64,000 nucleotides of DNA, taken from Flavobacterium aestivum. GTDB taxonomy: Bacteria; Bacteroidota; Bacteroidia; Flavobacteriales; Flavobacteriaceae. Positions 1-64,000 of the stretch are shown here, in pieces. How positions within the stretch are numbered: the first letter of the stretch is position 1; each line of letters starts with the position of its first letter. The stretch covers positions 4,154,001-4,218,000 of the forward strand of contig NZ_CP113977.2 in NCBI RefSeq assembly GCF_026870175.2. The letters are read 5' to 3'. The position numbers and the translations under genes are program-made. The notes beneath the pieces were generated by a model that saw only the letters and a list, made by a program, of their open reading frames with translations, made no database searches and was not told where the DNA came from.

Positions 1-2916
1 ACTCCGGAAAGTCCTTTGATGTTTACATCTCAAAGCGAGCAAAATCGCTTAAACACAATTACAACAGAGGACAAAACCTATATCAGAATGCTTTTTGATT
101 ATTATTCGGTTCAAGAGTTATTGAATTATACTATTCCAAAGGATATGAGTCTTACGGATGCCTTAGCTCCGCATACTATATATCCTGATAGTGAAGAGAT
201 ATTTGCGGATTATTTTAAACTCTATTTTAGAGATAGTCTTCCTCAAATAGAATATGCAAAAATTATTAGTATAGAAAGTGATCCAACCAATAGCGTCATA
301 TCAACTGTTAAAATCAAAGGATATACCGTTATGAGCACCGGTGAAGTAATCAGTCTGACGATAAATGATGTGAATAAAGATCGATTCATTGGAGGAATTT
401 TAACTATTGGAGATCAAAACTTTGTTGTTACCAAAGTTTATTTTGAAGGAGATGTTGAAAAAGTCGATGTAATGAACAAAGAAGTAGCTTCCAGTATTGT
501 ATCTGAAGGAAATGCGACTATCGATTCTGAACAGATAAAAGCGATTAAAATTCCTGAAAACGGATTATGCACTTTGGTTGAGAACATGTTAACGCCTTCA
601 AATTGGCATCAACCAGGACCTATTAATTTTCAAGTTCAATATCCGGCTAATTTAAAATCTGTTCATAGAGAAATCATTCAGCCAAAAGACAGTCAGGGCA
701 ATGGTGATTTACAAATAGAAAAAACAAGAGGAATTTGGGAAACAGCAAATATCGAAAGAGTTGAAGAAACAGTGTATGAAACAGATGCAAATGGAGATGA
801 GGTACCATTGCCTGGAACCAAACACTTGGGGCTATATAAACTAACTTTTACTGATTTTAAATTACCTCAACACACTCAATATAAAGGAGAAAACATCGAA
901 AACTCGGTAGAATGGTTTAATGGTATCGTTCGATTGTTTACTAAAAGCTCTGTAGAGTCAGGAAGTACAATACCTGTAAAATCAAGAAAAGAGTTCAAAG
1001 TAGTACGAACAGAGAATATAGGGACTACTAATGATTTAGTGTTGTATATCAATGATACGAATTTTAAATTAGGACAAAACGGTAGCACATCGATGGATCC
1101 AAATTATGATGAAATTATAGTTGGGAATCAAAAAGTGAATTATTATCCAAGCTATAAAGTATATCTTTTTGCCAATCCTGCGTATGGTTTAACGAAAGCA
1201 AATATACTTCCAAGAACGGGAGAAAGCACACACTATTCGATATTTGGAATTAGTGGTCATTCTAATAAATTTGACTACGATTCAAAAATTAGTACGCCAA
1301 GCCCGATGTATGCTGTTAGAATCGAAGAGCCAGTTAGACCGGAACAACCAGAAGGAGCTTTGTATGCCACTCGACCTGATTTCTTTAAACGTTCTACTTA
1401 TACATTTACAACCAAATACAATCATAAACCATATGGTGTATTGCATTACAGAGCCAGTGATGAAGCAATATTAAGTACTTTATACGAAAGAGGAACCATT
1501 ACTACGATCCGTGAAAAACTAAAACTACTTGGTGGAAATAATGAAACCTATTTCACCAATAGATGGGAAAACTTTTTAGATTTCAATACACTAGAAACAC
1601 AAGCAAATTATACAGAATTTCCAACAGAAGGTGATCCTTTACTCAAATTTCGTTTGCCCGTACCAGACAATGTACAATTAATCAAATCAATTAATGATTT
1701 TATCGATTGGCATAATCAAACACAAAATAAAACGGTAGCAAAAATTAGTTCATTATCGGCACTCAATCAGGTTATAATTTCTACAGCAGATGGAATTGAA
1801 CAGAATTTATTAGCGATTCACTTTATAGAACAAGCCATTCACTCAGCATTTGTACCACTAACGGAAGTACCAGTTATCTATGATTTTATTAATGATGATC
1901 CAACATATGTTCCTATTGCTAAGAAACAAACCATCAAAGATAAAAATGGACATATTTTAAAACCAACCGATCCTGATTTTGATATGGCTCCAATGATGAA
2001 AATTGTGGATATCGCAGAAAACAAAGTACAGTTTACTGATTTCAGTTTAGACGGAACCTCGAATAACTTTTATTTCTATGGAGTACGTGAAATGGATATT
2101 AAAATGAATTTTGGAGAGTTTAGCCCTTTCAAAGGCCCTATAAAATTAGTATCGTCAAATCCGCCTCAAGCACCAGAAATTAAGCGAATCATGCCAGTCT
2201 TAGAGAATCCGGTTTTAGGTATTAAACCAGCTATTCAAATAGAGTTGAATCCTTATCATCCAGAGCATAAGATCAAGAAAATAAGTATATATCGTGCTAC
2301 TTCAATGCTTAATGCGCAATCGATAAGAACAATGACTCTTGCCAAAGAAGTTGTAATTAGTGAAGACACATTGTCTCCTGATTTCGAAAATATCTGGTCA
2401 GTCTATGATGAGTTTGAAGATTTAGAAAGCATTCCTTTTGGAGATGGCCTCTTTTACAGGCTTACTGTTTCACGAGAAATTGAATATGCAGATCCAAGTT
2501 CGTCAGAACTGAATCCTATTATCAATATTGATTATACACCGTCACAACCATCAAAAATCACTGCTACAGTTATTGCCGATGCGGTTTCGCCTCAATCACC
2601 TGTATTACATGCAACAGGAACTCCTACAGGAGCAAATGAGTCTGTGTTAAAACCAGTAGTTTTCAATTGGGAGAAAACAGTTCACAATGGAAAATACCAT
2701 CTCTATAAGATGAACAATCAAGGAAATTGGGATAAAATCCATGAGACTGTCTCCAACGGAAATGCTATCGTTCAGCCTTTACTAGAAACTAAATTAGGAA
2801 GTGATGAATTGATTATTAAGACTGTTGATGCCGAAAGAATCTACCATCATTTCAAAGTAATCTCTGTGAACTCTTCAGGTATGTACAGCAGTGAAGAAAA
2901 AATTATAACCCTATAA
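1..2916 (+). CDS. Large phage-tail-like structural protein, 5' end cut by window
   Basis: The reading frame is open from base 1, and the first visible start-like codon (TTG at 16) sits in the middle of open frame, so the gene begins left of the window. The 966 or more visible residues are soluble, beta-rich and free of membrane segments. The last 250 residues look like tandem fibronectin-III-like domains: repeated P-x-AP beta-strands, with xxIYRA and YHLYKM strand motifs near residues 760 and 900. I recognise no catalytic motif. Two tail-fibre-type genes follow, so a tail, baseplate or injection-particle component is the best inference from context. It could also be a large secreted adhesin. 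A hairpin follows the stop. Confidence 0.6.
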   Translation, partial: TPESPLMFTSQSEQNRLNTITTEDKTYIRMLFDYYSVQELLNYTIPKDMSLTDALAPHTIYPDSEEIFADYFKLYFRDSLPQIEYAKIISIESDPTNSVISTVKIKGYTVMSTGEVISLTINDVNKDRFIGGILTIGDQNFVVTKVYFEGDVEKVDVMNKEVASSIVSEGNATIDSEQIKAIKIPENGLCTLVENMLTPSNWHQPGPINFQVQYPANLKSVHREIIQPKDSQGNGDLQIEKTRGIWETANIERVEETVYETDANGDEVPLPGTKHLGLYKLTFTDFKLPQHTQYKGENIENSVEWFNGIVRLFTKSSVESGSTIPVKSRKEFKVVRTENIGTTNDLVLYINDTNFKLGQNGSTSMDPNYDEIIVGNQKVNYYPSYKVYLFANPAYGLTKANILPRTGESTHYSIFGISGHSNKFDYDSKISTPSPMYAVRIEEPVRPEQPEGALYATRPDFFKRSTYTFTTKYNHKPYGVLHYRASDEAILSTLYERGTITTIREKLKLLGGNNETYFTNRWENFLDFNTLETQANYTEFPTEGDPLLKFRLPVPDNVQLIKSINDFIDWHNQTQNKTVAKISSLSALNQVIISTADGIEQNLLAIHFIEQAIHSAFVPLTEVPVIYDFINDDPTYVPIAKKQTIKDKNGHILKPTDPDFDMAPMMKIVDIAENKVQFTDFSLDGTSNNFYFYGVREMDIKMNFGEFSPFKGPIKLVSSNPPQAPEIKRIMPVLENPVLGIKPAIQIELNPYHPEHKIKKISIYRATSMLNAQSIRTMTLAKEVVISEDTLSPDFENIWSVYDEFEDLESIPFGDGLFYRLTVSREIEYADPSSSELNPIINIDYTPSQPSKITATVIADAVSPQSPVLHATGTPTGANESVLKPVVFNWEKTVHNGKYHLYKMNNQGNWDKIHETVSNGNAIVQPLLETKLGSDELIIKTVDAERIYHHFKVISVNSSGMYSSEEKIITL

Positions 2917-2924
2917 ATCTAAAA

Positions 2925-2954
2925 AAATGCCAATGACTAAACTCATTGGCATTT
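2925..2954 (+). terminator. Hairpin after the large structural gene
   Basis: The arms TGCCAATGA and TCATTGGCA flank a 6-base loop just after the stop codon. A preceding A-run and a short TTTAAAA tail suggest a weak or bidirectional terminator. The string GCCAATGACTAA recurs in the terminator that ends the fibre cluster near 11.1 kb. Confidence 0.55.
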
Positions 2955-3006
2955 AAAACTGGTTCATCAAATAAATAATTATAGCACGAAAATAAATTAA
3001 AACAAC

Positions 3007-6000
3007 ATGGCAACAAGCAGAATCAACATTAGTAACAAATTTGAAAATGGTGATATTCCTTCACAAAACGATTTCGGGGAAATTTTTGATAGTTTCGTTC
3101 ATAAAGACGAAGATAAAGCCAATTTTCAAATGGTCGAAGCCGGAATCGATAACCAGCATTATGTAACACCAGCGCTTTTGAATACAGGTTTACGAAATAT
3201 AGGAATCATTACTGGTAATTGTTATATGCCATTCAAAGAGCATATTGACAATTTTAGCGGCACTACTCTATCGTTAGAAAAATTGCCTATCCAATATAGT
3301 GTTAAGGTGTATAAGAATGGGCAACTATTACTTGAAGGAGAAGATTATACCATAAATTACGATACAGCAGTAATTACTTTTTCTTCAAATGTAAGCAATA
3401 GAAATATCGAAGTAGATTATTGGTATAAAAATTTGAGTCCCAATCCTGGAAACGGATCAGGTACTGCTATTGATCTCACCAATTTTCTACATACAACAGG
3501 AAATGAAACTAAAAGTGGTATCTTAACTTTTAACAACACTACTCCTACTTCAACAAACGGTATTGTATTAACAAATAGTGGTGCTACAGCTACAGCACTT
3601 GATGTTACTAATAGTAGTGCAGGAAATGGAATTGCTATGTCAAATTCATCAACAGGAACTGCTGTTAAATTATCAAATACCGGAGATGGGGTTGCGATAA
3701 ATTTAAACTCAGCAACTGCATCAACAGGTGATCTATTACAAGTAGCAAAAAATAATGTTGTTAAAACAAAAATTGACAGCGAAGGAAATGTAACAGCACC
3801 AAAGTTTACTACTACTGGTGGCACAAATACACAGTTTATTAAAGGAGATGGTACACTTGACCCTACAGTTTACGCAAATAATAATTTTGTAATTCATACT
3901 ACAGGAAACGAATCAAAAGACGGAGCATTAAACTTAACTCACGATACTTCGCAACAAGATGTTCTTACCATTACCAAAAACAATAGTGCCAACTGTTTAA
4001 AACTAGTACAAAATTCTAGTTCTAACGCTACTACCTCTACTTTTGATACCACTACAGCCAATGTTAACAGAAAAGCGATCAGTGTTCAAAAAATACAGCA
4101 AGAAAACGCATTTATCACGCACGATGGGAATGTCACTGGAACCTCATTTACAACATTAAATGAAAAAGCCGATATTACTGACGGATTTTTAACTTTAGCT
4201 GGTTCTGCTTCTCCAGCTGCATCACAAGGTCACGCAAAATTATACGCCAAAACTGACGGTACTACCGACATGTATGTAATGGGAAGTGATGGTGTGGAAA
4301 AGAAAATTGGTGGCGTTGTTGATTTATCAGGTAAAGAAAATACTATTGCTCCAGGATCAACTGCTCAATATTACAGAGGTGATAAAACTTGGCAGACACT
4401 TGATAAAACAGCTGTTGGTCTTGCTAATATTGATAATACTAGCGATTTAAATAAGCCTGTTTCTATGGCTACGCAGGTGGCTCTAAATAATGTACTACAT
4501 AAAACTGGATTCAGTACAGAAACTAAAACGGGAGAATTAGTTATTGATAGTGGTACTACTGGGATTAGTGGTTTAAAATTAACTCGAATAACTCAACCAA
4601 GAAGTACTTATGCTACTATTCCTTCTTCAAATTATGGCTTAATTAATATAGGAAATGTGTTTTACACAACTAATGCAACATTAGTAAAAATTGAAAATAC
4701 AGTTTCTAGCTCTATAGGCCCTAATAGAGGGAGTACATACTCATTATGCTATAATAACAATGATAACAAAATATACATAGGAGGAAATTTGAGTAGAATT
4801 CATTCTGTAAATCCAGATGGAACTGGTAGTGTAATCGTCGCTACATTTACGGCAAACGATCAATATTTTTATGGGATAACCGTAGCTAGTGACAATAATA
4901 TATATGTTTTAGATTACACTAGTGGAAATATTCATAGAAGTACACCAGCAGGAGTAAAAACAGAAAACTTTGCAAATGTAGGAGCATATTATAATACTGG
5001 ATTGATAAGCGGAAATAATGGATTTATCTATGCAGCACATGACAACTCTATAAAAAAAATAAATATAGCCAATGGTGTAGTAACTAATTTAGTTACTACA
5101 ACTAAAAGTATTTACTCACTGTTTTTGCATTCTGACGGATATATCTATATGAATAATTTAGATTCTGTTGCTAAGGTTTTATTAGATGGAACCAACTTAA
5201 CAGAAAATTGGGTATCTGGACTTTCGTCTCCAAATAGAGCAGAATATGGAATATGCAGCCAAGGAGGAGAATTATATATTAAAGATAATAATACAATATC
5301 AAAATTAATTCAATCACAAAAAACCCTTAAAACAGATTCCTCAGGATTAGTTGTAAGCTCAACATATTTAGAAGATGTTCCATATTTAAAAGCTTCTGAT
5401 GTTGATTTATCGACTTATGCCAAATTAGCATCTCCTACATTTACAGGAGTACCAACCGCGCCAACAGCTACTGCAGGAACTAATACTGATCAAATTGCTA
5501 CAACAGCTTTTGTTATAGCGAATACATCTTCTAGTATACCACATTTAGAATCTAATAATACAAATAAAACTGTTTGGAATAATGGACAAGGAAATATTGC
5601 TACCAACACATCCTTTGGAGAAAATGCATTAAAATCTAATACAACTGGTTATGGTAATACAGCACTGGGAAATGATAGTTTACCCGATAATACTTCTGGA
5701 TCAGCCAATACAGCTATAGGCGCATCATCACTTAGATTAAATATTTCAGGAAACGAAAATACCGCAGTTGGTTTTTATTCTCTTTTAAACTGTAAAGGCA
5801 GCAAAAATACCGCGATAGGAAAAAATGCAGGTTCATATCTATCAACGGGAGACAATAACATTTTTATAGGTAGAGAAACTGGTTCAGGAATAACTACAGG
5901 GTCCGGAAATGTAATAATAGGATATACTGCAACATCTCCAGCAACACTTACAAACAATATAATTATTGCCAATGGAGCTGGAACTATAGCGGCTCAACAT

Positions 6001-6171
6001 GATGGTACAAACTGGACATTTCGTGGGCAAATTAACAAAACTGGATTCGATGTGGCACCACTAACTTCTACAAGTGCAGGTAATCCAGGCGAAATTAGAA
6101 TAACTGATGATTACATATATGTCTGTAAGCAAACAAATCTTTGGGTAAGAACTGCATTAACATCCTGGTAA
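3007..6171 (+). CDS. Tail-fibre protein with internal beta-propeller
   Basis: This 1054-residue protein has a modular fibre layout. An N-terminal segment (about 1-145) ends in a small beta-domain. The unit HTTGNExKxGxL occurs near residues 160 and 296, with a variant near 498. Residues about 540-765 resemble an NHL/SMP-30-like propeller with recurring blades such as NNIYVLD, NGFIYAAHD and DGYIYMNN. At about 810-840 lies the phage-fibre motif PTFTGVPTAP...TTAFV. Residues about 880-975 are NTAxG repeats typical of trimeric beta-roll fibre shafts. The C-terminus resembles a fibre tip. Host or surface recognition by a phage or injection particle is the likely role. The propeller is the unusual part. 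There is no signal peptide, as expected for a particle protein. Confidence 0.8.
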   Translation: MATSRINISNKFENGDIPSQNDFGEIFDSFVHKDEDKANFQMVEAGIDNQHYVTPALLNTGLRNIGIITGNCYMPFKEHIDNFSGTTLSLEKLPIQYSVKVYKNGQLLLEGEDYTINYDTAVITFSSNVSNRNIEVDYWYKNLSPNPGNGSGTAIDLTNFLHTTGNETKSGILTFNNTTPTSTNGIVLTNSGATATALDVTNSSAGNGIAMSNSSTGTAVKLSNTGDGVAINLNSATASTGDLLQVAKNNVVKTKIDSEGNVTAPKFTTTGGTNTQFIKGDGTLDPTVYANNNFVIHTTGNESKDGALNLTHDTSQQDVLTITKNNSANCLKLVQNSSSNATTSTFDTTTANVNRKAISVQKIQQENAFITHDGNVTGTSFTTLNEKADITDGFLTLAGSASPAASQGHAKLYAKTDGTTDMYVMGSDGVEKKIGGVVDLSGKENTIAPGSTAQYYRGDKTWQTLDKTAVGLANIDNTSDLNKPVSMATQVALNNVLHKTGFSTETKTGELVIDSGTTGISGLKLTRITQPRSTYATIPSSNYGLINIGNVFYTTNATLVKIENTVSSSIGPNRGSTYSLCYNNNDNKIYIGGNLSRIHSVNPDGTGSVIVATFTANDQYFYGITVASDNNIYVLDYTSGNIHRSTPAGVKTENFANVGAYYNTGLISGNNGFIYAAHDNSIKKINIANGVVTNLVTTTKSIYSLFLHSDGYIYMNNLDSVAKVLLDGTNLTENWVSGLSSPNRAEYGICSQGGELYIKDNNTISKLIQSQKTLKTDSSGLVVSSTYLEDVPYLKASDVDLSTYAKLASPTFTGVPTAPTATAGTNTDQIATTAFVIANTSSSIPHLESNNTNKTVWNNGQGNIATNTSFGENALKSNTTGYGNTALGNDSLPDNTSGSANTAIGASSLRLNISGNENTAVGFYSLLNCKGSKNTAIGKNAGSYLSTGDNNIFIGRETGSGITTGSGNVIIGYTATSPATLTNNIIIANGAGTIAAQHDGTNWTFRGQINKTGFDVAPLTSTSAGNPGEIRITDDYIYVCKQTNLWVRTALTSW

Positions 6172-6299
6172 TTAAACCATAAGCTATCTACTCAATTTTA
6201 AAAAGATTAAACAATAATTTTTAAAAGGTATATAACAAAAAATTAAATAACCTAAAAAAATTATTCCAAAAACTCGAAAATACATTAAAATAATAAAAA

Positions 6300-6572
6300 A
6301 TGGAAAACACAACAATCAATAAAGAAGAATCAAAAACAATCAATCCAGAACAATTAAAGAAGTTACAGGATTTTAATGCATTCATGGACAAAGCCAGATT
6401 GTCATTAGGAGAATTATCGATTCAATATGAATTTCAAAAAGCTGATATTTTGAGTCAGATTGCCGTTCAGCAACAAAACTTCAATGAACTGGAAAAAGCA
6501 ATCAAAGAGGAATACGGAGACATTCGAGTGAATATTGAAACAGGTGAAATTGTAAAACAAAAAAAGCAATAA
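6300..6572 (+). CDS. Small coiled-coil protein of the fibre cluster
   Basis: This is a 90-residue, charged, almost entirely helical protein. Heptad-like hydrophobic spacing through residues 18-75 predicts a coiled coil, and there is no signal peptide or membrane segment. It lies 128 bases after the fibre gene on the same strand. A chaperone or assembly factor for the fibre is possible, but no family is recognised and the function is unknown. Confidence 0.6.
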   Translation: MENTTINKEESKTINPEQLKKLQDFNAFMDKARLSLGELSIQYEFQKADILSQIAVQQQNFNELEKAIKEEYGDIRVNIETGEIVKQKKQ

Positions 6573-6576
6573 ACTC

Positions 6577-6846
6577 TTGAAAACAATTTTAGAACAGTTA
6601 ATAGGAACCACAGATTTATCAACCTATTTGACATAGTTCCTTTTAGCCTTTATTGGGACTTTTACAGCGATTATAATTCGGGCAAAGTCTAAGTACAAAT
6701 ACAGTGACGATACTCCTTATCGTTCATTCTGATTTTTCTTTCTTCAGGATAACCTGATTTATAGCTCACAACTTTAGTTGGAGCAACTAGTGATGAATTA
6801 GCATTGCTCTTTGCAAAATTTAGCATTAACAGCTATAAAATAATTT
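6577..6846 (+). pseudogene. Degraded small membrane-protein gene
   Basis: Starting at TTG 6577 the sequence reads KTILEQLIGTTDLSTYLT, then TAG, then in the same frame FLLAFIGTFTAIIIRAKSKY and a short polar tail, then TGA, then FFFLQDNLIYSSQL and TAG. A second frame continues from about 6768 with TTLVGATSDELALLFAKFSI until a stop near 6846. The pieces have coding-like composition and together look like a protein of about 85-90 residues with a hydrophobic helix, broken by two in-frame stops and one frameshift. A holin-like or other small phage-type membrane protein is possible. The identity is unknown; the broken state is read directly from the sequence. Confidence 0.5.
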
Positions 6847-6891
6847 AATAATTAAGACTAGGACAAGTCATAATCACTTATTAAACAAAAT

Positions 6892-7689
6892 ATGGAATAT
6901 TACAATAAAGCCAAGTCATTGACTGCAACAAAAAATGATTGTGCTGCTGGAGTCATTGGTACTTCCGTCACTCTTACCGCTAATGCAAACCAGTTTGTAT
7001 CGACCATAAGTCTCGAAGATGCCAATGCAAAAGCAGATGCATGGTTGATTGCAAATGTACAGGCATATGCAAATAATGCAGGAACATGTAGGATTACTGC
7101 ATGGAGAGGAATAAATCCTTCTTGTGTGGTAGAACCTACAACAACACTATCTCCTTTTAACTATATGGTCATTAGATACAAATGGGCATTAGGAGCTGGA
7201 CAAGATTTTGACACTTATACCGGAATCGTAAACTCGGGAACTTCTCTGGATAATAAATGGATGGGCTGGGGACATAATTTTGGGAATGAACTCCCTAATG
7301 ACACCATCGCAGCAGACTCGTATATCATGTGGGCTGGAGATAATACACAAGCAAATGGTATAGAAAGTTGTTTGGTAAATTTTAGTAAAATAACTGCGGA
7401 CTACCCTACTCTTAACACAATTCAGGTAAGAATGGCTGGTTCATGGTATACTTCTGTCGGTACAGGAAATATAGATATTGAAGTAACTACCTATTTGGGC
7501 GGAACAATGGTTAAGACAGGATATGATATGATTAATGTTGGCGGAACTATGATTGACCAAAAGAATTTTTCTAAAAAAGTACCAATACAAGGTAAAGCTT
7601 TGGCCCAAAATATAGAATCTGTTACTAATCTTGGGTACATAACGTATTCCAAAAACTCCTCTACAGGGCAAATTGTAATAACTTATTAA
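6892..7689 (+). CDS. DUF5977-domain protein with unknown beta-rich C-terminus
   Basis: This is a 265-residue protein without a signal peptide. Residues about 1-66 fit the Bacteroidota DUF5977 module, with its Cys, the DANAKADAW helix and the closing YANNAGTC. Residues about 85-265 form a beta-rich domain with aromatic strands such as FNYMVIRYKW, which I do not recognise. A closely similar DUF5977 module is in the next gene, 10 bases downstream, so the pair probably arose by module duplication and is co-transcribed. DUF5977 modules are common in large Bacteroidota surface proteins; here the location points to a particle-associated or cargo protein. The function is unknown. Confidence 0.75.
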   Translation: MEYYNKAKSLTATKNDCAAGVIGTSVTLTANANQFVSTISLEDANAKADAWLIANVQAYANNAGTCRITAWRGINPSCVVEPTTTLSPFNYMVIRYKWALGAGQDFDTYTGIVNSGTSLDNKWMGWGHNFGNELPNDTIAADSYIMWAGDNTQANGIESCLVNFSKITADYPTLNTIQVRMAGSWYTSVGTGNIDIEVTTYLGGTMVKTGYDMINVGGTMIDQKNFSKKVPIQGKALAQNIESVTNLGYITYSKNSSTGQIVITY

Positions 7690-7699
7690 AAAATAAAGT

Positions 7700-8575
7700 A
7701 TGGGGAATACAGGATATAAATCTTTTGCGTCACTTGAGTTATACTTCACAGATGACAATAGTTCAGCAGGAGTAACAAAACCAAATGTAGTCACAGATCC
7801 GGATTACATTGCACCGGTTTTAGATACTGCAACTTGTGCTCCAAGTACAAGATATTATAGTGTAGAAAGAAATTTAAGTGCGGTAAAAAACAACTGCGGA
7901 AATGGATATAGCGGAAGTAAAGTAGTACTTACCTCCTATCCAAATCAATTTTTTTCTACTACTAGTGTAGCAGATGCTAATGCACAAGCAGATGCATGGC
8001 TAGCTGCAAATGTACAAACTTATGCAAATAATGCAGGAGTATGTGAAATTACCCAGACCCCGCCACATGGTGGTGGAGGTGGTAATGGCTGCTTTGTTGA
8101 AGGTACATTAATTACATTACCTGATGGTTCAAGCAAAGCAATCGAAGAATTACAGCTTGATCAACTGCTGCTTTCTTCTGAAATTGAAACATTAATTGAT
8201 ACCAATAATGCCAATGAATTGTACAAATGGTCCTCTGACTATTTATCAGAAAGTAGAATTACATCACCAATAACCAAAATATCGCAGAAAGTCGCCTATA
8301 AAACAATGATTATTAATCAAGGATTGTTAGAGGCTACTCCAACTCACCTACAACTGATTCAACGTGATGGTTTTTGGAGATTTATTCCTTTAGGAGATAT
8401 TCTGGTTGGAGACAATTTATATACTATCAACAATGAGATTATACTGGTTACATCAGTTACGATTAACTTAGAAGAAAGAAAGATCTATCCGCTGACATTA
8501 AATCCATTTCATACCTATTTTGCAAATGGAATTTTAACTCATAATTATAAGGAAGCACAAAGTCCAAATCCATAA
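7700..8575 (+). CDS. DUF5977 protein with C-terminal Hint autoprocessing domain
   Basis: This 291-residue protein starts at ATG, 10 bases after the previous gene. Residues about 50-115 are a DUF5977 module. A glycine-rich linker (about 123-130) leads to a Hint (hedgehog/intein) domain at 131-282. The domain has Cys131 opening block A (CFVEGTLI), the block B motif T213-P-T-H216, and a block G ending in His281-Asn282. Residue 283 is Tyr, not Cys, Ser or Thr, and only nine residues follow. Classic splicing is therefore unlikely; cleavage at Cys131 or after Asn282, as in bacterial intein-like domains, is the expected chemistry. By inference the DUF5977 part is released or attached elsewhere. The location among tail-fibre genes is notable. 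Confidence 0.85.
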   Translation: MGNTGYKSFASLELYFTDDNSSAGVTKPNVVTDPDYIAPVLDTATCAPSTRYYSVERNLSAVKNNCGNGYSGSKVVLTSYPNQFFSTTSVADANAQADAWLAANVQTYANNAGVCEITQTPPHGGGGGNGCFVEGTLITLPDGSSKAIEELQLDQLLLSSEIETLIDTNNANELYKWSSDYLSESRITSPITKISQKVAYKTMIINQGLLEATPTHLQLIQRDGFWRFIPLGDILVGDNLYTINNEIILVTSVTINLEERKIYPLTLNPFHTYFANGILTHNYKEAQSPNP

Positions 8576-8807
8576 ATTCTAATCTGATTTTAGCCACTAA
8601 AACAATTAATCTATTCAAAATCTTCAGGATTTCTCCCAAATTCAGTATTAGATTTTTTTAAACCAAAAACAATAATTAGCACCTCCTCCATTACAATTGA
8701 GTCTTTTTTTTCTCTTAACTATTTAATACAAAATTTGGGTTGACTAAACTAAAGTTTTGAATCAATTAGGTCAAAAATCAAATAATTAATCATTAAAAAA
8801 TATAAAA

Positions 8808-10970
8808 ATGAGTATCGATCATAACAGAATAAAAGTAGCTGATTTAGAAACAAATCAACCGAACAAAATCTTAACCACTAACACTATTGGAGAATTAGAG
8901 TTTAGTGATATTAACAACATCAAAACCGATAGTTATAATGCTCTTGACTATACCATTGCTGGCAAAGCATTAGATGCCAGACAAGGTAAAATCTTGCAGG
9001 ACACAAAAGAAAATAGCTCCAACAAGACACAGGACATTGAATCAAACAAGACCTCCAACATTTTCTTTGGCAGTGTCAAAGCTATTTACGATTGGTCTAT
9101 GGGAAAGTTCAAAAAAAAATTACTTGACATCAAAGACATTACTAACTTAATGGAGGTTATAAATGGAGAACAAGTGTATGTTCCTTTACCTACTGATGAA
9201 AAATTATTTTACAGCGGAGCTGCTGATATAAAAATTTTATTAAAAAACGACAATCAGGAATTGGTACCCATACCGGTAGGAACTAGATTTGAAATAACGG
9301 GTGATAGAAATGGGGGAAATATAAGTCCTACTGGAGAGGCAGAATTATATGGAGCTGTTCGTCCATTAGAAAAAAGCAGTACAGCAATTTTTATAAAAAT
9401 TGCTCCAAATACTTGGCACATTGAGTTTATAAATACCGATATGTTGGTATATAACTACTCTGGTATATCATGGGAACTTGATTACTGGCAGAATGGAAAT
9501 CGAATCGTTACAACAAACGACAATCCAATTACGTTGAATTTGAGAACTAATTCCGTCAAAAAACTACCTATTGGATGCAAAATAGAGTACACACAAAAAG
9601 GAAACGGTATAATCACATTAGTGCCTTTTTCTGGTGTAACACTTTTGACTAATTCGTCATTATCATCAGTAAAAGGGGAAACAAAGACATTAACAAAGAT
9701 AGCAGAGGATACTTGGACTTTAGAAGGTAATTTGCCAATTGCGGGAACACGTGTGCCAAGAACCTATTATATAAATGGAATAACAGGTAATAATGCAAAA
9801 GGTGTTTATGAAGATTCTACTCGACCGTATTTGACCGTCGACTATGTGTTGACCTCTGCTAATTTCAAAGATGGTGATATTATATTCTTAGAAACACCAA
9901 CCACATTTGCAATAACAGCGATAATTCCGTTTATGAATTGTACGTTTAAATCAGATGTTGCTTGTACACTTACTCTAGCAGGTAATAACAATACAAAGTT
10001 AGTTAAAGATGCAACTAGCGGGCATCTTATGTTTGACATTCCAAACGGAACACTAGATCTTAGAAGTTCAGTAGCTAAAACAGTAGGCGAATGGTTTAGT
10101 GCACTTACAATAAATGCATATAACTTGAAATCTGATGCGACTTTCAATTGTAATATATTTTATGCAGTAAATCTGAAAATCTTAGGTGTTTTTACTCATA
10201 ATGGAGGCACACTTTTTGGGCAAACAAATCTTAATGGAACCAATAATATTTTTATAAATGGAATATCATCTTCCGCCACTTCAACTCTATTTGCTTCTGG
10301 AACACATGGCTTTTCAAATATAGAATTTAATAATATATCATGTTCCAACTCATCGACGTATTATACAGTAGCTCAATATCTAGGAAATGGGTGTAGGATA
10401 TTACACGGAAATATATCATGTACTTATCCATCTTCATACACAATTGTAGCAACGGCAAGTTCTACGGCTAATCAAGAAATTATATTTAAGAATCAAGCTA
10501 CCGTAACAGGTAAAGGGGGATATTGGGCATATGGAGGTATAACAAATATTACTGGATATTGTACGTTTACCAATAATGATACCATGTTCTTTTCGACTGC
10601 AGGTGCCAGAACTGAAAAGATACAATTCTACAATGCTACTATTTTCTCGAAAGGACCAATCTGGAAAGATGCAGGAAGAGGAACTATACTAACTAGTTTT
10701 AATATCACGTTTATAAACTGCACAATTTACGTTGACAATGCACTGATATATGGAAAGAATGAAATTCTTAACAACAATCAAGAAATGATAAGTAACCCCG
10801 CTATTCGTTTTATAGGAACGAATGTAGTTTATTGTACTGTTAGTACTGCCAATTATATATCTTTTAATAATGGTAACGGTACGTACTCTGGCATTGTAAT
10901 GGAAAAAATAGGCTCACTTACAACTAATGGATTAATTAACAACACAATAACAGTAAATAATTTATTATAA
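8808..10970 (+). CDS. Second tail-fibre-like protein, beta-helix type
   Basis: This is a 720-residue protein. Near residues 45-60 it carries AGKALDARQGKIL, a motif typical of phage tail-fibre and tail-collar proteins, followed by a helical stretch to about 110. Residues about 120-320 are beta-rich. From about 325 to the end the sequence has the repetitive short-strand, N/G/T-rich pattern of a right-handed parallel beta-helix, as in tail spikes and pectate-lyase-like proteins. No catalytic residues for glycan cleavage are obvious. It is the last gene of the cluster and ends before a strong terminator. Surface binding, possibly with depolymerase activity, is the inferred role. Confidence 0.75.
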   Translation: MSIDHNRIKVADLETNQPNKILTTNTIGELEFSDINNIKTDSYNALDYTIAGKALDARQGKILQDTKENSSNKTQDIESNKTSNIFFGSVKAIYDWSMGKFKKKLLDIKDITNLMEVINGEQVYVPLPTDEKLFYSGAADIKILLKNDNQELVPIPVGTRFEITGDRNGGNISPTGEAELYGAVRPLEKSSTAIFIKIAPNTWHIEFINTDMLVYNYSGISWELDYWQNGNRIVTTNDNPITLNLRTNSVKKLPIGCKIEYTQKGNGIITLVPFSGVTLLTNSSLSSVKGETKTLTKIAEDTWTLEGNLPIAGTRVPRTYYINGITGNNAKGVYEDSTRPYLTVDYVLTSANFKDGDIIFLETPTTFAITAIIPFMNCTFKSDVACTLTLAGNNNTKLVKDATSGHLMFDIPNGTLDLRSSVAKTVGEWFSALTINAYNLKSDATFNCNIFYAVNLKILGVFTHNGGTLFGQTNLNGTNNIFINGISSSATSTLFASGTHGFSNIEFNNISCSNSSTYYTVAQYLGNGCRILHGNISCTYPSSYTIVATASSTANQEIIFKNQATVTGKGGYWAYGGITNITGYCTFTNNDTMFFSTAGARTEKIQFYNATIFSKGPIWKDAGRGTILTSFNITFINCTIYVDNALIYGKNEILNNNQEMISNPAIRFIGTNVVYCTVSTANYISFNNGNGTYSGIVMEKIGSLTTNGLINNTITVNNLL

Positions 10971-11095
10971 TATAGTACTTATAACCTGATATCAATATTG
11001 AGTTGTAATTTAATAACACCACTACAAACGGAACTATGAAAGTATCTATCAAAAGTTTCTGAAATAAAAAGACTTCCCTAAGTTCTTTTTAAAAT

Positions 11096-11152
11096 AAAAG
11101 TCAATGACTACACTAAGTATAATATCCCTTAGTTAGTCATTGGCTTTTTTGT
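11096..11152 (+). terminator. Terminator ending the fibre cluster
   Basis: A long imperfect hairpin has arms around GTCAATGACTA...CTAAG and CTTAGTTAGTCATTGGC and is followed by TTTTTTG. The rest of the 342-base gap (10971-11312) is AT-rich, with no gene apparent apart from the ABC-F promoter element at its end. Confidence 0.75.
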
Positions 11153-11286
11153 TAATACAAAAAAACATTTGCAAACACTCCCCAACAAATACACATTCTA
11201 TTGATTTAAGTCTGTATTTGAAAGAGTAAATACCTCATCTCTTTTAGTTTCAAAATAAACAATTCGCATTTAGTCCTATAATAGTT

Positions 11287-11294
11287 TACTTTTG
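11287..11294 (+). promoter_or_regulatory. -7 promoter element of the ABC-F gene
   Basis: TACTTTTG matches the Bacteroidota -7 consensus TAnnTTTG. No clear TTG lies at -33. The element contains the TTG at 11292 that could be mistaken for a start codon, so translation should begin downstream at GTG 11313. Confidence 0.5.
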
Positions 11295-11312
11295 CAAAAA
11301 AAAAATAGCCTT

Positions 11313-13175
11313 GTGAATTATTTATCTGTAGAAAATATATCAAAATCTTTTGGGGAGCGTACGCTCTTCAAAGATATTTCCTTTGGGATCAACAAAGATC
11401 AAAAAATTGCCTTTATTGCCAAAAATGGTTCGGGTAAAACCACTATAATGAGTATCATTAATGGTTTTGACGAACCCGATACTGGACAAGTTGTACTTAG
11501 AAAAAGTATCCGAATGGCTTTTTTGTCTCAAGACAATAAACTACAGGATGAATTAACGATTGAAGAAAGCATTTTCGCATCAGATAATGAGACCTTAAAA
11601 GTGATCGAAGCCTACGAAAAAGCATTAGAAAATCCAGAAGACGAGGAAGCGTATCAAAAGGCTTTTGATGCAATGGATCAGCACAATGCCTGGGATTTTG
11701 AAACACAATACAAGCAAATTCTATTCAAATTGAAGCTAGAAGACTTCAAACTGAAAGTAAAAAACCTTTCTGGTGGACAGAAAAAAAGATTATCTCTTGC
11801 CATCATTTTAATTAACCGCCCTGATTTACTAATTCTCGATGAACCAACGAATCACTTGGATTTAGAGATGATTGAATGGCTGGAAAGTTATTTTGCCAAA
11901 GAAAATATTACGCTATTTATGGTAACACACGACCGTTTCTTCTTGGAGCGTGTTTGTAATGAAATCATAGAACTTGACAACGGAAAAATATACCAATATA
12001 AAGGAAACTACTCTTATTATTTGGAGAAAAAAGAAGAGCGAATTGCCTCAGAAAATGCAAGTATCGATAAGGCACAAAACCTTTTTGTCAAAGAATTGGA
12101 ATGGATGCGCAGACAGCCCAAAGCCAGAACAACCAAATCTAAATCACGTCAGGACGATTTTTATGTAATTAAGGAGAAAGCCCAAAGCCGCAGAAAAGAA
12201 AATGTGGTGGAACTGGAAATAAATATGGAACGTATGGGAAGCAAGATTATTGAGCTTCACAAACTTTCAAAAAAATTCAAAGATCATGTAATCCTGGATA
12301 ATTTCAGTTATGATTTCCAGCGTGGAGAACGTATCGGAATCATTGGCAAAAACGGAACTGGGAAATCTACATTCTTAAATCTCTTGACAGGAACTTTACC
12401 TTTAGATTCTGGAAAAGTGGTTGTGGGAGACACTATCAAAATTGGTTATTATACCCAAAGCGGAATTAATCCAAAACCAGGTCAACGTGTCATTGATGTT
12501 ATCAAAGAATACGGAGAATATATTCCGCTTGCGAAAGGAAAAATCATTTCGGCTTCGCAATTGTTGGAGCGTTTTCTTTTTGATGCCAAAAAGCAATATG
12601 ATTATGTCGAAAAACTGAGTGGTGGTGAGTTAAAACGCTTGTATTTATGTACAGTCTTGATTCAGAATCCAAACTTTTTGATTCTCGATGAGCCAACAAA
12701 TGATTTAGACATTGTGACCTTAAACGTATTAGAAAGTTTCCTTCTCGACTATCCGGGATGCTTGGTTGTGGTATCGCACGATCGTTATTTTATGGACAAA
12801 ATCGTAGATCAATTATTCGTTTTTAGAGGTCAAGGCGTTATTGAAAATTTCCCTGGTAACTACTCTGATTTTAGAGCCTACGAAGATAGTGCCGATGTAG
12901 CTCAGAAAGAAGAGAACAAAACCGAAAAAAAGGAATGGAAACAAAACAATCCGACTGGAAATTTGACTTTCAACGAGCAAAAGGAATTTCAGAAAATTGA
13001 AAGAGAAATCAAGGATTTAGAAATAGACAAAGCCAAAATTGAACAACTGTTTTCAGACGGAAAAGTGTCTGATGCTAATATTGAAAAGAAAGCAAAAGAA
13101 CTAGAAAACATTATCAAGAAAATAGAAGACAAAGAAGAAAGATGGTTTGAGTTGAGTGCAAAGATGGAAGGATAA
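11313..13175 (+). CDS. ABC-F family ATPase, Uup-like
   Basis: This is a 620-residue soluble protein with two ATP-binding cassettes and no membrane domain, as in ABC-F translation factors. Walker A motifs are at about 36-44 (AKNGSGKTT) and 345-353 (GKNGTGKST). Signature motifs are LSGGQ at about 152 and LSGGE at about 435, each followed by a LILDEPT Walker B. The linker between cassettes carries the basic RRQPKARTTKSKSR stretch, and the last 80 residues form a charged coiled coil as in Uup. ABC-F proteins act on the ribosome, and Uup also affects DNA integrity; which applies here is inference. The GTG start was chosen because the upstream TTG lies inside the promoter. Confidence 0.9.
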   Translation: MNYLSVENISKSFGERTLFKDISFGINKDQKIAFIAKNGSGKTTIMSIINGFDEPDTGQVVLRKSIRMAFLSQDNKLQDELTIEESIFASDNETLKVIEAYEKALENPEDEEAYQKAFDAMDQHNAWDFETQYKQILFKLKLEDFKLKVKNLSGGQKKRLSLAIILINRPDLLILDEPTNHLDLEMIEWLESYFAKENITLFMVTHDRFFLERVCNEIIELDNGKIYQYKGNYSYYLEKKEERIASENASIDKAQNLFVKELEWMRRQPKARTTKSKSRQDDFYVIKEKAQSRRKENVVELEINMERMGSKIIELHKLSKKFKDHVILDNFSYDFQRGERIGIIGKNGTGKSTFLNLLTGTLPLDSGKVVVGDTIKIGYYTQSGINPKPGQRVIDVIKEYGEYIPLAKGKIISASQLLERFLFDAKKQYDYVEKLSGGELKRLYLCTVLIQNPNFLILDEPTNDLDIVTLNVLESFLLDYPGCLVVVSHDRYFMDKIVDQLFVFRGQGVIENFPGNYSDFRAYEDSADVAQKEENKTEKKEWKQNNPTGNLTFNEQKEFQKIEREIKDLEIDKAKIEQLFSDGKVSDANIEKKAKELENIIKKIEDKEERWFELSAKMEG

Positions 13176-13231
13176 TTTTTTAGCAGACAACTAAATTTTA
13201 AACACTAACCGTATTCTTTAAAATAATATTT

Positions 13232-13271
13232 AAAAGCCACAACCGAATTCAGTTTTGTTGTGGCTTTTTTT
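13232..13271 (+). terminator. Terminator after the ABC-F gene
   Basis: AAAGCCACAAC and GTTGTGGCTTT form a stem of about 11 bp around a 13-base loop, with a T-run on the plus strand. Confidence 0.85.
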
Positions 13272-13444
13272 ATTTTACAAATCTTTTTTAAGATAATACT
13301 TTAGTAACATAAAAATAAATAAAAACTTTTATTGTCTTAATCAAATACTTATAAAGAAATTTCATTTAGTTTTATATTTTTACATTGAATTAATTAATCA
13401 ACTTCAGATAATTGAAATGTTTTAGATAAAACAGCATCTTCAAT

Positions 13445-14707
13445 ATGAATTTTACAACTATTTTAAAATCGAGAATCTTATTGCTATTTATTTTTTTACT
13501 TTTCATTTCTCAAGCTATTTTTTCGCAAGAGGGAAATGATAAGGGAGAAAAAAAATATCCATTAAAGTCTATTATTGATTTATTTACAAAAGAAGATACT
13601 CTAAAAATAGGCAAACCCAATCCTAAAAGAAATTTAATAGCATTTCCCACATTAGGATACCAACCCGCAAATGGTTTTACTCTTGGATTTATAAGTCAAT
13701 TTAGTTTTAAAATAAAACCAGAAAACAAAATCTCTTTATTATCAGGAGGAGCTTCCTATAGTTCTCAAAAACAAGTCCTGACTTATTTAAAAAATAATAT
13801 GTACATCAGTAATGACCACTTCTTCTTTAGTGGTGATTTCAGATATTATATTTTCTCACAATCCAATTACGGTTTAGGAACCGATATTATTCCTTGGGGC
13901 TCTGAATTTAAAGATTTTAGTTTCAGCTCTATAGAGCAACCTATGAATTACAATTATTTTAAATTTCACGAAACAGTATCCTACAATGTATTTCCCTCAT
14001 TTTTTATTGGAGCTGGAATACATTTTGACAGTTATTCCAACATAGATGATAAACTTTTGGATGTTGCCAATGAGCAATACACCTACCATTATAATTATTC
14101 AAAAAAATATGGATTCAGTACTAAGAATTATGCAGTCAATGGAGTCAGTTTAAATCTCATTTATGACACTAGAGACAACCTAATAAATACCAATAAAGGT
14201 TTATTCTTGAACATGAATTATCGATACAATCCCAAAATAAGTATTAATGCACATCAAAGCAGCACTTTATTACTTGAATCCCGATATTTCATCCCCATTA
14301 GCAAAATAAACAAACAGCATGTTATAGGATTTTGGGCCTATGGCCAATTCTTGACAAGCGGCAGATTACCTTATTTAAATCTTCCGGCATTAGGTTGGGA
14401 TCAAAATAGCCGTAGCGGAAAAGGATATACACAAGGGCTTTTTAGAGGTACAAACCTGATGTACTTTGAGGGTGAATACCGTTTCCCAATTACCAAAAAC
14501 CAAATGATTAGCGGAACAGTCTTTGCTAATGCTACAACCGCAAGTGATATTGACCGAAATCTGGGATTATTTGAGTCAATTCAGCCTGCTATCGGAGTAG
14601 GATTAAGAGCGCTTCTTGACAAAAATACATTAACTAATTTTATAGTCAATTTTGGATTAGGACGTGATTCCAGAACCTTCTATTTTAATGACGGAGAAGG
14701 ATTTTAA
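13445..14707 (+). CDS. Omp85/BamA-type outer-membrane barrel protein
   Basis: This is a 420-residue protein with a signal peptide of about 27 residues (hydrophobic core LLLFIFLLFIS, cleavage near FSQ). The mature part is made of alternating beta-strands. Features of Omp85 surface-antigen barrels are present: a YDTRDN strand near residue 240, RGTNLMYFEGEYRFP near 340, and a C-terminus GRDSRTFYFNDGEGF typical of flavobacterial members. At this length there are no POTRA domains, so it is a barrel-only member. The exact substrate is unknown. The gene is monocistronic. Confidence 0.8.
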   Translation: MNFTTILKSRILLLFIFLLFISQAIFSQEGNDKGEKKYPLKSIIDLFTKEDTLKIGKPNPKRNLIAFPTLGYQPANGFTLGFISQFSFKIKPENKISLLSGGASYSSQKQVLTYLKNNMYISNDHFFFSGDFRYYIFSQSNYGLGTDIIPWGSEFKDFSFSSIEQPMNYNYFKFHETVSYNVFPSFFIGAGIHFDSYSNIDDKLLDVANEQYTYHYNYSKKYGFSTKNYAVNGVSLNLIYDTRDNLINTNKGLFLNMNYRYNPKISINAHQSSTLLLESRYFIPISKINKQHVIGFWAYGQFLTSGRLPYLNLPALGWDQNSRSGKGYTQGLFRGTNLMYFEGEYRFPITKNQMISGTVFANATTASDIDRNLGLFESIQPAIGVGLRALLDKNTLTNFIVNFGLGRDSRTFYFNDGEGF

Positions 14708-14845
14708 ATATTCTGCTAATTATAATATTTAGAGAATTTCCAGATCAATATTTATTCTAAAGTATTCATCTTTGATCTTATACAGAAAAACAAAACTCCA
14801 GTTTTTGAAGGCTATTGCTTCTGACAAAATCCTATCAAATTTTAT

Positions 14846-14853
14846 TATATTTG
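14846..14853 (+). promoter_or_regulatory. -7 promoter element of the FKBP lipoprotein gene
   Basis: TATATTTG matches TAnnTTTG and lies 23 bases before the ATG. It supports the internal ATG at 14877 over an upstream start. No clear -33 TTG is seen. Confidence 0.5.
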
Positions 14854-14876
14854 CCTTCATAAAAAATAACCTATCT

Positions 14877-15347
14877 ATGAAACATTTATTATTTGCATTA
14901 CTGACTATAACACTTTTTGTTTCTTGTTCTAAACAAAAGGAAAAAGAAAAAGAAGTACCAGTTGATTATGTTGCCCAAAACGACAAAGAAATCACCGATT
15001 ATATCGCCAAAAATAAACTAGTTGCACAAAAAAGTGAATCTGGTTTGTATTATGTGATTACCGATCCTGGAACTGGAACACAACCTACAGCAACGTCTAA
15101 TGTGACTGTAGCTTACAAAGGTTATTTTACTAACGGAAATACATTTGATCAAAGTAATCCGGAAGGAATTTCTTTTGGTTTAGATCAAGTTATAAAAGGC
15201 TGGACTGAAGGTATTCCTTATTTTAAAACTGGTGGTAGTGGAATTCTTTTAGTACCTTCTCATTTAGGATATGGAGATAATGCTATGGGTCCGATCCCAG
15301 GAGGTTCAGTACTTATTTTTGATATAAAATTACTTTCAGTAAATTAA
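14877..15347 (+). CDS. FKBP-type peptidyl-prolyl isomerase lipoprotein
   Basis: This is a 156-residue protein. The start was set at ATG 14877 because a lipoprotein signal follows at once, with the lipobox FVSC ending at Cys17, and a promoter element sits just upstream. After a charged linker, residues about 55-155 form an FKBP domain (SGLYY, VTVAYKGY, VIKGWTEGIP, LGYGDNAMGPIPGGSVLIFDI). It probably assists folding of secreted proteins from the inner or outer membrane. A terminator shared with the convergent SDR gene follows. Confidence 0.9.
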   Translation: MKHLLFALLTITLFVSCSKQKEKEKEVPVDYVAQNDKEITDYIAKNKLVAQKSESGLYYVITDPGTGTQPTATSNVTVAYKGYFTNGNTFDQSNPEGISFGLDQVIKGWTEGIPYFKTGGSGILLVPSHLGYGDNAMGPIPGGSVLIFDIKLLSVN

Positions 15348-15396
15348 ATCAAAACCTCTTCACAAATAATATAAGAAATCCCAATTTTACGGATTC

Positions 15397-15445
15397 AAAA
15401 TAGAAAACCACAACAGAATCTGATTCTGTTGTGGTTTTCTATTTT
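15397..15445. terminator. Perfect 49-base palindromic bidirectional terminator
   Basis: Two exactly complementary 24-base arms surround a single central base. Both outer ends are A/T runs, so it can stop transcription of the FKBP gene on plus and of the SDR gene on minus. The core of each arm is CCACAACAGAATC or its complement. Confidence 0.9.
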
Positions 15446-15502
15446 ATAAAGAATTTTTAAACTGAAATCTTTGGGTTTCTAATTAAAAAATGAAATTGTA
15501 AA

Positions 15503-17122
15503 CTACCACGCAATAGGATTGTAATCTTTCAAAAATTTTCCGCACCAGTGCTTTCCAGTATTGATTCCATCAAACAAAGGATCCATAACTCGAGCGGCAC
15601 CATCTACAATGTCCAGTGGTGGTTGAAAATCTTGTTCTTCTTGTTTGCGTTTGGATAATTCCGCTGGATCCTCGTCAGTTACCCAACCAGTGTCTACAGC
15701 ATTCATAAAAATACCGTCTTTTGCAAGTGTTCCAGCAGCAGTGTGCGTTAGCATATTCAAAGCTGCTTTGGCCATATTGGTATGTGGATGACGGTCTTCC
15801 TTAAAGTCACGGTAAAATTTCCCCTCCATAGCCGAAACATTTATGATGTGTTTTTTTCCAGTGTTGTCTTTCTTCATCACTTCCGAAAGACGATTACACA
15901 ATACAAAAGGTGCTACCGAATTTACAAGCTGTACTTCGATCATTTCAGTAGTTTCTATTTGTCCCAACTTCAAACGCCAGCTGTTTACTTTTCGTAAATC
16001 AACCTGTTGTAAATCGGCATCGAGTTCTCCTTCCGGAAAAACTTCTTGTGCAACCAGTGTATTATCAAAAGAATATGGAATTTGAGATAATTTAGCAGAA
16101 GCCCTTAAACCAATTCCAGGTTCCGGTCCGTGCCAAGTTACTGGCATATTCTGATTAGAAGATGCTCCACTGGTCAATACTTTTAATTCTTCCAAACAAT
16201 TGGTATGATCCAATAATAAATCTTGAGCTTGCTGAGGTAAAGAACCAATTGGAAGCTCTTCATTTTCTATCAAGTGGGTATAAAAGCCCGCTGGACGTCT
16301 CACAGTTTGCGCCGCATTATTAATTAGAATGTCCAATCGTCCGTATTTTTGTTCTATGAAATTGCAAAAAATCTCCACACTCGGAATATGTCTCAAATCT
16401 AATCCGTGAATTTTCAAGCGATGCCCCCACTCCATAAAATCGTCTTCTTTAGAAAAACGCAAAGCCGAATCTACAGGAAAACGAGTCGTTGCAATTACAG
16501 TTGCGCCACCACGTAACAGCATCAGAGTGATATGATAACCAATTTTTAAGCGGGATCCCGTAATAACAGCAATTTGACCATTTACATCTGCGGTTTGAAA
16601 ACGCTTGGCATAATTAAAATCTCCACAATCCGAACACATCGAGTCATAAAAATGATGCATTTTTGTAAACTCAGTTTTACACACATAACACTTTCTAGGC
16701 GTTTCGAGTTCTAATTGCTCTTTACTTGCAAGATCACTATGAGCCAAAAGTTTTGGAGCAACAAAAATGCTTGCTTCGCGGGCAGAACGAATTCCGGTTT
16801 CCTTACGAGCCGTTCTATCTTTCTTTTCCTGCTTTCGTTTGGCTAGTGCTTTTGCGTCCTTTTTTCTTTTAGCAAACTCATCACGATCTGGACGCGAAAA
16901 TTGCCCAGCAGCTTTGATTAAAGCTGTTCTTTGCTCTTTTGGTATTTCAAAAATTTGATCTGTATCTGCATTCAATTGTGACAAAATAGCGATACATTTA
17001 TTTATTTCATCTAATGTTATCGTACTATTTTGCTCTATTTCTTCCTTAATCATCATAAAAAATTCATTGCTATTCTTTGGGATAAATTCCAAAGGCGCAA
17101 AGATAGTTTTAAATTTTGTCAT
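15503..17122 (-). CDS. SDR-family protein with N-terminal helical and zinc-ribbon-like extension
   Basis: This is a 539-residue protein. Residues 1-140 are helical and very basic around 85-115. A possible zinc site follows (Cys145, Cys148, Cys163, Cys166). The C-terminal part is a Rossmann SDR fold: TGSRLKIG at 188-195 for the dinucleotide, NNAAQ near 270, and INVSAMEG near 440. The normal SDR catalytic YxxxK is replaced by TNMAK in the [11 protein letters not shown] stretch, so the Tyr is missing and ordinary dehydrogenase activity is doubtful. An N-terminal extension of this size with four cysteines is unusual for SDRs. The cytosolic role is unknown; RNA or protein binding plus NAD(P) sensing is speculative. 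Confidence 0.8.
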
Positions 17123-17143
17123 TCCTTTTAATAAAAACTATAT

Positions 17144-17255
17144 CGCAAAGACACACAAAGCAATCACAGAGATTCGTAAAGTTTTGTTTTAACATTTAAA
17201 AAAACTAAAATCTCTGTGTACCTTTGTGTCTTAATATTTTGTGAATCTCTGCGTA
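17144..17255. repeat. Imperfect inverted repeat (CGCAAAGAC / CTCTGTGTACC type)
   Basis: A left arm with CGCAAAGACACACAAAG and CACAGAGATTCG is mirrored about 30 bases later by AATCTCTGTGTACCTTTGTG and GTGAATCTCTGCG. This looks like an interspersed palindromic repeat of flavobacterial intergenic regions. It fills most of the gap between the divergent SDR and methyltransferase genes. Confidence 0.6.
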
Positions 17256-17264
17256 ATAAATCCT

Positions 17265-18044
17265 ATGTTTTTTCAAATCAAATCCTATTTACAATTTCTG
17301 TGGCATTCCAAAAACGAACATGCTGTACATTCACCATTTGTCTTCAATCTATTGACCAAATGTTTTTACGATAAAAAAACAAAACCTGAATATGTTGTTT
17401 TAAAAGAGTATAGAAATTCACTTTTAGAAAATAAAAACACTATCGAAGTTACTGATTTTGGTGCGGGTTCCAGAGTTTTCAAATCCAATACAAGAGCAAT
17501 TAATAAGATTGCCAAAAACGCCGGAATTAGCAGAAAACGAGCCGAATTATTATCTAGAATTACCAATTATTTTCAACCTTCAAGCGTTCTGGAAATAGGG
17601 ACTTCATTGGGATTAGCCACTTCTGCCCTAGCCACGGGAAACCCGAAAGCATCCATCATAACATTAGAAGGTTGTCCTGAAACGGCTAAAATTGCTCAAA
17701 ACCAATTTAAACAATTTGGATTAACCACTATAAATTCATTAGTAACTGAATTCAACGACTATTTGAGTAACTTACAAATTTCACCTTCCAATTTTCAATT
17801 GATTTACTTCGACGGTAATCACTCAAAAAAAGCTACCCTAGAATATTTTGAATTGTTATTGCCTACTATTACGAATGAAACTGTTTGGATATTTGATGAC
17901 ATTCACTGGTCTAAAGAAATGGAAGAAACTTGGGAGATTATAAAAAATCATCCAAAAGTTACTGTTAGTATTGATACTTTTCAATGGGGATTAGTTTTCT
18001 TTAGATACGAACAACCCAAGCAACATTTTGTAATAAGAACTTAG
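17265..18044 (+). CDS. Class I SAM-dependent methyltransferase
   Basis: This is a 259-residue cytosolic protein. ATG 17265 was chosen over an upstream GTG because HAVHSPF soon after it matches the usual N-terminus of this Bacteroidota family. The SAM-binding core begins with VLEIGTSLGLAT near residue 107, the acidic second strand is ITLEG, and the O-methyltransferase-like LIYFDGNHS motif is near 183, followed by WIFDDIHW. The substrate is unknown. The carbonic anhydrase gene follows 30 bases later and may be co-transcribed. Confidence 0.85.
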   Translation: MFFQIKSYLQFLWHSKNEHAVHSPFVFNLLTKCFYDKKTKPEYVVLKEYRNSLLENKNTIEVTDFGAGSRVFKSNTRAINKIAKNAGISRKRAELLSRITNYFQPSSVLEIGTSLGLATSALATGNPKASIITLEGCPETAKIAQNQFKQFGLTTINSLVTEFNDYLSNLQISPSNFQLIYFDGNHSKKATLEYFELLLPTITNETVWIFDDIHWSKEMEETWEIIKNHPKVTVSIDTFQWGLVFFRYEQPKQHFVIRT

Positions 18045-18074
18045 ATTTGTACATTTAAAATTCAAAATCACATT

Positions 18075-18704
18075 ATGGACATCAAACAAATTTTTGAGAA
18101 TAACCGAAAATGGATTATCAAACAACTCCAAACTGATGAGCATTATTTTGAAAAACTCTCAAAAGGACAATCTCCGGAATTTCTTTATATAGGTTGTTCA
18201 GACAGCCGGGTTACGGCCGAAGAACTTATGGGATTGGAACCCGGAGAAGTTTTCGTGCATCGTAACATTGCCAATATGGTTCCTAATACGGATCTAAACT
18301 CCATGTCGGTTATTAATTATGCAGTGGTACAGCTGAAAGTAAATCACATTGTCGTTTGCGGACACTATGGTTGTGGTGGTGTACTTGCTGCCATGCAACA
18401 ATCAGATTTGGGAATATTAAATCCATGGCTAAGAAACATTAGGGATGTTTACCGAATTCATCAGGAAACACTTGATGCTATAACCAATGAAGAAGAAAAA
18501 TATAAAAAGCTAGTCGAATTGAACGTACAGGAACAATGCATCAATGTCATTAAAACTGCCGAAGTTCAAAGAGCATTCAGAGAAAGAGATTTAAGAGTTT
18601 ATGGATGGATTTTTGATATCCATAGTGGGCAATTAATTGACCTTAACATCAACTTTACTGAAATATTGAAAGATATTACCAAAATTTACAAAATATCAGA
18701 CTAA
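18075..18704 (+). CDS. can: Beta-class carbonic anhydrase
   Basis: This 209-residue enzyme interconverts CO2 and bicarbonate in the cytosol. Zinc ligands Cys41, His97 and Cys100 are visible, with the Asp43-Arg45 dyad in CSDSR and the HYGCGG motif. Length and motifs match the Can type. It follows the methyltransferase closely. Confidence 0.95.
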   Translation: MDIKQIFENNRKWIIKQLQTDEHYFEKLSKGQSPEFLYIGCSDSRVTAEELMGLEPGEVFVHRNIANMVPNTDLNSMSVINYAVVQLKVNHIVVCGHYGCGGVLAAMQQSDLGILNPWLRNIRDVYRIHQETLDAITNEEEKYKKLVELNVQEQCINVIKTAEVQRAFRERDLRVYGWIFDIHSGQLIDLNINFTEILKDITKIYKISD

Positions 18705-18758
18705 TAATCTATTCCCCCAAATATTTTACTTCCTTAAAAATTCTTTTGCAATTAGGAT

Positions 18759-18789
18759 AAAAAAAAAGACAGTCACCCCCATGACTGTC
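18759..18789 (-). terminator. Minus-strand terminator of an orphan transcript
   Basis: The 8-bp stem GACAGTCA/TGACTGTC with a 6-base loop is followed on the minus strand by nine T residues. No annotated minus-strand gene ends here; the nearest plus-strand gene stops at 18704 and has no T-run on its own strand after this hairpin. Confidence 0.85.
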
Positions 18790-18932
18790 AATTTCCATTT
18801 TGAATTAGTAAATCTTTATACTTTAATTCACATCTTAACTTCCATCGATCAACTTCAAGTTTGACTGAATGCAAGTCATCAAAATAAAAAGTTTTATAAC
18901 TAATAATCTATTATTTAAAACTTAAAACTTTT
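18759..18932 (-). ncRNA. Probable small RNA, about 170 nt
   Basis: A complete minus-strand promoter (18939-18968) and a strong intrinsic terminator frame this stretch, which has no convincing ORF. The longest reading frame is 14 codons (MTCIQSNLKLIDGS). Near the 5' end the RNA can fold AAAAGTTTT with AAAACTTTT around an inner TAATAGATTATTA, and the 3' end is the terminator hairpin. I do not recognise an Rfam family. A regulatory sRNA or a very small peptide mRNA fits. The 5' end is inferred from the promoter spacing. Confidence 0.6.
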
Positions 18933-18938
18933 ATAGTA

Positions 18939-18968
18939 CAAACATAATGCATAAAATTTAAACTACAA
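18939..18968 (-). promoter_or_regulatory. Promoter of the orphan small RNA
   Basis: On the minus strand TTG (18966-18968) lies exactly 19 bases before TATGTTTG (18939-18946), a full match to the Bacteroidota sigma-A consensus. Confidence 0.7.
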
Positions 18969-18989
18969 AAAAAAATATCGTTAAAATTC

Positions 18990-19437
18990 AATTTTTATCG
19001 ACAAAATACATCTTTTTAAATTATTAACACCTTTTTACCTATATAAATGGATATTAAAAATCCAATTCTATTAATTTAAACGCCCCTAATTTATTAAAAA
19101 GTTTCGTATATTTCATAATAAAAAAGCAACCATTACTTAACTGTAGTTCTTTCTTTTTATTGTAAAACAATACTTCTTTATGTATTAATTGCACTTTACC
19201 TCAATCGTCAGAATCTTTTTTTCATTTTAAGCAGCATCAAAAACTGCATGTAAATAATACCATTTCATTCGCTTCAAATAAATAGACTGAAAGATATTTG
19301 ATTCAAATTACAGCTTCTCGGAATCACATTAAACTCAATAAACTGTAACAAAAATCAATTTAAATCTACCTATTACCAATTCAAAAGTCTTTTGTACTTT
19401 TAAAATCGAAAACAACAATCTGCAATAGTAAATCCTA
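18990..19437. other. Gene-free AT-rich spacer
   Basis: This is very AT-rich sequence before the LolD-type gene. I see no supported ORF, RNA gene or hairpin. TACTTTTA at about 19396 may be a weak -7 element for the next gene. Confidence 0.5.
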
Positions 19438-20124
19438 ATGAAAGACCTGCTTATAAAAATTAGCCATATCAAACGAAATTTTGCACTAGGAAGCGAAACT
19501 GTACATGTATTAAAAGGTATTGATTTAGAAATTAAAAAAGGGGAATATGTAGCATTGATGGGGCCTTCCGGTTCCGGAAAATCTACTTTAATGAATTTAT
19601 TAGGTTGCCTAGATACTCCAACTTCTGGCACTTATATTCTAAATGGTAAAAATGTGAGCCATATGAAAGACGATGAGCTGGCCGAAATTAGAAACAAAGA
19701 AATCGGTTTTGTTTTTCAGACATTCAACTTACTGCCTAGAACAACAGCCTTAGATAATGTTGCTTTACCAATGATTTACGCAGGTTGTTCTAAAGCCGAA
19801 AGAAATATTAGGGCAACCGAAGTACTAAATCAAGTAAATTTGGGTGATAGAATGGATCATCAACCCAACCAACTCTCTGGAGGGCAACGCCAGCGTGTGG
19901 CCATCGCCAGAGCATTAGTAAACAAACCTTCTATCATTCTTGCTGATGAGCCTACTGGAAATCTTGACAGTAAAACTTCATTAGAAATCATGAAACTTTT
20001 TGGCGATATTCATGCCAATGGAAACACCGTTATTTTAGTAACCCACGAAGAAGAAATTGCTGCGTATGCACATCGAGTAATTCGTTTGAGAGACGGAAGG
20101 ATTGAAAGCGATACCTCAAAATAG
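19438..20124 (+). CDS. ABC transporter ATP-binding protein, LolD/MacB type
   Basis: This is a 228-residue ATPase with Walker [10 protein letters not shown] at 42-50, [15 protein letters not shown] near 145, Walker [14 protein letters not shown] and a switch His in THEEE. The sequence groups with LolD/MacB/FtsE-type ATPases, which pair with FtsX/MacB-like permeases in lipoprotein trafficking or export. No permease gene is adjacent, so its partner is encoded elsewhere. Confidence 0.9.
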
Positions 20125-20198
20125 TCTATACTCCTAGGTTATTGAATTAACCTAAATAAACAAATACACAAATTACCTATTAAATTTAGAAACTAAAA

Positions 20199-21056
20199 AT
20201 GAAAATTGGCTTATTAACCTGCGAGAAACTCCCTGAATTAACCCTCGCAGACCAACAATTGATTCCTGAACTAGCAAAACACAACATTATTGCAAAAGCA
20301 GTAATTTGGAATGATAAAAAAATAGATTGGAACGACTTTGATTATTTAATTTTCCGTAACACTTGGGATTATTTTGAGAAAGAAACAGAATTTAATCTTT
20401 GGCTTGACCAAATAGAGAAATTGGAAATCAAAACACTCAATGCTATTGAAATCATTAAACAAAATAAGCATAAATTCTATTTACAAGAAATGGAAAAGCA
20501 AGGAATTACCATACTTCCTACCATTTTCATTGACAAAAAGACAAACCTAAATTTAACAGAAATACTACCAAAACATTGGGCGAAAGCAGTTATAAAACCT
20601 GCATTTTCTGGAGGCGCGTATCTCACATCAGTTTTTGATGCATCAGCAATAGAAGAAACGAATGATGAATACACCAAAATAGCAGAAGAAAAAGAATTGC
20701 TTTTACAGGAATTCATGCCTGAGATTCAAACATTGGGAGAAACCTCTTTTATCTTTTTCAATAAAAAATTCTCTCATGCCATCAATAAAAAACCAATTGA
20801 TGGTGATTTTAGAGTACAATCACAGTTTGGAGGAAAATACAATTTAATCCAACCAAGCCAAGAATTAATAGATAAAGCCCAAAAAGTCGTGAATACTTTT
20901 CAAGACAAATTATTATATGCGCGAGTTGATGGAATTGTAATTGATACCGAATTACATTTAATGGAAATAGAATGCATTGAACCCGATTTGTATTTTGAAC
21001 TTAGTGAGGGCGCGTTGCAAAGGTTTGTCGCTTCAATAATCGAATTAATACAGTAA
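20199..21056 (+). CDS. ATP-grasp domain protein
   Basis: This is a 285-residue cytosolic protein. Residues 1-95 form a preATP-grasp-like part with FRNTWDYF. From about 100 the ATP-grasp fold shows NKHKFYLQEM, the nucleotide-binding VIKPAFSGGA near 127, LLQEFMPEI near 168 and the metal-binding MEIECIEPDLYFEL near 255. The family ligates a carboxylate to an amine or thiol (as in glutathione synthetase); the substrate here is unknown. It lies between the LolD-type ATPase gene and the cobalamin adenosyltransferase gene, all on plus. Confidence 0.8.
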   Translation: MKIGLLTCEKLPELTLADQQLIPELAKHNIIAKAVIWNDKKIDWNDFDYLIFRNTWDYFEKETEFNLWLDQIEKLEIKTLNAIEIIKQNKHKFYLQEMEKQGITILPTIFIDKKTNLNLTEILPKHWAKAVIKPAFSGGAYLTSVFDASAIEETNDEYTKIAEEKELLLQEFMPEIQTLGETSFIFFNKKFSHAINKKPIDGDFRVQSQFGGKYNLIQPSQELIDKAQKVVNTFQDKLLYARVDGIVIDTELHLMEIECIEPDLYFELSEGALQRFVASIIELIQ

Positions 21057-21108
21057 TTTTGTTTTTAAATCTAACTAGAGACTTCTAATCAAAATCTAAA
21101 ATATAGAA

Positions 21109-21678
21109 ATGAAAGTATATACTAAAACAGGAGATAAAGGTACTACTGCCCTTTTTGGCGGAACTCGCGTTCCAAAAGATCATATCCGAATAGAAAGCTA
21201 CGGTACGGTTGACGAACTGAATTCCTACATTGGCCTTATTCGTGACCAAGAAATGAATTCCCATTACAAAGATATCCTGATTGAAATTCAAGATCGTTTA
21301 TTTACCGTTGGAGCAATTCTAGCAACACCTCCAGAAAAAGAAGTAATGAAAAATGGTGAACTACGCTTGAAAAAATTAGGAATAACCGAAAAAGATATTC
21401 AATTATTAGAAAATGAAATAGACACTATGGAGGAAGAGCTCCCGCCAATGACCCATTTTGTCTTGCCTGGCGGACACCAAACGGTGTCATATTGTCATAT
21501 TGCACGTTGTGTTTGCCGCCGTGCAGAGCGTTTGGCAGTACATTTAAGCCATAATGAACCCGTTGCAGAAATAGCTATTAAATATTTAAACCGACTTTCT
21601 GACTATCTTTTTGTCTTGGCACGAAAGTTGTCTCATGATTTACATGCTGAAGAAGTAAAATGGATTCCTAGAAAATAA
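21109..21678 (+). CDS. Cob(I)alamin adenosyltransferase, PduO type
   Basis: This 189-residue enzyme transfers adenosyl from ATP to cob(I)alamin. The N-terminal TKTGDKGTTALFGG is the ATP-binding loop, followed by ESYGTVDELNSYIG. The C-terminal helices hold FVLPGG, CRRAER and LNRLSDYLFVLAR. Length fits stand-alone PduO-type enzymes. I saw no cobalamin riboswitch upstream. It provides coenzyme B12 for mutases encoded elsewhere. Confidence 0.93.
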   Translation: MKVYTKTGDKGTTALFGGTRVPKDHIRIESYGTVDELNSYIGLIRDQEMNSHYKDILIEIQDRLFTVGAILATPPEKEVMKNGELRLKKLGITEKDIQLLENEIDTMEEELPPMTHFVLPGGHQTVSYCHIARCVCRRAERLAVHLSHNEPVAEIAIKYLNRLSDYLFVLARKLSHDLHAEEVKWIPRK

Positions 21679-21689
21679 GATCCGAATTG

Positions 21690-21724
21690 GCAAACAACCA
21701 AGAATGTGTGTTTGCAACTTTTTT
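21690..21724 (+). terminator. Terminator after the adenosyltransferase gene
   Basis: GCAAAC pairs with GTTTGC around a 14-base loop and a six-T run follows. A second hairpin (TTCCAGC/GCTGGAA, about 21734-21753) lies just downstream without a T-run. Confidence 0.55.
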
Positions 21725-21834
21725 AGAATATATTTCCAGCTTCATGGCTGGAATATACTATAATTCAGACAACAAACAGGGCTATAGTCCGAAAATTCGT
21801 TCTTATCTTTTTTAAAAAATAAATCATTTTTTAC

Positions 21835-21864
21835 TTGTCTTTTTCAGTAAAAAATTTATTTTTG
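21835..21864 (+). promoter_or_regulatory. Promoter of the DUF2795 gene
   Basis: TTG at 21835-21837 is 19 bases before TATTTTTG (21857-21864), a full Bacteroidota-type promoter 21 bases upstream of the ATG. Confidence 0.7.
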
Positions 21865-21884
21865 CACAAACTAAATCGACAAAT

Positions 21885-22106
21885 ATGTATTGGACATTAG
21901 AATTAGCATCATATTTAAGCGATGCGCCGTGGCCTGCTAACAAAGACGAACTTATTGACTACGCTATTAGAGCAGGTGCTCCATTAGAAGTAGTAGAAAA
22001 CCTTCAATCTATCGAGGATGAAGGTGAGATATATGAATCAATGGAAGAAATTTGGCCAGATTATCCTACAGACGAAGACTATCTTTGGAATGAGGATGAA
22101 TATTAA
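21885..22106 (+). CDS. DUF2795 family small protein
   Basis: This is a 73-residue acidic protein. The segment LASYLSDAPWPANKDELIDYA and the following helix fit DUF2795, and the C-terminus is rich in Asp and Glu (YPTDEDYLWNEDEY). The function is unknown. It has its own promoter and terminator and lies just before secA. Confidence 0.8.
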   Translation: MYWTLELASYLSDAPWPANKDELIDYAIRAGAPLEVVENLQSIEDEGEIYESMEEIWPDYPTDEDYLWNEDEY

Positions 22107-22120
22107 AAAGTATACCAAGA

Positions 22121-22148
22121 AAAAGTCTCAAAAGAGGCTTTTTTTTTG
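22121..22148 (+). terminator. Terminator after the DUF2795 gene
   Basis: AAAAAGTCTC and GAGGCTTTTT form a short stem with an AAAA loop and a run of nine T. Confidence 0.75.
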
Positions 22149-22191
22149 TTTAAATTTACAGAGTTATATAAAATAGAAATAAAAATAGATC

Positions 22192-25100
22192 ATGAGTTTC
22201 ATAAACAGTATTATTAAAATCTTTGTTGGGGACAAATCTGAGAAAGATGTCAAAGCTTTACAACCGTACTTAAACAAAATAAAAACATTTGAAGGTCCTT
22301 TACAGGCTTTATCAAATGATGAGTTAAGAGCTCGCACCACTTTCTTTAAAGAAAAAATAAAACAAGCTCGTGCCGAAAAAGATGCAAAAATTGCCGCACT
22401 TCAAGTTGAGGTAGACAGTATTGAAGACATTGACAAACGCGAAGATATTTATAATGCTATTGATACTCTAGAAAAAGAAGCTTACGATATCTCTGAAAAA
22501 ACATTGATGGAAATTCTTCCAGAAGCTTTTTCTGTTGTTAAAGAAACTGCAAGACGTTTCAAAGAAAATACACAAATAACTGTAACTGCAACTGCAAAAG
22601 ACAGAGAACTTTCTGCAACAAAAAGCTATATCACCCTTGATGGTGACAACGCACTTTGGGCAAACACATGGAATGCAGCAGGAAAACAAATCACTTGGGA
22701 CATGATTCATTATGATGTTCAATTGATTGGTGGAATGGTGTTACATGAAGGTAAAGTTGCCGAAATGCAAACTGGAGAAGGTAAAACATTGGTAGCTACA
22801 TTACCATTATACCTAAATGCCTTGACTGGAAACGGTGTACATCTAGTAACTGTGAATGATTACTTAGCAAAACGTGATAGTAGCTGGAAAGCTCCTTTAT
22901 TTGAATTTCACGGATTGACAGTTGATTGTATAGACAATCACCAACCAAGTTCAGAAGGAAGAAAAAATGCTTATAACGCAGATATAACTTACGGTACCAA
23001 TAACGAATTTGGTTTTGACTACCTAAGAGACAACATGGCACATTCGCCAGAAGATTTAGTTCAAAGAAAACACAATTATGCTATTGTAGATGAGGTCGAT
23101 TCAGTTTTAATTGATGATGCTCGTACTCCTCTTATTATTTCAGGACCAGTACCACAAGGAGATCGTCATGAATTTAATGAGTTGAAACCAAAAATCGAAA
23201 ACTTAGTGGCGTTACAACGCCAATTAGCAAATGGATTCCTTGCCGAAGCAAAAAAATTAATCAAAGAAGGAAACACTAAAGATGGTGGTTTCTTATTATT
23301 GAGAGCTTATAGAAGTTTACCAAAAAACAAAGCTTTAATTAAATTTTTGAGTGAAGAAGGAATTAAACAATTACTTCAAAAAACTGAAAATCAATACATG
23401 CAGGATAACAATCGCGAAATGCATAAAATTGATGAAGCACTGTATTTTGTAATTGAAGAAAAAAACAATCAAGTTGGCCTAACAGACAATGGAATCAAAT
23501 TCCTTTCTGGAGATACTGATGCTGACTTTTTTATACTTCCAGACATTGGAACAGAAATCGCTGCTATCGAAAAGAAAAAATTAGACAAAGATGCAGAGGC
23601 TGAAGAAAAAGAAAGATTATTCCAAGATTTTGGTGTAAAAAGCGAACGTATTCACACATTAACACAACTTCTTAAAGCGTATAGCCTTTTTGAAAAAGAT
23701 GTAGAATACGTAATCATCGACAATAAAGTCATGATCGTAGACGAACAAACAGGTCGTATCATGGATGGTCGTCGTTATTCTGATGGTTTGCACCAAGCTA
23801 TTGAAGCCAAAGAAAACGTAAAAATCGAAGCTGCTACACAAACATTTGCAACTGTTACTTTGCAAAACTATTTCAGAATGTACAACAAATTAGGTGGTAT
23901 GACTGGAACAGCTGTAACTGAAGCTGGTGAATTATGGCAAATCTACAAACTAGATGTGGTAGAGATTCCTACTAACAAACCAATGGCTCGTCTAGACAAA
24001 GAAGATTATATATACAAAACAACTCGTGAGAAATTTAATGCTGTAATCGAGGACGTAACAGAATTATCAAAAGCAGGAAGACCAGTTCTTATTGGAACAA
24101 CTTCTGTTGAGATTTCAGAGTTATTAAGCAGAATGTTGAAAATGCGTGGTGTAACACACAACGTATTGAATGCGAAAATGCACAAACAAGAAGCGCAAAT
24201 CGTAGAAGAAGCAGGAAAAGCTGGTGTGGTAACTATCGCTACCAACATGGCAGGTCGTGGTACCGATATCAAATTAACCCCTGAAGTAAAAGCAGCTGGA
24301 GGTTTAGCAATTGTTGGTACAGAACGTCATGACTCTCGTCGTGTAGACCGTCAGTTACGTGGTCGTGCAGGACGTCAGGGTGATGTGGGAAGCTCTCAGT
24401 TTTATGTTTCTCTTGAGGATAACCTAATGCGTTTATTTGGTTCTGAAAGAGTGGCCAAAGTAATGGATAGAATGGGTCTTCAAGAAGGAGAAGTGATTCA
24501 ACACTCTATGATGACCAAATCTATCGAACGTGCTCAGAAAAAAGTAGAAGAAAACAATTTTGGTGTTCGTAAACGTTTATTAGAATATGATGACGTAATG
24601 AATGCACAACGTGAAGTAGTATACAAACGTCGTCGTCATGCATTGTTCGGAGAGCGTCTAAAACTAGATATCGCGAATATGCTTTACGATACTTGCGAAC
24701 TAATTGTAAATGATAATAAAGCCAGAAATAACTTCAAAGATTTTGAATTTGATATTATTCGTTATTTCTCATTTACTTCACCTGTATCACAAGAAGAATT
24801 TTCTAAATTGACAGAGATTGAAATCACTGGTAAACTTTACAAAGCAACCCTTGGATTTTATACTCAAAAAACAGAAAGAAGTGCTAGAGAAGCATTCCCT
24901 ATCATCAAAAATGTTTATGAAGATAAAAACAACCAATTTGAACGTATTGTAGTTCCTTTTACAGATGGAATAAAATCGTTTAATGTTGTAACTGATTTAA
25001 AGAAAGCATACGAAACAGAAGGTGGTCAATTGGTAGCTGATTTTGAAAAGAACATCACTTTATCTATAGTTGATGAAGCTTGGAAAAAACATTTACGCAA

Positions 25101-25536
25101 AATGGACGAACTGAAACAATCAGTTCAGTTAGCCGTTCACGAACAAAAAGATCCATTGCTTATTTACAAATTAGAAGCATTCAACTTGTTCAGATCAATG
25201 TTGGATAATATCAATAAAGAAGTAATTTCATTCTTATTCAAAGGAGATTTACCTGCTCAAAATGCACCAGTTATTGAAGAAGCAAGAATCGAACGTCAAG
25301 TAGAGGATTATAAATTGACTAAAGATGAGATTCCAAATAGCGAAAACATCAATCGTGAAGCCGGAGAAACTCAACAACGTCAAGTTACGGAAACTATCGT
25401 TCGTGATATGCCAAAAATCAATCGTAATGACAATGTAACGATTAAACAAGTGGCTACAGGAAAAACCGAAACCATGAAATATAAAAAAGCAGAAACTCTA
25501 TTATCTTCTGGAGAATGGGTAATTGTAAATGAATAA
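22192..25536 (+). CDS. secA: Preprotein translocase ATPase SecA
   Basis: This is a 1114-residue cytosolic and membrane-associated motor that drives secreted proteins through SecYEG. Walker A TGEGKT is at about 194-199 and the Walker B/DEAD-like VDEVDS near 298. Helicase II motifs ATNMAGRGTDIKL and RQLRGRAGRQGD are near 683 and 717. It is about 200 residues longer than E. coli SecA, with inserted segments near 330-420, typical of Bacteroidota. The C-terminal zinc Cys motif of E. coli SecA is absent; the protein ends in KKAETLLSSGEWVIVNE. Confidence 0.98.
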   Translation: MSFINSIIKIFVGDKSEKDVKALQPYLNKIKTFEGPLQALSNDELRARTTFFKEKIKQARAEKDAKIAALQVEVDSIEDIDKREDIYNAIDTLEKEAYDISEKTLMEILPEAFSVVKETARRFKENTQITVTATAKDRELSATKSYITLDGDNALWANTWNAAGKQITWDMIHYDVQLIGGMVLHEGKVAEMQTGEGKTLVATLPLYLNALTGNGVHLVTVNDYLAKRDSSWKAPLFEFHGLTVDCIDNHQPSSEGRKNAYNADITYGTNNEFGFDYLRDNMAHSPEDLVQRKHNYAIVDEVDSVLIDDARTPLIISGPVPQGDRHEFNELKPKIENLVALQRQLANGFLAEAKKLIKEGNTKDGGFLLLRAYRSLPKNKALIKFLSEEGIKQLLQKTENQYMQDNNREMHKIDEALYFVIEEKNNQVGLTDNGIKFLSGDTDADFFILPDIGTEIAAIEKKKLDKDAEAEEKERLFQDFGVKSERIHTLTQLLKAYSLFEKDVEYVIIDNKVMIVDEQTGRIMDGRRYSDGLHQAIEAKENVKIEAATQTFATVTLQNYFRMYNKLGGMTGTAVTEAGELWQIYKLDVVEIPTNKPMARLDKEDYIYKTTREKFNAVIEDVTELSKAGRPVLIGTTSVEISELLSRMLKMRGVTHNVLNAKMHKQEAQIVEEAGKAGVVTIATNMAGRGTDIKLTPEVKAAGGLAIVGTERHDSRRVDRQLRGRAGRQGDVGSSQFYVSLEDNLMRLFGSERVAKVMDRMGLQEGEVIQHSMMTKSIERAQKKVEENNFGVRKRLLEYDDVMNAQREVVYKRRRHALFGERLKLDIANMLYDTCELIVNDNKARNNFKDFEFDIIRYFSFTSPVSQEEFSKLTEIEITGKLYKATLGFYTQKTERSAREAFPIIKNVYEDKNNQFERIVVPFTDGIKSFNVVTDLKKAYETEGGQLVADFEKNITLSIVDEAWKKHLRKMDELKQSVQLAVHEQKDPLLIYKLEAFNLFRSMLDNINKEVISFLFKGDLPAQNAPVIEEARIERQVEDYKLTKDEIPNSENINREAGETQQRQVTETIVRDMPKINRNDNVTIKQVATGKTETMKYKKAETLLSSGEWVIVNE

Positions 25537-25557
25537 TATTTCAGTTTAAATAACTTC

Positions 25558-25597
25558 AAAATCCTCAACTATCAAAAAAAATAGTTGGGGATTTTTT
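25558..25597 (+). terminator. Terminator after secA
   Basis: AAATCCTCAACTAT pairs with ATAGTTGGGGATTT (one G-T pair) around an A-rich loop, with a T6 tail. Confidence 0.85.
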
Positions 25598-25638
25598 GTT
25601 TGATGATAAATATCATAATTCATATATAAAACTTAGTG

Positions 25639-25646
25639 TATATTTG
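25639..25646 (+). promoter_or_regulatory. -7 promoter element of the metal-uptake-like locus
   Basis: TATATTTG matches TAnnTTTG. An ATG at 25658, a few bases later, opens only a 21-codon frame; the real gene reads in another frame. Confidence 0.45.
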
Positions 25647-25703
25647 CATAATAATAAATGACATCCCCTGAGACTATTATATTACATAACACTTTCAATT
25701 CTT

Positions 25704-26039
25704 TTGCTACTCCCTTCGTTTAGCAATATTATCATTTACCTGAATTTCAAAGCGAATCAGGATAAAATCGCGAAAACATTGTGTATTCAAAGAGAGATGA
25801 AAGACAATAAATGTAATGGTAACTGTTATTTATCCAAACAATTAAAAAAAGAGGCTGAAAAAGAAAAACAAGAATCCTCTAATTTAAGAGATAAACAAGA
25901 ATTGGTGTATACACAACCTTTTTTAACGTATAACTTCTCTTCTAATACTATCATCGAAAAAACAAAAATTATGGTTTCAACTTATTGTGAGAAACCTAAA
26001 TCTATAGCTTTTTCTATTTTTCATCCCCCACTCGTATAA
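25704..26039 (+). CDS. Small CNGNCYL-motif protein, possible metal binding
   Basis: This is a 111-residue protein from TTG 25704. The open frame extends upstream to a stop at 25659 and encodes RLLYYITLSILLLLPSFS, a fitting membrane or signal segment, so CTG at 25668 may be the true start. The ATG at 25658 is out of frame, and a frameshift is also possible. The core KANQDKIAKTLCIQREM followed by CNGNCYL matches a Bacteroidota small-protein family with three conserved Cys. The next genes encode a TonB receptor and a Cys-containing propeller, which suggests metal handling, perhaps copper. Function is inferred from context only. Confidence 0.65.
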   Translation: MLLPSFSNIIIYLNFKANQDKIAKTLCIQREMKDNKCNGNCYLSKQLKKEAEKEKQESSNLRDKQELVYTQPFLTYNFSSNTIIEKTKIMVSTYCEKPKSIAFSIFHPPLV

Positions 26040-26143
26040 TTATTTTTTAGTTCATTTCCGTTTCAACACTCTTGAGACACTTTTTTCATGGCTTAAAGTC
26101 AATGAAAAAAAATGATTCTTCATTATAATTCATACAAACAAAA

Positions 26144-28303
26144 ATGAAAAAGATACTCCTTGCCCTTTTGGTCATTGGACAAATTGCCTATGCGCAAGAT
26201 CAAAAGACAAAAGACACTACAAAAACAGAAGAGCTTGAAACTGTTTTTATAACTGCCAACCGTACAGCAACATTAAGAAAAGCAACTCCTGTAGCTATTA
26301 GTAAAATAACTGCAAAAACCATCAATGAAGCCAAAGCCACCAGTGCTTATGAAATTATCAATAAAGCACCGGGAGTATTGATGGTAAATCTAGGTAACGA
26401 ACAGCATATGATGTCCATTCGTCAACCAATGACGACCAATGCTTATTATTTATATCTAGAAGACGGATTACCTATAAGACCTATGGGAATTTTTAACCAT
26501 AATGCCCTATTAGAAATCAATCAATTCAACCTTCAGAACATAGAAGTCGTAAAAGGTCCAGTATCCTCTTTATATGGTCCTGAAGCAGTTGGAGGAACCA
26601 TAAATCTAATTTCTATTCACCCTCCTGTAACTCCAGAATTCAAATTTGGTATTCAGGCAGATCAATGGGGGTATAAAAGATTCCAAGCCGCTGGCGGAGC
26701 GACTGTGGGCAAAATCGGCTTTCATATTGCGGGAATTTCCAGTTTACAGGAAAATGGCTGGATGACCTATTCTGATTATAAAAAAGACAATCTTAACATT
26801 AGAGTTGACTACAACATAAATGATAAAACCCGATTGATCAGTAATACGATGTGGGGTAAATACAACTCAGATATGAGTGGAAGTGTTAATGAAGATGCTT
26901 TTTACAATAGAACTTACAAAAGCACAACCGATTTTACGTATCGAAAATCAGATGCATTAAGAACACGATTGACATTAGAACACGATTGGAATGATAATGC
27001 CAGTAGTTACATTACCGTTTATCATAGAGACAACAAATTGGGACAAAACCCATCTTACGGAATCAAATGGAATCCTGTAGTTAAGCCAACTACTGCATCA
27101 GGAGAAGTTAACTCCAATAATTTCAAAAGCTATGGAGCCATCGGGCAGCACGCTCAAAAATTTGATTTTTTAAATACTAAAATTGTTGGTGGTGCCTTAT
27201 ATGACTATTCCCCAGTTGAGTATTGGGCTTATTTACTGGAAATGAAAGCCTACCTAAATCCAGGAACGCCGGGAAAACAAACCGTAGAGCATTATGAAAT
27301 TACGGCTGAACGTCCTGATGTGAAATTATCAAATTATACTGCAGATATCTTCAATAAAGCAGTTTATGCACAATTGAGTTTTAACCCTATCGAAAAATTG
27401 GTTGTAACAGCCGGTGCTCGCTATGACAATTTAAAAGTCGATTACAATAATGCATTAGACAATTCTACCGGAACAAAAATATACGACAAACCTACTTTTA
27501 AAGCAGGTGCCAACTACAACCTTACGCAATATACAGGAGTTTACGGGAATTATTCCCAAGGATTTGCCCCTCCTGGAATCACATCTATTTTTAGAGCTAA
27601 ACCCGGAACTGGCGGAACAACCGGAAAGCCAGCCGAGTTCTACTACAATCTGGAACCGGCAACATTTGACAATTATGAAATTGGAGGATGGTTATCATTA
27701 TTAGAGGGTAAACTAAATTTTGATTATGCTGTATATTATATGGCAGGTAAAAATGAATTATTAAGTGTTCGTTTGCCAGACAACACAACCGATTATCGTT
27801 CAGTTGGGGAAACCAGACATAAAGGAATTGAATTTGGCGGAAATTACAAGCTCTCCAACCAATTGAATATCAGATTTGGAGGTACCGTTGCAGAACACAC
27901 TTTTATAAATTTTAAGGTTTCAGATAATCCCGCAGATGCTTTACAAAATCTAAATGGAAAAGAAATGCCAGCAGCTCCAAGATGGTCAGGAAATTCAGAA
28001 ATTAGTTATTACCCTAATTGGCTTCCAAAGTTGAGAACGTCACTAGAATGGCAATCTGTAGGCAGTTATTACCAAGACCAAATCAATACGGTGAAATATG
28101 CCGGATATGATATTTTTAATTTCAGGGCTGGTTATGAATGGAAAGGAATTGAAATTTATGGAAACATCATCAATCTTACAGATAAATTATATGCCTATAA
28201 TGTATCACGAGGAAACACAACAACCTCACAACCAACCTATACTGCTGCAGCACCCAGAACATTCTTAATTGGAATACAATATAATTTTTCACTAAAACAT
28301 TAA
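26144..28303 (+). CDS. TonB-dependent receptor, possibly for copper
   Basis: This is a 719-residue outer-membrane receptor. The signal peptide is residues 1-17 (LLALLVIGQIAYA). The plug domain at about 30-160 shows VFITANR, the IEVVKGPVSSLYGPEAVGG motif and GTINLIS; a 22-strand-type barrel follows, ending in FLIGIQYNFSLKH. There is no carboxypeptidase-like N-terminal domain, so it is not a SusC type. The plug has a methionine-rich stretch HMMSIRQPM, and M-x-x-x-M patterns are used by OprC/NosA copper receptors. The next gene begins 6 bases after the stop, so the two are co-transcribed. Copper as substrate is a hypothesis. Confidence 0.85.
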   Translation: MKKILLALLVIGQIAYAQDQKTKDTTKTEELETVFITANRTATLRKATPVAISKITAKTINEAKATSAYEIINKAPGVLMVNLGNEQHMMSIRQPMTTNAYYLYLEDGLPIRPMGIFNHNALLEINQFNLQNIEVVKGPVSSLYGPEAVGGTINLISIHPPVTPEFKFGIQADQWGYKRFQAAGGATVGKIGFHIAGISSLQENGWMTYSDYKKDNLNIRVDYNINDKTRLISNTMWGKYNSDMSGSVNEDAFYNRTYKSTTDFTYRKSDALRTRLTLEHDWNDNASSYITVYHRDNKLGQNPSYGIKWNPVVKPTTASGEVNSNNFKSYGAIGQHAQKFDFLNTKIVGGALYDYSPVEYWAYLLEMKAYLNPGTPGKQTVEHYEITAERPDVKLSNYTADIFNKAVYAQLSFNPIEKLVVTAGARYDNLKVDYNNALDNSTGTKIYDKPTFKAGANYNLTQYTGVYGNYSQGFAPPGITSIFRAKPGTGGTTGKPAEFYYNLEPATFDNYEIGGWLSLLEGKLNFDYAVYYMAGKNELLSVRLPDNTTDYRSVGETRHKGIEFGGNYKLSNQLNIRFGGTVAEHTFINFKVSDNPADALQNLNGKEMPAAPRWSGNSEISYYPNWLPKLRTSLEWQSVGSYYQDQINTVKYAGYDIFNFRAGYEWKGIEIYGNIINLTDKLYAYNVSRGNTTTSQPTYTAAAPRTFLIGIQYNFSLKH

Positions 28304-28308
28304 GCCAA

Positions 28309-29529
28309 ATGAAAAATAAACATTCATACCTATTAATTTTACTTATTATCTCTTTATCAAATGGATTTGCGCAAAAAATAAATTCATTACCGATACCCAT
28401 AATAAACGAAAGCAATATCAAAACGAGCTGTCCTTTTTTTACAAAAAATTCAAAAGGGATTCCAGTAATAAGTTTTGCCAAAGAAATCAATAATAAAGAA
28501 ACAGTACTCTGCTATTCTCTATTTGATTCCAACAAAAAGAAATTTCTTAACCCAACAGTAATTGAATCCAGCAGAGGAGTAGAATTACACGGAGAAAATG
28601 CTCCGAAAATAATTTTCAAACCTAATAATGAAATTATTGCGGTTTGGGGTATTAACAATGCGAGCGAAAAGAAAAAATACGGTGGGTTGGTCAAATACTC
28701 CCAATCATTCAACGATGGAAAAACATGGACCAAAGCAAGTGATTTGGTAAAAAATCCATCCAGCATAGACCAACGCTATTTTGATATTGATTTACTTCCT
28801 AATGGTGAAGTAGCAATAATCTGGTTAGACAATAGAACAGATACAGATAAAGAAGGCTCAACGCTTTATTATGCAGCAACCGTTGGAACATCTGGATTCC
28901 AAAACGAAAAGCCCATCGCTGAAACCACCTGTCAATGCTGTCGAACTGATTTATTTATCAGTAAACAAGGAAAAATCAACGCAGCATTTAGAGACATCAT
29001 AAATGATGAAATCCGCGATATGGTACTAACCTATTCTGATGATAACGGAAAAACTTTTTCGGAACCTAAACGAATTAGCCCAGACAACTGGAAGATAAAC
29101 GGATGCCCACACACTGGCCCAACCATGACCGAAAACGAAAACGGATTGCACTTCGCCTGGTACACATCTGGCGGAGGTTCTGGGGTTTTTTATTGCAATT
29201 CTGCCGATTATGGAAAAAATTTTACGAAACGAAATATTGTCAGTGACAAACCATCGGCAAGACATCCACAAATCACATCGTTAAACAATAAAGATGTATT
29301 TGTTGTTTGGGATGAAACAGTGACAGAAAAAGATAATATGTCTGTTAAAATTGGTTTACAACACCGAGACAAAAACGGAAAAATCATTACTACAAAATTC
29401 ATTTCACAAAAAGACAAAACGGCTACTTTCCCAATCATAGAGCCAATTGATAATAACCAGCTTTTAGTGGCTTGGAGCCAAGAATCAACAGATGAAAATG
29501 TTTACTATAAAATAGTTACCATAAATTAA
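28309..29529 (+). CDS. Secreted sialidase-fold propeller protein with Cys motifs
   Basis: This is a 406-residue protein with a signal peptide (LLILLIISLSNGFA). Asp-box-like repeats of six-bladed sialidase folds are visible: FNDGKTWTKA, SDDNGKTFSEP and ADYGKNFTKR. The sialidase catalytic set (Arg triad, Tyr/Glu) is not evident. Distinctive are Cys208-Gln-Cys210-Cys211 in TCQCCRTDLF, Cys266 in NGCPHTGP and a Cys near 41. Conserved cysteines in a periplasmic or surface propeller next to a TonB receptor suggest a metal- or ligand-binding partner rather than a glycosidase. The end is set by a terminator. Confidence 0.75.
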   Translation: MKNKHSYLLILLIISLSNGFAQKINSLPIPIINESNIKTSCPFFTKNSKGIPVISFAKEINNKETVLCYSLFDSNKKKFLNPTVIESSRGVELHGENAPKIIFKPNNEIIAVWGINNASEKKKYGGLVKYSQSFNDGKTWTKASDLVKNPSSIDQRYFDIDLLPNGEVAIIWLDNRTDTDKEGSTLYYAATVGTSGFQNEKPIAETTCQCCRTDLFISKQGKINAAFRDIINDEIRDMVLTYSDDNGKTFSEPKRISPDNWKINGCPHTGPTMTENENGLHFAWYTSGGGSGVFYCNSADYGKNFTKRNIVSDKPSARHPQITSLNNKDVFVVWDETVTEKDNMSVKIGLQHRDKNGKIITTKFISQKDKTATFPIIEPIDNNQLLVAWSQESTDENVYYKIVTIN

Positions 29530-29569
29530 TCCTGTCACAAAAAAATCTCTTAAAAACAAGCTTCAATAC

Positions 29570-29604
29570 AATCCTCAATTGGTTTTCTGATTGAGGATTT
29601 TTTT
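29570..29604 (+). terminator. Terminator of the TonB-receptor operon
   Basis: AATCCTCAAT and ATTGAGGATT flank a 10-base loop, with a T7 tail. Confidence 0.85.
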
Positions 29605-29686
29605 ATGCAGGTACCAAAAACACAAGAAAAAATATATTGAATTATTTACCTAAATTTACTTAGAGTAAAATAAAACCGATTATCAA

Positions 29687-30979
29687 ATGAATAAATTAGT
29701 AAACAAACTCATCAATTTTATAGATCTTCAAAAAGGAGAAGAGGACCAAAAAAAGGTTTTAGAAAACATCATTAGCAATATTTCATTTAGAGGTTCTAAT
29801 TTATGGATTTTGGCCTGTGCTATTGTCATTGCTTCTGTTGGACTCAATGTCAACTCGACCGCTGTGATTATTGGGGCTATGCTTATTTCGCCACTAATGG
29901 GACCTATCGTTGGGGCTGGTTTTGGATTGGGGATGTATGATTTTGAATTGGTCAAAAAATCGATCAAAAACCTTGCAATAGCCACCGTAGTCAGCTTAAT
30001 CGTTTCATCTGTTTATTTTTATATTAGTCCGTTCAAAGAAGTCCAATCAGAACTTTTGGCTCGTACTTCACCCAATATTTATGACGTTCTGATAGCTTTT
30101 TTTGGAGGATTGGTTGGTGTCATTGCTGTTACGAGAGTCGAAAAAGGAAATCCAATTCCAGGAGTCGCTATTGCCACTGCTTTGATGCCTCCTTTGTGTA
30201 CTGCCGGTTATGGACTGGCAACCGGAAATTATTTGTTTTTTGGAGGAGCCTTATATTTATACACCATCAATTGTGTTTTTATATGCATAGCTACTTTTAT
30301 CATTGTAAAATTTCTAAAATATCCCATTGCCAAACAAATCGATTTAAAACATCAAAAACAAGTAAAACAAGGAATTACAATACTTTTATTGATTATGATT
30401 GTTCCCAGTATTTATTTTGCCTACCAATTATTTAGCGAAAAAAGATATATACAACGAACCGAAGCATTTATTGAAAATGAATTTACTCAAAAAGATTTTA
30501 CACTCATTTATAAAAGAACCGATTATAATAGCAATCCAAAGATTTTAGAGCTAGCCTTTTTATCGAAGCGATTCAATCCATTAGAAATCAAAAACTTTAA
30601 TCAAAAATTAAAAGAGTATGATTTACTTAATACAAAACTACTCATCAAACAAGATACCTTCGATTTGAAAAATGATATTCTAAATACCATCAATAACCAT
30701 AAAAAATCTAGCGTCAGCAAAGACGAGTTAATTAATAACTTACAAAAAAAGATTTCAAACTATCAGGCCAACAATACTATGGTTAGCAAGGAAGTTGCAA
30801 TTTTATTTCCAGAAATTAAACCAATAGCTATAACACAATATTCGAACGAAGACAAAACCATTCCCGTTTTATTGTACAAAAGCAAAACCAATTTGAATTT
30901 AGATTCAAAAAGAAAGCTTATTATTTGGCTAAAACAAAGACTCGAAAAAGATAGTATAGAAGTATACAGACAACACTAA
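29687..30979 (+). CDS. DUF389 family membrane protein
   Basis: This is a 430-residue protein. Residues about 40-250 hold six or so membrane helices with the family motifs STAVIIGAMLISPLMGPIVG (near 60) and ATALMPPLCTAGYGLA (near 163). A hydrophilic C-terminal domain (about 260-430) follows. DUF389 proteins have no firmly established function; transport or stress roles have been proposed. It is probably monocistronic. Confidence 0.88.
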   Translation: MNKLVNKLINFIDLQKGEEDQKKVLENIISNISFRGSNLWILACAIVIASVGLNVNSTAVIIGAMLISPLMGPIVGAGFGLGMYDFELVKKSIKNLAIATVVSLIVSSVYFYISPFKEVQSELLARTSPNIYDVLIAFFGGLVGVIAVTRVEKGNPIPGVAIATALMPPLCTAGYGLATGNYLFFGGALYLYTINCVFICIATFIIVKFLKYPIAKQIDLKHQKQVKQGITILLLIMIVPSIYFAYQLFSEKRYIQRTEAFIENEFTQKDFTLIYKRTDYNSNPKILELAFLSKRFNPLEIKNFNQKLKEYDLLNTKLLIKQDTFDLKNDILNTINNHKKSSVSKDELINNLQKKISNYQANNTMVSKEVAILFPEIKPIAITQYSNEDKTIPVLLYKSKTNLNLDSKRKLIIWLKQRLEKDSIEVYRQH

Positions 30980-31055
30980 TAGTCTGATTTAGAATCAAAA
31001 AAAAGAAGTATCTTTATTAGACTGAAATTTTAAAAACAACTAAAAACATACGATC

Positions 31056-31166
31056 ATGTCAAAAAGTCTAGACGCAAAGAAAAACGTCAAAAAAGAGCCT
31101 CTTAAAACCGCTAAAGAAAAAAAGGAAGAAAAGAGAGAAAAGAAAAATAATCCAAAAAGGGATTAA
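31056..31166 (+). CDS. Very small Lys-rich protein
   Basis: This is a 36-residue ORF from ATG to TAA: MSKSLDAKKNVKKEPLKTAK, then a Lys/Glu-rich tail ending in NNPKRD. It resembles short basic proteins often found in flavobacterial genomes (SKxLDAKKNVKKEP). It is followed at once by a strong terminator and preceded by an A-rich leader, which supports it as real. The function is unknown; the composition suggests nucleic acid or ribosome binding. Confidence 0.65.
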   Translation: MSKSLDAKKNVKKEPLKTAKEKKEEKREKKNNPKRD

Positions 31167-31190
31167 AAATTAGCACTCAGTACTTAATTT

Positions 31191-31230
31191 ATAGTGTTCA
31201 GTTCTTTTGTAACTGAACACTATTTTTTTA
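31191..31230 (+). terminator. Terminator, copy 1 of an exact inverted pair
   Basis: The 13-bp stem ATAGTGTTCAGTT/AACTGAACACTAT has a 7-base loop and a T7 tail on plus. Its 33 bases recur exactly in reverse complement at 31871-31903. Confidence 0.9.
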
Positions 31231-31245
31231 GCAGAATAATTATAT

Positions 31246-31728
31246 TTATTTTTTATTCATTTGTACCAATTGTCCATAGGTTGGAATCTGTTGCATGATT
31301 TGTGCTCTAACCAAAGTTAACAAATACACCTCAGATTGATAAAACTGAAATGCGAGCGTAGCATTAGTTGCTTTTTTTATTTTTTTATAATAAGTTTCCA
31401 AGGTTTCCTCTTGGTCTTTTCTGTTTTTAAAATAGTCCATAGCCAAAGATTCAGCTAATGCGGTATTCAAGTTACTATAAGACATAGCTGTTTTTTCATA
31501 CAATTTCATTCTTTCAACAGCTGTCTTTTTATTTTCCAATTGATATTCATCGTAGATTTTCCAAAAAACTTCAGTATCTGCTGCTGGTATTGCAACAAGT
31601 TTAGCAACTGCTTCTTTTTTCTGTACTCCTAAAAGGTTTATCATAGCTTCCAATTCAGCATCAGACTTTTGAGAATAAGTGGCTACGGTACTAGCAAAAA
31701 ACAACATTAATAATAAATTCTTTTTCAT
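31246..31728 (-). CDS. Secreted helical protein of unknown function
   Basis: This is a 160-residue protein with a signal peptide (MKKNLLLMLFFASTVATYS) and a mature part that is nearly all helix, rich in Lys, Glu and Ala, with few aromatics. Size and composition recall periplasmic Spy/CpxP-like helical proteins, but their LTxxQ motif is missing. It sits alone between two identical inverted terminators. The function is unknown. Confidence 0.75.
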   Translation of the reverse strand: MKKNLLLMLFFASTVATYSQKSDAELEAMINLLGVQKKEAVAKLVAIPAADTEVFWKIYDEYQLENKKTAVERMKLYEKTAMSYSNLNTALAESLAMDYFKNRKDQEETLETYYKKIKKATNATLAFQFYQSEVYLLTLVRAQIMQQIPTYGQLVQMNKK

Positions 31729-31863
31729 AAGTGTTAATTTTTTTTATTTGGTTAATATCATTTAGGCTTGTATTAATTAATTTAACTAAACAACATGTCT
31801 AAAATAGTAATTTTCTGCCTAAACCAATTATTTTGATAAAAAATAAAAATTGAATATCCCTAT

Positions 31864-31903
31864 AAAAAAAATAGTGTTCAGTTACAAAAGAACTGAACAC
31901 TAT
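31864..31903 (-). terminator. Terminator of pepD, copy 2 of an exact inverted pair
   Basis: The same 33-base hairpin as at 31191-31223 in reverse complement, with a T-run on the minus strand just after pepD. On plus it would also insulate the neighbouring gene. Confidence 0.9.
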
Positions 31904-31922
31904 TTTCATTGAATACTTACTA

Positions 31923-33386
31923 TTATTTCAATGGAATATTCTCTAAAATTTCTAATACAAATTTCCAGTATTTTTGAGCAGAGGAAATACTTGCTCTCTC
32001 GTCTGGGGAATGTGCACCATGAATAGTTGGTCCAAAAGAAATCATATCCATATCAGGATAATTAGTTCCCAGAATTCCGCATTCTAATCCAGCATGACAA
32101 GCAGCTACATTTGGTTTCTCTCCATTTTGTTTTTCGTAAATAGAAACTAAAACATCTAATATTTCAGACTTAGGATTTGGTGACCAACCTGGGTAAGATC
32201 CTGAAAATTCAACTTCACAACCCATTAATTCAAAAGCAGAACGCAATGCATTAGCTAAATCAAATTTTGATGTTTCAACAGAAGAACGTGTCAAACATTG
32301 AATCGAAAGTTTCCCCTCTCCTACTACAACTTTGGCTATATTATTTGAAGTTTCAACCAAATTATCAAAATCGGCACTCATTCTATAAACACCATTGTGA
32401 GCTGTGTATAACGCTCGAACAAAATAAAATTGAGCTATCGATGGCATAACTGTTGCTGGAACAGTATCTAATTTTTCGAACACCACTTCAAGATTTGGCT
32501 CTGTTGTTTTAAGCTCGGCTTTAATTTCGTTTACGATTTGCTGCATGTCAAACACAAAAGCCTCGTCATAAACTGATGCTATGATCACTTTTGCCATACT
32601 TTCACGCGGAATTGCATTACGAAGACTTCCTCCGTTGATTTCAGCAATTTGCAATCCAAAATTATCAAAACCATCAAATAATAAACGGTTCATAATTTTG
32701 TTGGCATTCCCTAAACCTTTATTAATATCCATTCCTGAATGCCCACCGTTCAATCCTTTTACCTTTATAGTATAAGCAACCGAACCTTCCGGAGTTTCCT
32801 CTTCATCATATTCTGCAGTAGCAGTAACATCAATTCCACCAGCACATCCAATACCTATTTCATCATCTTCTTCGGTATCTAAATTCAACAAAATGTCACC
32901 TTTAAGAATCCCACCTTTCAAATTCAAAGCACCAGTCATTCCAGTTTCTTCGTCAATAGTAAACAAAGCTTCAATAGCTGGGTGCGGAATATCTTTGCTT
33001 TCTAAAATCGCCATAATAGTCGCTACTCCAAGACCATTATCAGCACCAAGAGTAGTTCCTCTAGCACGAACCCAATCCCCATCTACATACATATCGATTC
33101 CTTGAGTGTCGAAATCAAAAACTGTATCGGCATTTTTTTGGTGTACCATATCCAAATGTCCTTGCAAAACAAGAGCTTTTCTGTTTTCCATTCCAGGAGT
33201 GGCTGGTTTACGAATAATTACGTTACGGATCTCATCTTCAAAAGTTTCTAATCCTAAACTAGTCCCGAAGTTTTTCATAAACTCGATTACACGTTCTTCT
33301 TTTTTAGAAGGACGAGGGACTGCATTTAAATCGGCAAATTTGTTCCAAAGCGCTTTTGGTTCTAGATTTCTTATTTCTTGGCTCAT
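31923..33386 (-). CDS. pepD: Aminoacyl-histidine dipeptidase (peptidase D, M20)
   Basis: This 487-residue cytosolic metallopeptidase cleaves Xaa-His and other dipeptides. The M20 metal site is visible: His77-x-Asp79, bridging Asp116 (GADNG), the catalytic pair Glu146-Glu147 (DEETGM) and Asp170. The PepD-type lid domain lies between about 205 and 385, and the final ligand is in TIHGAHSPDER. Length is typical. A -7 element lies about 50 bases upstream. Confidence 0.95.
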   Translation of the reverse strand: MSQEIRNLEPKALWNKFADLNAVPRPSKKEERVIEFMKNFGTSLGLETFEDEIRNVIIRKPATPGMENRKALVLQGHLDMVHQKNADTVFDFDTQGIDMYVDGDWVRARGTTLGADNGLGVATIMAILESKDIPHPAIEALFTIDEETGMTGALNLKGGILKGDILLNLDTEEDDEIGIGCAGGIDVTATAEYDEEETPEGSVAYTIKVKGLNGGHSGMDINKGLGNANKIMNRLLFDGFDNFGLQIAEINGGSLRNAIPRESMAKVIIASVYDEAFVFDMQQIVNEIKAELKTTEPNLEVVFEKLDTVPATVMPSIAQFYFVRALYTAHNGVYRMSADFDNLVETSNNIAKVVVGEGKLSIQCLTRSSVETSKFDLANALRSAFELMGCEVEFSGSYPGWSPNPKSEILDVLVSIYEKQNGEKPNVAACHAGLECGILGTNYPDMDMISFGPTIHGAHSPDERASISSAQKYWKFVLEILENIPLK

Positions 33387-33432
33387 TCTGTTATATAATT
33401 TTTAATTAAAAAGGTTTAAAACAATAAAACCT

Positions 33433-33440
33433 CAAAGTTA
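33433..33440 (-). promoter_or_regulatory. -7 promoter element of pepD
   Basis: On minus the sequence is TAACTTTG, matching TAnnTTTG, 47 bases before the start codon. No -33 TTG is seen. Confidence 0.4.
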
Positions 33441-33533
33441 CAAACTCCTTAACCTAGTTTTATAAAAGTTTTAATTTATTTTAAAATAAATAATCCCTCA
33501 AAATTTGTTTCTTTACAATACAATTTATAAAAA

Positions 33534-34595
33534 ATGAAACGCAGTTACATTCTACCTTTATTTTTGTTAATACAAATCGTAATTCTAAAAATTATTCAAT
33601 TTTTTCCAGAATGCATAGAACGTTTTTACAGCAACGGATTGTATGTATCTGTATCGAAAACTTTGAGAATCCTTTTAGGAAAAATTCCTTTTTCTATAGG
33701 TGATTGCTTGTACTTCATCCTGATAGTTCTTCTTGTACAATGGTTGTGGATGAAAAGACAATCCTGGAAACTGGAATGGAGAAGCAATTTCTTAAGTATT
33801 TTGAGTGTTTTATCGGTATTTTATTTTTTATTTCACATTCTCTGGGCATTGAACTATTATCGTGAACCATTATTTGAAAAAATGACTATTGAAAAAGATT
33901 ATACTGATGCAGATTTATTAGCCTTTACAAAAAAAATAATTGCTAAAACGAATGCAATTCAAAGTCAGATCACAAAAAATGACAGTACGAAAGTCGTTTT
34001 CCCTTATTCACAAAACCAAGTTTTTGAAATGAATCGAAACGGATATAAAAATCTATCCAGAGAGTATGACTTTTTTACTTACTCTAATTTGAGTATCAAA
34101 AAATCACTATTTAGTTTACCCTTGACCTATATGGGCTTTGGAGGTTATTTGAATCCTTTTACCAATGAAGCTCAGGTAAATTATTTAGGTCCAATGTACA
34201 GTTTCCCAATGACGACTAATCATGAAATGGCCCATCAGATGGGGTATGCCAGCGAAAGTGAATGCAATTTTATTGGCTTTTTATCTTCTATAAAAAACGA
34301 CAATTTGTATTTTCAATATTCCGGTTATAGCATGGCTTTACGATATTGTCTGGGCAATTGGAAAGTGCGCAACGAAAAAATATTGAAACAGTTACTCAAA
34401 ACCGTTAATCCCGGTATTTTAAAAAATTATAAAGAGAGTGAAGATTTTTGGCAAGACTATCAAACCCCAATAGAAACTGGATTTCATGCTATATATGACA
34501 ATTTTCTAAAAATGAATCAGCAAAAAGACGGTATGGATAGTTATAGCAAATTCGTGAATCTAATGGTAAATTATTATAAAGTAAGACCGTTGTAA
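33534..34595 (+). CDS. DUF3810 membrane protein with HEMAH zinc motif
   Basis: This is a 353-residue protein with N-terminal membrane helices (about 7-22, 55-75 and 85-105) and a C-terminal domain outside the membrane. It matches the DUF3810 family. His230-Glu231-Met-Ala-His234, followed by Glu residues near 241-243 (SESECNF), forms a gluzincin-like metalloprotease signature. The substrate is unknown. It converges with the lactonase-type gene, whose stop is one base away. Confidence 0.85.
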   Translation: MKRSYILPLFLLIQIVILKIIQFFPECIERFYSNGLYVSVSKTLRILLGKIPFSIGDCLYFILIVLLVQWLWMKRQSWKLEWRSNFLSILSVLSVFYFLFHILWALNYYREPLFEKMTIEKDYTDADLLAFTKKIIAKTNAIQSQITKNDSTKVVFPYSQNQVFEMNRNGYKNLSREYDFFTYSNLSIKKSLFSLPLTYMGFGGYLNPFTNEAQVNYLGPMYSFPMTTNHEMAHQMGYASESECNFIGFLSSIKNDNLYFQYSGYSMALRYCLGNWKVRNEKILKQLLKTVNPGILKNYKESEDFWQDYQTPIETGFHAIYDNFLKMNQQKDGMDSYSKFVNLMVNYYKVRPL

Positions 34596-34596
34596 T

Positions 34597-35772
34597 TTAT
34601 GGGTATTCCTTAATTTGCACACAAGAGGCATTTTTTACTTTCATTTCTTTTCCTGATTTATTTAATAATCCTGTAACTGAATCTCTCTTAAAAACTACCA
34701 GATTTCCTGTAGATTGATTTGCTACTATAACGAATTTCCCATGGGAGTCGATAGCAAATATTCTTGGAGTTCTTCCTAAAATAGGTTGATAGCCAACAGT
34801 TTTTAAAGTTCCATTATTTTCTATCGAAAAAATGGCAATATTATTTTCTTCACCACGATTGGAAGCATACAAAAAGCGTCCATCTGGTGAAATGTGTATA
34901 TCACCACTATTAAACCCGTCTGTAAACTCATCAGAATGAGCCGCTATTCTTTGAATATTATCTAGTTTACCATTCACATATTTATAAGCACTAACAGTCC
35001 CTGTGAGCTCTTCGATGCAATAGGCAAATTTCCCGTTAGGATGAAATGTAAAATGTCTTGGTCCGCTTCCTAATACAGCCGGAGTAAAAGAATATGAAGC
35101 TTCTTGAAGCGGTTCTTTTTGTAAACTATCAAATTGATAACATCTAATTTTATCTGCTCCCAAATCAGGCAAAAAAACATAATCATGATCCGGAGTAAAT
35201 ACACTAGAGTGAACATGCGAACGATCTTGTCTCTCTTTATTGATGCTCCCTTCCGAATACGAGATTTTTTGTGTTATTGGACTTATTTTGCCATCTGAAG
35301 CAATTGGATAAACAGAAACGCTACCTTCAGTATAGTTAGCGTTTACAAGCCATTTTCCGTTTTTATGAACTGAAAGGTATACTGGATTTTCACCACCACT
35401 TTTTTGGCTGTTGATAAATGTCAAAGTCTTATGCTGAGGTTTGAATTCAAAACTGCTGACATTTCCTGCATTTGGCGTTTTGGTATCCGTACAAGCATAA
35501 ATATAATTGCCATTGGGAGATACTGTTAAATACGAAGGATTTAGAATATTTTTGACAGTTGTTATTTTCTTTAATGTCCCAGTTATAGTATCTAATCTAA
35601 AAACATATATCCCTTTTTTACTTTTATTCCAATTGTAAGATCCTACAAACACATATGTGTTTTGTGAATAAAAATTGAAACTTATAAATAACATACATAA
35701 AACTGTTATTATAGTTTTTCTTCTTTTTGAAATTAAATTTGGGATTCCTCTTTGGAGATTTGATACTTGCAA
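34597..35772 (-). CDS. Lactonase-family (6-phosphogluconolactonase-like) beta-propeller
   Basis: This is a 391-residue seven-bladed propeller of the YbhE/Pgl type. Typical strands are YVFVGSYN, NPSYLTVSPNGNYIYACTD, GSGPRHFTFHPNGKFAYC and DIHISPDGRFLYASNRGEENNIAIF. An N-terminal hydrophobic stretch TIITVLCMLFISFNFYS acts as a signal peptide, so the protein is exported, unlike E. coli Pgl. The TTG start at 35772 gives a long n-region and is uncertain; an internal start is possible. The physiological lactone is unknown. Confidence 0.85.
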   Translation of the reverse strand: MQVSNLQRGIPNLISKRRKTIITVLCMLFISFNFYSQNTYVFVGSYNWNKSKKGIYVFRLDTITGTLKKITTVKNILNPSYLTVSPNGNYIYACTDTKTPNAGNVSSFEFKPQHKTLTFINSQKSGGENPVYLSVHKNGKWLVNANYTEGSVSVYPIASDGKISPITQKISYSEGSINKERQDRSHVHSSVFTPDHDYVFLPDLGADKIRCYQFDSLQKEPLQEASYSFTPAVLGSGPRHFTFHPNGKFAYCIEELTGTVSAYKYVNGKLDNIQRIAAHSDEFTDGFNSGDIHISPDGRFLYASNRGEENNIAIFSIENNGTLKTVGYQPILGRTPRIFAIDSHGKFVIVANQSTGNLVVFKRDSVTGLLNKSGKEMKVKNASCVQIKEYP

Positions 35773-35931
35773 AATTATTCTTTTATAGGCTTAGAAGTTG
35801 CTAAGTTATGCCATTTTAATTAGGTTTGCATCACAAAATTGGCTGCATAAACTTTCAAGGAACAGTCGAGTAATCTATTTTACATTCTATATCTTTTTTT
35901 GAGAATATCTTATGAAAAACTTCTTCTCTGG

Positions 35932-36018
35932 ATTAGCCCCGATGGGAGCGATATCCTTTTTATGAGGCCTTTTTTTCAGCCTTATAAAAAGATAAAGTGT
36001 ACAGCGGGAGAAATGCTC
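35932..36018 (+). ncRNA. Structured flavobacterial repeat, candidate Flavo-1 RNA (copy 1)
   Basis: ATTAGCCCCGATGGGAGCGA leads into a hairpin of ATCCTTTTTATgAGGC with its complement ending TATAAAAAGAT, then a closing AGCGGGAGAAATGCTC. The same layout recurs at 46507. The order of motifs matches structured repeats scattered in Flavobacterium genomes; assignment to Rfam Flavo-1 is from memory. It fills much of the 339-base gap upstream of the sigma-factor gene. Confidence 0.5.
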
Positions 36019-36075
36019 TTATGAATGATTAATTTGTGCTCCTGATTATTATTTAAAATAAAAAAAGTTTCGTTT

Positions 36076-36103
36076 TGTAACAAAATAGACTAGTGTTGTA
36101 CTA
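36076..36103 (+). promoter_or_regulatory. Candidate ECF-type promoter of the sigma-factor gene
   Basis: TGTAAC (36076-36081) and GTACTA (36098-36103) are spaced by 16 bases and resemble ECF -35 and -10 boxes. The ATG is only eight bases after the -10 box, so the mRNA would be almost leaderless. Autoregulation is inferred. Confidence 0.45.
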
Positions 36104-36111
36104 ACTGAAAT

Positions 36112-36615
36112 ATGAGCGCGAATTTAGAACCTTCTTTTGTAAAGCAACTGCAAGAAAACCAGAATATAATCCACAAGATTTGTAGACTGTATACTGCTGG
36201 CGAAGATGCGCACAAAGATTTATTTCAGGAAATTACGATTCAGTTATGGAAAGCTTTTCCTAAATTTAGGGGAGACAGTAAATTTTCGACCTGGGCTTAT
36301 CGAGTCGCCTTGAATACGGCAATTACTTTATATCGAAAAAATAAACGGACTATATCGACAGTTGAATATGAAGGCAGACAGCATTTTACACATGATATTG
36401 AGTATAATTATGAAGAAGAGGAACAATTGAAATTAATGTATGAAGCGGTTTATCAGCTGAATGATATAGAAAAAGCGTTGGTGTTTATGTATCTGGAAGA
36501 CAAGGATTACACCGAAATATCGGAAACTTTAGGAATAAGTGAAGTGAATGCAAGGGTAAAAATGAATCGAATAAAAGGGAAATTAAAAAAAATATTAAAT
36601 CCATTAGGCGCATGA
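36112..36615 (+). CDS. ECF-type RNA polymerase sigma factor
   Basis: This is a 167-residue sigma-70 family protein. Region 2 covers about 20-85 (LFQEITIQLWKAFPKF, FSTWAYRVALNTAI) and region 4 about 110-160 (ALVFMYLEDKDYTEISETLG, then a recognition helix with NARVKMNRIKGKLK). Only these two regions are present, as in ECF factors. The next gene overlaps its stop by four bases (ATGA), indicating translational coupling with a likely regulator. Confidence 0.9.
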   Translation: MSANLEPSFVKQLQENQNIIHKICRLYTAGEDAHKDLFQEITIQLWKAFPKFRGDSKFSTWAYRVALNTAITLYRKNKRTISTVEYEGRQHFTHDIEYNYEEEEQLKLMYEAVYQLNDIEKALVFMYLEDKDYTEISETLGISEVNARVKMNRIKGKLKKILNPLGA

Positions 36616-37265
36616 AAGAGTTGGATTTATTAAAAAAAGACTGGAAAAAGAACACTGCATCTTTTGAACAGGTATCGGAAAAAGAAATATACAAAATGAT
36701 TCATAAAAAATCATCTTCGATCGTGAAGTGGATTTTTATGGTAAGTGTGATTGAACTTAGTTTGGGGTTGGTTTTAGGATTGGCTTTATCATTTACCAAG
36801 TATGATGAAAAAAATGTGGAGTTAATTAAACATTTAGGAATTTACGGGTATTATATAGCCACTACAGTGGTATTGTATGCTGTTATCCTTTACTTCATCT
36901 ATAAATTTTATACAATGTATCGTAAAATTTCGGTTGATGATAACACCAAAAAATTAATTTCTACGATATTAAAAACGAGAAAAGTGGTTAAACAATATAT
37001 TGCGTTTAACTTATCCTTTTTCGCCTTGTTTTTTATCATTTTTGGAGGATATATGTTCTACGAAGGATACTTGGAAGGTGCTTCAAAAAATGGGACGCTA
37101 AATCCCGAAATGCCATTAAATATTGCTTTAATATCCTTACTGGTATTGATTGTTGCCACTGCTTTATTGACCTTCTCTTTTTGGTTAGTCTATAAACTTA
37201 TCTATGGTATTTTATTAAAACGTCTGCAGAAAAACTTCGAAGAATTGAAGAAAATAGATTTATAA
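36612..37265 (+). CDS. Membrane partner of the ECF sigma factor, putative anti-sigma
   Basis: This is a 217-residue protein. A cytosolic N-terminus (LKKDWKKN...) is followed by four predicted membrane helices near 40-60, 72-97, 130-150 and 165-190. The four-base overlap with the sigma gene suggests it binds or controls that factor. No zinc-binding anti-sigma motif (HxxxCxxC) is present, so the mechanism is unknown. Confidence 0.7.
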   Translation: MKELDLLKKDWKKNTASFEQVSEKEIYKMIHKKSSSIVKWIFMVSVIELSLGLVLGLALSFTKYDEKNVELIKHLGIYGYYIATTVVLYAVILYFIYKFYTMYRKISVDDNTKKLISTILKTRKVVKQYIAFNLSFFALFFIIFGGYMFYEGYLEGASKNGTLNPEMPLNIALISLLVLIVATALLTFSFWLVYKLIYGILLKRLQKNFEELKKIDL

Positions 37266-37292
37266 AAAAAGAGGCAATTGCCTCTTTTTTTA
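37264..37292. terminator. Bidirectional terminator between convergent genes
   Basis: A perfect 14-base palindrome GAGGCAATTGCCTC is flanked by an A7 run and a T7 run, serving both the sigma-factor operon and the acyltransferase gene. Confidence 0.85.
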
Positions 37293-37294
37293 TT

Positions 37295-38104
37295 TTAATA
37301 TTCCCATTGTCTTTTCTTGTTCAATTCTTCTTGCTCTTTTAATTCTTCAGCAGGAATTACTTTTAGGAAAGAAGGATGTTGCTCGATGGCATATTCAACT
37401 TTTTCTACAATTTCTTCAATAGTATCATTATCATAATCAAAATCCAAAGGCTCTTTTATAACAAGTGACTGGAGAATTCCTTTCTTTTTCATATACAGTC
37501 CTTTTTTGCAAAACGAGCGTCTAAAACCGTCAATTACTATAGGAACAACTATAGGTCGGTGTTGTTTTATAATGTGTGCTGTTCCTTTTCGAACGGGTTT
37601 AAAAGATTTAGTAGTTCCTTGCGGGAAAGTAATTACCCAGCCATCATCTAAAGCAATTTTAATATTCTCTGTGTCATTCGGGTTTACATCTTTTTTCTCT
37701 TTTACATCTTCCCCTTTGGCACGCCAGGTTCGCTCAACTGAAATAGCTCCCGCATAAGCCATAATTCTAGGTAACAATCCCGCATTCATAGTCTCTTTGG
37801 CAGCAACATAATAGATATTCAATTTGGGACGCCACATGTACCAAACATTTTTTATAGAATCTTCACGTCCGCTTAAACTGGCATTGAATACATGAAACAT
37901 AGCCGTTACATCGGCAAAATAAGTTTGATGATTAGAAATAAAAAGAACATTTGTGTCAGGCAGATTTTTAATAATCTCAGAACCTTCTATTTGTAGTTCA
38001 TTAAAACCACGATAACGCCTATGACTAATAAATCCGAAGATTCTAATCAACCATTTTTTTATAAATAGTATATGTCCAAAAGGATTTCGTTTAAATAATC
38101 CCAT
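37295..38104 (-). CDS. PlsC-like 1-acylglycerol-3-phosphate acyltransferase
   Basis: This is a 269-residue membrane-associated protein. FISNHQTYFADV near residue 55 stands for the acyltransferase motif I; the His-to-Asp gap is five residues rather than four. FPQGTTKSF near 165 is the motif III counterpart of FPEGTRS, and VPIVIDGF follows. It probably acylates lysophosphatidate or a related lipid. The altered motif I spacing makes the exact reaction uncertain. Confidence 0.8.
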   Translation of the reverse strand: MGLFKRNPFGHILFIKKWLIRIFGFISHRRYRGFNELQIEGSEIIKNLPDTNVLFISNHQTYFADVTAMFHVFNASLSGREDSIKNVWYMWRPKLNIYYVAAKETMNAGLLPRIMAYAGAISVERTWRAKGEDVKEKKDVNPNDTENIKIALDDGWVITFPQGTTKSFKPVRKGTAHIIKQHRPIVVPIVIDGFRRSFCKKGLYMKKKGILQSLVIKEPLDFDYDNDTIEEIVEKVEYAIEQHPSFLKVIPAEELKEQEELNKKRQWEY

Positions 38105-38231
38105 AAGATTGTTTATTTGTTTTTAGATTTGGGAGTACAAAATTACGATATTTTTTTGTGTTTTTTGGATTCAAACACTACAATGCTTCAATTGGAAGCT
38201 AAAAACTGAGGGATTTAGAAGACAATAAATA

Positions 38232-38879
38232 TTACTTAGAAGATAACAATTCTTTTAAAAACACCTTTAATTCGCTCAACATCATAGCAGTTGCCCCCCA
38301 AACAATGTGCTCATCTATTTTGAAAGCGGGTACATCAACAGCATTGGCATAGGAAGTCTTAATTTTTGAATTAACTGTAATAGTGTCACTTAAAAAAGTA
38401 GATAATGGCAATTCTATTATTCCAGATACTTCTATCGGGTCTGGATAAAAAGTGATTTCTTCTTTGCAAATTCCCAAGAAAGGGTAAACCATAAAATTAC
38501 TTGGTGGAATATATAATTTTGTAAATGCTTTTACAATTTCAATTTCACTTGGTAGAATCCCAATCTCCTCATAAGTCTCCCTTAAAGCTGTCTCCTCAAA
38601 ATTGGCATCTTCATTTTCATATTTACCCCCAGGAAATGCAATTTGGGATGAATGGACACCTTCATAAGAATTTCGAATTATTAAAACTAAATGCGTAATA
38701 CCATCTTTAGGATAAAGCAACATCATTACTGCAGCATTTTTGGGTTTTATTTCCTCGAAATTTAAATTTTTCATAATTTCAAGACGTTCTTTGGGCACCA
38801 TAATGTTATGCGCATCTACTCCTGGAAGATTTACAGCACTAAAATGAGGAACAATTTGTAAAAAATCTTGAAAATCCAT
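38232..38879 (-). CDS. Nudix hydrolase, CoA pyrophosphatase type
   Basis: This is a 215-residue cytosolic enzyme. ATG 38879 was chosen over a TTG two codons upstream. The NuCoA motif is visible as IIRNSYEGVHSSQIAFPGGK, followed by the Nudix helix ETALRETYEEIGI near 100-112. Members hydrolyse CoA or CoA derivatives to phosphopantetheine and 3',5'-ADP. The start codon region overlaps the promoter of the divergent DUF4268 gene. Confidence 0.9.
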   Translation of the reverse strand: MDFQDFLQIVPHFSAVNLPGVDAHNIMVPKERLEIMKNLNFEEIKPKNAAVMMLLYPKDGITHLVLIIRNSYEGVHSSQIAFPGGKYENEDANFEETALRETYEEIGILPSEIEIVKAFTKLYIPPSNFMVYPFLGICKEEITFYPDPIEVSGIIELPLSTFLSDTITVNSKIKTSYANAVDVPAFKIDEHIVWGATAMMLSELKVFLKELLSSK

Positions 38880-38897
38880 AATCAAAGGTTATTTTTG
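38868..38897 (+). promoter_or_regulatory. Promoter of the DUF4268 gene
   Basis: TTG (38868-38870) lies 19 bases before TATTTTTG (38890-38897). It overlaps the first codons of the divergent Nudix gene. Confidence 0.65.
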
Positions 38898-38969
38898 CAA
38901 ATAAAATAATTATAAATATAGTTTAGAAAATAGTGCTACACAAATTTTCTCAAATCTAAACCTAAAGAT

Positions 38970-39407
38970 ATGTACAGCAAAGAAGAAAATCAAAAACTAA
39001 AACACGAATTTTGGGTTGATTTTGCTCAAAAATACCCAAGAAAATGGGTATTGTATGATACTAAAATAAAAGATTTTTCCTTTAAGTTCTATGTCGAAAA
39101 TAAGAAAGCACAAGTGCATATCGATATAGAAATGAAAAATAAAGAATTGCGTATGCAATATTTTGAAAAACTCGAAGCACTAAAAAATATACTTGAGGAA
39201 GAATTTATCAAAGATTTGGTTTTTGAAAGAAACCACACACTCGAAAATGGAAAAACTATCAGCCGCATTTGGGTCGAAAAACTGAATGTAAGCGTAAGCA
39301 ACCGTAATCATTGGGATGAAATATTTGATTTTTTCTATGAAAAAATGAATGCTCTCGAAATGTTTTATTTAGAATACGACGGTTTTATAAAAGATATAGA
39401 GATCTAA
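38970..39407 (+). CDS. DUF4268 family protein
   Basis: This is a 145-residue cytosolic protein with a compact alpha/beta pattern: FWVDFAQKYPRKW, then FKFYVENKKAQVHIDIEM, then a final segment NHWDEIFDFFYEKMNALE. This fits DUF4268, a family of unknown function with a nuclease-like fold suggested by some profile comparisons. It has its own promoter and precedes nth on the same strand. Confidence 0.75.
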   Translation: MYSKEENQKLKHEFWVDFAQKYPRKWVLYDTKIKDFSFKFYVENKKAQVHIDIEMKNKELRMQYFEKLEALKNILEEEFIKDLVFERNHTLENGKTISRIWVEKLNVSVSNRNHWDEIFDFFYEKMNALEMFYLEYDGFIKDIEI

Positions 39408-39496
39408 GATTTTGGAATAGCAATTTCTGATTGTAGATCTTATACTGAAATTTGTTAATTTAGAAATTGTTATTCATCATTCAAAAATCAAAACTT

Positions 39497-40138
39497 ATGG
39501 ACTTATTTGGAGAAAAAAACGATTGGACAACCAAGTTGGCCCCAATCCTTAAGAAATATAAAGGGAGAAAACACCCTTTAGAGTACCAGAATTTGTATCA
39601 ATTGGTTATCATGGTAGTACTTTCGGCACAAGATTCGGATGCCAATATTAATTCTATTTCTCCTGCTTTGTTTGAAGCATTTCCAAATATGGAACGATTA
39701 GCTGCTTCAGATGAAGAAACCCTAATTCCATATATATCTAAAGTCAGAAATTTTGGTACCAAAGCCAAATGGCTACTTGAAATTGCACAAACAATTCAAA
39801 AAGACGAAAACATACCCCTTACCATGGAAGGCTTAACGGCACTGAAAGGCATCGGAAGAAAATCAGCCAATGTCATTATGCGTGAAGCCAAGGTTCCTGC
39901 AGAAGGAATCATTGCCGATTTACATGTCATTCGCGTCTCCCCAAGAATTGGATTAATTCCAGAAACACAAGACGGCAACAAAGTTGAAAAACAATTGATG
40001 CAAATCTTACCAAAAGAAATTTGGAATGAAATTGGCATGGCTATTTCGTTTCTCGGAAGAGAAATTTGCAGACCAAAACCAAAATGTGAAGAATGTCCAA
40101 TTAATTCTATTTGTGAGTATTATAGGGTCAATCAATAA
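39497..40138 (+). CDS. nth: Endonuclease III (DNA glycosylase/AP lyase)
   Basis: This is a 213-residue base-excision repair enzyme. ATG 39497 was chosen over a TTG ten codons upstream. The helix-hairpin-helix LKGIGRKSAN carries Lys122 and the ADLHVIRVS motif carries Asp141, matching the catalytic Lys and Asp of E. coli Nth. Four cysteines near the C-terminus (C-x5-C-x2-C-x5-C) form the 4Fe-4S site; E. coli has x6 in the first gap. Confidence 0.93.
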   Translation: MDLFGEKNDWTTKLAPILKKYKGRKHPLEYQNLYQLVIMVVLSAQDSDANINSISPALFEAFPNMERLAASDEETLIPYISKVRNFGTKAKWLLEIAQTIQKDENIPLTMEGLTALKGIGRKSANVIMREAKVPAEGIIADLHVIRVSPRIGLIPETQDGNKVEKQLMQILPKEIWNEIGMAISFLGREICRPKPKCEECPINSICEYYRVNQ

Positions 40139-40199
40139 TATTCAAACTCCATTTAGAGGAATAATTATAAAATAAAACTTTTTCTTTATCAGCATTATT

Positions 40200-40296
40200 G
40201 CATGCCCCTCCGGGTCGGGCTGTCCATCATATTTTTTCTTTTCCAAAAGAAAGAAAAGAAAAGAAAAGAAAAGGATGCTATTCCTATCCCTCATGC
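40200..40296. repeat. Palindromic intergenic repeat with GAAAA tract
   Basis: GCATGCCCCTCCGGGTCGGG at the left is mirrored by CTATCCCTCATGC at the right. Between them a pyrimidine tract (TTTTTTCTTTTCC) pairs with a (GAAAA)n purine tract, so the whole can fold into a long hairpin. It resembles dispersed Bacteroidota repeats. The rest of the gap 40139-40443 holds no supported gene. Confidence 0.5.
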
Positions 40297-40443
40297 AATC
40301 TGGTATTCAAAACAAGCTTGAGCAATTTCAAAACCATACTTGGCTAAAAACCACATGATTTTCAATGCTTATCGCTCAGCATATCGATTAATACTTGGGA
40401 TTTGTTATTGGTTTGCAATCACGAGATGGATATTTTGTAAAAC

Positions 40444-40475
40444 AAAAAACCCCGTTTCGTTAGAAACGGGGTTTT
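40444..40475 (-). terminator. Terminator of the rRNA operon
   Basis: The 9-bp stem CCCCGTTTC/GAAACGGGG with a GTTA loop is followed on minus by a T-run. It lies just after 5S rRNA. Confidence 0.92.
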
Positions 40476-40481
40476 CAAAAG

Positions 40482-40591
40482 AAAGGCGACGACATACTCT
40501 CCCACATAACTGCAGTACCATCTGCGCAGGCGGGCTTAACTACTCTGTTCGGGATGGGAAGAGGTGAGCCCCGCCGCAATAACCACCTTAA
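40482..40591 (-). rRNA. rrf: 5S ribosomal RNA
   Basis: On minus the sequence begins TTAAGGTGGTTATTGCGGCG and holds the conserved CCCATCCCGAACAGAG core. Its length is about 110 nt. Ends are estimated from pairing of the terminal stem. Confidence 0.93.
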
Positions 40592-40720
40592 GGTCGTTTT
40601 GCAATGGGTATTCCGACGTATTCGGAACAACATTACACAATATCTTAACATACTGAGATAAAGAACATAAAAAGCACTTTAGAAAGTTCTCTCCCGAGTC
40701 CTGAGACTCGGGAAAAGGAT

Positions 40721-43605
<2,885 letters not shown>

Positions 43606-43746
43606 ACCAATCATAAAATCAATTATGACCGTTTTGTTTCGTTTTACTTAAATAAATCAAGTAAAACTGCTTTCTACTTTTTATTATTTCTTATCTCAAT
43701 ATGTCAATGAACTTTATTGGCTTTTAGCCATAAGCTTTCGCTCTTG

Positions 43747-43820
43747 TGGAGAATAACGGAGTCGAACCGTTGACCTCCTGCGTGCAAGGCAGGCGCTCTA
43801 GCCAGCTGAGCTAATCCCCC
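43747..43820 (-). tRNA. tRNA-Ala (TGC)
   Basis: This 74-base cloverleaf has the acceptor GGGGGAT/ATTCTCC, anticodon loop CTTGCAC (anticodon TGC) and T-arm GGTTCGACTCC. CCA is not encoded. It lies in the 16S-23S spacer. Confidence 0.95.
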
Positions 43821-43970
43821 AATTTTAGTTATGAGTTATTAGTTATGAGTTATGAATCACAGCTCATAAGGTCTCAACCCTAGAATTTCCTTTTATTAAG
43901 TATTTTTCAGTTTTTTTTTTAAATCTTAAATCTAAAATCTTCATTCTTAAATCTAAAATCTCAAATTTTG

Positions 43971-44044
43971 TAGTCCCGGGCAGACTCGAACTGCCGACCC
44001 CTACATTATCAGTGTAGTACTCTAACCAGCTGAGCTACGAGACT
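43971..44044 (-). tRNA. tRNA-Ile (GAT)
   Basis: This 74-base cloverleaf has the acceptor AGTCTCG/CGGGACT, anticodon loop CTGATAA (anticodon GAT) and T-arm AGTTCGAGTCT. It is the first tRNA after 16S. The spacer between the tRNAs carries short simple repeats (AATCTAAAATCT and AGTTATGAGTTAT types). Confidence 0.95.
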
Positions 44045-44173
44045 CTGTTTTTACTTAATTCTTATTCTTTTTTTTTAAATTAACAGCAAGAGTAATAAAA
44101 CGTCCACATTCGTTCCCAAATAGTCCTTTTCGTCTTCTTTCTCCAGCGTGCTTGCGCTAACACTGAAGCTCTA

Positions 44174-45688
<1,515 letters not shown>

Positions 45689-45903
45689 ATATTGTTTGAG
45701 ATTTAAATCTCTTTATTTATTTGACTGAAGGTCTAGTGGTTTTATTCAAATCTTTCGATTCTATTACTCTTATTTCTTTTGTCTCGATTAATCGAGACGG
45801 CTGTCAATTCAATATGTCTAGGAACGTATCTTAATTCTTTCTAAGATTCACAACTCAGTGTGAGTCCGTGTTTCGCGCTTTTCGTTGTTTCTCAAAGCGG
45901 GTG

Positions 45904-45934
45904 CAAAACTAGCAATTCTTTTTTTAACCGGCAA
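45904..45934 (-). promoter_or_regulatory. rRNA promoter, proximal
   Basis: On minus TTG (45932-45934) is 20 bases before TAGTTTTG (45904-45911), followed by CACCCGC. It lies about 215 bases upstream of 16S. Confidence 0.8.
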
Positions 45935-46027
45935 GAAAAATTTGAAGTTTTTTTTAGAAATTTTTTATCTCTTTTCTTCTCTTTCTCTATCCAGTCTCTC
46001 AAAGAACGTTGCGCATTTTGCGGGGTG

Positions 46028-46058
46028 CAAAAGTAAACATCATTTTTAATTCTCGCAA
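46028..46058 (-). promoter_or_regulatory. rRNA promoter, middle
   Basis: On minus TTG (46056-46058) is 20 bases before TACTTTTG (46028-46035), followed by CACCCCGC. Downstream is AACGTTCTTTGAGAGACTGG, which may include a boxA-like antitermination element. Confidence 0.8.
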
Positions 46059-46148
46059 GCTTTTTGAAATCTTTTTTGAATTTTTTTTTCAATCCCAATT
46101 TCATCTCTCTTGCCAGTCTATCTATGAACGTCTGCGTTGTTGCGGGTG

Positions 46149-46178
46149 CAAAAGTAGACCTTTTATTCACTTAAACAA
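46149..46178 (-). promoter_or_regulatory. rRNA promoter, distal
   Basis: On minus TTG (46176-46178) is 19 bases before TACTTTTG (46149-46156), followed by CACCCGC. Its downstream GACGTTCATAGATAGACTGG resembles the segment after the middle promoter, so the two units look duplicated. The stretch from 46179 to 46506 shows no gene. Confidence 0.8.
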
Positions 46179-46506
46179 TACTTTTTCTAACCTTTTTTTA
46201 ACCTTATCCTAAAGTTTTTTCCAACGCTTTGGTTTTGTGTCGTTTGCAACACGTCTTTTTTTGCGTTTCTTTCGGTTTGACTCTCGTTATAGGATAGATT
46301 TAGGCGTTTTTCACCTTTTTATAAGGTTAATTGCGGTTGTTCACTTTCAAATTAGACGTAGGCGAAACGATTCTCATATACCAAAACACCTATTTAGCCA
46401 AACTCTCCCTTTCAAACCCTCTCTCCTATATATAATATGTGTTTTATACACTCCTATTATACTAACACACCTTATATATAGGAGTAGCTCCTTATTAAGT
46501 ACCCAT

Positions 46507-46586
46507 GCCCTAGCCCCGATAGCAGTGGAAATCCTTGTTGGACGGCGTTCGGACAACAAGATTGAAACGTAGAGCGGGATAAAGCT
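46507..46586 (+). ncRNA. Structured flavobacterial repeat, candidate Flavo-1 RNA (copy 2)
   Basis: CCCTAGCCCCGATAGCAGTGG leads into a hairpin CCTTGTTG/CAACAAG with a GC-rich loop, then AGAGCGGGATAAAGCT. It keeps the same order as the copy at 35932, but the hairpin sequence differs, as expected when pairing rather than sequence is conserved. It lies upstream of the thrS promoter. Confidence 0.5.
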
Positions 46587-46663
46587 TCTAATTATTTGAA
46601 CTAATCTCTTGCAACAGACAACAATTGATTTTACATATATATAGAACAAACCTTATATATCTA

Positions 46664-46694
46664 TTGTATGTGTTTTACCAATACTTTATATTTG
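46664..46694 (+). promoter_or_regulatory. Promoter of thrS
   Basis: TTG (46664-46666) is 20 bases before TATATTTG (46687-46694), 22 bases before the ATG. The short leader leaves no room for an E. coli-like operator structure. Confidence 0.8.
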
Positions 46695-46716
46695 CAATCT
46701 TAAAATATAAAAAACA

Positions 46717-48663
46717 ATGATTAAGATTACTTTACCCGACGGGTCAGTTAGAGAGTTTGCTCCAGGAGTAACTCCGATGGATGTTGCAAAAAGCATCAGT
46801 GAAGGATTTGCCAGAAATGTTATTTCAGCTTCTTTTAATGGTACAACTATTGAAACATCGACTGAATTGACGACCGACGGTAGTCTTATATTATATACTT
46901 GGAATGATACTGATGGTAAGAAAGCTTTTTGGCATTCGACTTCACACGTTATGGCGCAAGTTCTTGAAGAAATGTATCCTGGAATAAAATTAACTCTAGG
47001 ACCTGCTATTTCTAATGGTTTCTACTATGATGTTGATTTTGAAGATCAAAAAATAACCGAAGCTGACTTTAAAAAAATCGAAGACCGCGTTCTTGAAATT
47101 TCCAAAGGAAAACATGAATTTAAAATGCGTCCTGTTTCTAAAGCAGAAGCATTGGAAATATACAAAGACAATGTTTACAAAACTGAATTAATATCTAATC
47201 TTGAAGATGGCACTATCACGTTTTGTGATCACTCTACTTTTACCGACTTATGTCGTGGAGGTCATATTCCTAATACAGGAATCATCAAAGCAATGAAAGT
47301 GATGAGTGTTGCTGGCGCATATTGGAGAGGTGATGAAAAAAACAAGCAGTTAACTCGTGTTTACGGAACTTCATTCCCAAAACAAAAAGATTTAACGGAA
47401 TACCTAGAATTACTTGAAGAAGCAAAACGTCGCGACCACAGAAAACTAGGAAAAGAGTTAGAATTGTTTGCTTTTTCTCAAAAGGTAGGTCAAGGTTTGC
47501 CTTTATGGTTACCAAAAGGAGCTGCTTTGAGAGATCGTCTAGAACAATTCTTGAAAAAAGCTCAGAAAAAAGCAGGTTACGAGCAAGTTGCCACTCCTCA
47601 TATAGGTCAAAAAGAATTATATGTAACTTCTGGTCACTATGCTAAATACGGAGCTGATAGTTTTCAACCTATCAACACTCCTGCTGAAGGTGAAGAGTTT
47701 TTATTAAAACCTATGAATTGCCCTCATCACTGCGAAATCTATAATGTAAGACCTTGGTCTTACAAAGATTTACCAAAACGTTATGCTGAATTTGGAACTG
47801 TTTACAGATACGAGCAAAGTGGTGAATTACATGGTTTGACTCGTGTTCGTGGATTTACTCAGGACGATGCCCATATTTTTTGTACTCCGGAACAATTGGA
47901 CGAAGAGTTTAAAAAAGTTATTGACTTAGTACTTTATGTATTTGGTTCATTAGGTTTTGAAAACTTTACTGCTCAAATTTCATTAAGAGATCAAGAAAAC
48001 AGAGACAAATACATAGGCTCTGATGAAAACTGGGAAAAAGCAGAAAATGCAATTATCAATGCCGCTGCCGACAAAGGTTTAAATACTGTTGTTGAATACG
48101 GAGAAGCTGCTTTTTACGGCCCTAAATTGGATTTCATGGTTAAGGATGCTTTAGGAAGACAATGGCAATTAGGAACAATTCAGGTAGATTACAATTTACC
48201 GGAACGTTTTGAATTGACTTACAAAGGATCTGATAATGAATTACATAGACCTGTAATGATTCACAGAGCTCCATTTGGATCTATGGAACGTTTTATAGCT
48301 ATTTTACTAGAACATACAGCAGGAAATTTCCCACTTTGGCTAATGCCTGAGCAGGCAATTATACTGTCTTTGAGTGAGAAATATGAAAATTATGCTAAAA
48401 AAGTTTTAAATCTGCTAGAAAATCACGAAATTCGCGCCCTAATTGATAACCGAAGTGAAACTATAGGGAAGAAAATTAGAGATGCAGAAATGCAGAAAAT
48501 CCCGTTTATGCTGATTGTAGGTGAGGAAGAAGAAAAGAACGGAACTATTTCTATTCGTCGTCACGGACAAGAAGGTAAAGGTAATATCACCGTTACAATA
48601 GAAGAATTTGCTTCGATTGTTGACGAAGAAATCAAAAAAACATTAAAAGTATTTACAGTTTAA
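46717..48663 (+). CDS. thrS: Threonyl-tRNA synthetase
   Basis: This 648-residue class II synthetase charges tRNA-Thr. The domains are TGS (1-60), the editing domain with [11 protein letters not shown] near 73 and the metal-binding CRGGHIP near 182, the catalytic core with motif 2 ([20 protein letters not shown]), zinc-site [10 protein letters not shown], motif 3 [15 protein letters not shown], and a C-terminal anticodon-binding domain. It is the first gene of the thrS-infC-rpmI-rplT operon. Confidence 0.98.
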
Positions 48664-48679
48664 CTTAAATTATAAAGTC

Positions 48680-49237
48680 ATAGCAATAAGAAGTAACAGA
48701 GGTTTTCAACCTCGCGTAGAAAAAAAGGATGCACACAGAATAAATAATTTTATTCGCGGTGTACAAGAAGTAAGACTTGTTGGGGAAAACATAGAGCCTG
48801 GAGTTTTTAAACTTGCAGATGCTTTAAGATTAGCTGACCAATTTGAATTGGATTTAGTTGAGATTTCACCAAACGCAGAGCCACCGGTTTGTAAAATCAT
48901 GGATTACAAGAAATTTGTTTACGAACAAAAGAAACGTGATAAGGCTCTAAAAGCGAAATCTACTCAAGTAGTAGTAAAAGAAATACGTTTTGGTCCTCAA
49001 ACTGATGAGCATGATTATGAGTTTAAAAGAAAGAATGCTGAAAAATTCTTAAAAGAAGGAGCTAAATTAAAAGCTTTTGTATTCTTTAAAGGACGTTCTA
49101 TTATCTACAAAGATCAAGGGCAAATCTTATTATTAAGATTAGCAACTGACTTAGAAGAATATGGTAAAGTAGAAGCTATGCCTATTCTTGAAGGAAAGAG
49201 AATGATTATGTTTATTGCTCCGAAAAAGAAAAAATAG
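48680..49237 (+). CDS. infC: Translation initiation factor IF-3, ATA start
   Basis: This is a 185-residue factor that keeps ribosomal subunits apart and checks initiator tRNA. The frame has no ATG, GTG or TTG before the conserved N-terminus; ATA 48680 is followed by [20 protein letters not shown], the normal beginning of IF-3, 16 bases after the thrS stop. A rare start codon is a known self-control device of infC (AUU in E. coli), since IF-3 rejects non-standard starts. The N-domain holds VRLVGEN, and the C-domain holds [17 protein letters not shown] and ends in APKKKK. Confidence 0.9.
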
Positions 49238-49336
49238 TTAATAGGCAAAAGCCAAAAGGCAAAAGTTGAAAAGCTAATGGCTAATGACTAATCACTCAAA
49301 ATAAGTAAGTAATATAAATTAAAACACTAGGAAAAA

Positions 49337-49534
49337 ATGCCTAAAATGAAAACCAAATCTAGCGCCAAGAAACGTTTTAAAGTTACTGGTTCTGGAAAGA
49401 TTAAAAGAAAGCATGCTTTTAAAAGTCACATCTTGACTAAAAAATCTAAAAAACGTAAATTAGCTTTGACTCACTCAGCGCTAGTTCACTCAACAGATAT
49501 GAAAAGCATCAAACAACAATTAAGAATTATCTAA
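49337..49534 (+). CDS. rpmI: Ribosomal protein L35
   Basis: This is a 65-residue, very basic protein of the 50S subunit. [20 protein letters not shown] at the start is typical of L35. It is the third gene of the operon. The gap before it has short direct-repeat-like text (AAAAGCC / GGCTAATG). Confidence 0.97.
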
Positions 49535-49707
49535 TAAAAGCCATTAGTGAAAAGCCATTAGCCACTAGTTTTATAACTTATGACTATTGCCTAATCACTG
49601 TTGTCTTGATAATCTTTAGGTTAAAACAAATTTAATAACCTTGGAGTATGGCTATTAAGCTCCTTTGATTCAATTCAGGACGCCTGCTACAAAAAAACAA
49701 TAAAATT

Positions 49708-50052
49708 ATGCCAAGATCGGTAAATTCAGTTGCTAAAAGAGCAAGAAGAAAAAAAATAATGAAGCAAGCCAAAGGTTTCTTTGGTAGACGTAAAAACGTT
49801 TGGACAGTTGCTAAGAACGCGGTAGAGAAAGCAATGTGCTACGCTTACCGTGATAGAAAAGCGAACAAAAGAAATTTCCGTGCATTATGGATTCAACGTA
49901 TCAACGCTGGAGCTAGATTGGAAGGAATGTCTTATTCTCAATTCATGGGGAAAGTAAAAGCTAACGGAATCGAATTGAACCGTAAAGTTCTTGCAGATTT
50001 AGCAATGAATCACCCAGAAGCTTTCAAAGCAGTACTTAATAAAGTAAAATAA
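49708..50052 (+). CDS. rplT: Ribosomal protein L20
   Basis: This is a 114-residue 50S assembly protein with the RNA-binding N-terminal extension ([20 protein letters not shown]) and the globular part ([20 protein letters not shown]). In other bacteria L20 represses its own operon by binding the leader; a 173-base leader precedes it here, but no such structure was established. Confidence 0.97.
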
Positions 50053-50090
50053 ACGTTTTATAAACTCAATTTAGAATTACTTACTTATAT

Positions 50091-50119
50091 AAAAAAACCC
50101 AATCTTACGATTGGGTTTT
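50091..50119 (+). terminator. Terminator after rplT
   Basis: AACCCAATC and GATTGGGTT surround a TTAC loop, with an A7 run before and a T6 run after. It can also serve the minus-strand gene ending at 50169. Confidence 0.9.
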
Positions 50120-50168
50120 TTGTTTCTAACAATTTTTAAAAAATTAAAAAACTGTTGTCCTAAATTAG

Positions 50169-51218
50169 CTATTTATCGACTTCTACTTTTGCAGTAAACG
50201 AAGAAATTGCTGTTGAACCAGTATCACTTTTGGCTACATAAATCCCCAATACGTTATTTCTGTACACGGTGTTAGCACTTGTGAGGCTCGAGTTAGGAAA
50301 ATCAATATCAATCCAATTTGCTTCTCCAAATGATCCATCAGAGTTTCTTTTTACAGAAACAAACGAAGCACCTCCCCCTTCTCCATTAGCACTAATCCAA
50401 TCAGCTGGCATATTATATCCATTATCTTGTGAAATGGTAATTCCTTCAAAATGGGTAACTATAGACAAAATAGTTTCATTATTGTAACTAAACGATTTTA
50501 AATTACTGATACTTTTTGTTTTTGAATCATAATCAGCTAAGAACGCTTGACTTAGTTTTCCTAGTTTATGACTCGAATACCCCCCTGCTAATGTATAACT
50601 ATTACCTCCATTATGCCAAATACCATATAATGTATTGGTTATTGAATCTGGCAATATAAAATCTGTGAATTCTTTAGTCGCAACATCATATATAAAAGCG
50701 TATCCGTTTTTATCGTTTTCAACATCGTAATTACCAACTGCTAAACCACCCATTGTACTATGAACAAAAACGTTATTTGTATTTCCTCCATTAGGAGATA
50801 CCTGCGTCCAAGTTCCAGAGCCGTCTATAGGCCCTTCATAATAAAATCCAAGATTTCCACTTACTGCTTTACTTGTGGATGTCGATGAGGATGTAGATGT
50901 TTTATAGGAACCAACTATTTGAACGGTACCATTTGGTCCATTATTGGGTCCATAACATGAGGTATTGGTAACTGTTTCTGTTCCCACATTTGGGAAATTA
51001 ACAACATACCATTCTCCTTTATTCCCATTCCCCAATAGTGGCCCTTTATAAATTAATCCTTGCATAACTTCATTCTGTCCTAATAGACTACCTGAAATAT
51101 ATACATTCTCTGATTCTGAAACACCTCTTATTCCTTGAATAGTTGTTTCGCCTGTAGCAGGATTATTGAAATCCTGGTAATTTATGGTATTAACTTCCTG
51201 ATCTATATTTTGTGACAT
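50169..51218 (-). CDS. Unknown beta-rich protein next to a sulfatase
   Basis: This is a 349-residue protein without a signal peptide or membrane helix. Recurrent strand units such as GLIYKGPL, GFYYEGPIDGSGTW, GYAFIYDVATKEF and SQAFLADYDSKTK suggest a beta-propeller of the HAF-repeat kind. A low-complexity Ser/Thr patch (about 107-116) interrupts it. It begins 52 bases after the sulfatase stop, so the genes are probably co-transcribed. I do not recognise a characterised family. Confidence 0.65.
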   Translation of the reverse strand: MSQNIDQEVNTINYQDFNNPATGETTIQGIRGVSESENVYISGSLLGQNEVMQGLIYKGPLLGNGNKGEWYVVNFPNVGTETVTNTSCYGPNNGPNGTVQIVGSYKTSTSSSTSTSKAVSGNLGFYYEGPIDGSGTWTQVSPNGGNTNNVFVHSTMGGLAVGNYDVENDKNGYAFIYDVATKEFTDFILPDSITNTLYGIWHNGGNSYTLAGGYSSHKLGKLSQAFLADYDSKTKSISNLKSFSYNNETILSIVTHFEGITISQDNGYNMPADWISANGEGGGASFVSVKRNSDGSFGEANWIDIDFPNSSLTSANTVYRNNVLGIYVAKSDTGSTAISSFTAKVEVDK

Positions 51219-51270
51219 AGTGTAATGTTTTTTATGACGTCAATAATTTTCAAATTTCCTCTTGAATATT

Positions 51271-52803
51271 CTAACTAAATTCCACAGGACTAAGTACATC
51301 CGTAGGAGCATTTACCCATAGTTTTTCTACTTCAAGTTCATGCAATTGTCGTTCTAAATCTCTCCTTATTTCGCTGTATTCTGGATCATAGGCAAGATTG
51401 TTAACTTCTAATGGATCATTTATCAAATCATACAGTTCATACTGTTTGAAAAAAGCAGTTGCTGCATCAAAATAATAATCGAATTTCCATTTTTCTGTTC
51501 TGATACAACGAATACGATTAGCTGCTCTTATAATATTCCAATTGCTGTTTGATCCCGCCTTAATATCGTCATATGTAAATAATATACTATCCTGAACTGG
51601 TGTACCATCTTCCATTATAGGTACCAAACTTGTACCAGCAAGTCCTGTAGGTGGGTTTGATACATTTGCAATATCTATGAATGTTGGCATAATATCTACC
51701 AATGTCGCTAATGCATCGGATTTCTTTATACCGTGGTCTTTAAATAAAATAGGGTTTGAAATCACTAGCGGTATTCTTAATGCTTCTTCATAAGCTACAA
51801 AAGTTTTTTGACGCAATCCTCCATGAGCAAGTCCCATTTCACCATGATCAGATGTAAAAGTTACAATTGCAGAATCTGCCAATCTTTTTCCATTCTCATC
51901 TTCTTTGTATAATTCTTTGATAAAATAACCTAGTTCCTTATCAACATGACTCAATAAATAGCCATAGAAATTAATATAATTCAGTTTCTCTTCTGGAGTC
52001 ACTATTGCTCCTAAACTAAATGCCATATTAATTAATATTTGCTCTTGTGCCATAGGTTTTTTGTTTTCAAGCAAGTTTTCACCTACTGTTGCAGGAAGCC
52101 CTATTTCTCTACCTGACCAACTATCTGGATGATATCCTGAAGTTCCAGCCGTATTTGGATAAGCTAAGACATCGTGCGGGTTTACCAATGAAAGAATAAG
52201 ACAATAAGGCTGATGATTCCCTTTGGCTCTTCTTGCCTTTACTTCTTTCAAGTATTGTATTGCTTCTGCAGTGTATCTTGCATCATGGTTAGCATATCCT
52301 CCACCAAAATTCAGCGGATTAACATCTTCTCCTGCATCCGGAGCTACCCATCCCATTGCACCAAATAAAGAAATATCTGCTGCAGTTAAATCTGCATAAT
52401 TAGTTTTGGTTCCATTAGGAGCTACTCCCTTACTCATATGCCATTTACCTCTATACTGTACATCATATCCATCTGCCCAAAGCGTATTCATTATATTCGG
52501 CAACGCATTATTGAGCGTTGGTTCTTGCGGTGATAAAAGTCCTCCTTCGGTTAAAGTTTGACTAACCCCGTGCTTAGCTGGGTATACTCCTGTAAATAGA
52601 GTTGTGCGGCTTGGAGAACACATACAGGTATTACAAAACGCTCTATCAAAACTGAATCCGTTCTTTTTAAGAAACGTAAGTGTAGGAAGATTTTTTTCTT
52701 CCCATCCCGGAGGAAAATGTTGTGTGGCGCGTTGCTCATCTGTAATAATAAGAATCATGTCTGGCTGATCGCCAATTTGCTTTAGTTTTTGTTTAAAATT
52801 CAT
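51271..52803 (-). CDS. Sulfatase-family hydrolase without signal peptide
   Basis: This is a 510-residue type I sulfatase fold. The N-terminal DMILIITDEQR provides metal-binding Asp residues, and Cys62-Ser-Pro-Ser-Arg66 is the formylglycine motif (CxPxR). Further marks are KWHMSK near 120, TFTSDHGEMGLAHG near 307 and LVDIMP. The anaerobic or FGE-type maturase needed is not in the window. There is no signal peptide, which is unusual because most Bacteroidota sulfatases are periplasmic. The substrate is unknown; phosphonate or choline-ester hydrolysis by this superfamily cannot be excluded. Confidence 0.85.
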   Translation of the reverse strand: MNFKQKLKQIGDQPDMILIITDEQRATQHFPPGWEEKNLPTLTFLKKNGFSFDRAFCNTCMCSPSRTTLFTGVYPAKHGVSQTLTEGGLLSPQEPTLNNALPNIMNTLWADGYDVQYRGKWHMSKGVAPNGTKTNYADLTAADISLFGAMGWVAPDAGEDVNPLNFGGGYANHDARYTAEAIQYLKEVKARRAKGNHQPYCLILSLVNPHDVLAYPNTAGTSGYHPDSWSGREIGLPATVGENLLENKKPMAQEQILINMAFSLGAIVTPEEKLNYINFYGYLLSHVDKELGYFIKELYKEDENGKRLADSAIVTFTSDHGEMGLAHGGLRQKTFVAYEEALRIPLVISNPILFKDHGIKKSDALATLVDIMPTFIDIANVSNPPTGLAGTSLVPIMEDGTPVQDSILFTYDDIKAGSNSNWNIIRAANRIRCIRTEKWKFDYYFDAATAFFKQYELYDLINDPLEVNNLAYDPEYSEIRRDLERQLHELEVEKLWVNAPTDVLSPVEFS

Positions 52804-52912
52804 TGCTGTTGTTTTAAAATTATTAAATAAAAAAATCTATATGTTACAGTTTGTTTATATCATTTATGAATTTGAAATAATCTAAAAACCAGTTACTTTT
52901 TTTGAAATATTT

Positions 52913-53176
52913 TCAAAAAGTTAAACAAGCATCTTCTTGTAATTCTATTTGTTCCTCCTCTTTGAATAAAGAGTAGAGCAATATGGGATAGCTATCAAAA
53001 TTATAATTTGGTACTATCTCGACCTTTTCAGATGTTGCAACAAAATTCTCTAAAGGGAAAGGTATAGTTTGAAAACTAAATGTAGAAGTGAACACCTGTG
53101 TAATTCCGGCAAATGCAATGTCTATACAATCATTGCACAATGGAATTTCTTCTGTAAATTCTTTTTGATGGTCCAT
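52913..53176 (-). CDS. Small protein upstream of the sulfatase gene
   Basis: This is an 87-residue acidic protein with a CNDC pair (PLCNDCIDIAF) and another Cys near the end. It has no membrane helix or signal peptide. It lies 109 bases before the sulfatase gene on the same strand and may open a three-gene unit. No family is recognised. Confidence 0.55.
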   Translation of the reverse strand: MDHQKEFTEEIPLCNDCIDIAFAGITQVFTSTFSFQTIPFPLENFVATSEKVEIVPNYNFDSYPILLYSLFKEEEQIELQEDACLTF

Positions 53177-53301
53177 AATTCTTAGTTTAACAGATCTAAT
53201 AAAATAACAACAATTAAACCATCTTAACTAACGTATAAATACCTGTTTTACAGATAATAAGACACTTATTTTTAAATAAAATTAAATTCTAATACACATA
53301 A

Positions 53302-53328
53302 AAAAACCCAATCTTTCGATTGGGTTTC
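53302..53328 (-). terminator. Terminator of the aspartate-cluster porin gene
   Basis: The AACCCAATC/GATTGGGTT stem has a TTTC loop and a T-run on minus. The stem is the same as that of the rplT terminator at 50091. Confidence 0.88.
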
Positions 53329-53348
53329 TGATTTATTATACCAGTTAA

Positions 53349-54542
53349 TTATAAAACCAACAGTGGTGCAATGAATCCAAAGCCTAAAAGACCAGTGGTA
53401 TAATCTTTGGCACCAAAAGCATTTTCAGCATAGTTTGTATAATCATACTTTCTTGCTGTATAAGCTACATAAAATTTTATATTCATGTCCTTAAATGGCA
53501 TATATTGAATCGTTGGAATAAGTCCATAACTTGTAGATAATTTTGAACTTCCATTTGGATCCGGATTATCTTTCCATGAATGATTACTATTCATTACCGT
53601 TAAAAGTAAATTAATTTTAGGAGCAACCAAATATTCTGCTCTTACCCAGTTTTCTACATAAAGAGCATCTTGTGCAGCATATGGGTATTGGCTACTAATT
53701 ATACTTGATACAATTCCTAAACGATCAAGACCTTCATCACTGTATTGAAAATCATAATACAATACGAAATTTTTAGCCTTGAACTTATTACCCAATGCAA
53801 AATAATTCATATGAGCTCCTTTGGCCTCATTAAAGAAACTATAACTATACGTGGTTTCAAATTTTCCATCAAAAAAACTACCTCTCCAATTAGCTACCAA
53901 TGCCAAAGGATATTCTGAAGGTACAATGTTTGGTGGAGCTGAAGCTCCATATTGTTCTTCATACGTTTTGGTTCTTGAATTTAAGGCTTGAAAAGAAAAT
54001 GAATTTTTTCCATCAGCCAAAGTATGCGATATTCCAGCCCCTACCAAAAAGTTATCCGCATTCTCTATCACATCATTATACGTTAGGATGTCAATTGGAT
54101 TAAAATCAAACTCATATCCTCCCCAATCAGCACATAGTTTCCCAAAAGAAAAATTGGTCCTAGGCGACAAATCAATTCTCAAAAAAGCCAAATCGACTGC
54201 TCTACTGATGTTATCCAAATTCCCAGGAACAGGTTCTCTGGTATATCTATTACGGAATCTAAAATAAACTTTATCATGAATTTTTCCTTTTAATTCAAAT
54301 CGAAGTTGATTTACATTAAAATCAGAAAGCGTATGACTACCATCCAAAAAATTACTATTATAAGCCATTCGCGAATTAAAAATCACGTCTACATCTCTTA
54401 ACAAAGATTGTTTTGATACCGGTATTAACGATTTTAAGGAATCTGGGAAAACAAAACCTCCTTCGTTAGTTTGTTTCTCCACTTGACCAAAAGAAAAAAC
54501 TGGTAAAAAACCAATTACTAAATAAATAAAATATTTTCTCAT
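53349..54542 (-). CDS. Outer-membrane porin, OprO/OprP-like
   Basis: This is a 397-residue protein with a signal peptide (YLVIGFLPVFSFG). The mature part alternates beta-strands: VDVIFNSRMAYNSNF, QLRFELKGKIHDKVYFRFRN, LSPRTNFSFGKLCADWGGYE, ending in a hydrophobic strand LLGFGFIAPLLVL. This fits phosphate-selective-porin-like proteins. It starts 19 bases after the Dcu transporter stop, so it likely serves as the outer-membrane entry for aspartate or other C4-dicarboxylates. The substrate is inferred from context. Confidence 0.8.
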   Translation of the reverse strand: MRKYFIYLVIGFLPVFSFGQVEKQTNEGGFVFPDSLKSLIPVSKQSLLRDVDVIFNSRMAYNSNFLDGSHTLSDFNVNQLRFELKGKIHDKVYFRFRNRYTREPVPGNLDNISRAVDLAFLRIDLSPRTNFSFGKLCADWGGYEFDFNPIDILTYNDVIENADNFLVGAGISHTLADGKNSFSFQALNSRTKTYEEQYGASAPPNIVPSEYPLALVANWRGSFFDGKFETTYSYSFFNEAKGAHMNYFALGNKFKAKNFVLYYDFQYSDEGLDRLGIVSSIISSQYPYAAQDALYVENWVRAEYLVAPKINLLLTVMNSNHSWKDNPDPNGSSKLSTSYGLIPTIQYMPFKDMNIKFYVAYTARKYDYTNYAENAFGAKDYTTGLLGFGFIAPLLVL

Positions 54543-54561
54543 AACTCTCTAATTTAAAGGT

Positions 54562-55902
54562 TTATAATAAAAATGACCCTAATAAAAACCCGATAGCAAT
54601 TGCTACTGCTATAGCAACAACACCAGGTGTAATAAAACTATGGTTGATTACAAATTTTCCAATTTTAGTACTTCCTGTTCTATCAAAGTTAATTGCCGCC
54701 AATAATGTTGGGTAGCCCGGCAAAACAAAATCACTGTTTACGGCTGGAAAAATGGCAATTAAAGCTGATGAAGGAAGTCCCAAAGCAATCCCTAACGGCA
54801 TCATTGTTTTGGTAGTGGCGGCTTGGCTAAACATCAAAACCCCCATAATAAAAACGGCAATGGCAAAAGTCCAAGGATAAGCATTTACAATACCACCTAA
54901 GGCTTCTTGTATTGTACTATTGTTAGCATGCATGAAAGTCGAACTCATCCAGACAACTCCAAAAACAGATACTACAGCTGATGCCATAGAAGTAAATAAA
55001 CTGGCTTTAGTAACCTCAGCCGTGCTTGTTTTGGTAATTAGCATCATTGCGGCTGAAGATGTAAGTGTAACAACACTAATTATTGTAACCATAGATAAAG
55101 AACCATCTGCACCTACGGCAAGCGATTTAGCACCTGGCTCAAAACTTGGAACGATGCTTGGAAAAGCGCCTGCTATTACAATCAATACAATTGCAAAAGC
55201 AAATATCATTACAGAAGTTTTAGCTCCAGGTTTTAAAAGTGCTTCTTCACCTTCGGCATCTGTATGCATACTATTTGCAAATTCTAAATCTTTCATTTTT
55301 TCAATGAAAATAGGATCATCATTTAGTTCAATCCCTTTTTTGAAAACAGCAAAACAACCAACTAGTACTCCAATAATACAAGCAGGAATACAAATCATCA
55401 TGATATCTACTAATGCTCCCGGATACCCCAATATTACCACCAAAGCAGCTGTTGCAGCACTCATAGGGCTTCCGGTTAAAGCTAAATGTGATGCTATAAC
55501 CGAAATACTTAAGGGGCGTTCAGGACGAATTCTTTTCTTAGCGGATACTTCCGAAATAATGGGCAATAAAGAATAAACTATATGTGCTGTCCCCGCAAAT
55601 AAACACAAAAAGTATACTGTAAATGGTGCTATAAATGTGATATTGGAGGGGTTACTTCTAATAATTTTTTCGGCTAAACTCACAAGATAGTCTAATCCTC
55701 CACAGGCTTGTAATGTGGCTGCTGTTGTTACAATGGCCATAATAATTAACATTACATCAAGAGGCGGATCTGTTGGTTTCATTTTGAAAACAAAAAGAAA
55801 AACAAACAAACCAACCATTCCCATGACTCCTAATCCAATTCCTTTCATTTGTGAACCGATGAGAATCATTGTAATAAGAACAGCAAATTCAATCCAAATC
55901 AT
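54562..55902 (-). CDS. Anaerobic C4-dicarboxylate transporter, Dcu family
   Basis: This is a 446-residue inner-membrane carrier with about ten to twelve helices. Dcu marks are AVLITMILIGSQMKGIGLG at the start, LQACGGLDYLV near 65, GTAHIVYSLLPIISEVS near 104 and ASHLALTGSPMSAATAALV near 137. DcuA/DcuB exchange aspartate, fumarate, malate or succinate. Next to asparaginase and aspartase it could import aspartate against fumarate or succinate. A terminator or attenuator precedes it. Confidence 0.9.
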   Translation of the reverse strand: MIWIEFAVLITMILIGSQMKGIGLGVMGMVGLFVFLFVFKMKPTDPPLDVMLIIMAIVTTAATLQACGGLDYLVSLAEKIIRSNPSNITFIAPFTVYFLCLFAGTAHIVYSLLPIISEVSAKKRIRPERPLSISVIASHLALTGSPMSAATAALVVILGYPGALVDIMMICIPACIIGVLVGCFAVFKKGIELNDDPIFIEKMKDLEFANSMHTDAEGEEALLKPGAKTSVMIFAFAIVLIVIAGAFPSIVPSFEPGAKSLAVGADGSLSMVTIISVVTLTSSAAMMLITKTSTAEVTKASLFTSMASAVVSVFGVVWMSSTFMHANNSTIQEALGGIVNAYPWTFAIAVFIMGVLMFSQAATTKTMMPLGIALGLPSSALIAIFPAVNSDFVLPGYPTLLAAINFDRTGSTKIGKFVINHSFITPGVVAIAVAIAIGFLLGSFLL

Positions 55903-55946
55903 ATATAGACTTTTTTTAAGGTTATCACTATTTAATTTAAAGTTTA

Positions 55947-55981
55947 AAAAGGGAATCTTAACAAATGAAAGATTCCCTTTT
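55947..55981. terminator. Hairpin between ansB and the Dcu gene
   Basis: AAAAGGGAATCTT pairs with AAGATTCCCTTTT around an 8-base loop, with T-rich ends on both strands. On minus it would partly stop readthrough from ansB into the transporter gene. Confidence 0.75.
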
Positions 55982-55988
55982 CAAACAA

Positions 55989-57047
55989 TTAATATTCAAA
56001 GAAATTTTGTTGAATTTTTGACCTATCAGAAGTTTCCGTTAAAGACAACATCAATAATACTCTAGACTTTTGCGGATTTAAATCATCAGAAACCACAAAA
56101 CCAAGTTCTGCATCTTTTACTTCATTCTCCAAAGTAATTCTTCCAGATCCCGCTCTTCCAGAACGACATACCAAGATTCCTTTTTTAGAAGCTTCTGCTA
56201 ATGCCTTCCCTACTGGCTCTCCAAAATTACCATTCCCCATTCCCGCATAAACAATTCCTTTTACACCAGAATTTATTATACCTGTCACAGATACCGGACT
56301 TGCATCTGCATATCCGTAAACAATTTCTACCTGAGGCAATGAAGTTAATTTTGTAACATCAAACTTTTTAGAAGGATTTCTTAATGATTGATAGTAATAA
56401 TTTACTTTACCATCATATATCAAACCTATTGGTCCAAAATTACGAGACTGAAAAGTTTCTAAATTTGTAGTGCTCGTTTTAGTCACATCTCTTGCATCAT
56501 AAATCTTTTCATCCATAGCAACAATTACTCCCTTTCCTTGACTTTTAGGATTTGCTGCCACCATTACGGCATCTAATAAATTTCTATTCCCGTCTTGACT
56601 CATAGCTGTAGAAGGACGCATAGCTCCCACTAAAACTACCGGTTTATCAGACATTACGGTTAAATCCAAGAAATAAGCCGTTTCTTCCTGTGTATCAGTT
56701 CCATGAGTAACAACTATAGCGTCAGCTTCATTGTTTTTGAAAATTTCATTTATTCTTTTTGATAATTTTAGCCAAGTAGCAACATTCATGTCCTGACTAC
56801 CTATTTGTGCAATTTGCTCACCAGATATTTTTCCATAATCATGGATTTGTGGTACTGCGTTTAATAAATCATCAATAGGCACTTTTCCTGCTGTATAAGC
56901 CGCTTTTGTTGAAGAAGCTCCCGATCCGGCGATGGTTCCTCCAGTTGCCAAAATAATTATTCTTGGAGATGTTTTAGTCGATTGGCCTTGAGCCTGAGCT
57001 TGAAATGCAAAAACAGACATCATTACTAGTATAATAATTCTTCTCAT
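55989..57047 (-). CDS. ansB: Periplasmic L-asparaginase, type II
   Basis: This is a 352-residue enzyme that splits asparagine into aspartate and ammonia. The signal peptide (IIILVMMSVFAFQAQA) places it in the periplasm. ILATGGTIAG carries the nucleophile Thr38 (Thr12 of mature E. coli AnsB), and VVTHGTDTQEET near 111-122 carries the second Thr-Asp pair. VGAMRPSTAMSQDG follows near 140. It is 53 bases after aspA on the same strand. Confidence 0.94.
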   Translation of the reverse strand: MRRIIILVMMSVFAFQAQAQGQSTKTSPRIIILATGGTIAGSGASSTKAAYTAGKVPIDDLLNAVPQIHDYGKISGEQIAQIGSQDMNVATWLKLSKRINEIFKNNEADAIVVTHGTDTQEETAYFLDLTVMSDKPVVLVGAMRPSTAMSQDGNRNLLDAVMVAANPKSQGKGVIVAMDEKIYDARDVTKTSTTNLETFQSRNFGPIGLIYDGKVNYYYQSLRNPSKKFDVTKLTSLPQVEIVYGYADASPVSVTGIINSGVKGIVYAGMGNGNFGEPVGKALAEASKKGILVCRSGRAGSGRITLENEVKDAELGFVVSDDLNPQKSRVLLMLSLTETSDRSKIQQNFFEY

Positions 57048-57100
57048 GATTTTTTTGTTTAGTTAATATATAAAACTCTTCGGAACCTTAAATACAATAT

Positions 57101-58510
57101 TTAAGAAGTAATAAATTTTGGATTAATTAAATTTTCTATTGAATAAATCTCTTCCCATTTATCTTGAGAAATTAATTTACGTTCTACAACTACAATTTGA
57201 TGTACGCTTTTACCTGTTTTTAAGGCCTCTCCTGCTATACTAGCACTTTCTTCATATCCTAAAATTGGGTTCAATTGTGTTACAATCCCAATACTATTCA
57301 TCACCATATCGTAGCAATGTTTCTCATTTGCTGTAATGCCATTGATACATTTATCTATTAATGTTTCTAATGCATTTGACAAATAATCTAAAGAAGTAAA
57401 CATTGCAAAAGCTATTACTGGTTCCATAACATTCAATTGCAATTGACCAGCTTCTGCCGCCATAGTAACTGTTAAATCTTGACCAATAACATAAAAACAA
57501 GTTTGGTTTACTACCTCTGGAATAACTGGGTTTACTTTTCCTGGCATGATAGAAGAACCAGGCTGACGTGCCGGTAAGTTAATTTCATTTAAACCTGTTC
57601 TTGGTCCTGAACTAAGTAATCTTAAATCGTTGCAAATTTTAGAGATCTTAACTGCAGTTCTTTTTAACGTACCCATTATTTGTACATAAGCACCTGTATC
57701 TACGGTTGCTTCAATTAAATCTGGTGATAATGTTAAAGGAATACCAATTTCATCAGCCAAATATTTTACACAAATTTCTGGGTATCCTTCTGGAGCATTT
57801 ACTTTGGTTCCAATTGCGGTGGCCCCCATATTTATTTCTAAAAGTAAGCTTTGGGCATCTTTTATTCTTCTTACATCCTCTCCTATTGTAGTTGCATAGG
57901 CGTGAAATTCTTGCCCTAAAGTCATCGGAACCGCATCTTGTAATTGAGTACGCCCCATTTTTAAGACCTTACTAAATTCTTCTCCTTTGGCTGTAAATGC
58001 AATTTCTAATTTTTCTACAGTTTTAATAAAATGATCCATCTTTAAATATAAAGCAATTCTAAATGCTGATGGATAAGCATCATTTGTAGATTGAGAACAA
58101 TTAACATGATTATTAGGGTGCAAAAAGTTGTATTCTCCTTTTTTATGCCCTAAATATTCTAAACCAATATTTGCAATTACTTCATTGGCATTCATATTAA
58201 CAGATGTTCCCGCTCCTCCTTGTATTAAATCACTAACAAATTCCTTATCAAAGTTACCTGCAATGAGCTGATCACTTCCGTAACAAATTGCTTCAGCAAT
58301 TTTTGCATCTATTGCGCCACAATCTTTGTTTGCCATTGCTGCAGCTTTTTTCACATAGCCCAAAGCCTTTATAAACAAGGGTTCTTTTGAAATAGGAATC
58401 CCTGTAATATTGAAATTCTCTACAGCTCTAAAAGTTTGTATTCCATAATACAAATGATCTGGAATATCTAATTCTCCTAAAAAATCGTGTTCTTTTCTTG
58501 TTGATCCCAT
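57101..58510 (-). CDS. aspA: Aspartate ammonia-lyase (aspartase)
   Basis: This is a 469-residue cytosolic tetrameric enzyme that converts aspartate to fumarate and ammonia. The superfamily signature GSSIMPGKVNPV lies near 318-329, the substrate-loop TGAYVQIMG near 270, and SQSTNDAYPSAFR near 137. The N-terminus GELDIPDHLYYGIQTFRA favours aspartase over fumarase. It lies between aspT and ansB in one block. Confidence 0.94.
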   Translation of the reverse strand: MGSTRKEHDFLGELDIPDHLYYGIQTFRAVENFNITGIPISKEPLFIKALGYVKKAAAMANKDCGAIDAKIAEAICYGSDQLIAGNFDKEFVSDLIQGGAGTSVNMNANEVIANIGLEYLGHKKGEYNFLHPNNHVNCSQSTNDAYPSAFRIALYLKMDHFIKTVEKLEIAFTAKGEEFSKVLKMGRTQLQDAVPMTLGQEFHAYATTIGEDVRRIKDAQSLLLEINMGATAIGTKVNAPEGYPEICVKYLADEIGIPLTLSPDLIEATVDTGAYVQIMGTLKRTAVKISKICNDLRLLSSGPRTGLNEINLPARQPGSSIMPGKVNPVIPEVVNQTCFYVIGQDLTVTMAAEAGQLQLNVMEPVIAFAMFTSLDYLSNALETLIDKCINGITANEKHCYDMVMNSIGIVTQLNPILGYEESASIAGEALKTGKSVHQIVVVERKLISQDKWEEIYSIENLINPKFITS

Positions 58511-58571
58511 AATAAACTTAGATTGTTTGATTGTTTTTATTCTATTTTAAATTTGACTTATTATTTTTTGA

Positions 58572-60251
58572 TTAGCTCATCAAAGAAACTATAATTGGTC
58601 CCCAAGCCGTTAAAAGTATATTCCCAAGAGCATACGGAATTGTATATCCCAATACAGGGAATTTACTGGCTGATGCGTCTTGAACTGCTTTTAGTCCTAT
58701 AGTTGATGTTCCTGCACCTGTTTGAGCGCCCAATAAAATTATTGGATTCATTTTAAGGACATATTTTCCAAAAAATAGTCCTATAATATGCGGGGCTATG
58801 GCAACGACTAAACCTGCCAAAATGATACTAAACCCCATTTCTTTAAGTCCTGATATAAAAGTTGGACCAGCTGCAAGACCTACGAGTCCTATGAAAGTGG
58901 CCAACCCTACATTATCAAAAATCCATAATGCTGCCTCTGGAATACTACCGAATATAGGGGTTCTTGAATGCAACCATCCAAAAATCAATCCCATTACCAA
59001 TGCACCTCCACTGGTAGTCAAAGTAATTGATATCCCAAAAACAGTAACCGAAAGTAGCCCAAATAGTCCTCCTAATACAATCCCTAAACCTAAAAAAACT
59101 ATGTCCGTGGCTGAACTAAGTCTATCTAAATATCCTATTTCTTTGGCTGCTTTCTCCATTAAAACCATTTTACCCGTAACTTTCAAAACATCACCTCGCA
59201 ACAAAACGGTATTCAAATTAAAAGGGATTTCATGATACTCTCTGGTAATCTTATCCAACATTAAACCATTTCCAAAATGATTTCTCAATTGACCTATTGT
59301 TTTTCCTGCAATCTCTTTATTTGTTATCGTAATATCCATATGAGCTAATGGGAATTTCAATAACTCTTCATCTAAAACTTCTGGGCCTATGATTGAAAGA
59401 CTATTTAAAATAATACCGTGCTGAGCCATAATTACCAATATGTCATCCTTATGGATTATAGTTTCGGGTGATGGCTCTATTAATTTTTCATTATGCCGCA
59501 TTCTTTGAATGGCTAATCTTAAATCTTTGTTGTTGCTTTCAAATTCTGCGATAGTCATTCCTATCCATTTCTCATTCGTAATTTGATAGGCTCTGATTAT
59601 CCATCTTTGATAAGCTGATTGTATACCCGGTTCGTGTTCGGTTTCCCCGGTTAGTGTTTTACTTAATTTTTCGCTTTCATCCACTAAATTTATTCCCAAT
59701 AATTTTGGAGCTATTGTGGTTAGAAAGAAAACAAGGGAAGTAGCACCTATAAGATAGGTTACTGAATAAGCAACTGGTATATTATTTATTAATCGTGCTT
59801 TTTCAATTTCAGACATTGGAAGCTTATTTATGGCTTCTGAAGCTGTACCAATAAGTGTAGATTCTGAAAAAGACCCTGCCAAAAGTCCAGCAGAAGTACC
59901 AACATCGTAACCCAATAATTTAGAAATTCCAAAAGATATTAATAAACAAGAAACACAAATAACTACCGTTAACATCAATTGCGGGAATGCATTTTTCTTG
60001 AGTCCTTGAAAAAATTGAGGTCCTACTTTATAGCCTGTAGCGAAAAGAAAAAAATCAAAGAAAATAACTTTTACTATAGAAGGAACTTCAATATCCATTT
60101 GACCTATTAGAACTCCTGCAAACAAGGTTCCTAAAACAACTCCTATTTTAAAAGTACCTATTTTGATATGACCTAATGCAAAACCAAATGCTAGTACCAA
60201 AAAAACGGCCAATTCAGGATGTTCTCGTAATATCTTTATAAAAATTACCAT
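58572..60251 (-). CDS. aspT: AspT-type aspartate:alanine antiporter
   Basis: This is a 559-residue inner-membrane protein. Two blocks of membrane helices (about 10-190 and 370-555) flank a cytosolic centre with two RCK_C-like domains (about 210-360; IHKDDILVIMAQHG and LLRGDVLKVTG). This is the layout of AspT/YidE (AAE family) carriers, which exchange aspartate for alanine. GAQTGAGTSTIGLKAVQDAS near 505 is a family motif. It starts the block that continues with aspA, 61 bases downstream. Confidence 0.85.
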   Translation of the reverse strand: MVIFIKILREHPELAVFLVLAFGFALGHIKIGTFKIGVVLGTLFAGVLIGQMDIEVPSIVKVIFFDFFLFATGYKVGPQFFQGLKKNAFPQLMLTVVICVSCLLISFGISKLLGYDVGTSAGLLAGSFSESTLIGTASEAINKLPMSEIEKARLINNIPVAYSVTYLIGATSLVFFLTTIAPKLLGINLVDESEKLSKTLTGETEHEPGIQSAYQRWIIRAYQITNEKWIGMTIAEFESNNKDLRLAIQRMRHNEKLIEPSPETIIHKDDILVIMAQHGIILNSLSIIGPEVLDEELLKFPLAHMDITITNKEIAGKTIGQLRNHFGNGLMLDKITREYHEIPFNLNTVLLRGDVLKVTGKMVLMEKAAKEIGYLDRLSSATDIVFLGLGIVLGGLFGLLSVTVFGISITLTTSGGALVMGLIFGWLHSRTPIFGSIPEAALWIFDNVGLATFIGLVGLAAGPTFISGLKEMGFSIILAGLVVAIAPHIIGLFFGKYVLKMNPIILLGAQTGAGTSTIGLKAVQDASASKFPVLGYTIPYALGNILLTAWGPIIVSLMS

Positions 60252-60568
60252 AGCAATTGAATTTAAAATAAATTAAAGCGAACAACTAATTTTTTCAATA
60301 ATCCAAAACAGAGAAATCTTAATTAACACTAAATTTAACACTAAATATTTTAACATTTTATAAAAAAATCATTTTTTTTCAATACTCAACCCAAACATAT
60401 AGCACTGTTATCTAACACATTAAAAACAAATTCTTAATATTTAATGAGATAATCTTGTTAATTTTTAATTTCTTAATAAATTGGTTTTAATAGGAACTCT
60501 ATATATTAAAATACAAAAACACTGATTTTAATTAACGAATTTATAAATGATCCAAGAATATTTTTTTA
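60252..60568. promoter_or_regulatory. Upstream region of the aspT-aspA block with 12-bp tandem repeat
   Basis: This AT-rich gap has no ORF. TTAACACTAAAT occurs twice in tandem (60323-60334 and 60335-60346), followed by a partial TTTTAACAT. On minus TATGTTTG (60392-60399) fits the -7 consensus, but no TTG is at the right -33 distance. A regulator site is possible. Confidence 0.35.
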
Positions 60569-62185
60569 TCATTTATACTCCGGAACATACATTTTGCTTT
60601 TTATAAAATCACTGATATTTTCAGGTCTTTCTATACTAGCCAGTCCGCTGTTAAAAATTTCCTCGGCTACCTTAATCGCAACTGCAATAGACACTTTCAA
60701 AATATCATTTACACTAGGATAAATCAATCCTTTTTCAAAATCATCTTGAGTTACTTGTTCGGCTACTGCCTCAGCTGCAGTCAATAGCATATCGTCTGTA
60801 ACTCTTTTTGCTTCTGTCGCGAAAATTGCCAAACCCAAAGCCGGAAAAATAAAAACATTGTTCCCCTGTCCAGGCGTAAATGTTTTCCCTTCATATTGAA
60901 CTGGGGCAAATGGACTACCACTGGCAAAAATTGCCTTGCCTTTACTCCATGTATACGCTTGCTCTGCCGTACATTCTGAATGTGACGTTGGATTAGAGTA
61001 CGGAAAAATAATAGGTCGCTCATTTACAGCACTCATATTCTCGATAACCTGTTGATTAAAAGCGCCTCCCACAGTACTTACTCCAACAATAGCTGTAGGT
61101 TTAATTTTTAGTATCACATCTGCAAAATTATCTGATGGCTCACTATCATGCGCAAATCGCAATTGATGCTCAGCTAAATCATTTCTGCTATTCACCAATA
61201 AGCCGTTCACATCAAACATCCAAATTTGACTTAAAGCTTCCTGTTTTGTCAAGCCATCTCGTATAAATTTTTCGACCAACATATCAGCAATACCAAAAGC
61301 TGCTGCACCTGCACCTAAAAATAAAAACCGTTGCTCTTTAAACGATTTTTTCATCAAACGACTTATAGAAATAAAACCAGCAGTAGCTATAGCAGCCGTT
61401 CCTTGTATATCATCATTAAAAGTACTTACTTTATTTCTGTAGGTATTCAAAATACGGATAGCATCTACTCCTGGAAAATCCTCCCATTGAATGCATATTT
61501 TTGGAAAAACTTCATTCATTGCAATAACAAAAGCTTCTACAAAATCATCAAATTCTTTTCCTCGAATTCTTTTGCATTTTAAACCTGGGTAAAGTGGATC
61601 ATTTAGAAACTCTTCATTATTGGTACCTACATCCAAAACTATAGGTAATGTATATTCTGGCGGAACTCCCCCGCAACTTGTATATAAAACTAATTTTCCT
61701 ATAGGAATTCCTAATCCAAAAATACCTAAATCCCCCAATCCTAAAATACGGCCACCATCTGTCACAACAGTGAATCGTACATCTTTTTCGGACCAATTTC
61801 TCAAAATATCTTTTATATGGTCTTTTTGATCTATAGATATATATAAACCTCTTGGCCTTCTGGACACTTGTCCAAATTTCTGACAAGCCTCACCTACAGT
61901 TGGTGTATAAACCAAGGGCAAAAATTTAGCTGGTTCACTGGTAATCGTTTTGAAAAACAGAGTTTCATTGTTTTCCAATAACTGCATAAGATATATGTAC
62001 TTGTTTATTGGCTTTGTAAAATTTTCCAGTTGTTCTGTAATTCTACAAATCTGCGTTTCAATAGTCTCAACCGCATTTGGCAACATCCCCAATAATCCAT
62101 ATTTTTCTCTTTCCTCTTGAGTAAAAGCCGTTCCTTTATTAAGACGTGGATTACGCAAAATCGAATAACCAGTATTTTCATCCAT
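60569..62185 (-). CDS. NAD-dependent malic enzyme
   Basis: This is a 538-residue oxidative decarboxylase converting malate to pyruvate and CO2. VYTPTVGEACQKFG near 92 holds the catalytic Tyr, GLGDLGIFGLGIPIGKL near 149 follows, FNDDIQGTAAIA near 255 contains metal-binding Asp residues, and FLFLGAGAAAFGIADML near 285 binds the dinucleotide. It is of the short SfcA/MaeA class without a phosphotransacetylase domain. Next to aspartase it would carry fumarate-derived malate to pyruvate. Confidence 0.94.
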   Translation of the reverse strand: MDENTGYSILRNPRLNKGTAFTQEEREKYGLLGMLPNAVETIETQICRITEQLENFTKPINKYIYLMQLLENNETLFFKTITSEPAKFLPLVYTPTVGEACQKFGQVSRRPRGLYISIDQKDHIKDILRNWSEKDVRFTVVTDGGRILGLGDLGIFGLGIPIGKLVLYTSCGGVPPEYTLPIVLDVGTNNEEFLNDPLYPGLKCKRIRGKEFDDFVEAFVIAMNEVFPKICIQWEDFPGVDAIRILNTYRNKVSTFNDDIQGTAAIATAGFISISRLMKKSFKEQRFLFLGAGAAAFGIADMLVEKFIRDGLTKQEALSQIWMFDVNGLLVNSRNDLAEHQLRFAHDSEPSDNFADVILKIKPTAIVGVSTVGGAFNQQVIENMSAVNERPIIFPYSNPTSHSECTAEQAYTWSKGKAIFASGSPFAPVQYEGKTFTPGQGNNVFIFPALGLAIFATEAKRVTDDMLLTAAEAVAEQVTQDDFEKGLIYPSVNDILKVSIAVAIKVAEEIFNSGLASIERPENISDFIKSKMYVPEYK

Positions 62186-62488
62186 TGTGAATATGCTTTA
62201 AAATTAATATTCATTTATATTTTGTCTGGAACTTTTATTTATTTCTTTTCCAAACGAATAAATCTAATTATTTCTTGAGCTTAGTGGTAAGCGGATTTTA
62301 AAACAGGTACTATTTAAAAGATTAAAACTAGTATTAGTTTCAATTTTAAAAACATAAAACTACTACAGTTTTAATAATTATACAATCAAATTCTTATTAA
62401 GGATTCATTATTCTTATGTTTTAAAACCAGAAAATACATCTACTCATTTGTCTTAAATCCAAAAAAAAAGAATTAAAATCCAAAAAAA
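62186..62488. other. Gene-free spacer with small palindrome
   Basis: No ORF or RNA gene is supported. AAACTA-GTAT-TAGTTT (62325-62340) is a perfect inverted repeat of operator size about 140 bases upstream of the malic enzyme start. No consensus promoter was found. Confidence 0.35.
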
Positions 62489-63256
62489 TCATTCATCTCC
62501 AGAATTAGCTGGTGCTTCTGAAACATTATGCTTTATCGTGGTATTTAAGTAAAAAAACAATCGTATGGTATGATTCATATCATATTGATAACCTGAATAT
62601 TTTTGCTGATAAACATTCATATATCCAAAATCAAAACTCAAATTGGGATTTATGTTTTGTTTGATCCCTATGAATAATCTATTTTGATCAAACGTATTAT
62701 AAATCACTTCTTTCCCAAAGTGAATCAAAATTTCGTCGGACAAAACCAGTGAAGGCCACTTTTTATTACTAGACACTGGTATATTAAAACTTGCCAAATA
62801 CCGCACTCTATTTGTAAATCTCCATTCGCCTGTAGGTTCATCGTTGGCCATTTTTTCTTGCCATCTTTGCTCATTACGCAGTCTTTGAATTACCCCCACT
62901 TTTCCAATTTTTGTATTTAATTGTGCTTGTTGGTATATTCTATTTTCATCTGCATAGGTTGACCATCCTTCTTTGGTAGGAGCCAACCACATATGGGCGT
63001 ATCCCCCCGTTAGAGAAACGCTTGAATTTGGTATATAGGTAATTCCGCCTCTTAAAAAATAAAAATTATTACTTTCAAAAAAATCATTTTCCCTAACATG
63101 AACATCAGCTACTATACCCCAATGGTCACTAAATTTTGTTACCGTGTTCAAAGAAACCCAAGTTTGCAATTGTTGATTCACTTCTTTTGTTTGAGGTGTT
63201 TGCCCAAACAATAAAAATGGAAATAATGAAACTAGAATTTTTGATATAGCTTTCAA
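62489..63256 (-). CDS. DUF2490 family protein
   Basis: This is a 255-residue protein with a signal peptide (ISKILVSLFPFLLFG). The mature part is a beta-barrel pattern with QTWVSLNTVTKFSDHWGIVAD, FYFLRGGITY, QRLRNEQRWQEKM and DFGYMNVYQQ, as in DUF2490 outer-membrane proteins. The function of the family is unknown. Confidence 0.85.
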   Translation of the reverse strand: MKAISKILVSLFPFLLFGQTPQTKEVNQQLQTWVSLNTVTKFSDHWGIVADVHVRENDFFESNNFYFLRGGITYIPNSSVSLTGGYAHMWLAPTKEGWSTYADENRIYQQAQLNTKIGKVGVIQRLRNEQRWQEKMANDEPTGEWRFTNRVRYLASFNIPVSSNKKWPSLVLSDEILIHFGKEVIYNTFDQNRLFIGIKQNINPNLSFDFGYMNVYQQKYSGYQYDMNHTIRLFFYLNTTIKHNVSEAPANSGDE

Positions 63257-63470
63257 AATGACAAAAGGATTAAATCAATAAACAAAATTCGTACTAAAAT
63301 TAATTAAAATAACTTTTAGAAACTTCATTATGCAAAAATACTTTGCATATTATTTTATAAATATGATATATGTCAGTTGAAAAAAGGAATCAAAAATATC
63401 TAGTATTATGAAGAAACCATCAAAAAAAAACAAGTTTTTAAGAACCAACACTTTATGTGTGTGTTTAAGT

Positions 63471-64000
63471 TTATTCCTTTTCTTTTAGTCTATGACTTTT
63501 AATAATATAATTTGTAATAGCCTTTAATGGCTTATCAGTTTCTGGATTAAATCCCGGTTGATTAAAAAGCTCTATTTCTCCATCATTCTTAGAATACCAA
63601 ACTAAAGCTTTACCATTTTTAAAAAACACTAATGCAGCTTTTGGATCTAATTTCCTTAACTCCATAGTGTTCTCATCAATAGGAACAATATTATTCAATT
63701 GACCAATTCCTAATTTCTCATTAGTGCAATCTACCGCTTCGTAATGATTCCCTTTCCATTGCATGCATTGTTTAGTTGGTGAGATTATATCTTTTATTGT
63801 ATACATCATAAAAAACAAGAATAAGAAACCAGTCAAAAAAGGAATTATCTTTCTGATTAGTTTCTTATTCTTAATATTATCCTCAATAATTACTTCGTTT
63901 CCAGTAAACTCTTCTAAATCATCAATACTATCAACAGTAACATTTTGCTCTTTCCCTGTGGGGATCTCAATACTAATTATATCCGTTGTTCCTTTATACT
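63471..64000 (-). CDS. Membrane protein of unknown function, 5' end cut by window
   Basis: The frame stays open to the last base of the window, so the gene continues to the right; no start is visible. The visible part begins with an acidic, probably cytosolic region (DSIDDLEEFTGNEVIIEDN), then a single hydrophobic helix (FLTGFLFLFFMMYTI), then a C-terminal domain of about 100 residues with CMQWKGNHYEAVDC. I do not recognise a family. The C-terminal domain probably lies outside the inner membrane. Confidence 0.65.
   Translation of the reverse strand, partial: YKGTTDIISIEIPTGKEQNVTVDSIDDLEEFTGNEVIIEDNIKNKKLIRKIIPFLTGFLFLFFMMYTIKDIISPTKQCMQWKGNHYEAVDCTNEKLGIGQLNNIVPIDENTMELRKLDPKAALVFFKNGKALVWYSKNDGEIELFNQPGFNPETDKPLKAITNYIIKSHRLKEKE

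Follow-up and report, generated by a model that had tools for sequence, protein, structure and literature searches.

We identified a BIL-type Hint autoprocessing domain at the end of a short fibre- or stalk-type protein of Flavobacterium aestivum, and we consider it probable, at about 0.6, that its predicted self-cleavage serves fibre maturation or assembly. The protein of 291 aa is encoded in one frame, from an ATG start, at 7700..8575 of the window, by which we mean the whole stretch of 64,000 nucleotides that was analysed; this gene and the window features given with coordinates below lie on the forward strand. It begins with a conserved segment (residues 1-45, 7700..7834) that is common to proteins with other C-termini and is a probable docking part. 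A DUF5977 module follows (residues 52-115, 7853..8044; Pfam PF19404, 62.4 bits against a cut-off of 25, E 6.3e-17), a domain named among the stalk domains of fibrillar adhesins (PMC8286594, in excerpt), and then a Gly-rich linker (residues 124-130, 8069..8089). The Hint domain itself spans residues 131-282 (8090..8545), with catalytic codons at 8090-8092 (Cys131), 8336-8338 (T213), 8345-8347 (H216) and 8540-8545 (H281-N282) and a block B motif that reads T213-P-T-H216. Nine residues remain beyond it (8546..8572), starting with Tyr283 at position +1 and a conserved Lys284 at +2. The initial annotation had read DUF5977, a Gly linker and a complete Hint domain in one short protein, and the residues are as it claimed. 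The domain, its fold, its intact and invariant catalytic residues, purifying selection, the C-terminal position and the conserved fibre-gene neighbourhood are established here, and the protein can be described as a conserved BIL-type Hint domain, predicted to be active, in an unusual and widely shared position.

The best Pfam Hint match is PT-HINT (E 1.1e-4), with 22.8 bits against a cut-off of 27.7, and Intein_splicing matches weakly (16.1 bits against 35.8); besides Hint, Pfam detected DUF5977 alone in the protein, and the NCBIfam scan was uninformative on the Hint domain. The AlphaFold2 model has a mean pLDDT of 89.4, with residues 120-128 below 50, and its part from about residue 127 to 285 matches BIL, intein and Hedgehog Hint structures. 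The best fold matches in BFVD include phage proteins named 'Hint domain containing' and 'Fibronectin type III'. The profile search proposed in the initial annotation was answered by the PT-HINT E value and the model's fold matches, although both Pfam scores stay under their cut-offs; a chance match is ruled out. The features of the Hint superfamily are present, namely the fold, Cys at position 1, TxxH in block B and a terminal His-Asn. So are those of type A BILs: the His-Asn end is followed by a non-nucleophilic residue, and the host is a variable bacterial protein, here of fibre type and with a C-terminus swapped between islands. Other assignments were rejected. PT-HINT identity is contradicted by the score and by the absence of a domain after Hint, and an intein insertion by a tail that starts with Tyr instead of a C-extein starting with C, S or T. 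The nine residues after Hint hold no sterol-recognition region of the Hedgehog type (Hog), and Pfam found none of the flanking ubiquitin-like domains of BUBL-type BILs.

A protein search returned 125 relatives of the DUF5977-Hint protein, with conserved catalytic residues; among the matches listed (120 of 125), every organism named by the source is Flavobacterium. These relatives and loci L007-L029, which include one archaeal locus (L028), gave a set of 111 related domains that cover at least 130 of 152 model columns, exact duplicates removed. Cys at position 1 and the His-Asn pair occur in all 111, as the initial annotation had anticipated for homologues, and the block B His (H216) in 110, the remaining domain having a gap. 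The +1 residue is Y in 46, I in 41, V in 9, F in 5, K in 4 and another in 6, and is C, S or T in none (0/111). Lys stands at +2 in 108/111, and Lys or Arg is found at +1 or +2 of this C-terminal Hint domain in 111/111, which is new. The tail has at most 13 residues in 109 of the domains, and beyond +2 it varies in sequence and length. Among 11 orthologues (55 pairs) the median dN/dS was 0.099 for Hint and likewise for residues 1-45, and 0.115 for DUF5977 (51 pairs), values that are rough at a dS of 0.8-1.1; such purifying selection makes a decaying element unlikely. One relative, P0059, carries two Hint domains in tandem, five residues apart.

The neighbours of the gene are of fibre type. Ten nucleotides before it ends a second DUF5977 gene (6892..7689, 265 aa; PF19404 E 4.4e-22), whose product also matches phrog_24956, a family of unknown function (E 1.3e-30). 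Upstream of this pair lie an ORF for a 90-aa protein of unknown function (6300..6572), with blastp homologues in 11/20 relatives' loci, and a 1054-aa protein (3007..6171) that matches PHROG virion-structural (E 1.1e-22) and tail-spike (E 8.8e-22) families. Downstream is a 720-aa fibre-type protein (8808..10970; Phage_fiber_rpt below cut-off, minor-tail PHROG weak at E 0.03), the N-terminal ~65 residues of which are repeated in several fibre genes of related islands. Positions 1..2916 encode the C-terminal part of an 1889-aa protein (whole gene G000:C1:4151247-4156916; N-terminal VWA below cut-off), and an ABC-F-like gene, recognised by eye, bounds the window's fibre genes. The placement between tail-fibre genes that had been proposed is therefore correct, with fibre-type ORFs on both sides, and the gene order that was to be surveyed around DUF5977-Hint proved the same in the 20 Flavobacterium loci examined, L023 being partial.

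We also surveyed 199 Flavobacterium genomes, which overlap with the 20 genomes of the locus comparison. The 1889-aa protein was matched in 22/199 (E<=1e-20), and 15 of these matches were full-length at >=60% identity, our genome included and one in two pieces. In all 15 islands the upstream DUF5977 gene is present, as is a gene whose product shares the N-terminal module of the 291-aa protein. Behind this conserved module the C-terminus is Hint in 10/15 islands and non-Hint in 5/15, where fn3-like, propeller-like or other domains were named by eye; the slot of Hint thus holds, in other strains, what appear to be binding domains. It follows that the stalk does not require Hint, which may be a tip module that is retained. 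This swappable C-terminal position of Hint is new. Distant Hint domains (23-35% identity) occur in seven other genomes of the survey. One of a different kind, a 277-aa protein of 35% identity in L160 (G111), has a fibre-like ORF ahead of its gene and small membrane and lysozyme-like ORFs behind it (by eye), in a locus that looks like a prophage.

The fibre genes belong to an island of 33.5 kb (G000:C1, ~4131440-4164970), formed by window positions 1-10970 and 22.5 kb upstream. Upstream of the window it holds a repressor (PHROG transcriptional repressor, E 3.9e-17), a phrog_846 protein, a CHAP lysin (E 1.5e-12) and small holin-like and spanin-like proteins, named by size and look and with no Pfam match above cut-off. 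Further genes in that part encode 722, 983 and 208 aa, then 2493 and 1889 aa, and an LRR-like ORF (by eye) lies on the opposite strand upstream of the 2493-aa gene. At L007:13597-16040 the repressor and early genes are inverted and on the far side, which suggests rearrangement of the island. A long ORF between the 722- and 2493-aa genes differs by species. Among 15 such proteins compared, those of L112 and L115 share 69.5% identity over residues 1-696 and none beyond, and several other pairs match in the N-terminal part only; near-full-length matches link our protein, L111 and L116, and likewise L114, L115 and L119, and those of L121-L123 matched none of the 15. Its C-terminus in L120 is an EndoU nuclease (49 bits, cut-off 25.3), with EndoU below cut-off in L114 and L119 (nine proteins scanned). 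Small ORFs follow the toxin-like gene, as arrays in L110, L113, L116 and L119, and because 0/9 of them matched Pfam immunity families, the term 'immunity' is based on position and size. The variable long ORF and the small ORFs are arranged like a polymorphic toxin and its candidate immunity genes.

The other large proteins of the island are harder to place. The 722-aa protein was matched in 19/20 genomes, six weakly, and its model is poor (pLDDT 57.6), with no fold match at E<=0.001. The 1889- and 2493-aa proteins had no match in the phage collection (50,697 phage records for the former), the 1889-aa protein had no relative on viral contigs in a scan that detects close relatives only, the best PHROG match of the two was to a family of unknown function (E 0.008), and no Pfam or NCBIfam match exceeded its cut-off. 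A phage origin of these giant proteins was rejected on the lack of relatives in the phage collection and on viral contigs. A TANFOR toxin (TIGR02542) was likewise dismissed, as NCBIfam matched none of the 2493-, 1889-, 722- and 983-aa proteins. Judging by its parts, the island would be inducible and lysis-released, and would bear a toxin and fibres; we infer that its products form a particle.

The initial annotation had spoken of a contractile particle, which our results do not support. Across the island proteins scanned, which comprise all but the 94-, 81- and 307-aa ORFs, Pfam, NCBIfam and PHROGs recognised no family of sheath, tube, baseplate, capsid or terminase, and a contractile tail, eCIS or tailocin in cis is not supported. 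The one sheath-family match of the genome lies at G000:C1:962387-962644, 3.2 Mb from the island (~1.4 Mb should the contig be circular), and may mark a separate contractile system. In 7/20 genomes with the cassette there is no sheath-family match at E<=1e-3. Of 14 matches listed, ours is at 962 kb, that of G010 shares a contig with the island, ~103 kb away, and 12 are on other contigs, distances that draft contig ends make partly doubtful. Very diverged sheath, tube or baseplate genes may exist, or a particle encoded elsewhere may use these fibres. By its gene content the island resembles a toxin complex released by lysis rather than a contractile tail.

Some relatives, though not our window, have a SET-domain gene immediately 3' of the Hint gene, which is a new observation. 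Such genes, of 110-124 aa, start between -23 and +10 nt relative to the Hint gene's end at 10/101 Hint loci, and all ten match the SET profile at E<1e-45; Pfam placed four of five above cut-off and L031 at 20.5 of 22.4 bits. Flavobacterium accounts for six (L010:18588-18926, L011:14803-15141, L015:19100-19438, L023:11651-11998 and L025/L026:11157-11498) and viral contigs for four (L030:10465-10806, L031:10452-10826, L032:10474-10806 and L033:4123-4461). A weak eleventh match (E 3e-4) lies 159 nt 3' of Hint in L080. A viral scan with the SET profile gave 23 loci; the six above 140 bits are all Hint-adjacent, and four of them are on contigs already in the Hint set. As the profile was built from Hint-adjacent SET genes, what counts as a close SET gene is partly defined by that choice. 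The remaining 17, at 30-50 bits, have no Hint in the examined flank (0/17), the contig starting <500 nt from the SET gene in four of them. Some of these distant viral SET proteins (L129-L145) come directly after apparent structural or tail genes, as judged by eye. Among the 199 genomes, three have SET, Hint-adjacent by coordinates in 3/3, and one of them (G096) is the genome of L026. A profile search of our own genome found no SET gene, nor is there one in the window, so SET is not needed for the basic function. The SET fold is known for lysine methyltransferases, and such a neighbour, together with the conserved tail Lys, suggests some form of lysine chemistry.

How would the domain act? Reviews including PMC7765530 and PMC4031507 (both in excerpt) describe the family chemistry as thioester formation at the residue-1 junction and Asn cyclisation. 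Here, Cys131, helped by H216, would convert the peptide bond after Gly130 to a thioester, N282 would cyclise with help from H281, and water or an amine would resolve the Gly130 thioester. Residues 1-130, comprising the N-terminal segment, DUF5977 and the Gly tail, would then separate from Hint, either free or joined to the amine. Classical splicing is unlikely because Tyr, not Cys, Ser or Thr, follows N282, and as only a short tail lies beyond Hint, the useful product would be the stalk, released or transferred. The prediction of cleavage from Tyr+1 is partly upheld: a Magnetospirillum BIL with Tyr+1 spliced only after a Tyr to Cys change, but in type A BILs splicing does not require a nucleophile, as an amine can attack the thioester instead (PMC4031507, in excerpt). 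The excerpted PMC7765530 contradicts the latter, describing type A BILs as unable to ligate their flanks. Release of a cargo, as initially suggested, does not fit a nine-residue tail, which means that any payload would be the N-terminal stalk, whereas the idea of tethering is strengthened by the BIL2 structural match and the conserved Lys. Processing at the N-terminal junction seems to us quite likely, a judgement rather than a computed value. Should it occur, we would give release nearly even odds, conjugation somewhat lower ones and re-ligation to the tail a minor share, again by judgement.

Our main reading is that Hint would cleave and thereby serve the maturation or assembly of a fibre part in a lysis-freed complex. 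Against it speaks that the departure of Hint, if it leaves, would deprive the stalk of its tip. Conjugation and alternative BIL splicing are special outcomes of this reading, so the probabilities attached to the readings do not sum to 1. In conjugation, a lysine or N-terminal amine of a partner protein would attack the Gly130 thioester and the DUF5977 stalk would become covalently joined to it, as with Tetrahymena BIL2. BIL2 is the closest solved structure and is reported to form Lys isopeptides (PMC8616854, in excerpt), a flexible Gly-rich linker precedes Cys1, +2 is nearly always Lys, and some relatives have the SET gene; yet a shared fold alone does not prove a reaction, no partner or ubiquitin-like domain was identified, and most Hint loci, like our genome, have no SET gene, which leaves this outcome unlikely though worth keeping in play. 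We regard as distinctly unlikely that Asn282 cyclises and the freed tail amine attacks the thioester, so that the stalk ends in a Lys-bearing tail. This mechanism was proposed for type A BILs and Asn282 and the tail Lys are both conserved, but Tyr+1 blocked the Magnetospirillum BIL (PMC4031507, in excerpt, for both reports) and the tail is variable past +2. Still less likely is a broader speculation, in which Hint would be an ATP-independent conjugating device that passes the stalk thioester to a partner lysine, steered by lysine modification by SET in some relatives, and in Flavobacterium helps to build covalently a sheathless, lysis-released toxin particle of a new class.

Alternatively, Hint could be retained as a structural or binding tip with vestigial catalysis. 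The five islands with other C-terminal domains in its slot agree with this, but the invariance of Cys1 and HN and the near-invariance of H216 argue for catalysis, and we consider a vestigial domain very unlikely. Finally, a pretoxin Hint that releases the C-terminal toxin of a polymorphic toxin is scarcely credible: PT-HINT is the best Pfam Hint match and a polymorphic-toxin-like gene is present in the island, but the score is under the cut-off, the nine residues after Hint hold no toxin, and the toxin-like gene is separate, ~20 kb upstream.

If the domain is active, intein chemistry is put to use by phage-type fibres and a bacterial toxin island in the maturation or joining of fibre parts. 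A protein of 291 aa and a single Cys change make this question directly testable. The Hint and SET pair, common to viral contigs and bacteria, would point to an unstudied lysine chemistry on fibres. The island, with its regulator, lysis-type genes, toxin, giant proteins and fibres, is a new setting for a BIL-type Hint domain and may possibly represent an undescribed kind of lysis-released toxin-delivery complex. A parallel is the Tc complex of Yersinia entomophaga, released with a lysis cassette (PMC10101115, in excerpt). Both combine a big toxin complex or giant proteins with lysis-type genes; Pfam and NCBIfam revealed no relation above cut-off between the Tc complex and the giant proteins.

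Hint chemistry and the occurrence of Hint on phage structural proteins are already known. In the phage collection only seven records match our Hint domain (E 2e-3 to 6e-3). The arrangement had been thought not to be established, but two named phages and a large number of viral contigs also encode fibre-type proteins with a C-terminal Hint. NCTB (BN7874_132 and _136) and Erwinia Alexandravirus gp112 have, as here, a C-terminal Hint and a short tail, among or near tail-fibre genes; they differ in being phage-borne and only ~25% identical to ours. The neighbours of the NCTB tail-fibre genes are annotated 'putative phage tail protein, contains intein domain', 'intein domain protein' and 'large intein domain protein', and gp112, a Hint-ended virion structural protein by annotation, has a tail-fibre gene two genes off. 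Among the best-ranked matches in the open-access literature, no title or opening of an abstract dealt with Hint in tail fibres, with a Hint gene next to SET or with the island; papers with 'Hint domain', 'tail fiber' and 'phage' deal with inteins in terminase, ribonucleotide-reductase and helicase genes instead.

Among 62 distinct domains from viral contigs, Cys1 is C in 52 and unaligned in 10, some of which (such as L039, L041 and L054) show Ser at position 1. His-Asn is present in 58/62 and the block B His in only 36/62; of the 58, K or R stands at +1/+2 in 47, the tail has <=13 residues in 30, and Ser is at +1 in eight. The loss of H216 and the Ser+1 cases count against the main reading. 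PHROG assignments for 40 viral Hint carriers, from a set of 48 distinct ones after exclusion of truncated and very long proteins, comprise virion structural phrog_38766 (7), single tail-fibre families (<=4 each), tape measure (1), a family without assigned function (9), helicases (5) and polymerases (2), the last two perhaps through inteins in those families. Single tail-fibre families recur in <=5 of 35 neighbours, picked by hand from 161. Proteins of ~910 aa in L080, L084, L094 and L107 contain three Hint domains in tandem, linked by His-Asn-[K/R]-x-Cys, end in His-Asn-Lys-stop and look ATP-grasp-like at the N-terminus by eye. Viral proteins of ~2100 aa or more (L069, L073, L083, L089, L092, L103, L104) carry Hint close to the N-terminus, with Ser and then a Gly-rich linker after it, the reverse of the 291-aa layout.

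Known Hint systems differ from ours in several respects. HINT domains are reported with T2SS, T5SS, T7SS and TcdB/TcaC toxins and, in the excerpted PMC3482391, never with T6SS or PVC. The pretoxin HINT of polymorphic toxins is, like ours, a Hint domain, and our island has a polymorphic toxin, but it sits just before the toxin, unlike in the 291-aa protein. The Hedgehog C-terminal autoprocessing domain (1at0) includes a sterol-recognition region, for which our protein has no room. BIL2 of Tetrahymena BUBL1 (6y75, 6tmm), the best structural match with 25% identity over 141 residues, is eukaryotic, has ubiquitin-like domains on its flanks and is reported to form isopeptides, for our domain a candidate reaction. 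Type A BILs carry flanking sequence on both sides. They share with the 291-aa protein the Hint fold, Cys1, TxxH, His-Asn and a non-nucleophilic +1; here, in contrast, the domain is terminal, has Lys or Arg at +1/+2 and resides on fibre-type proteins of islands and viral contigs.
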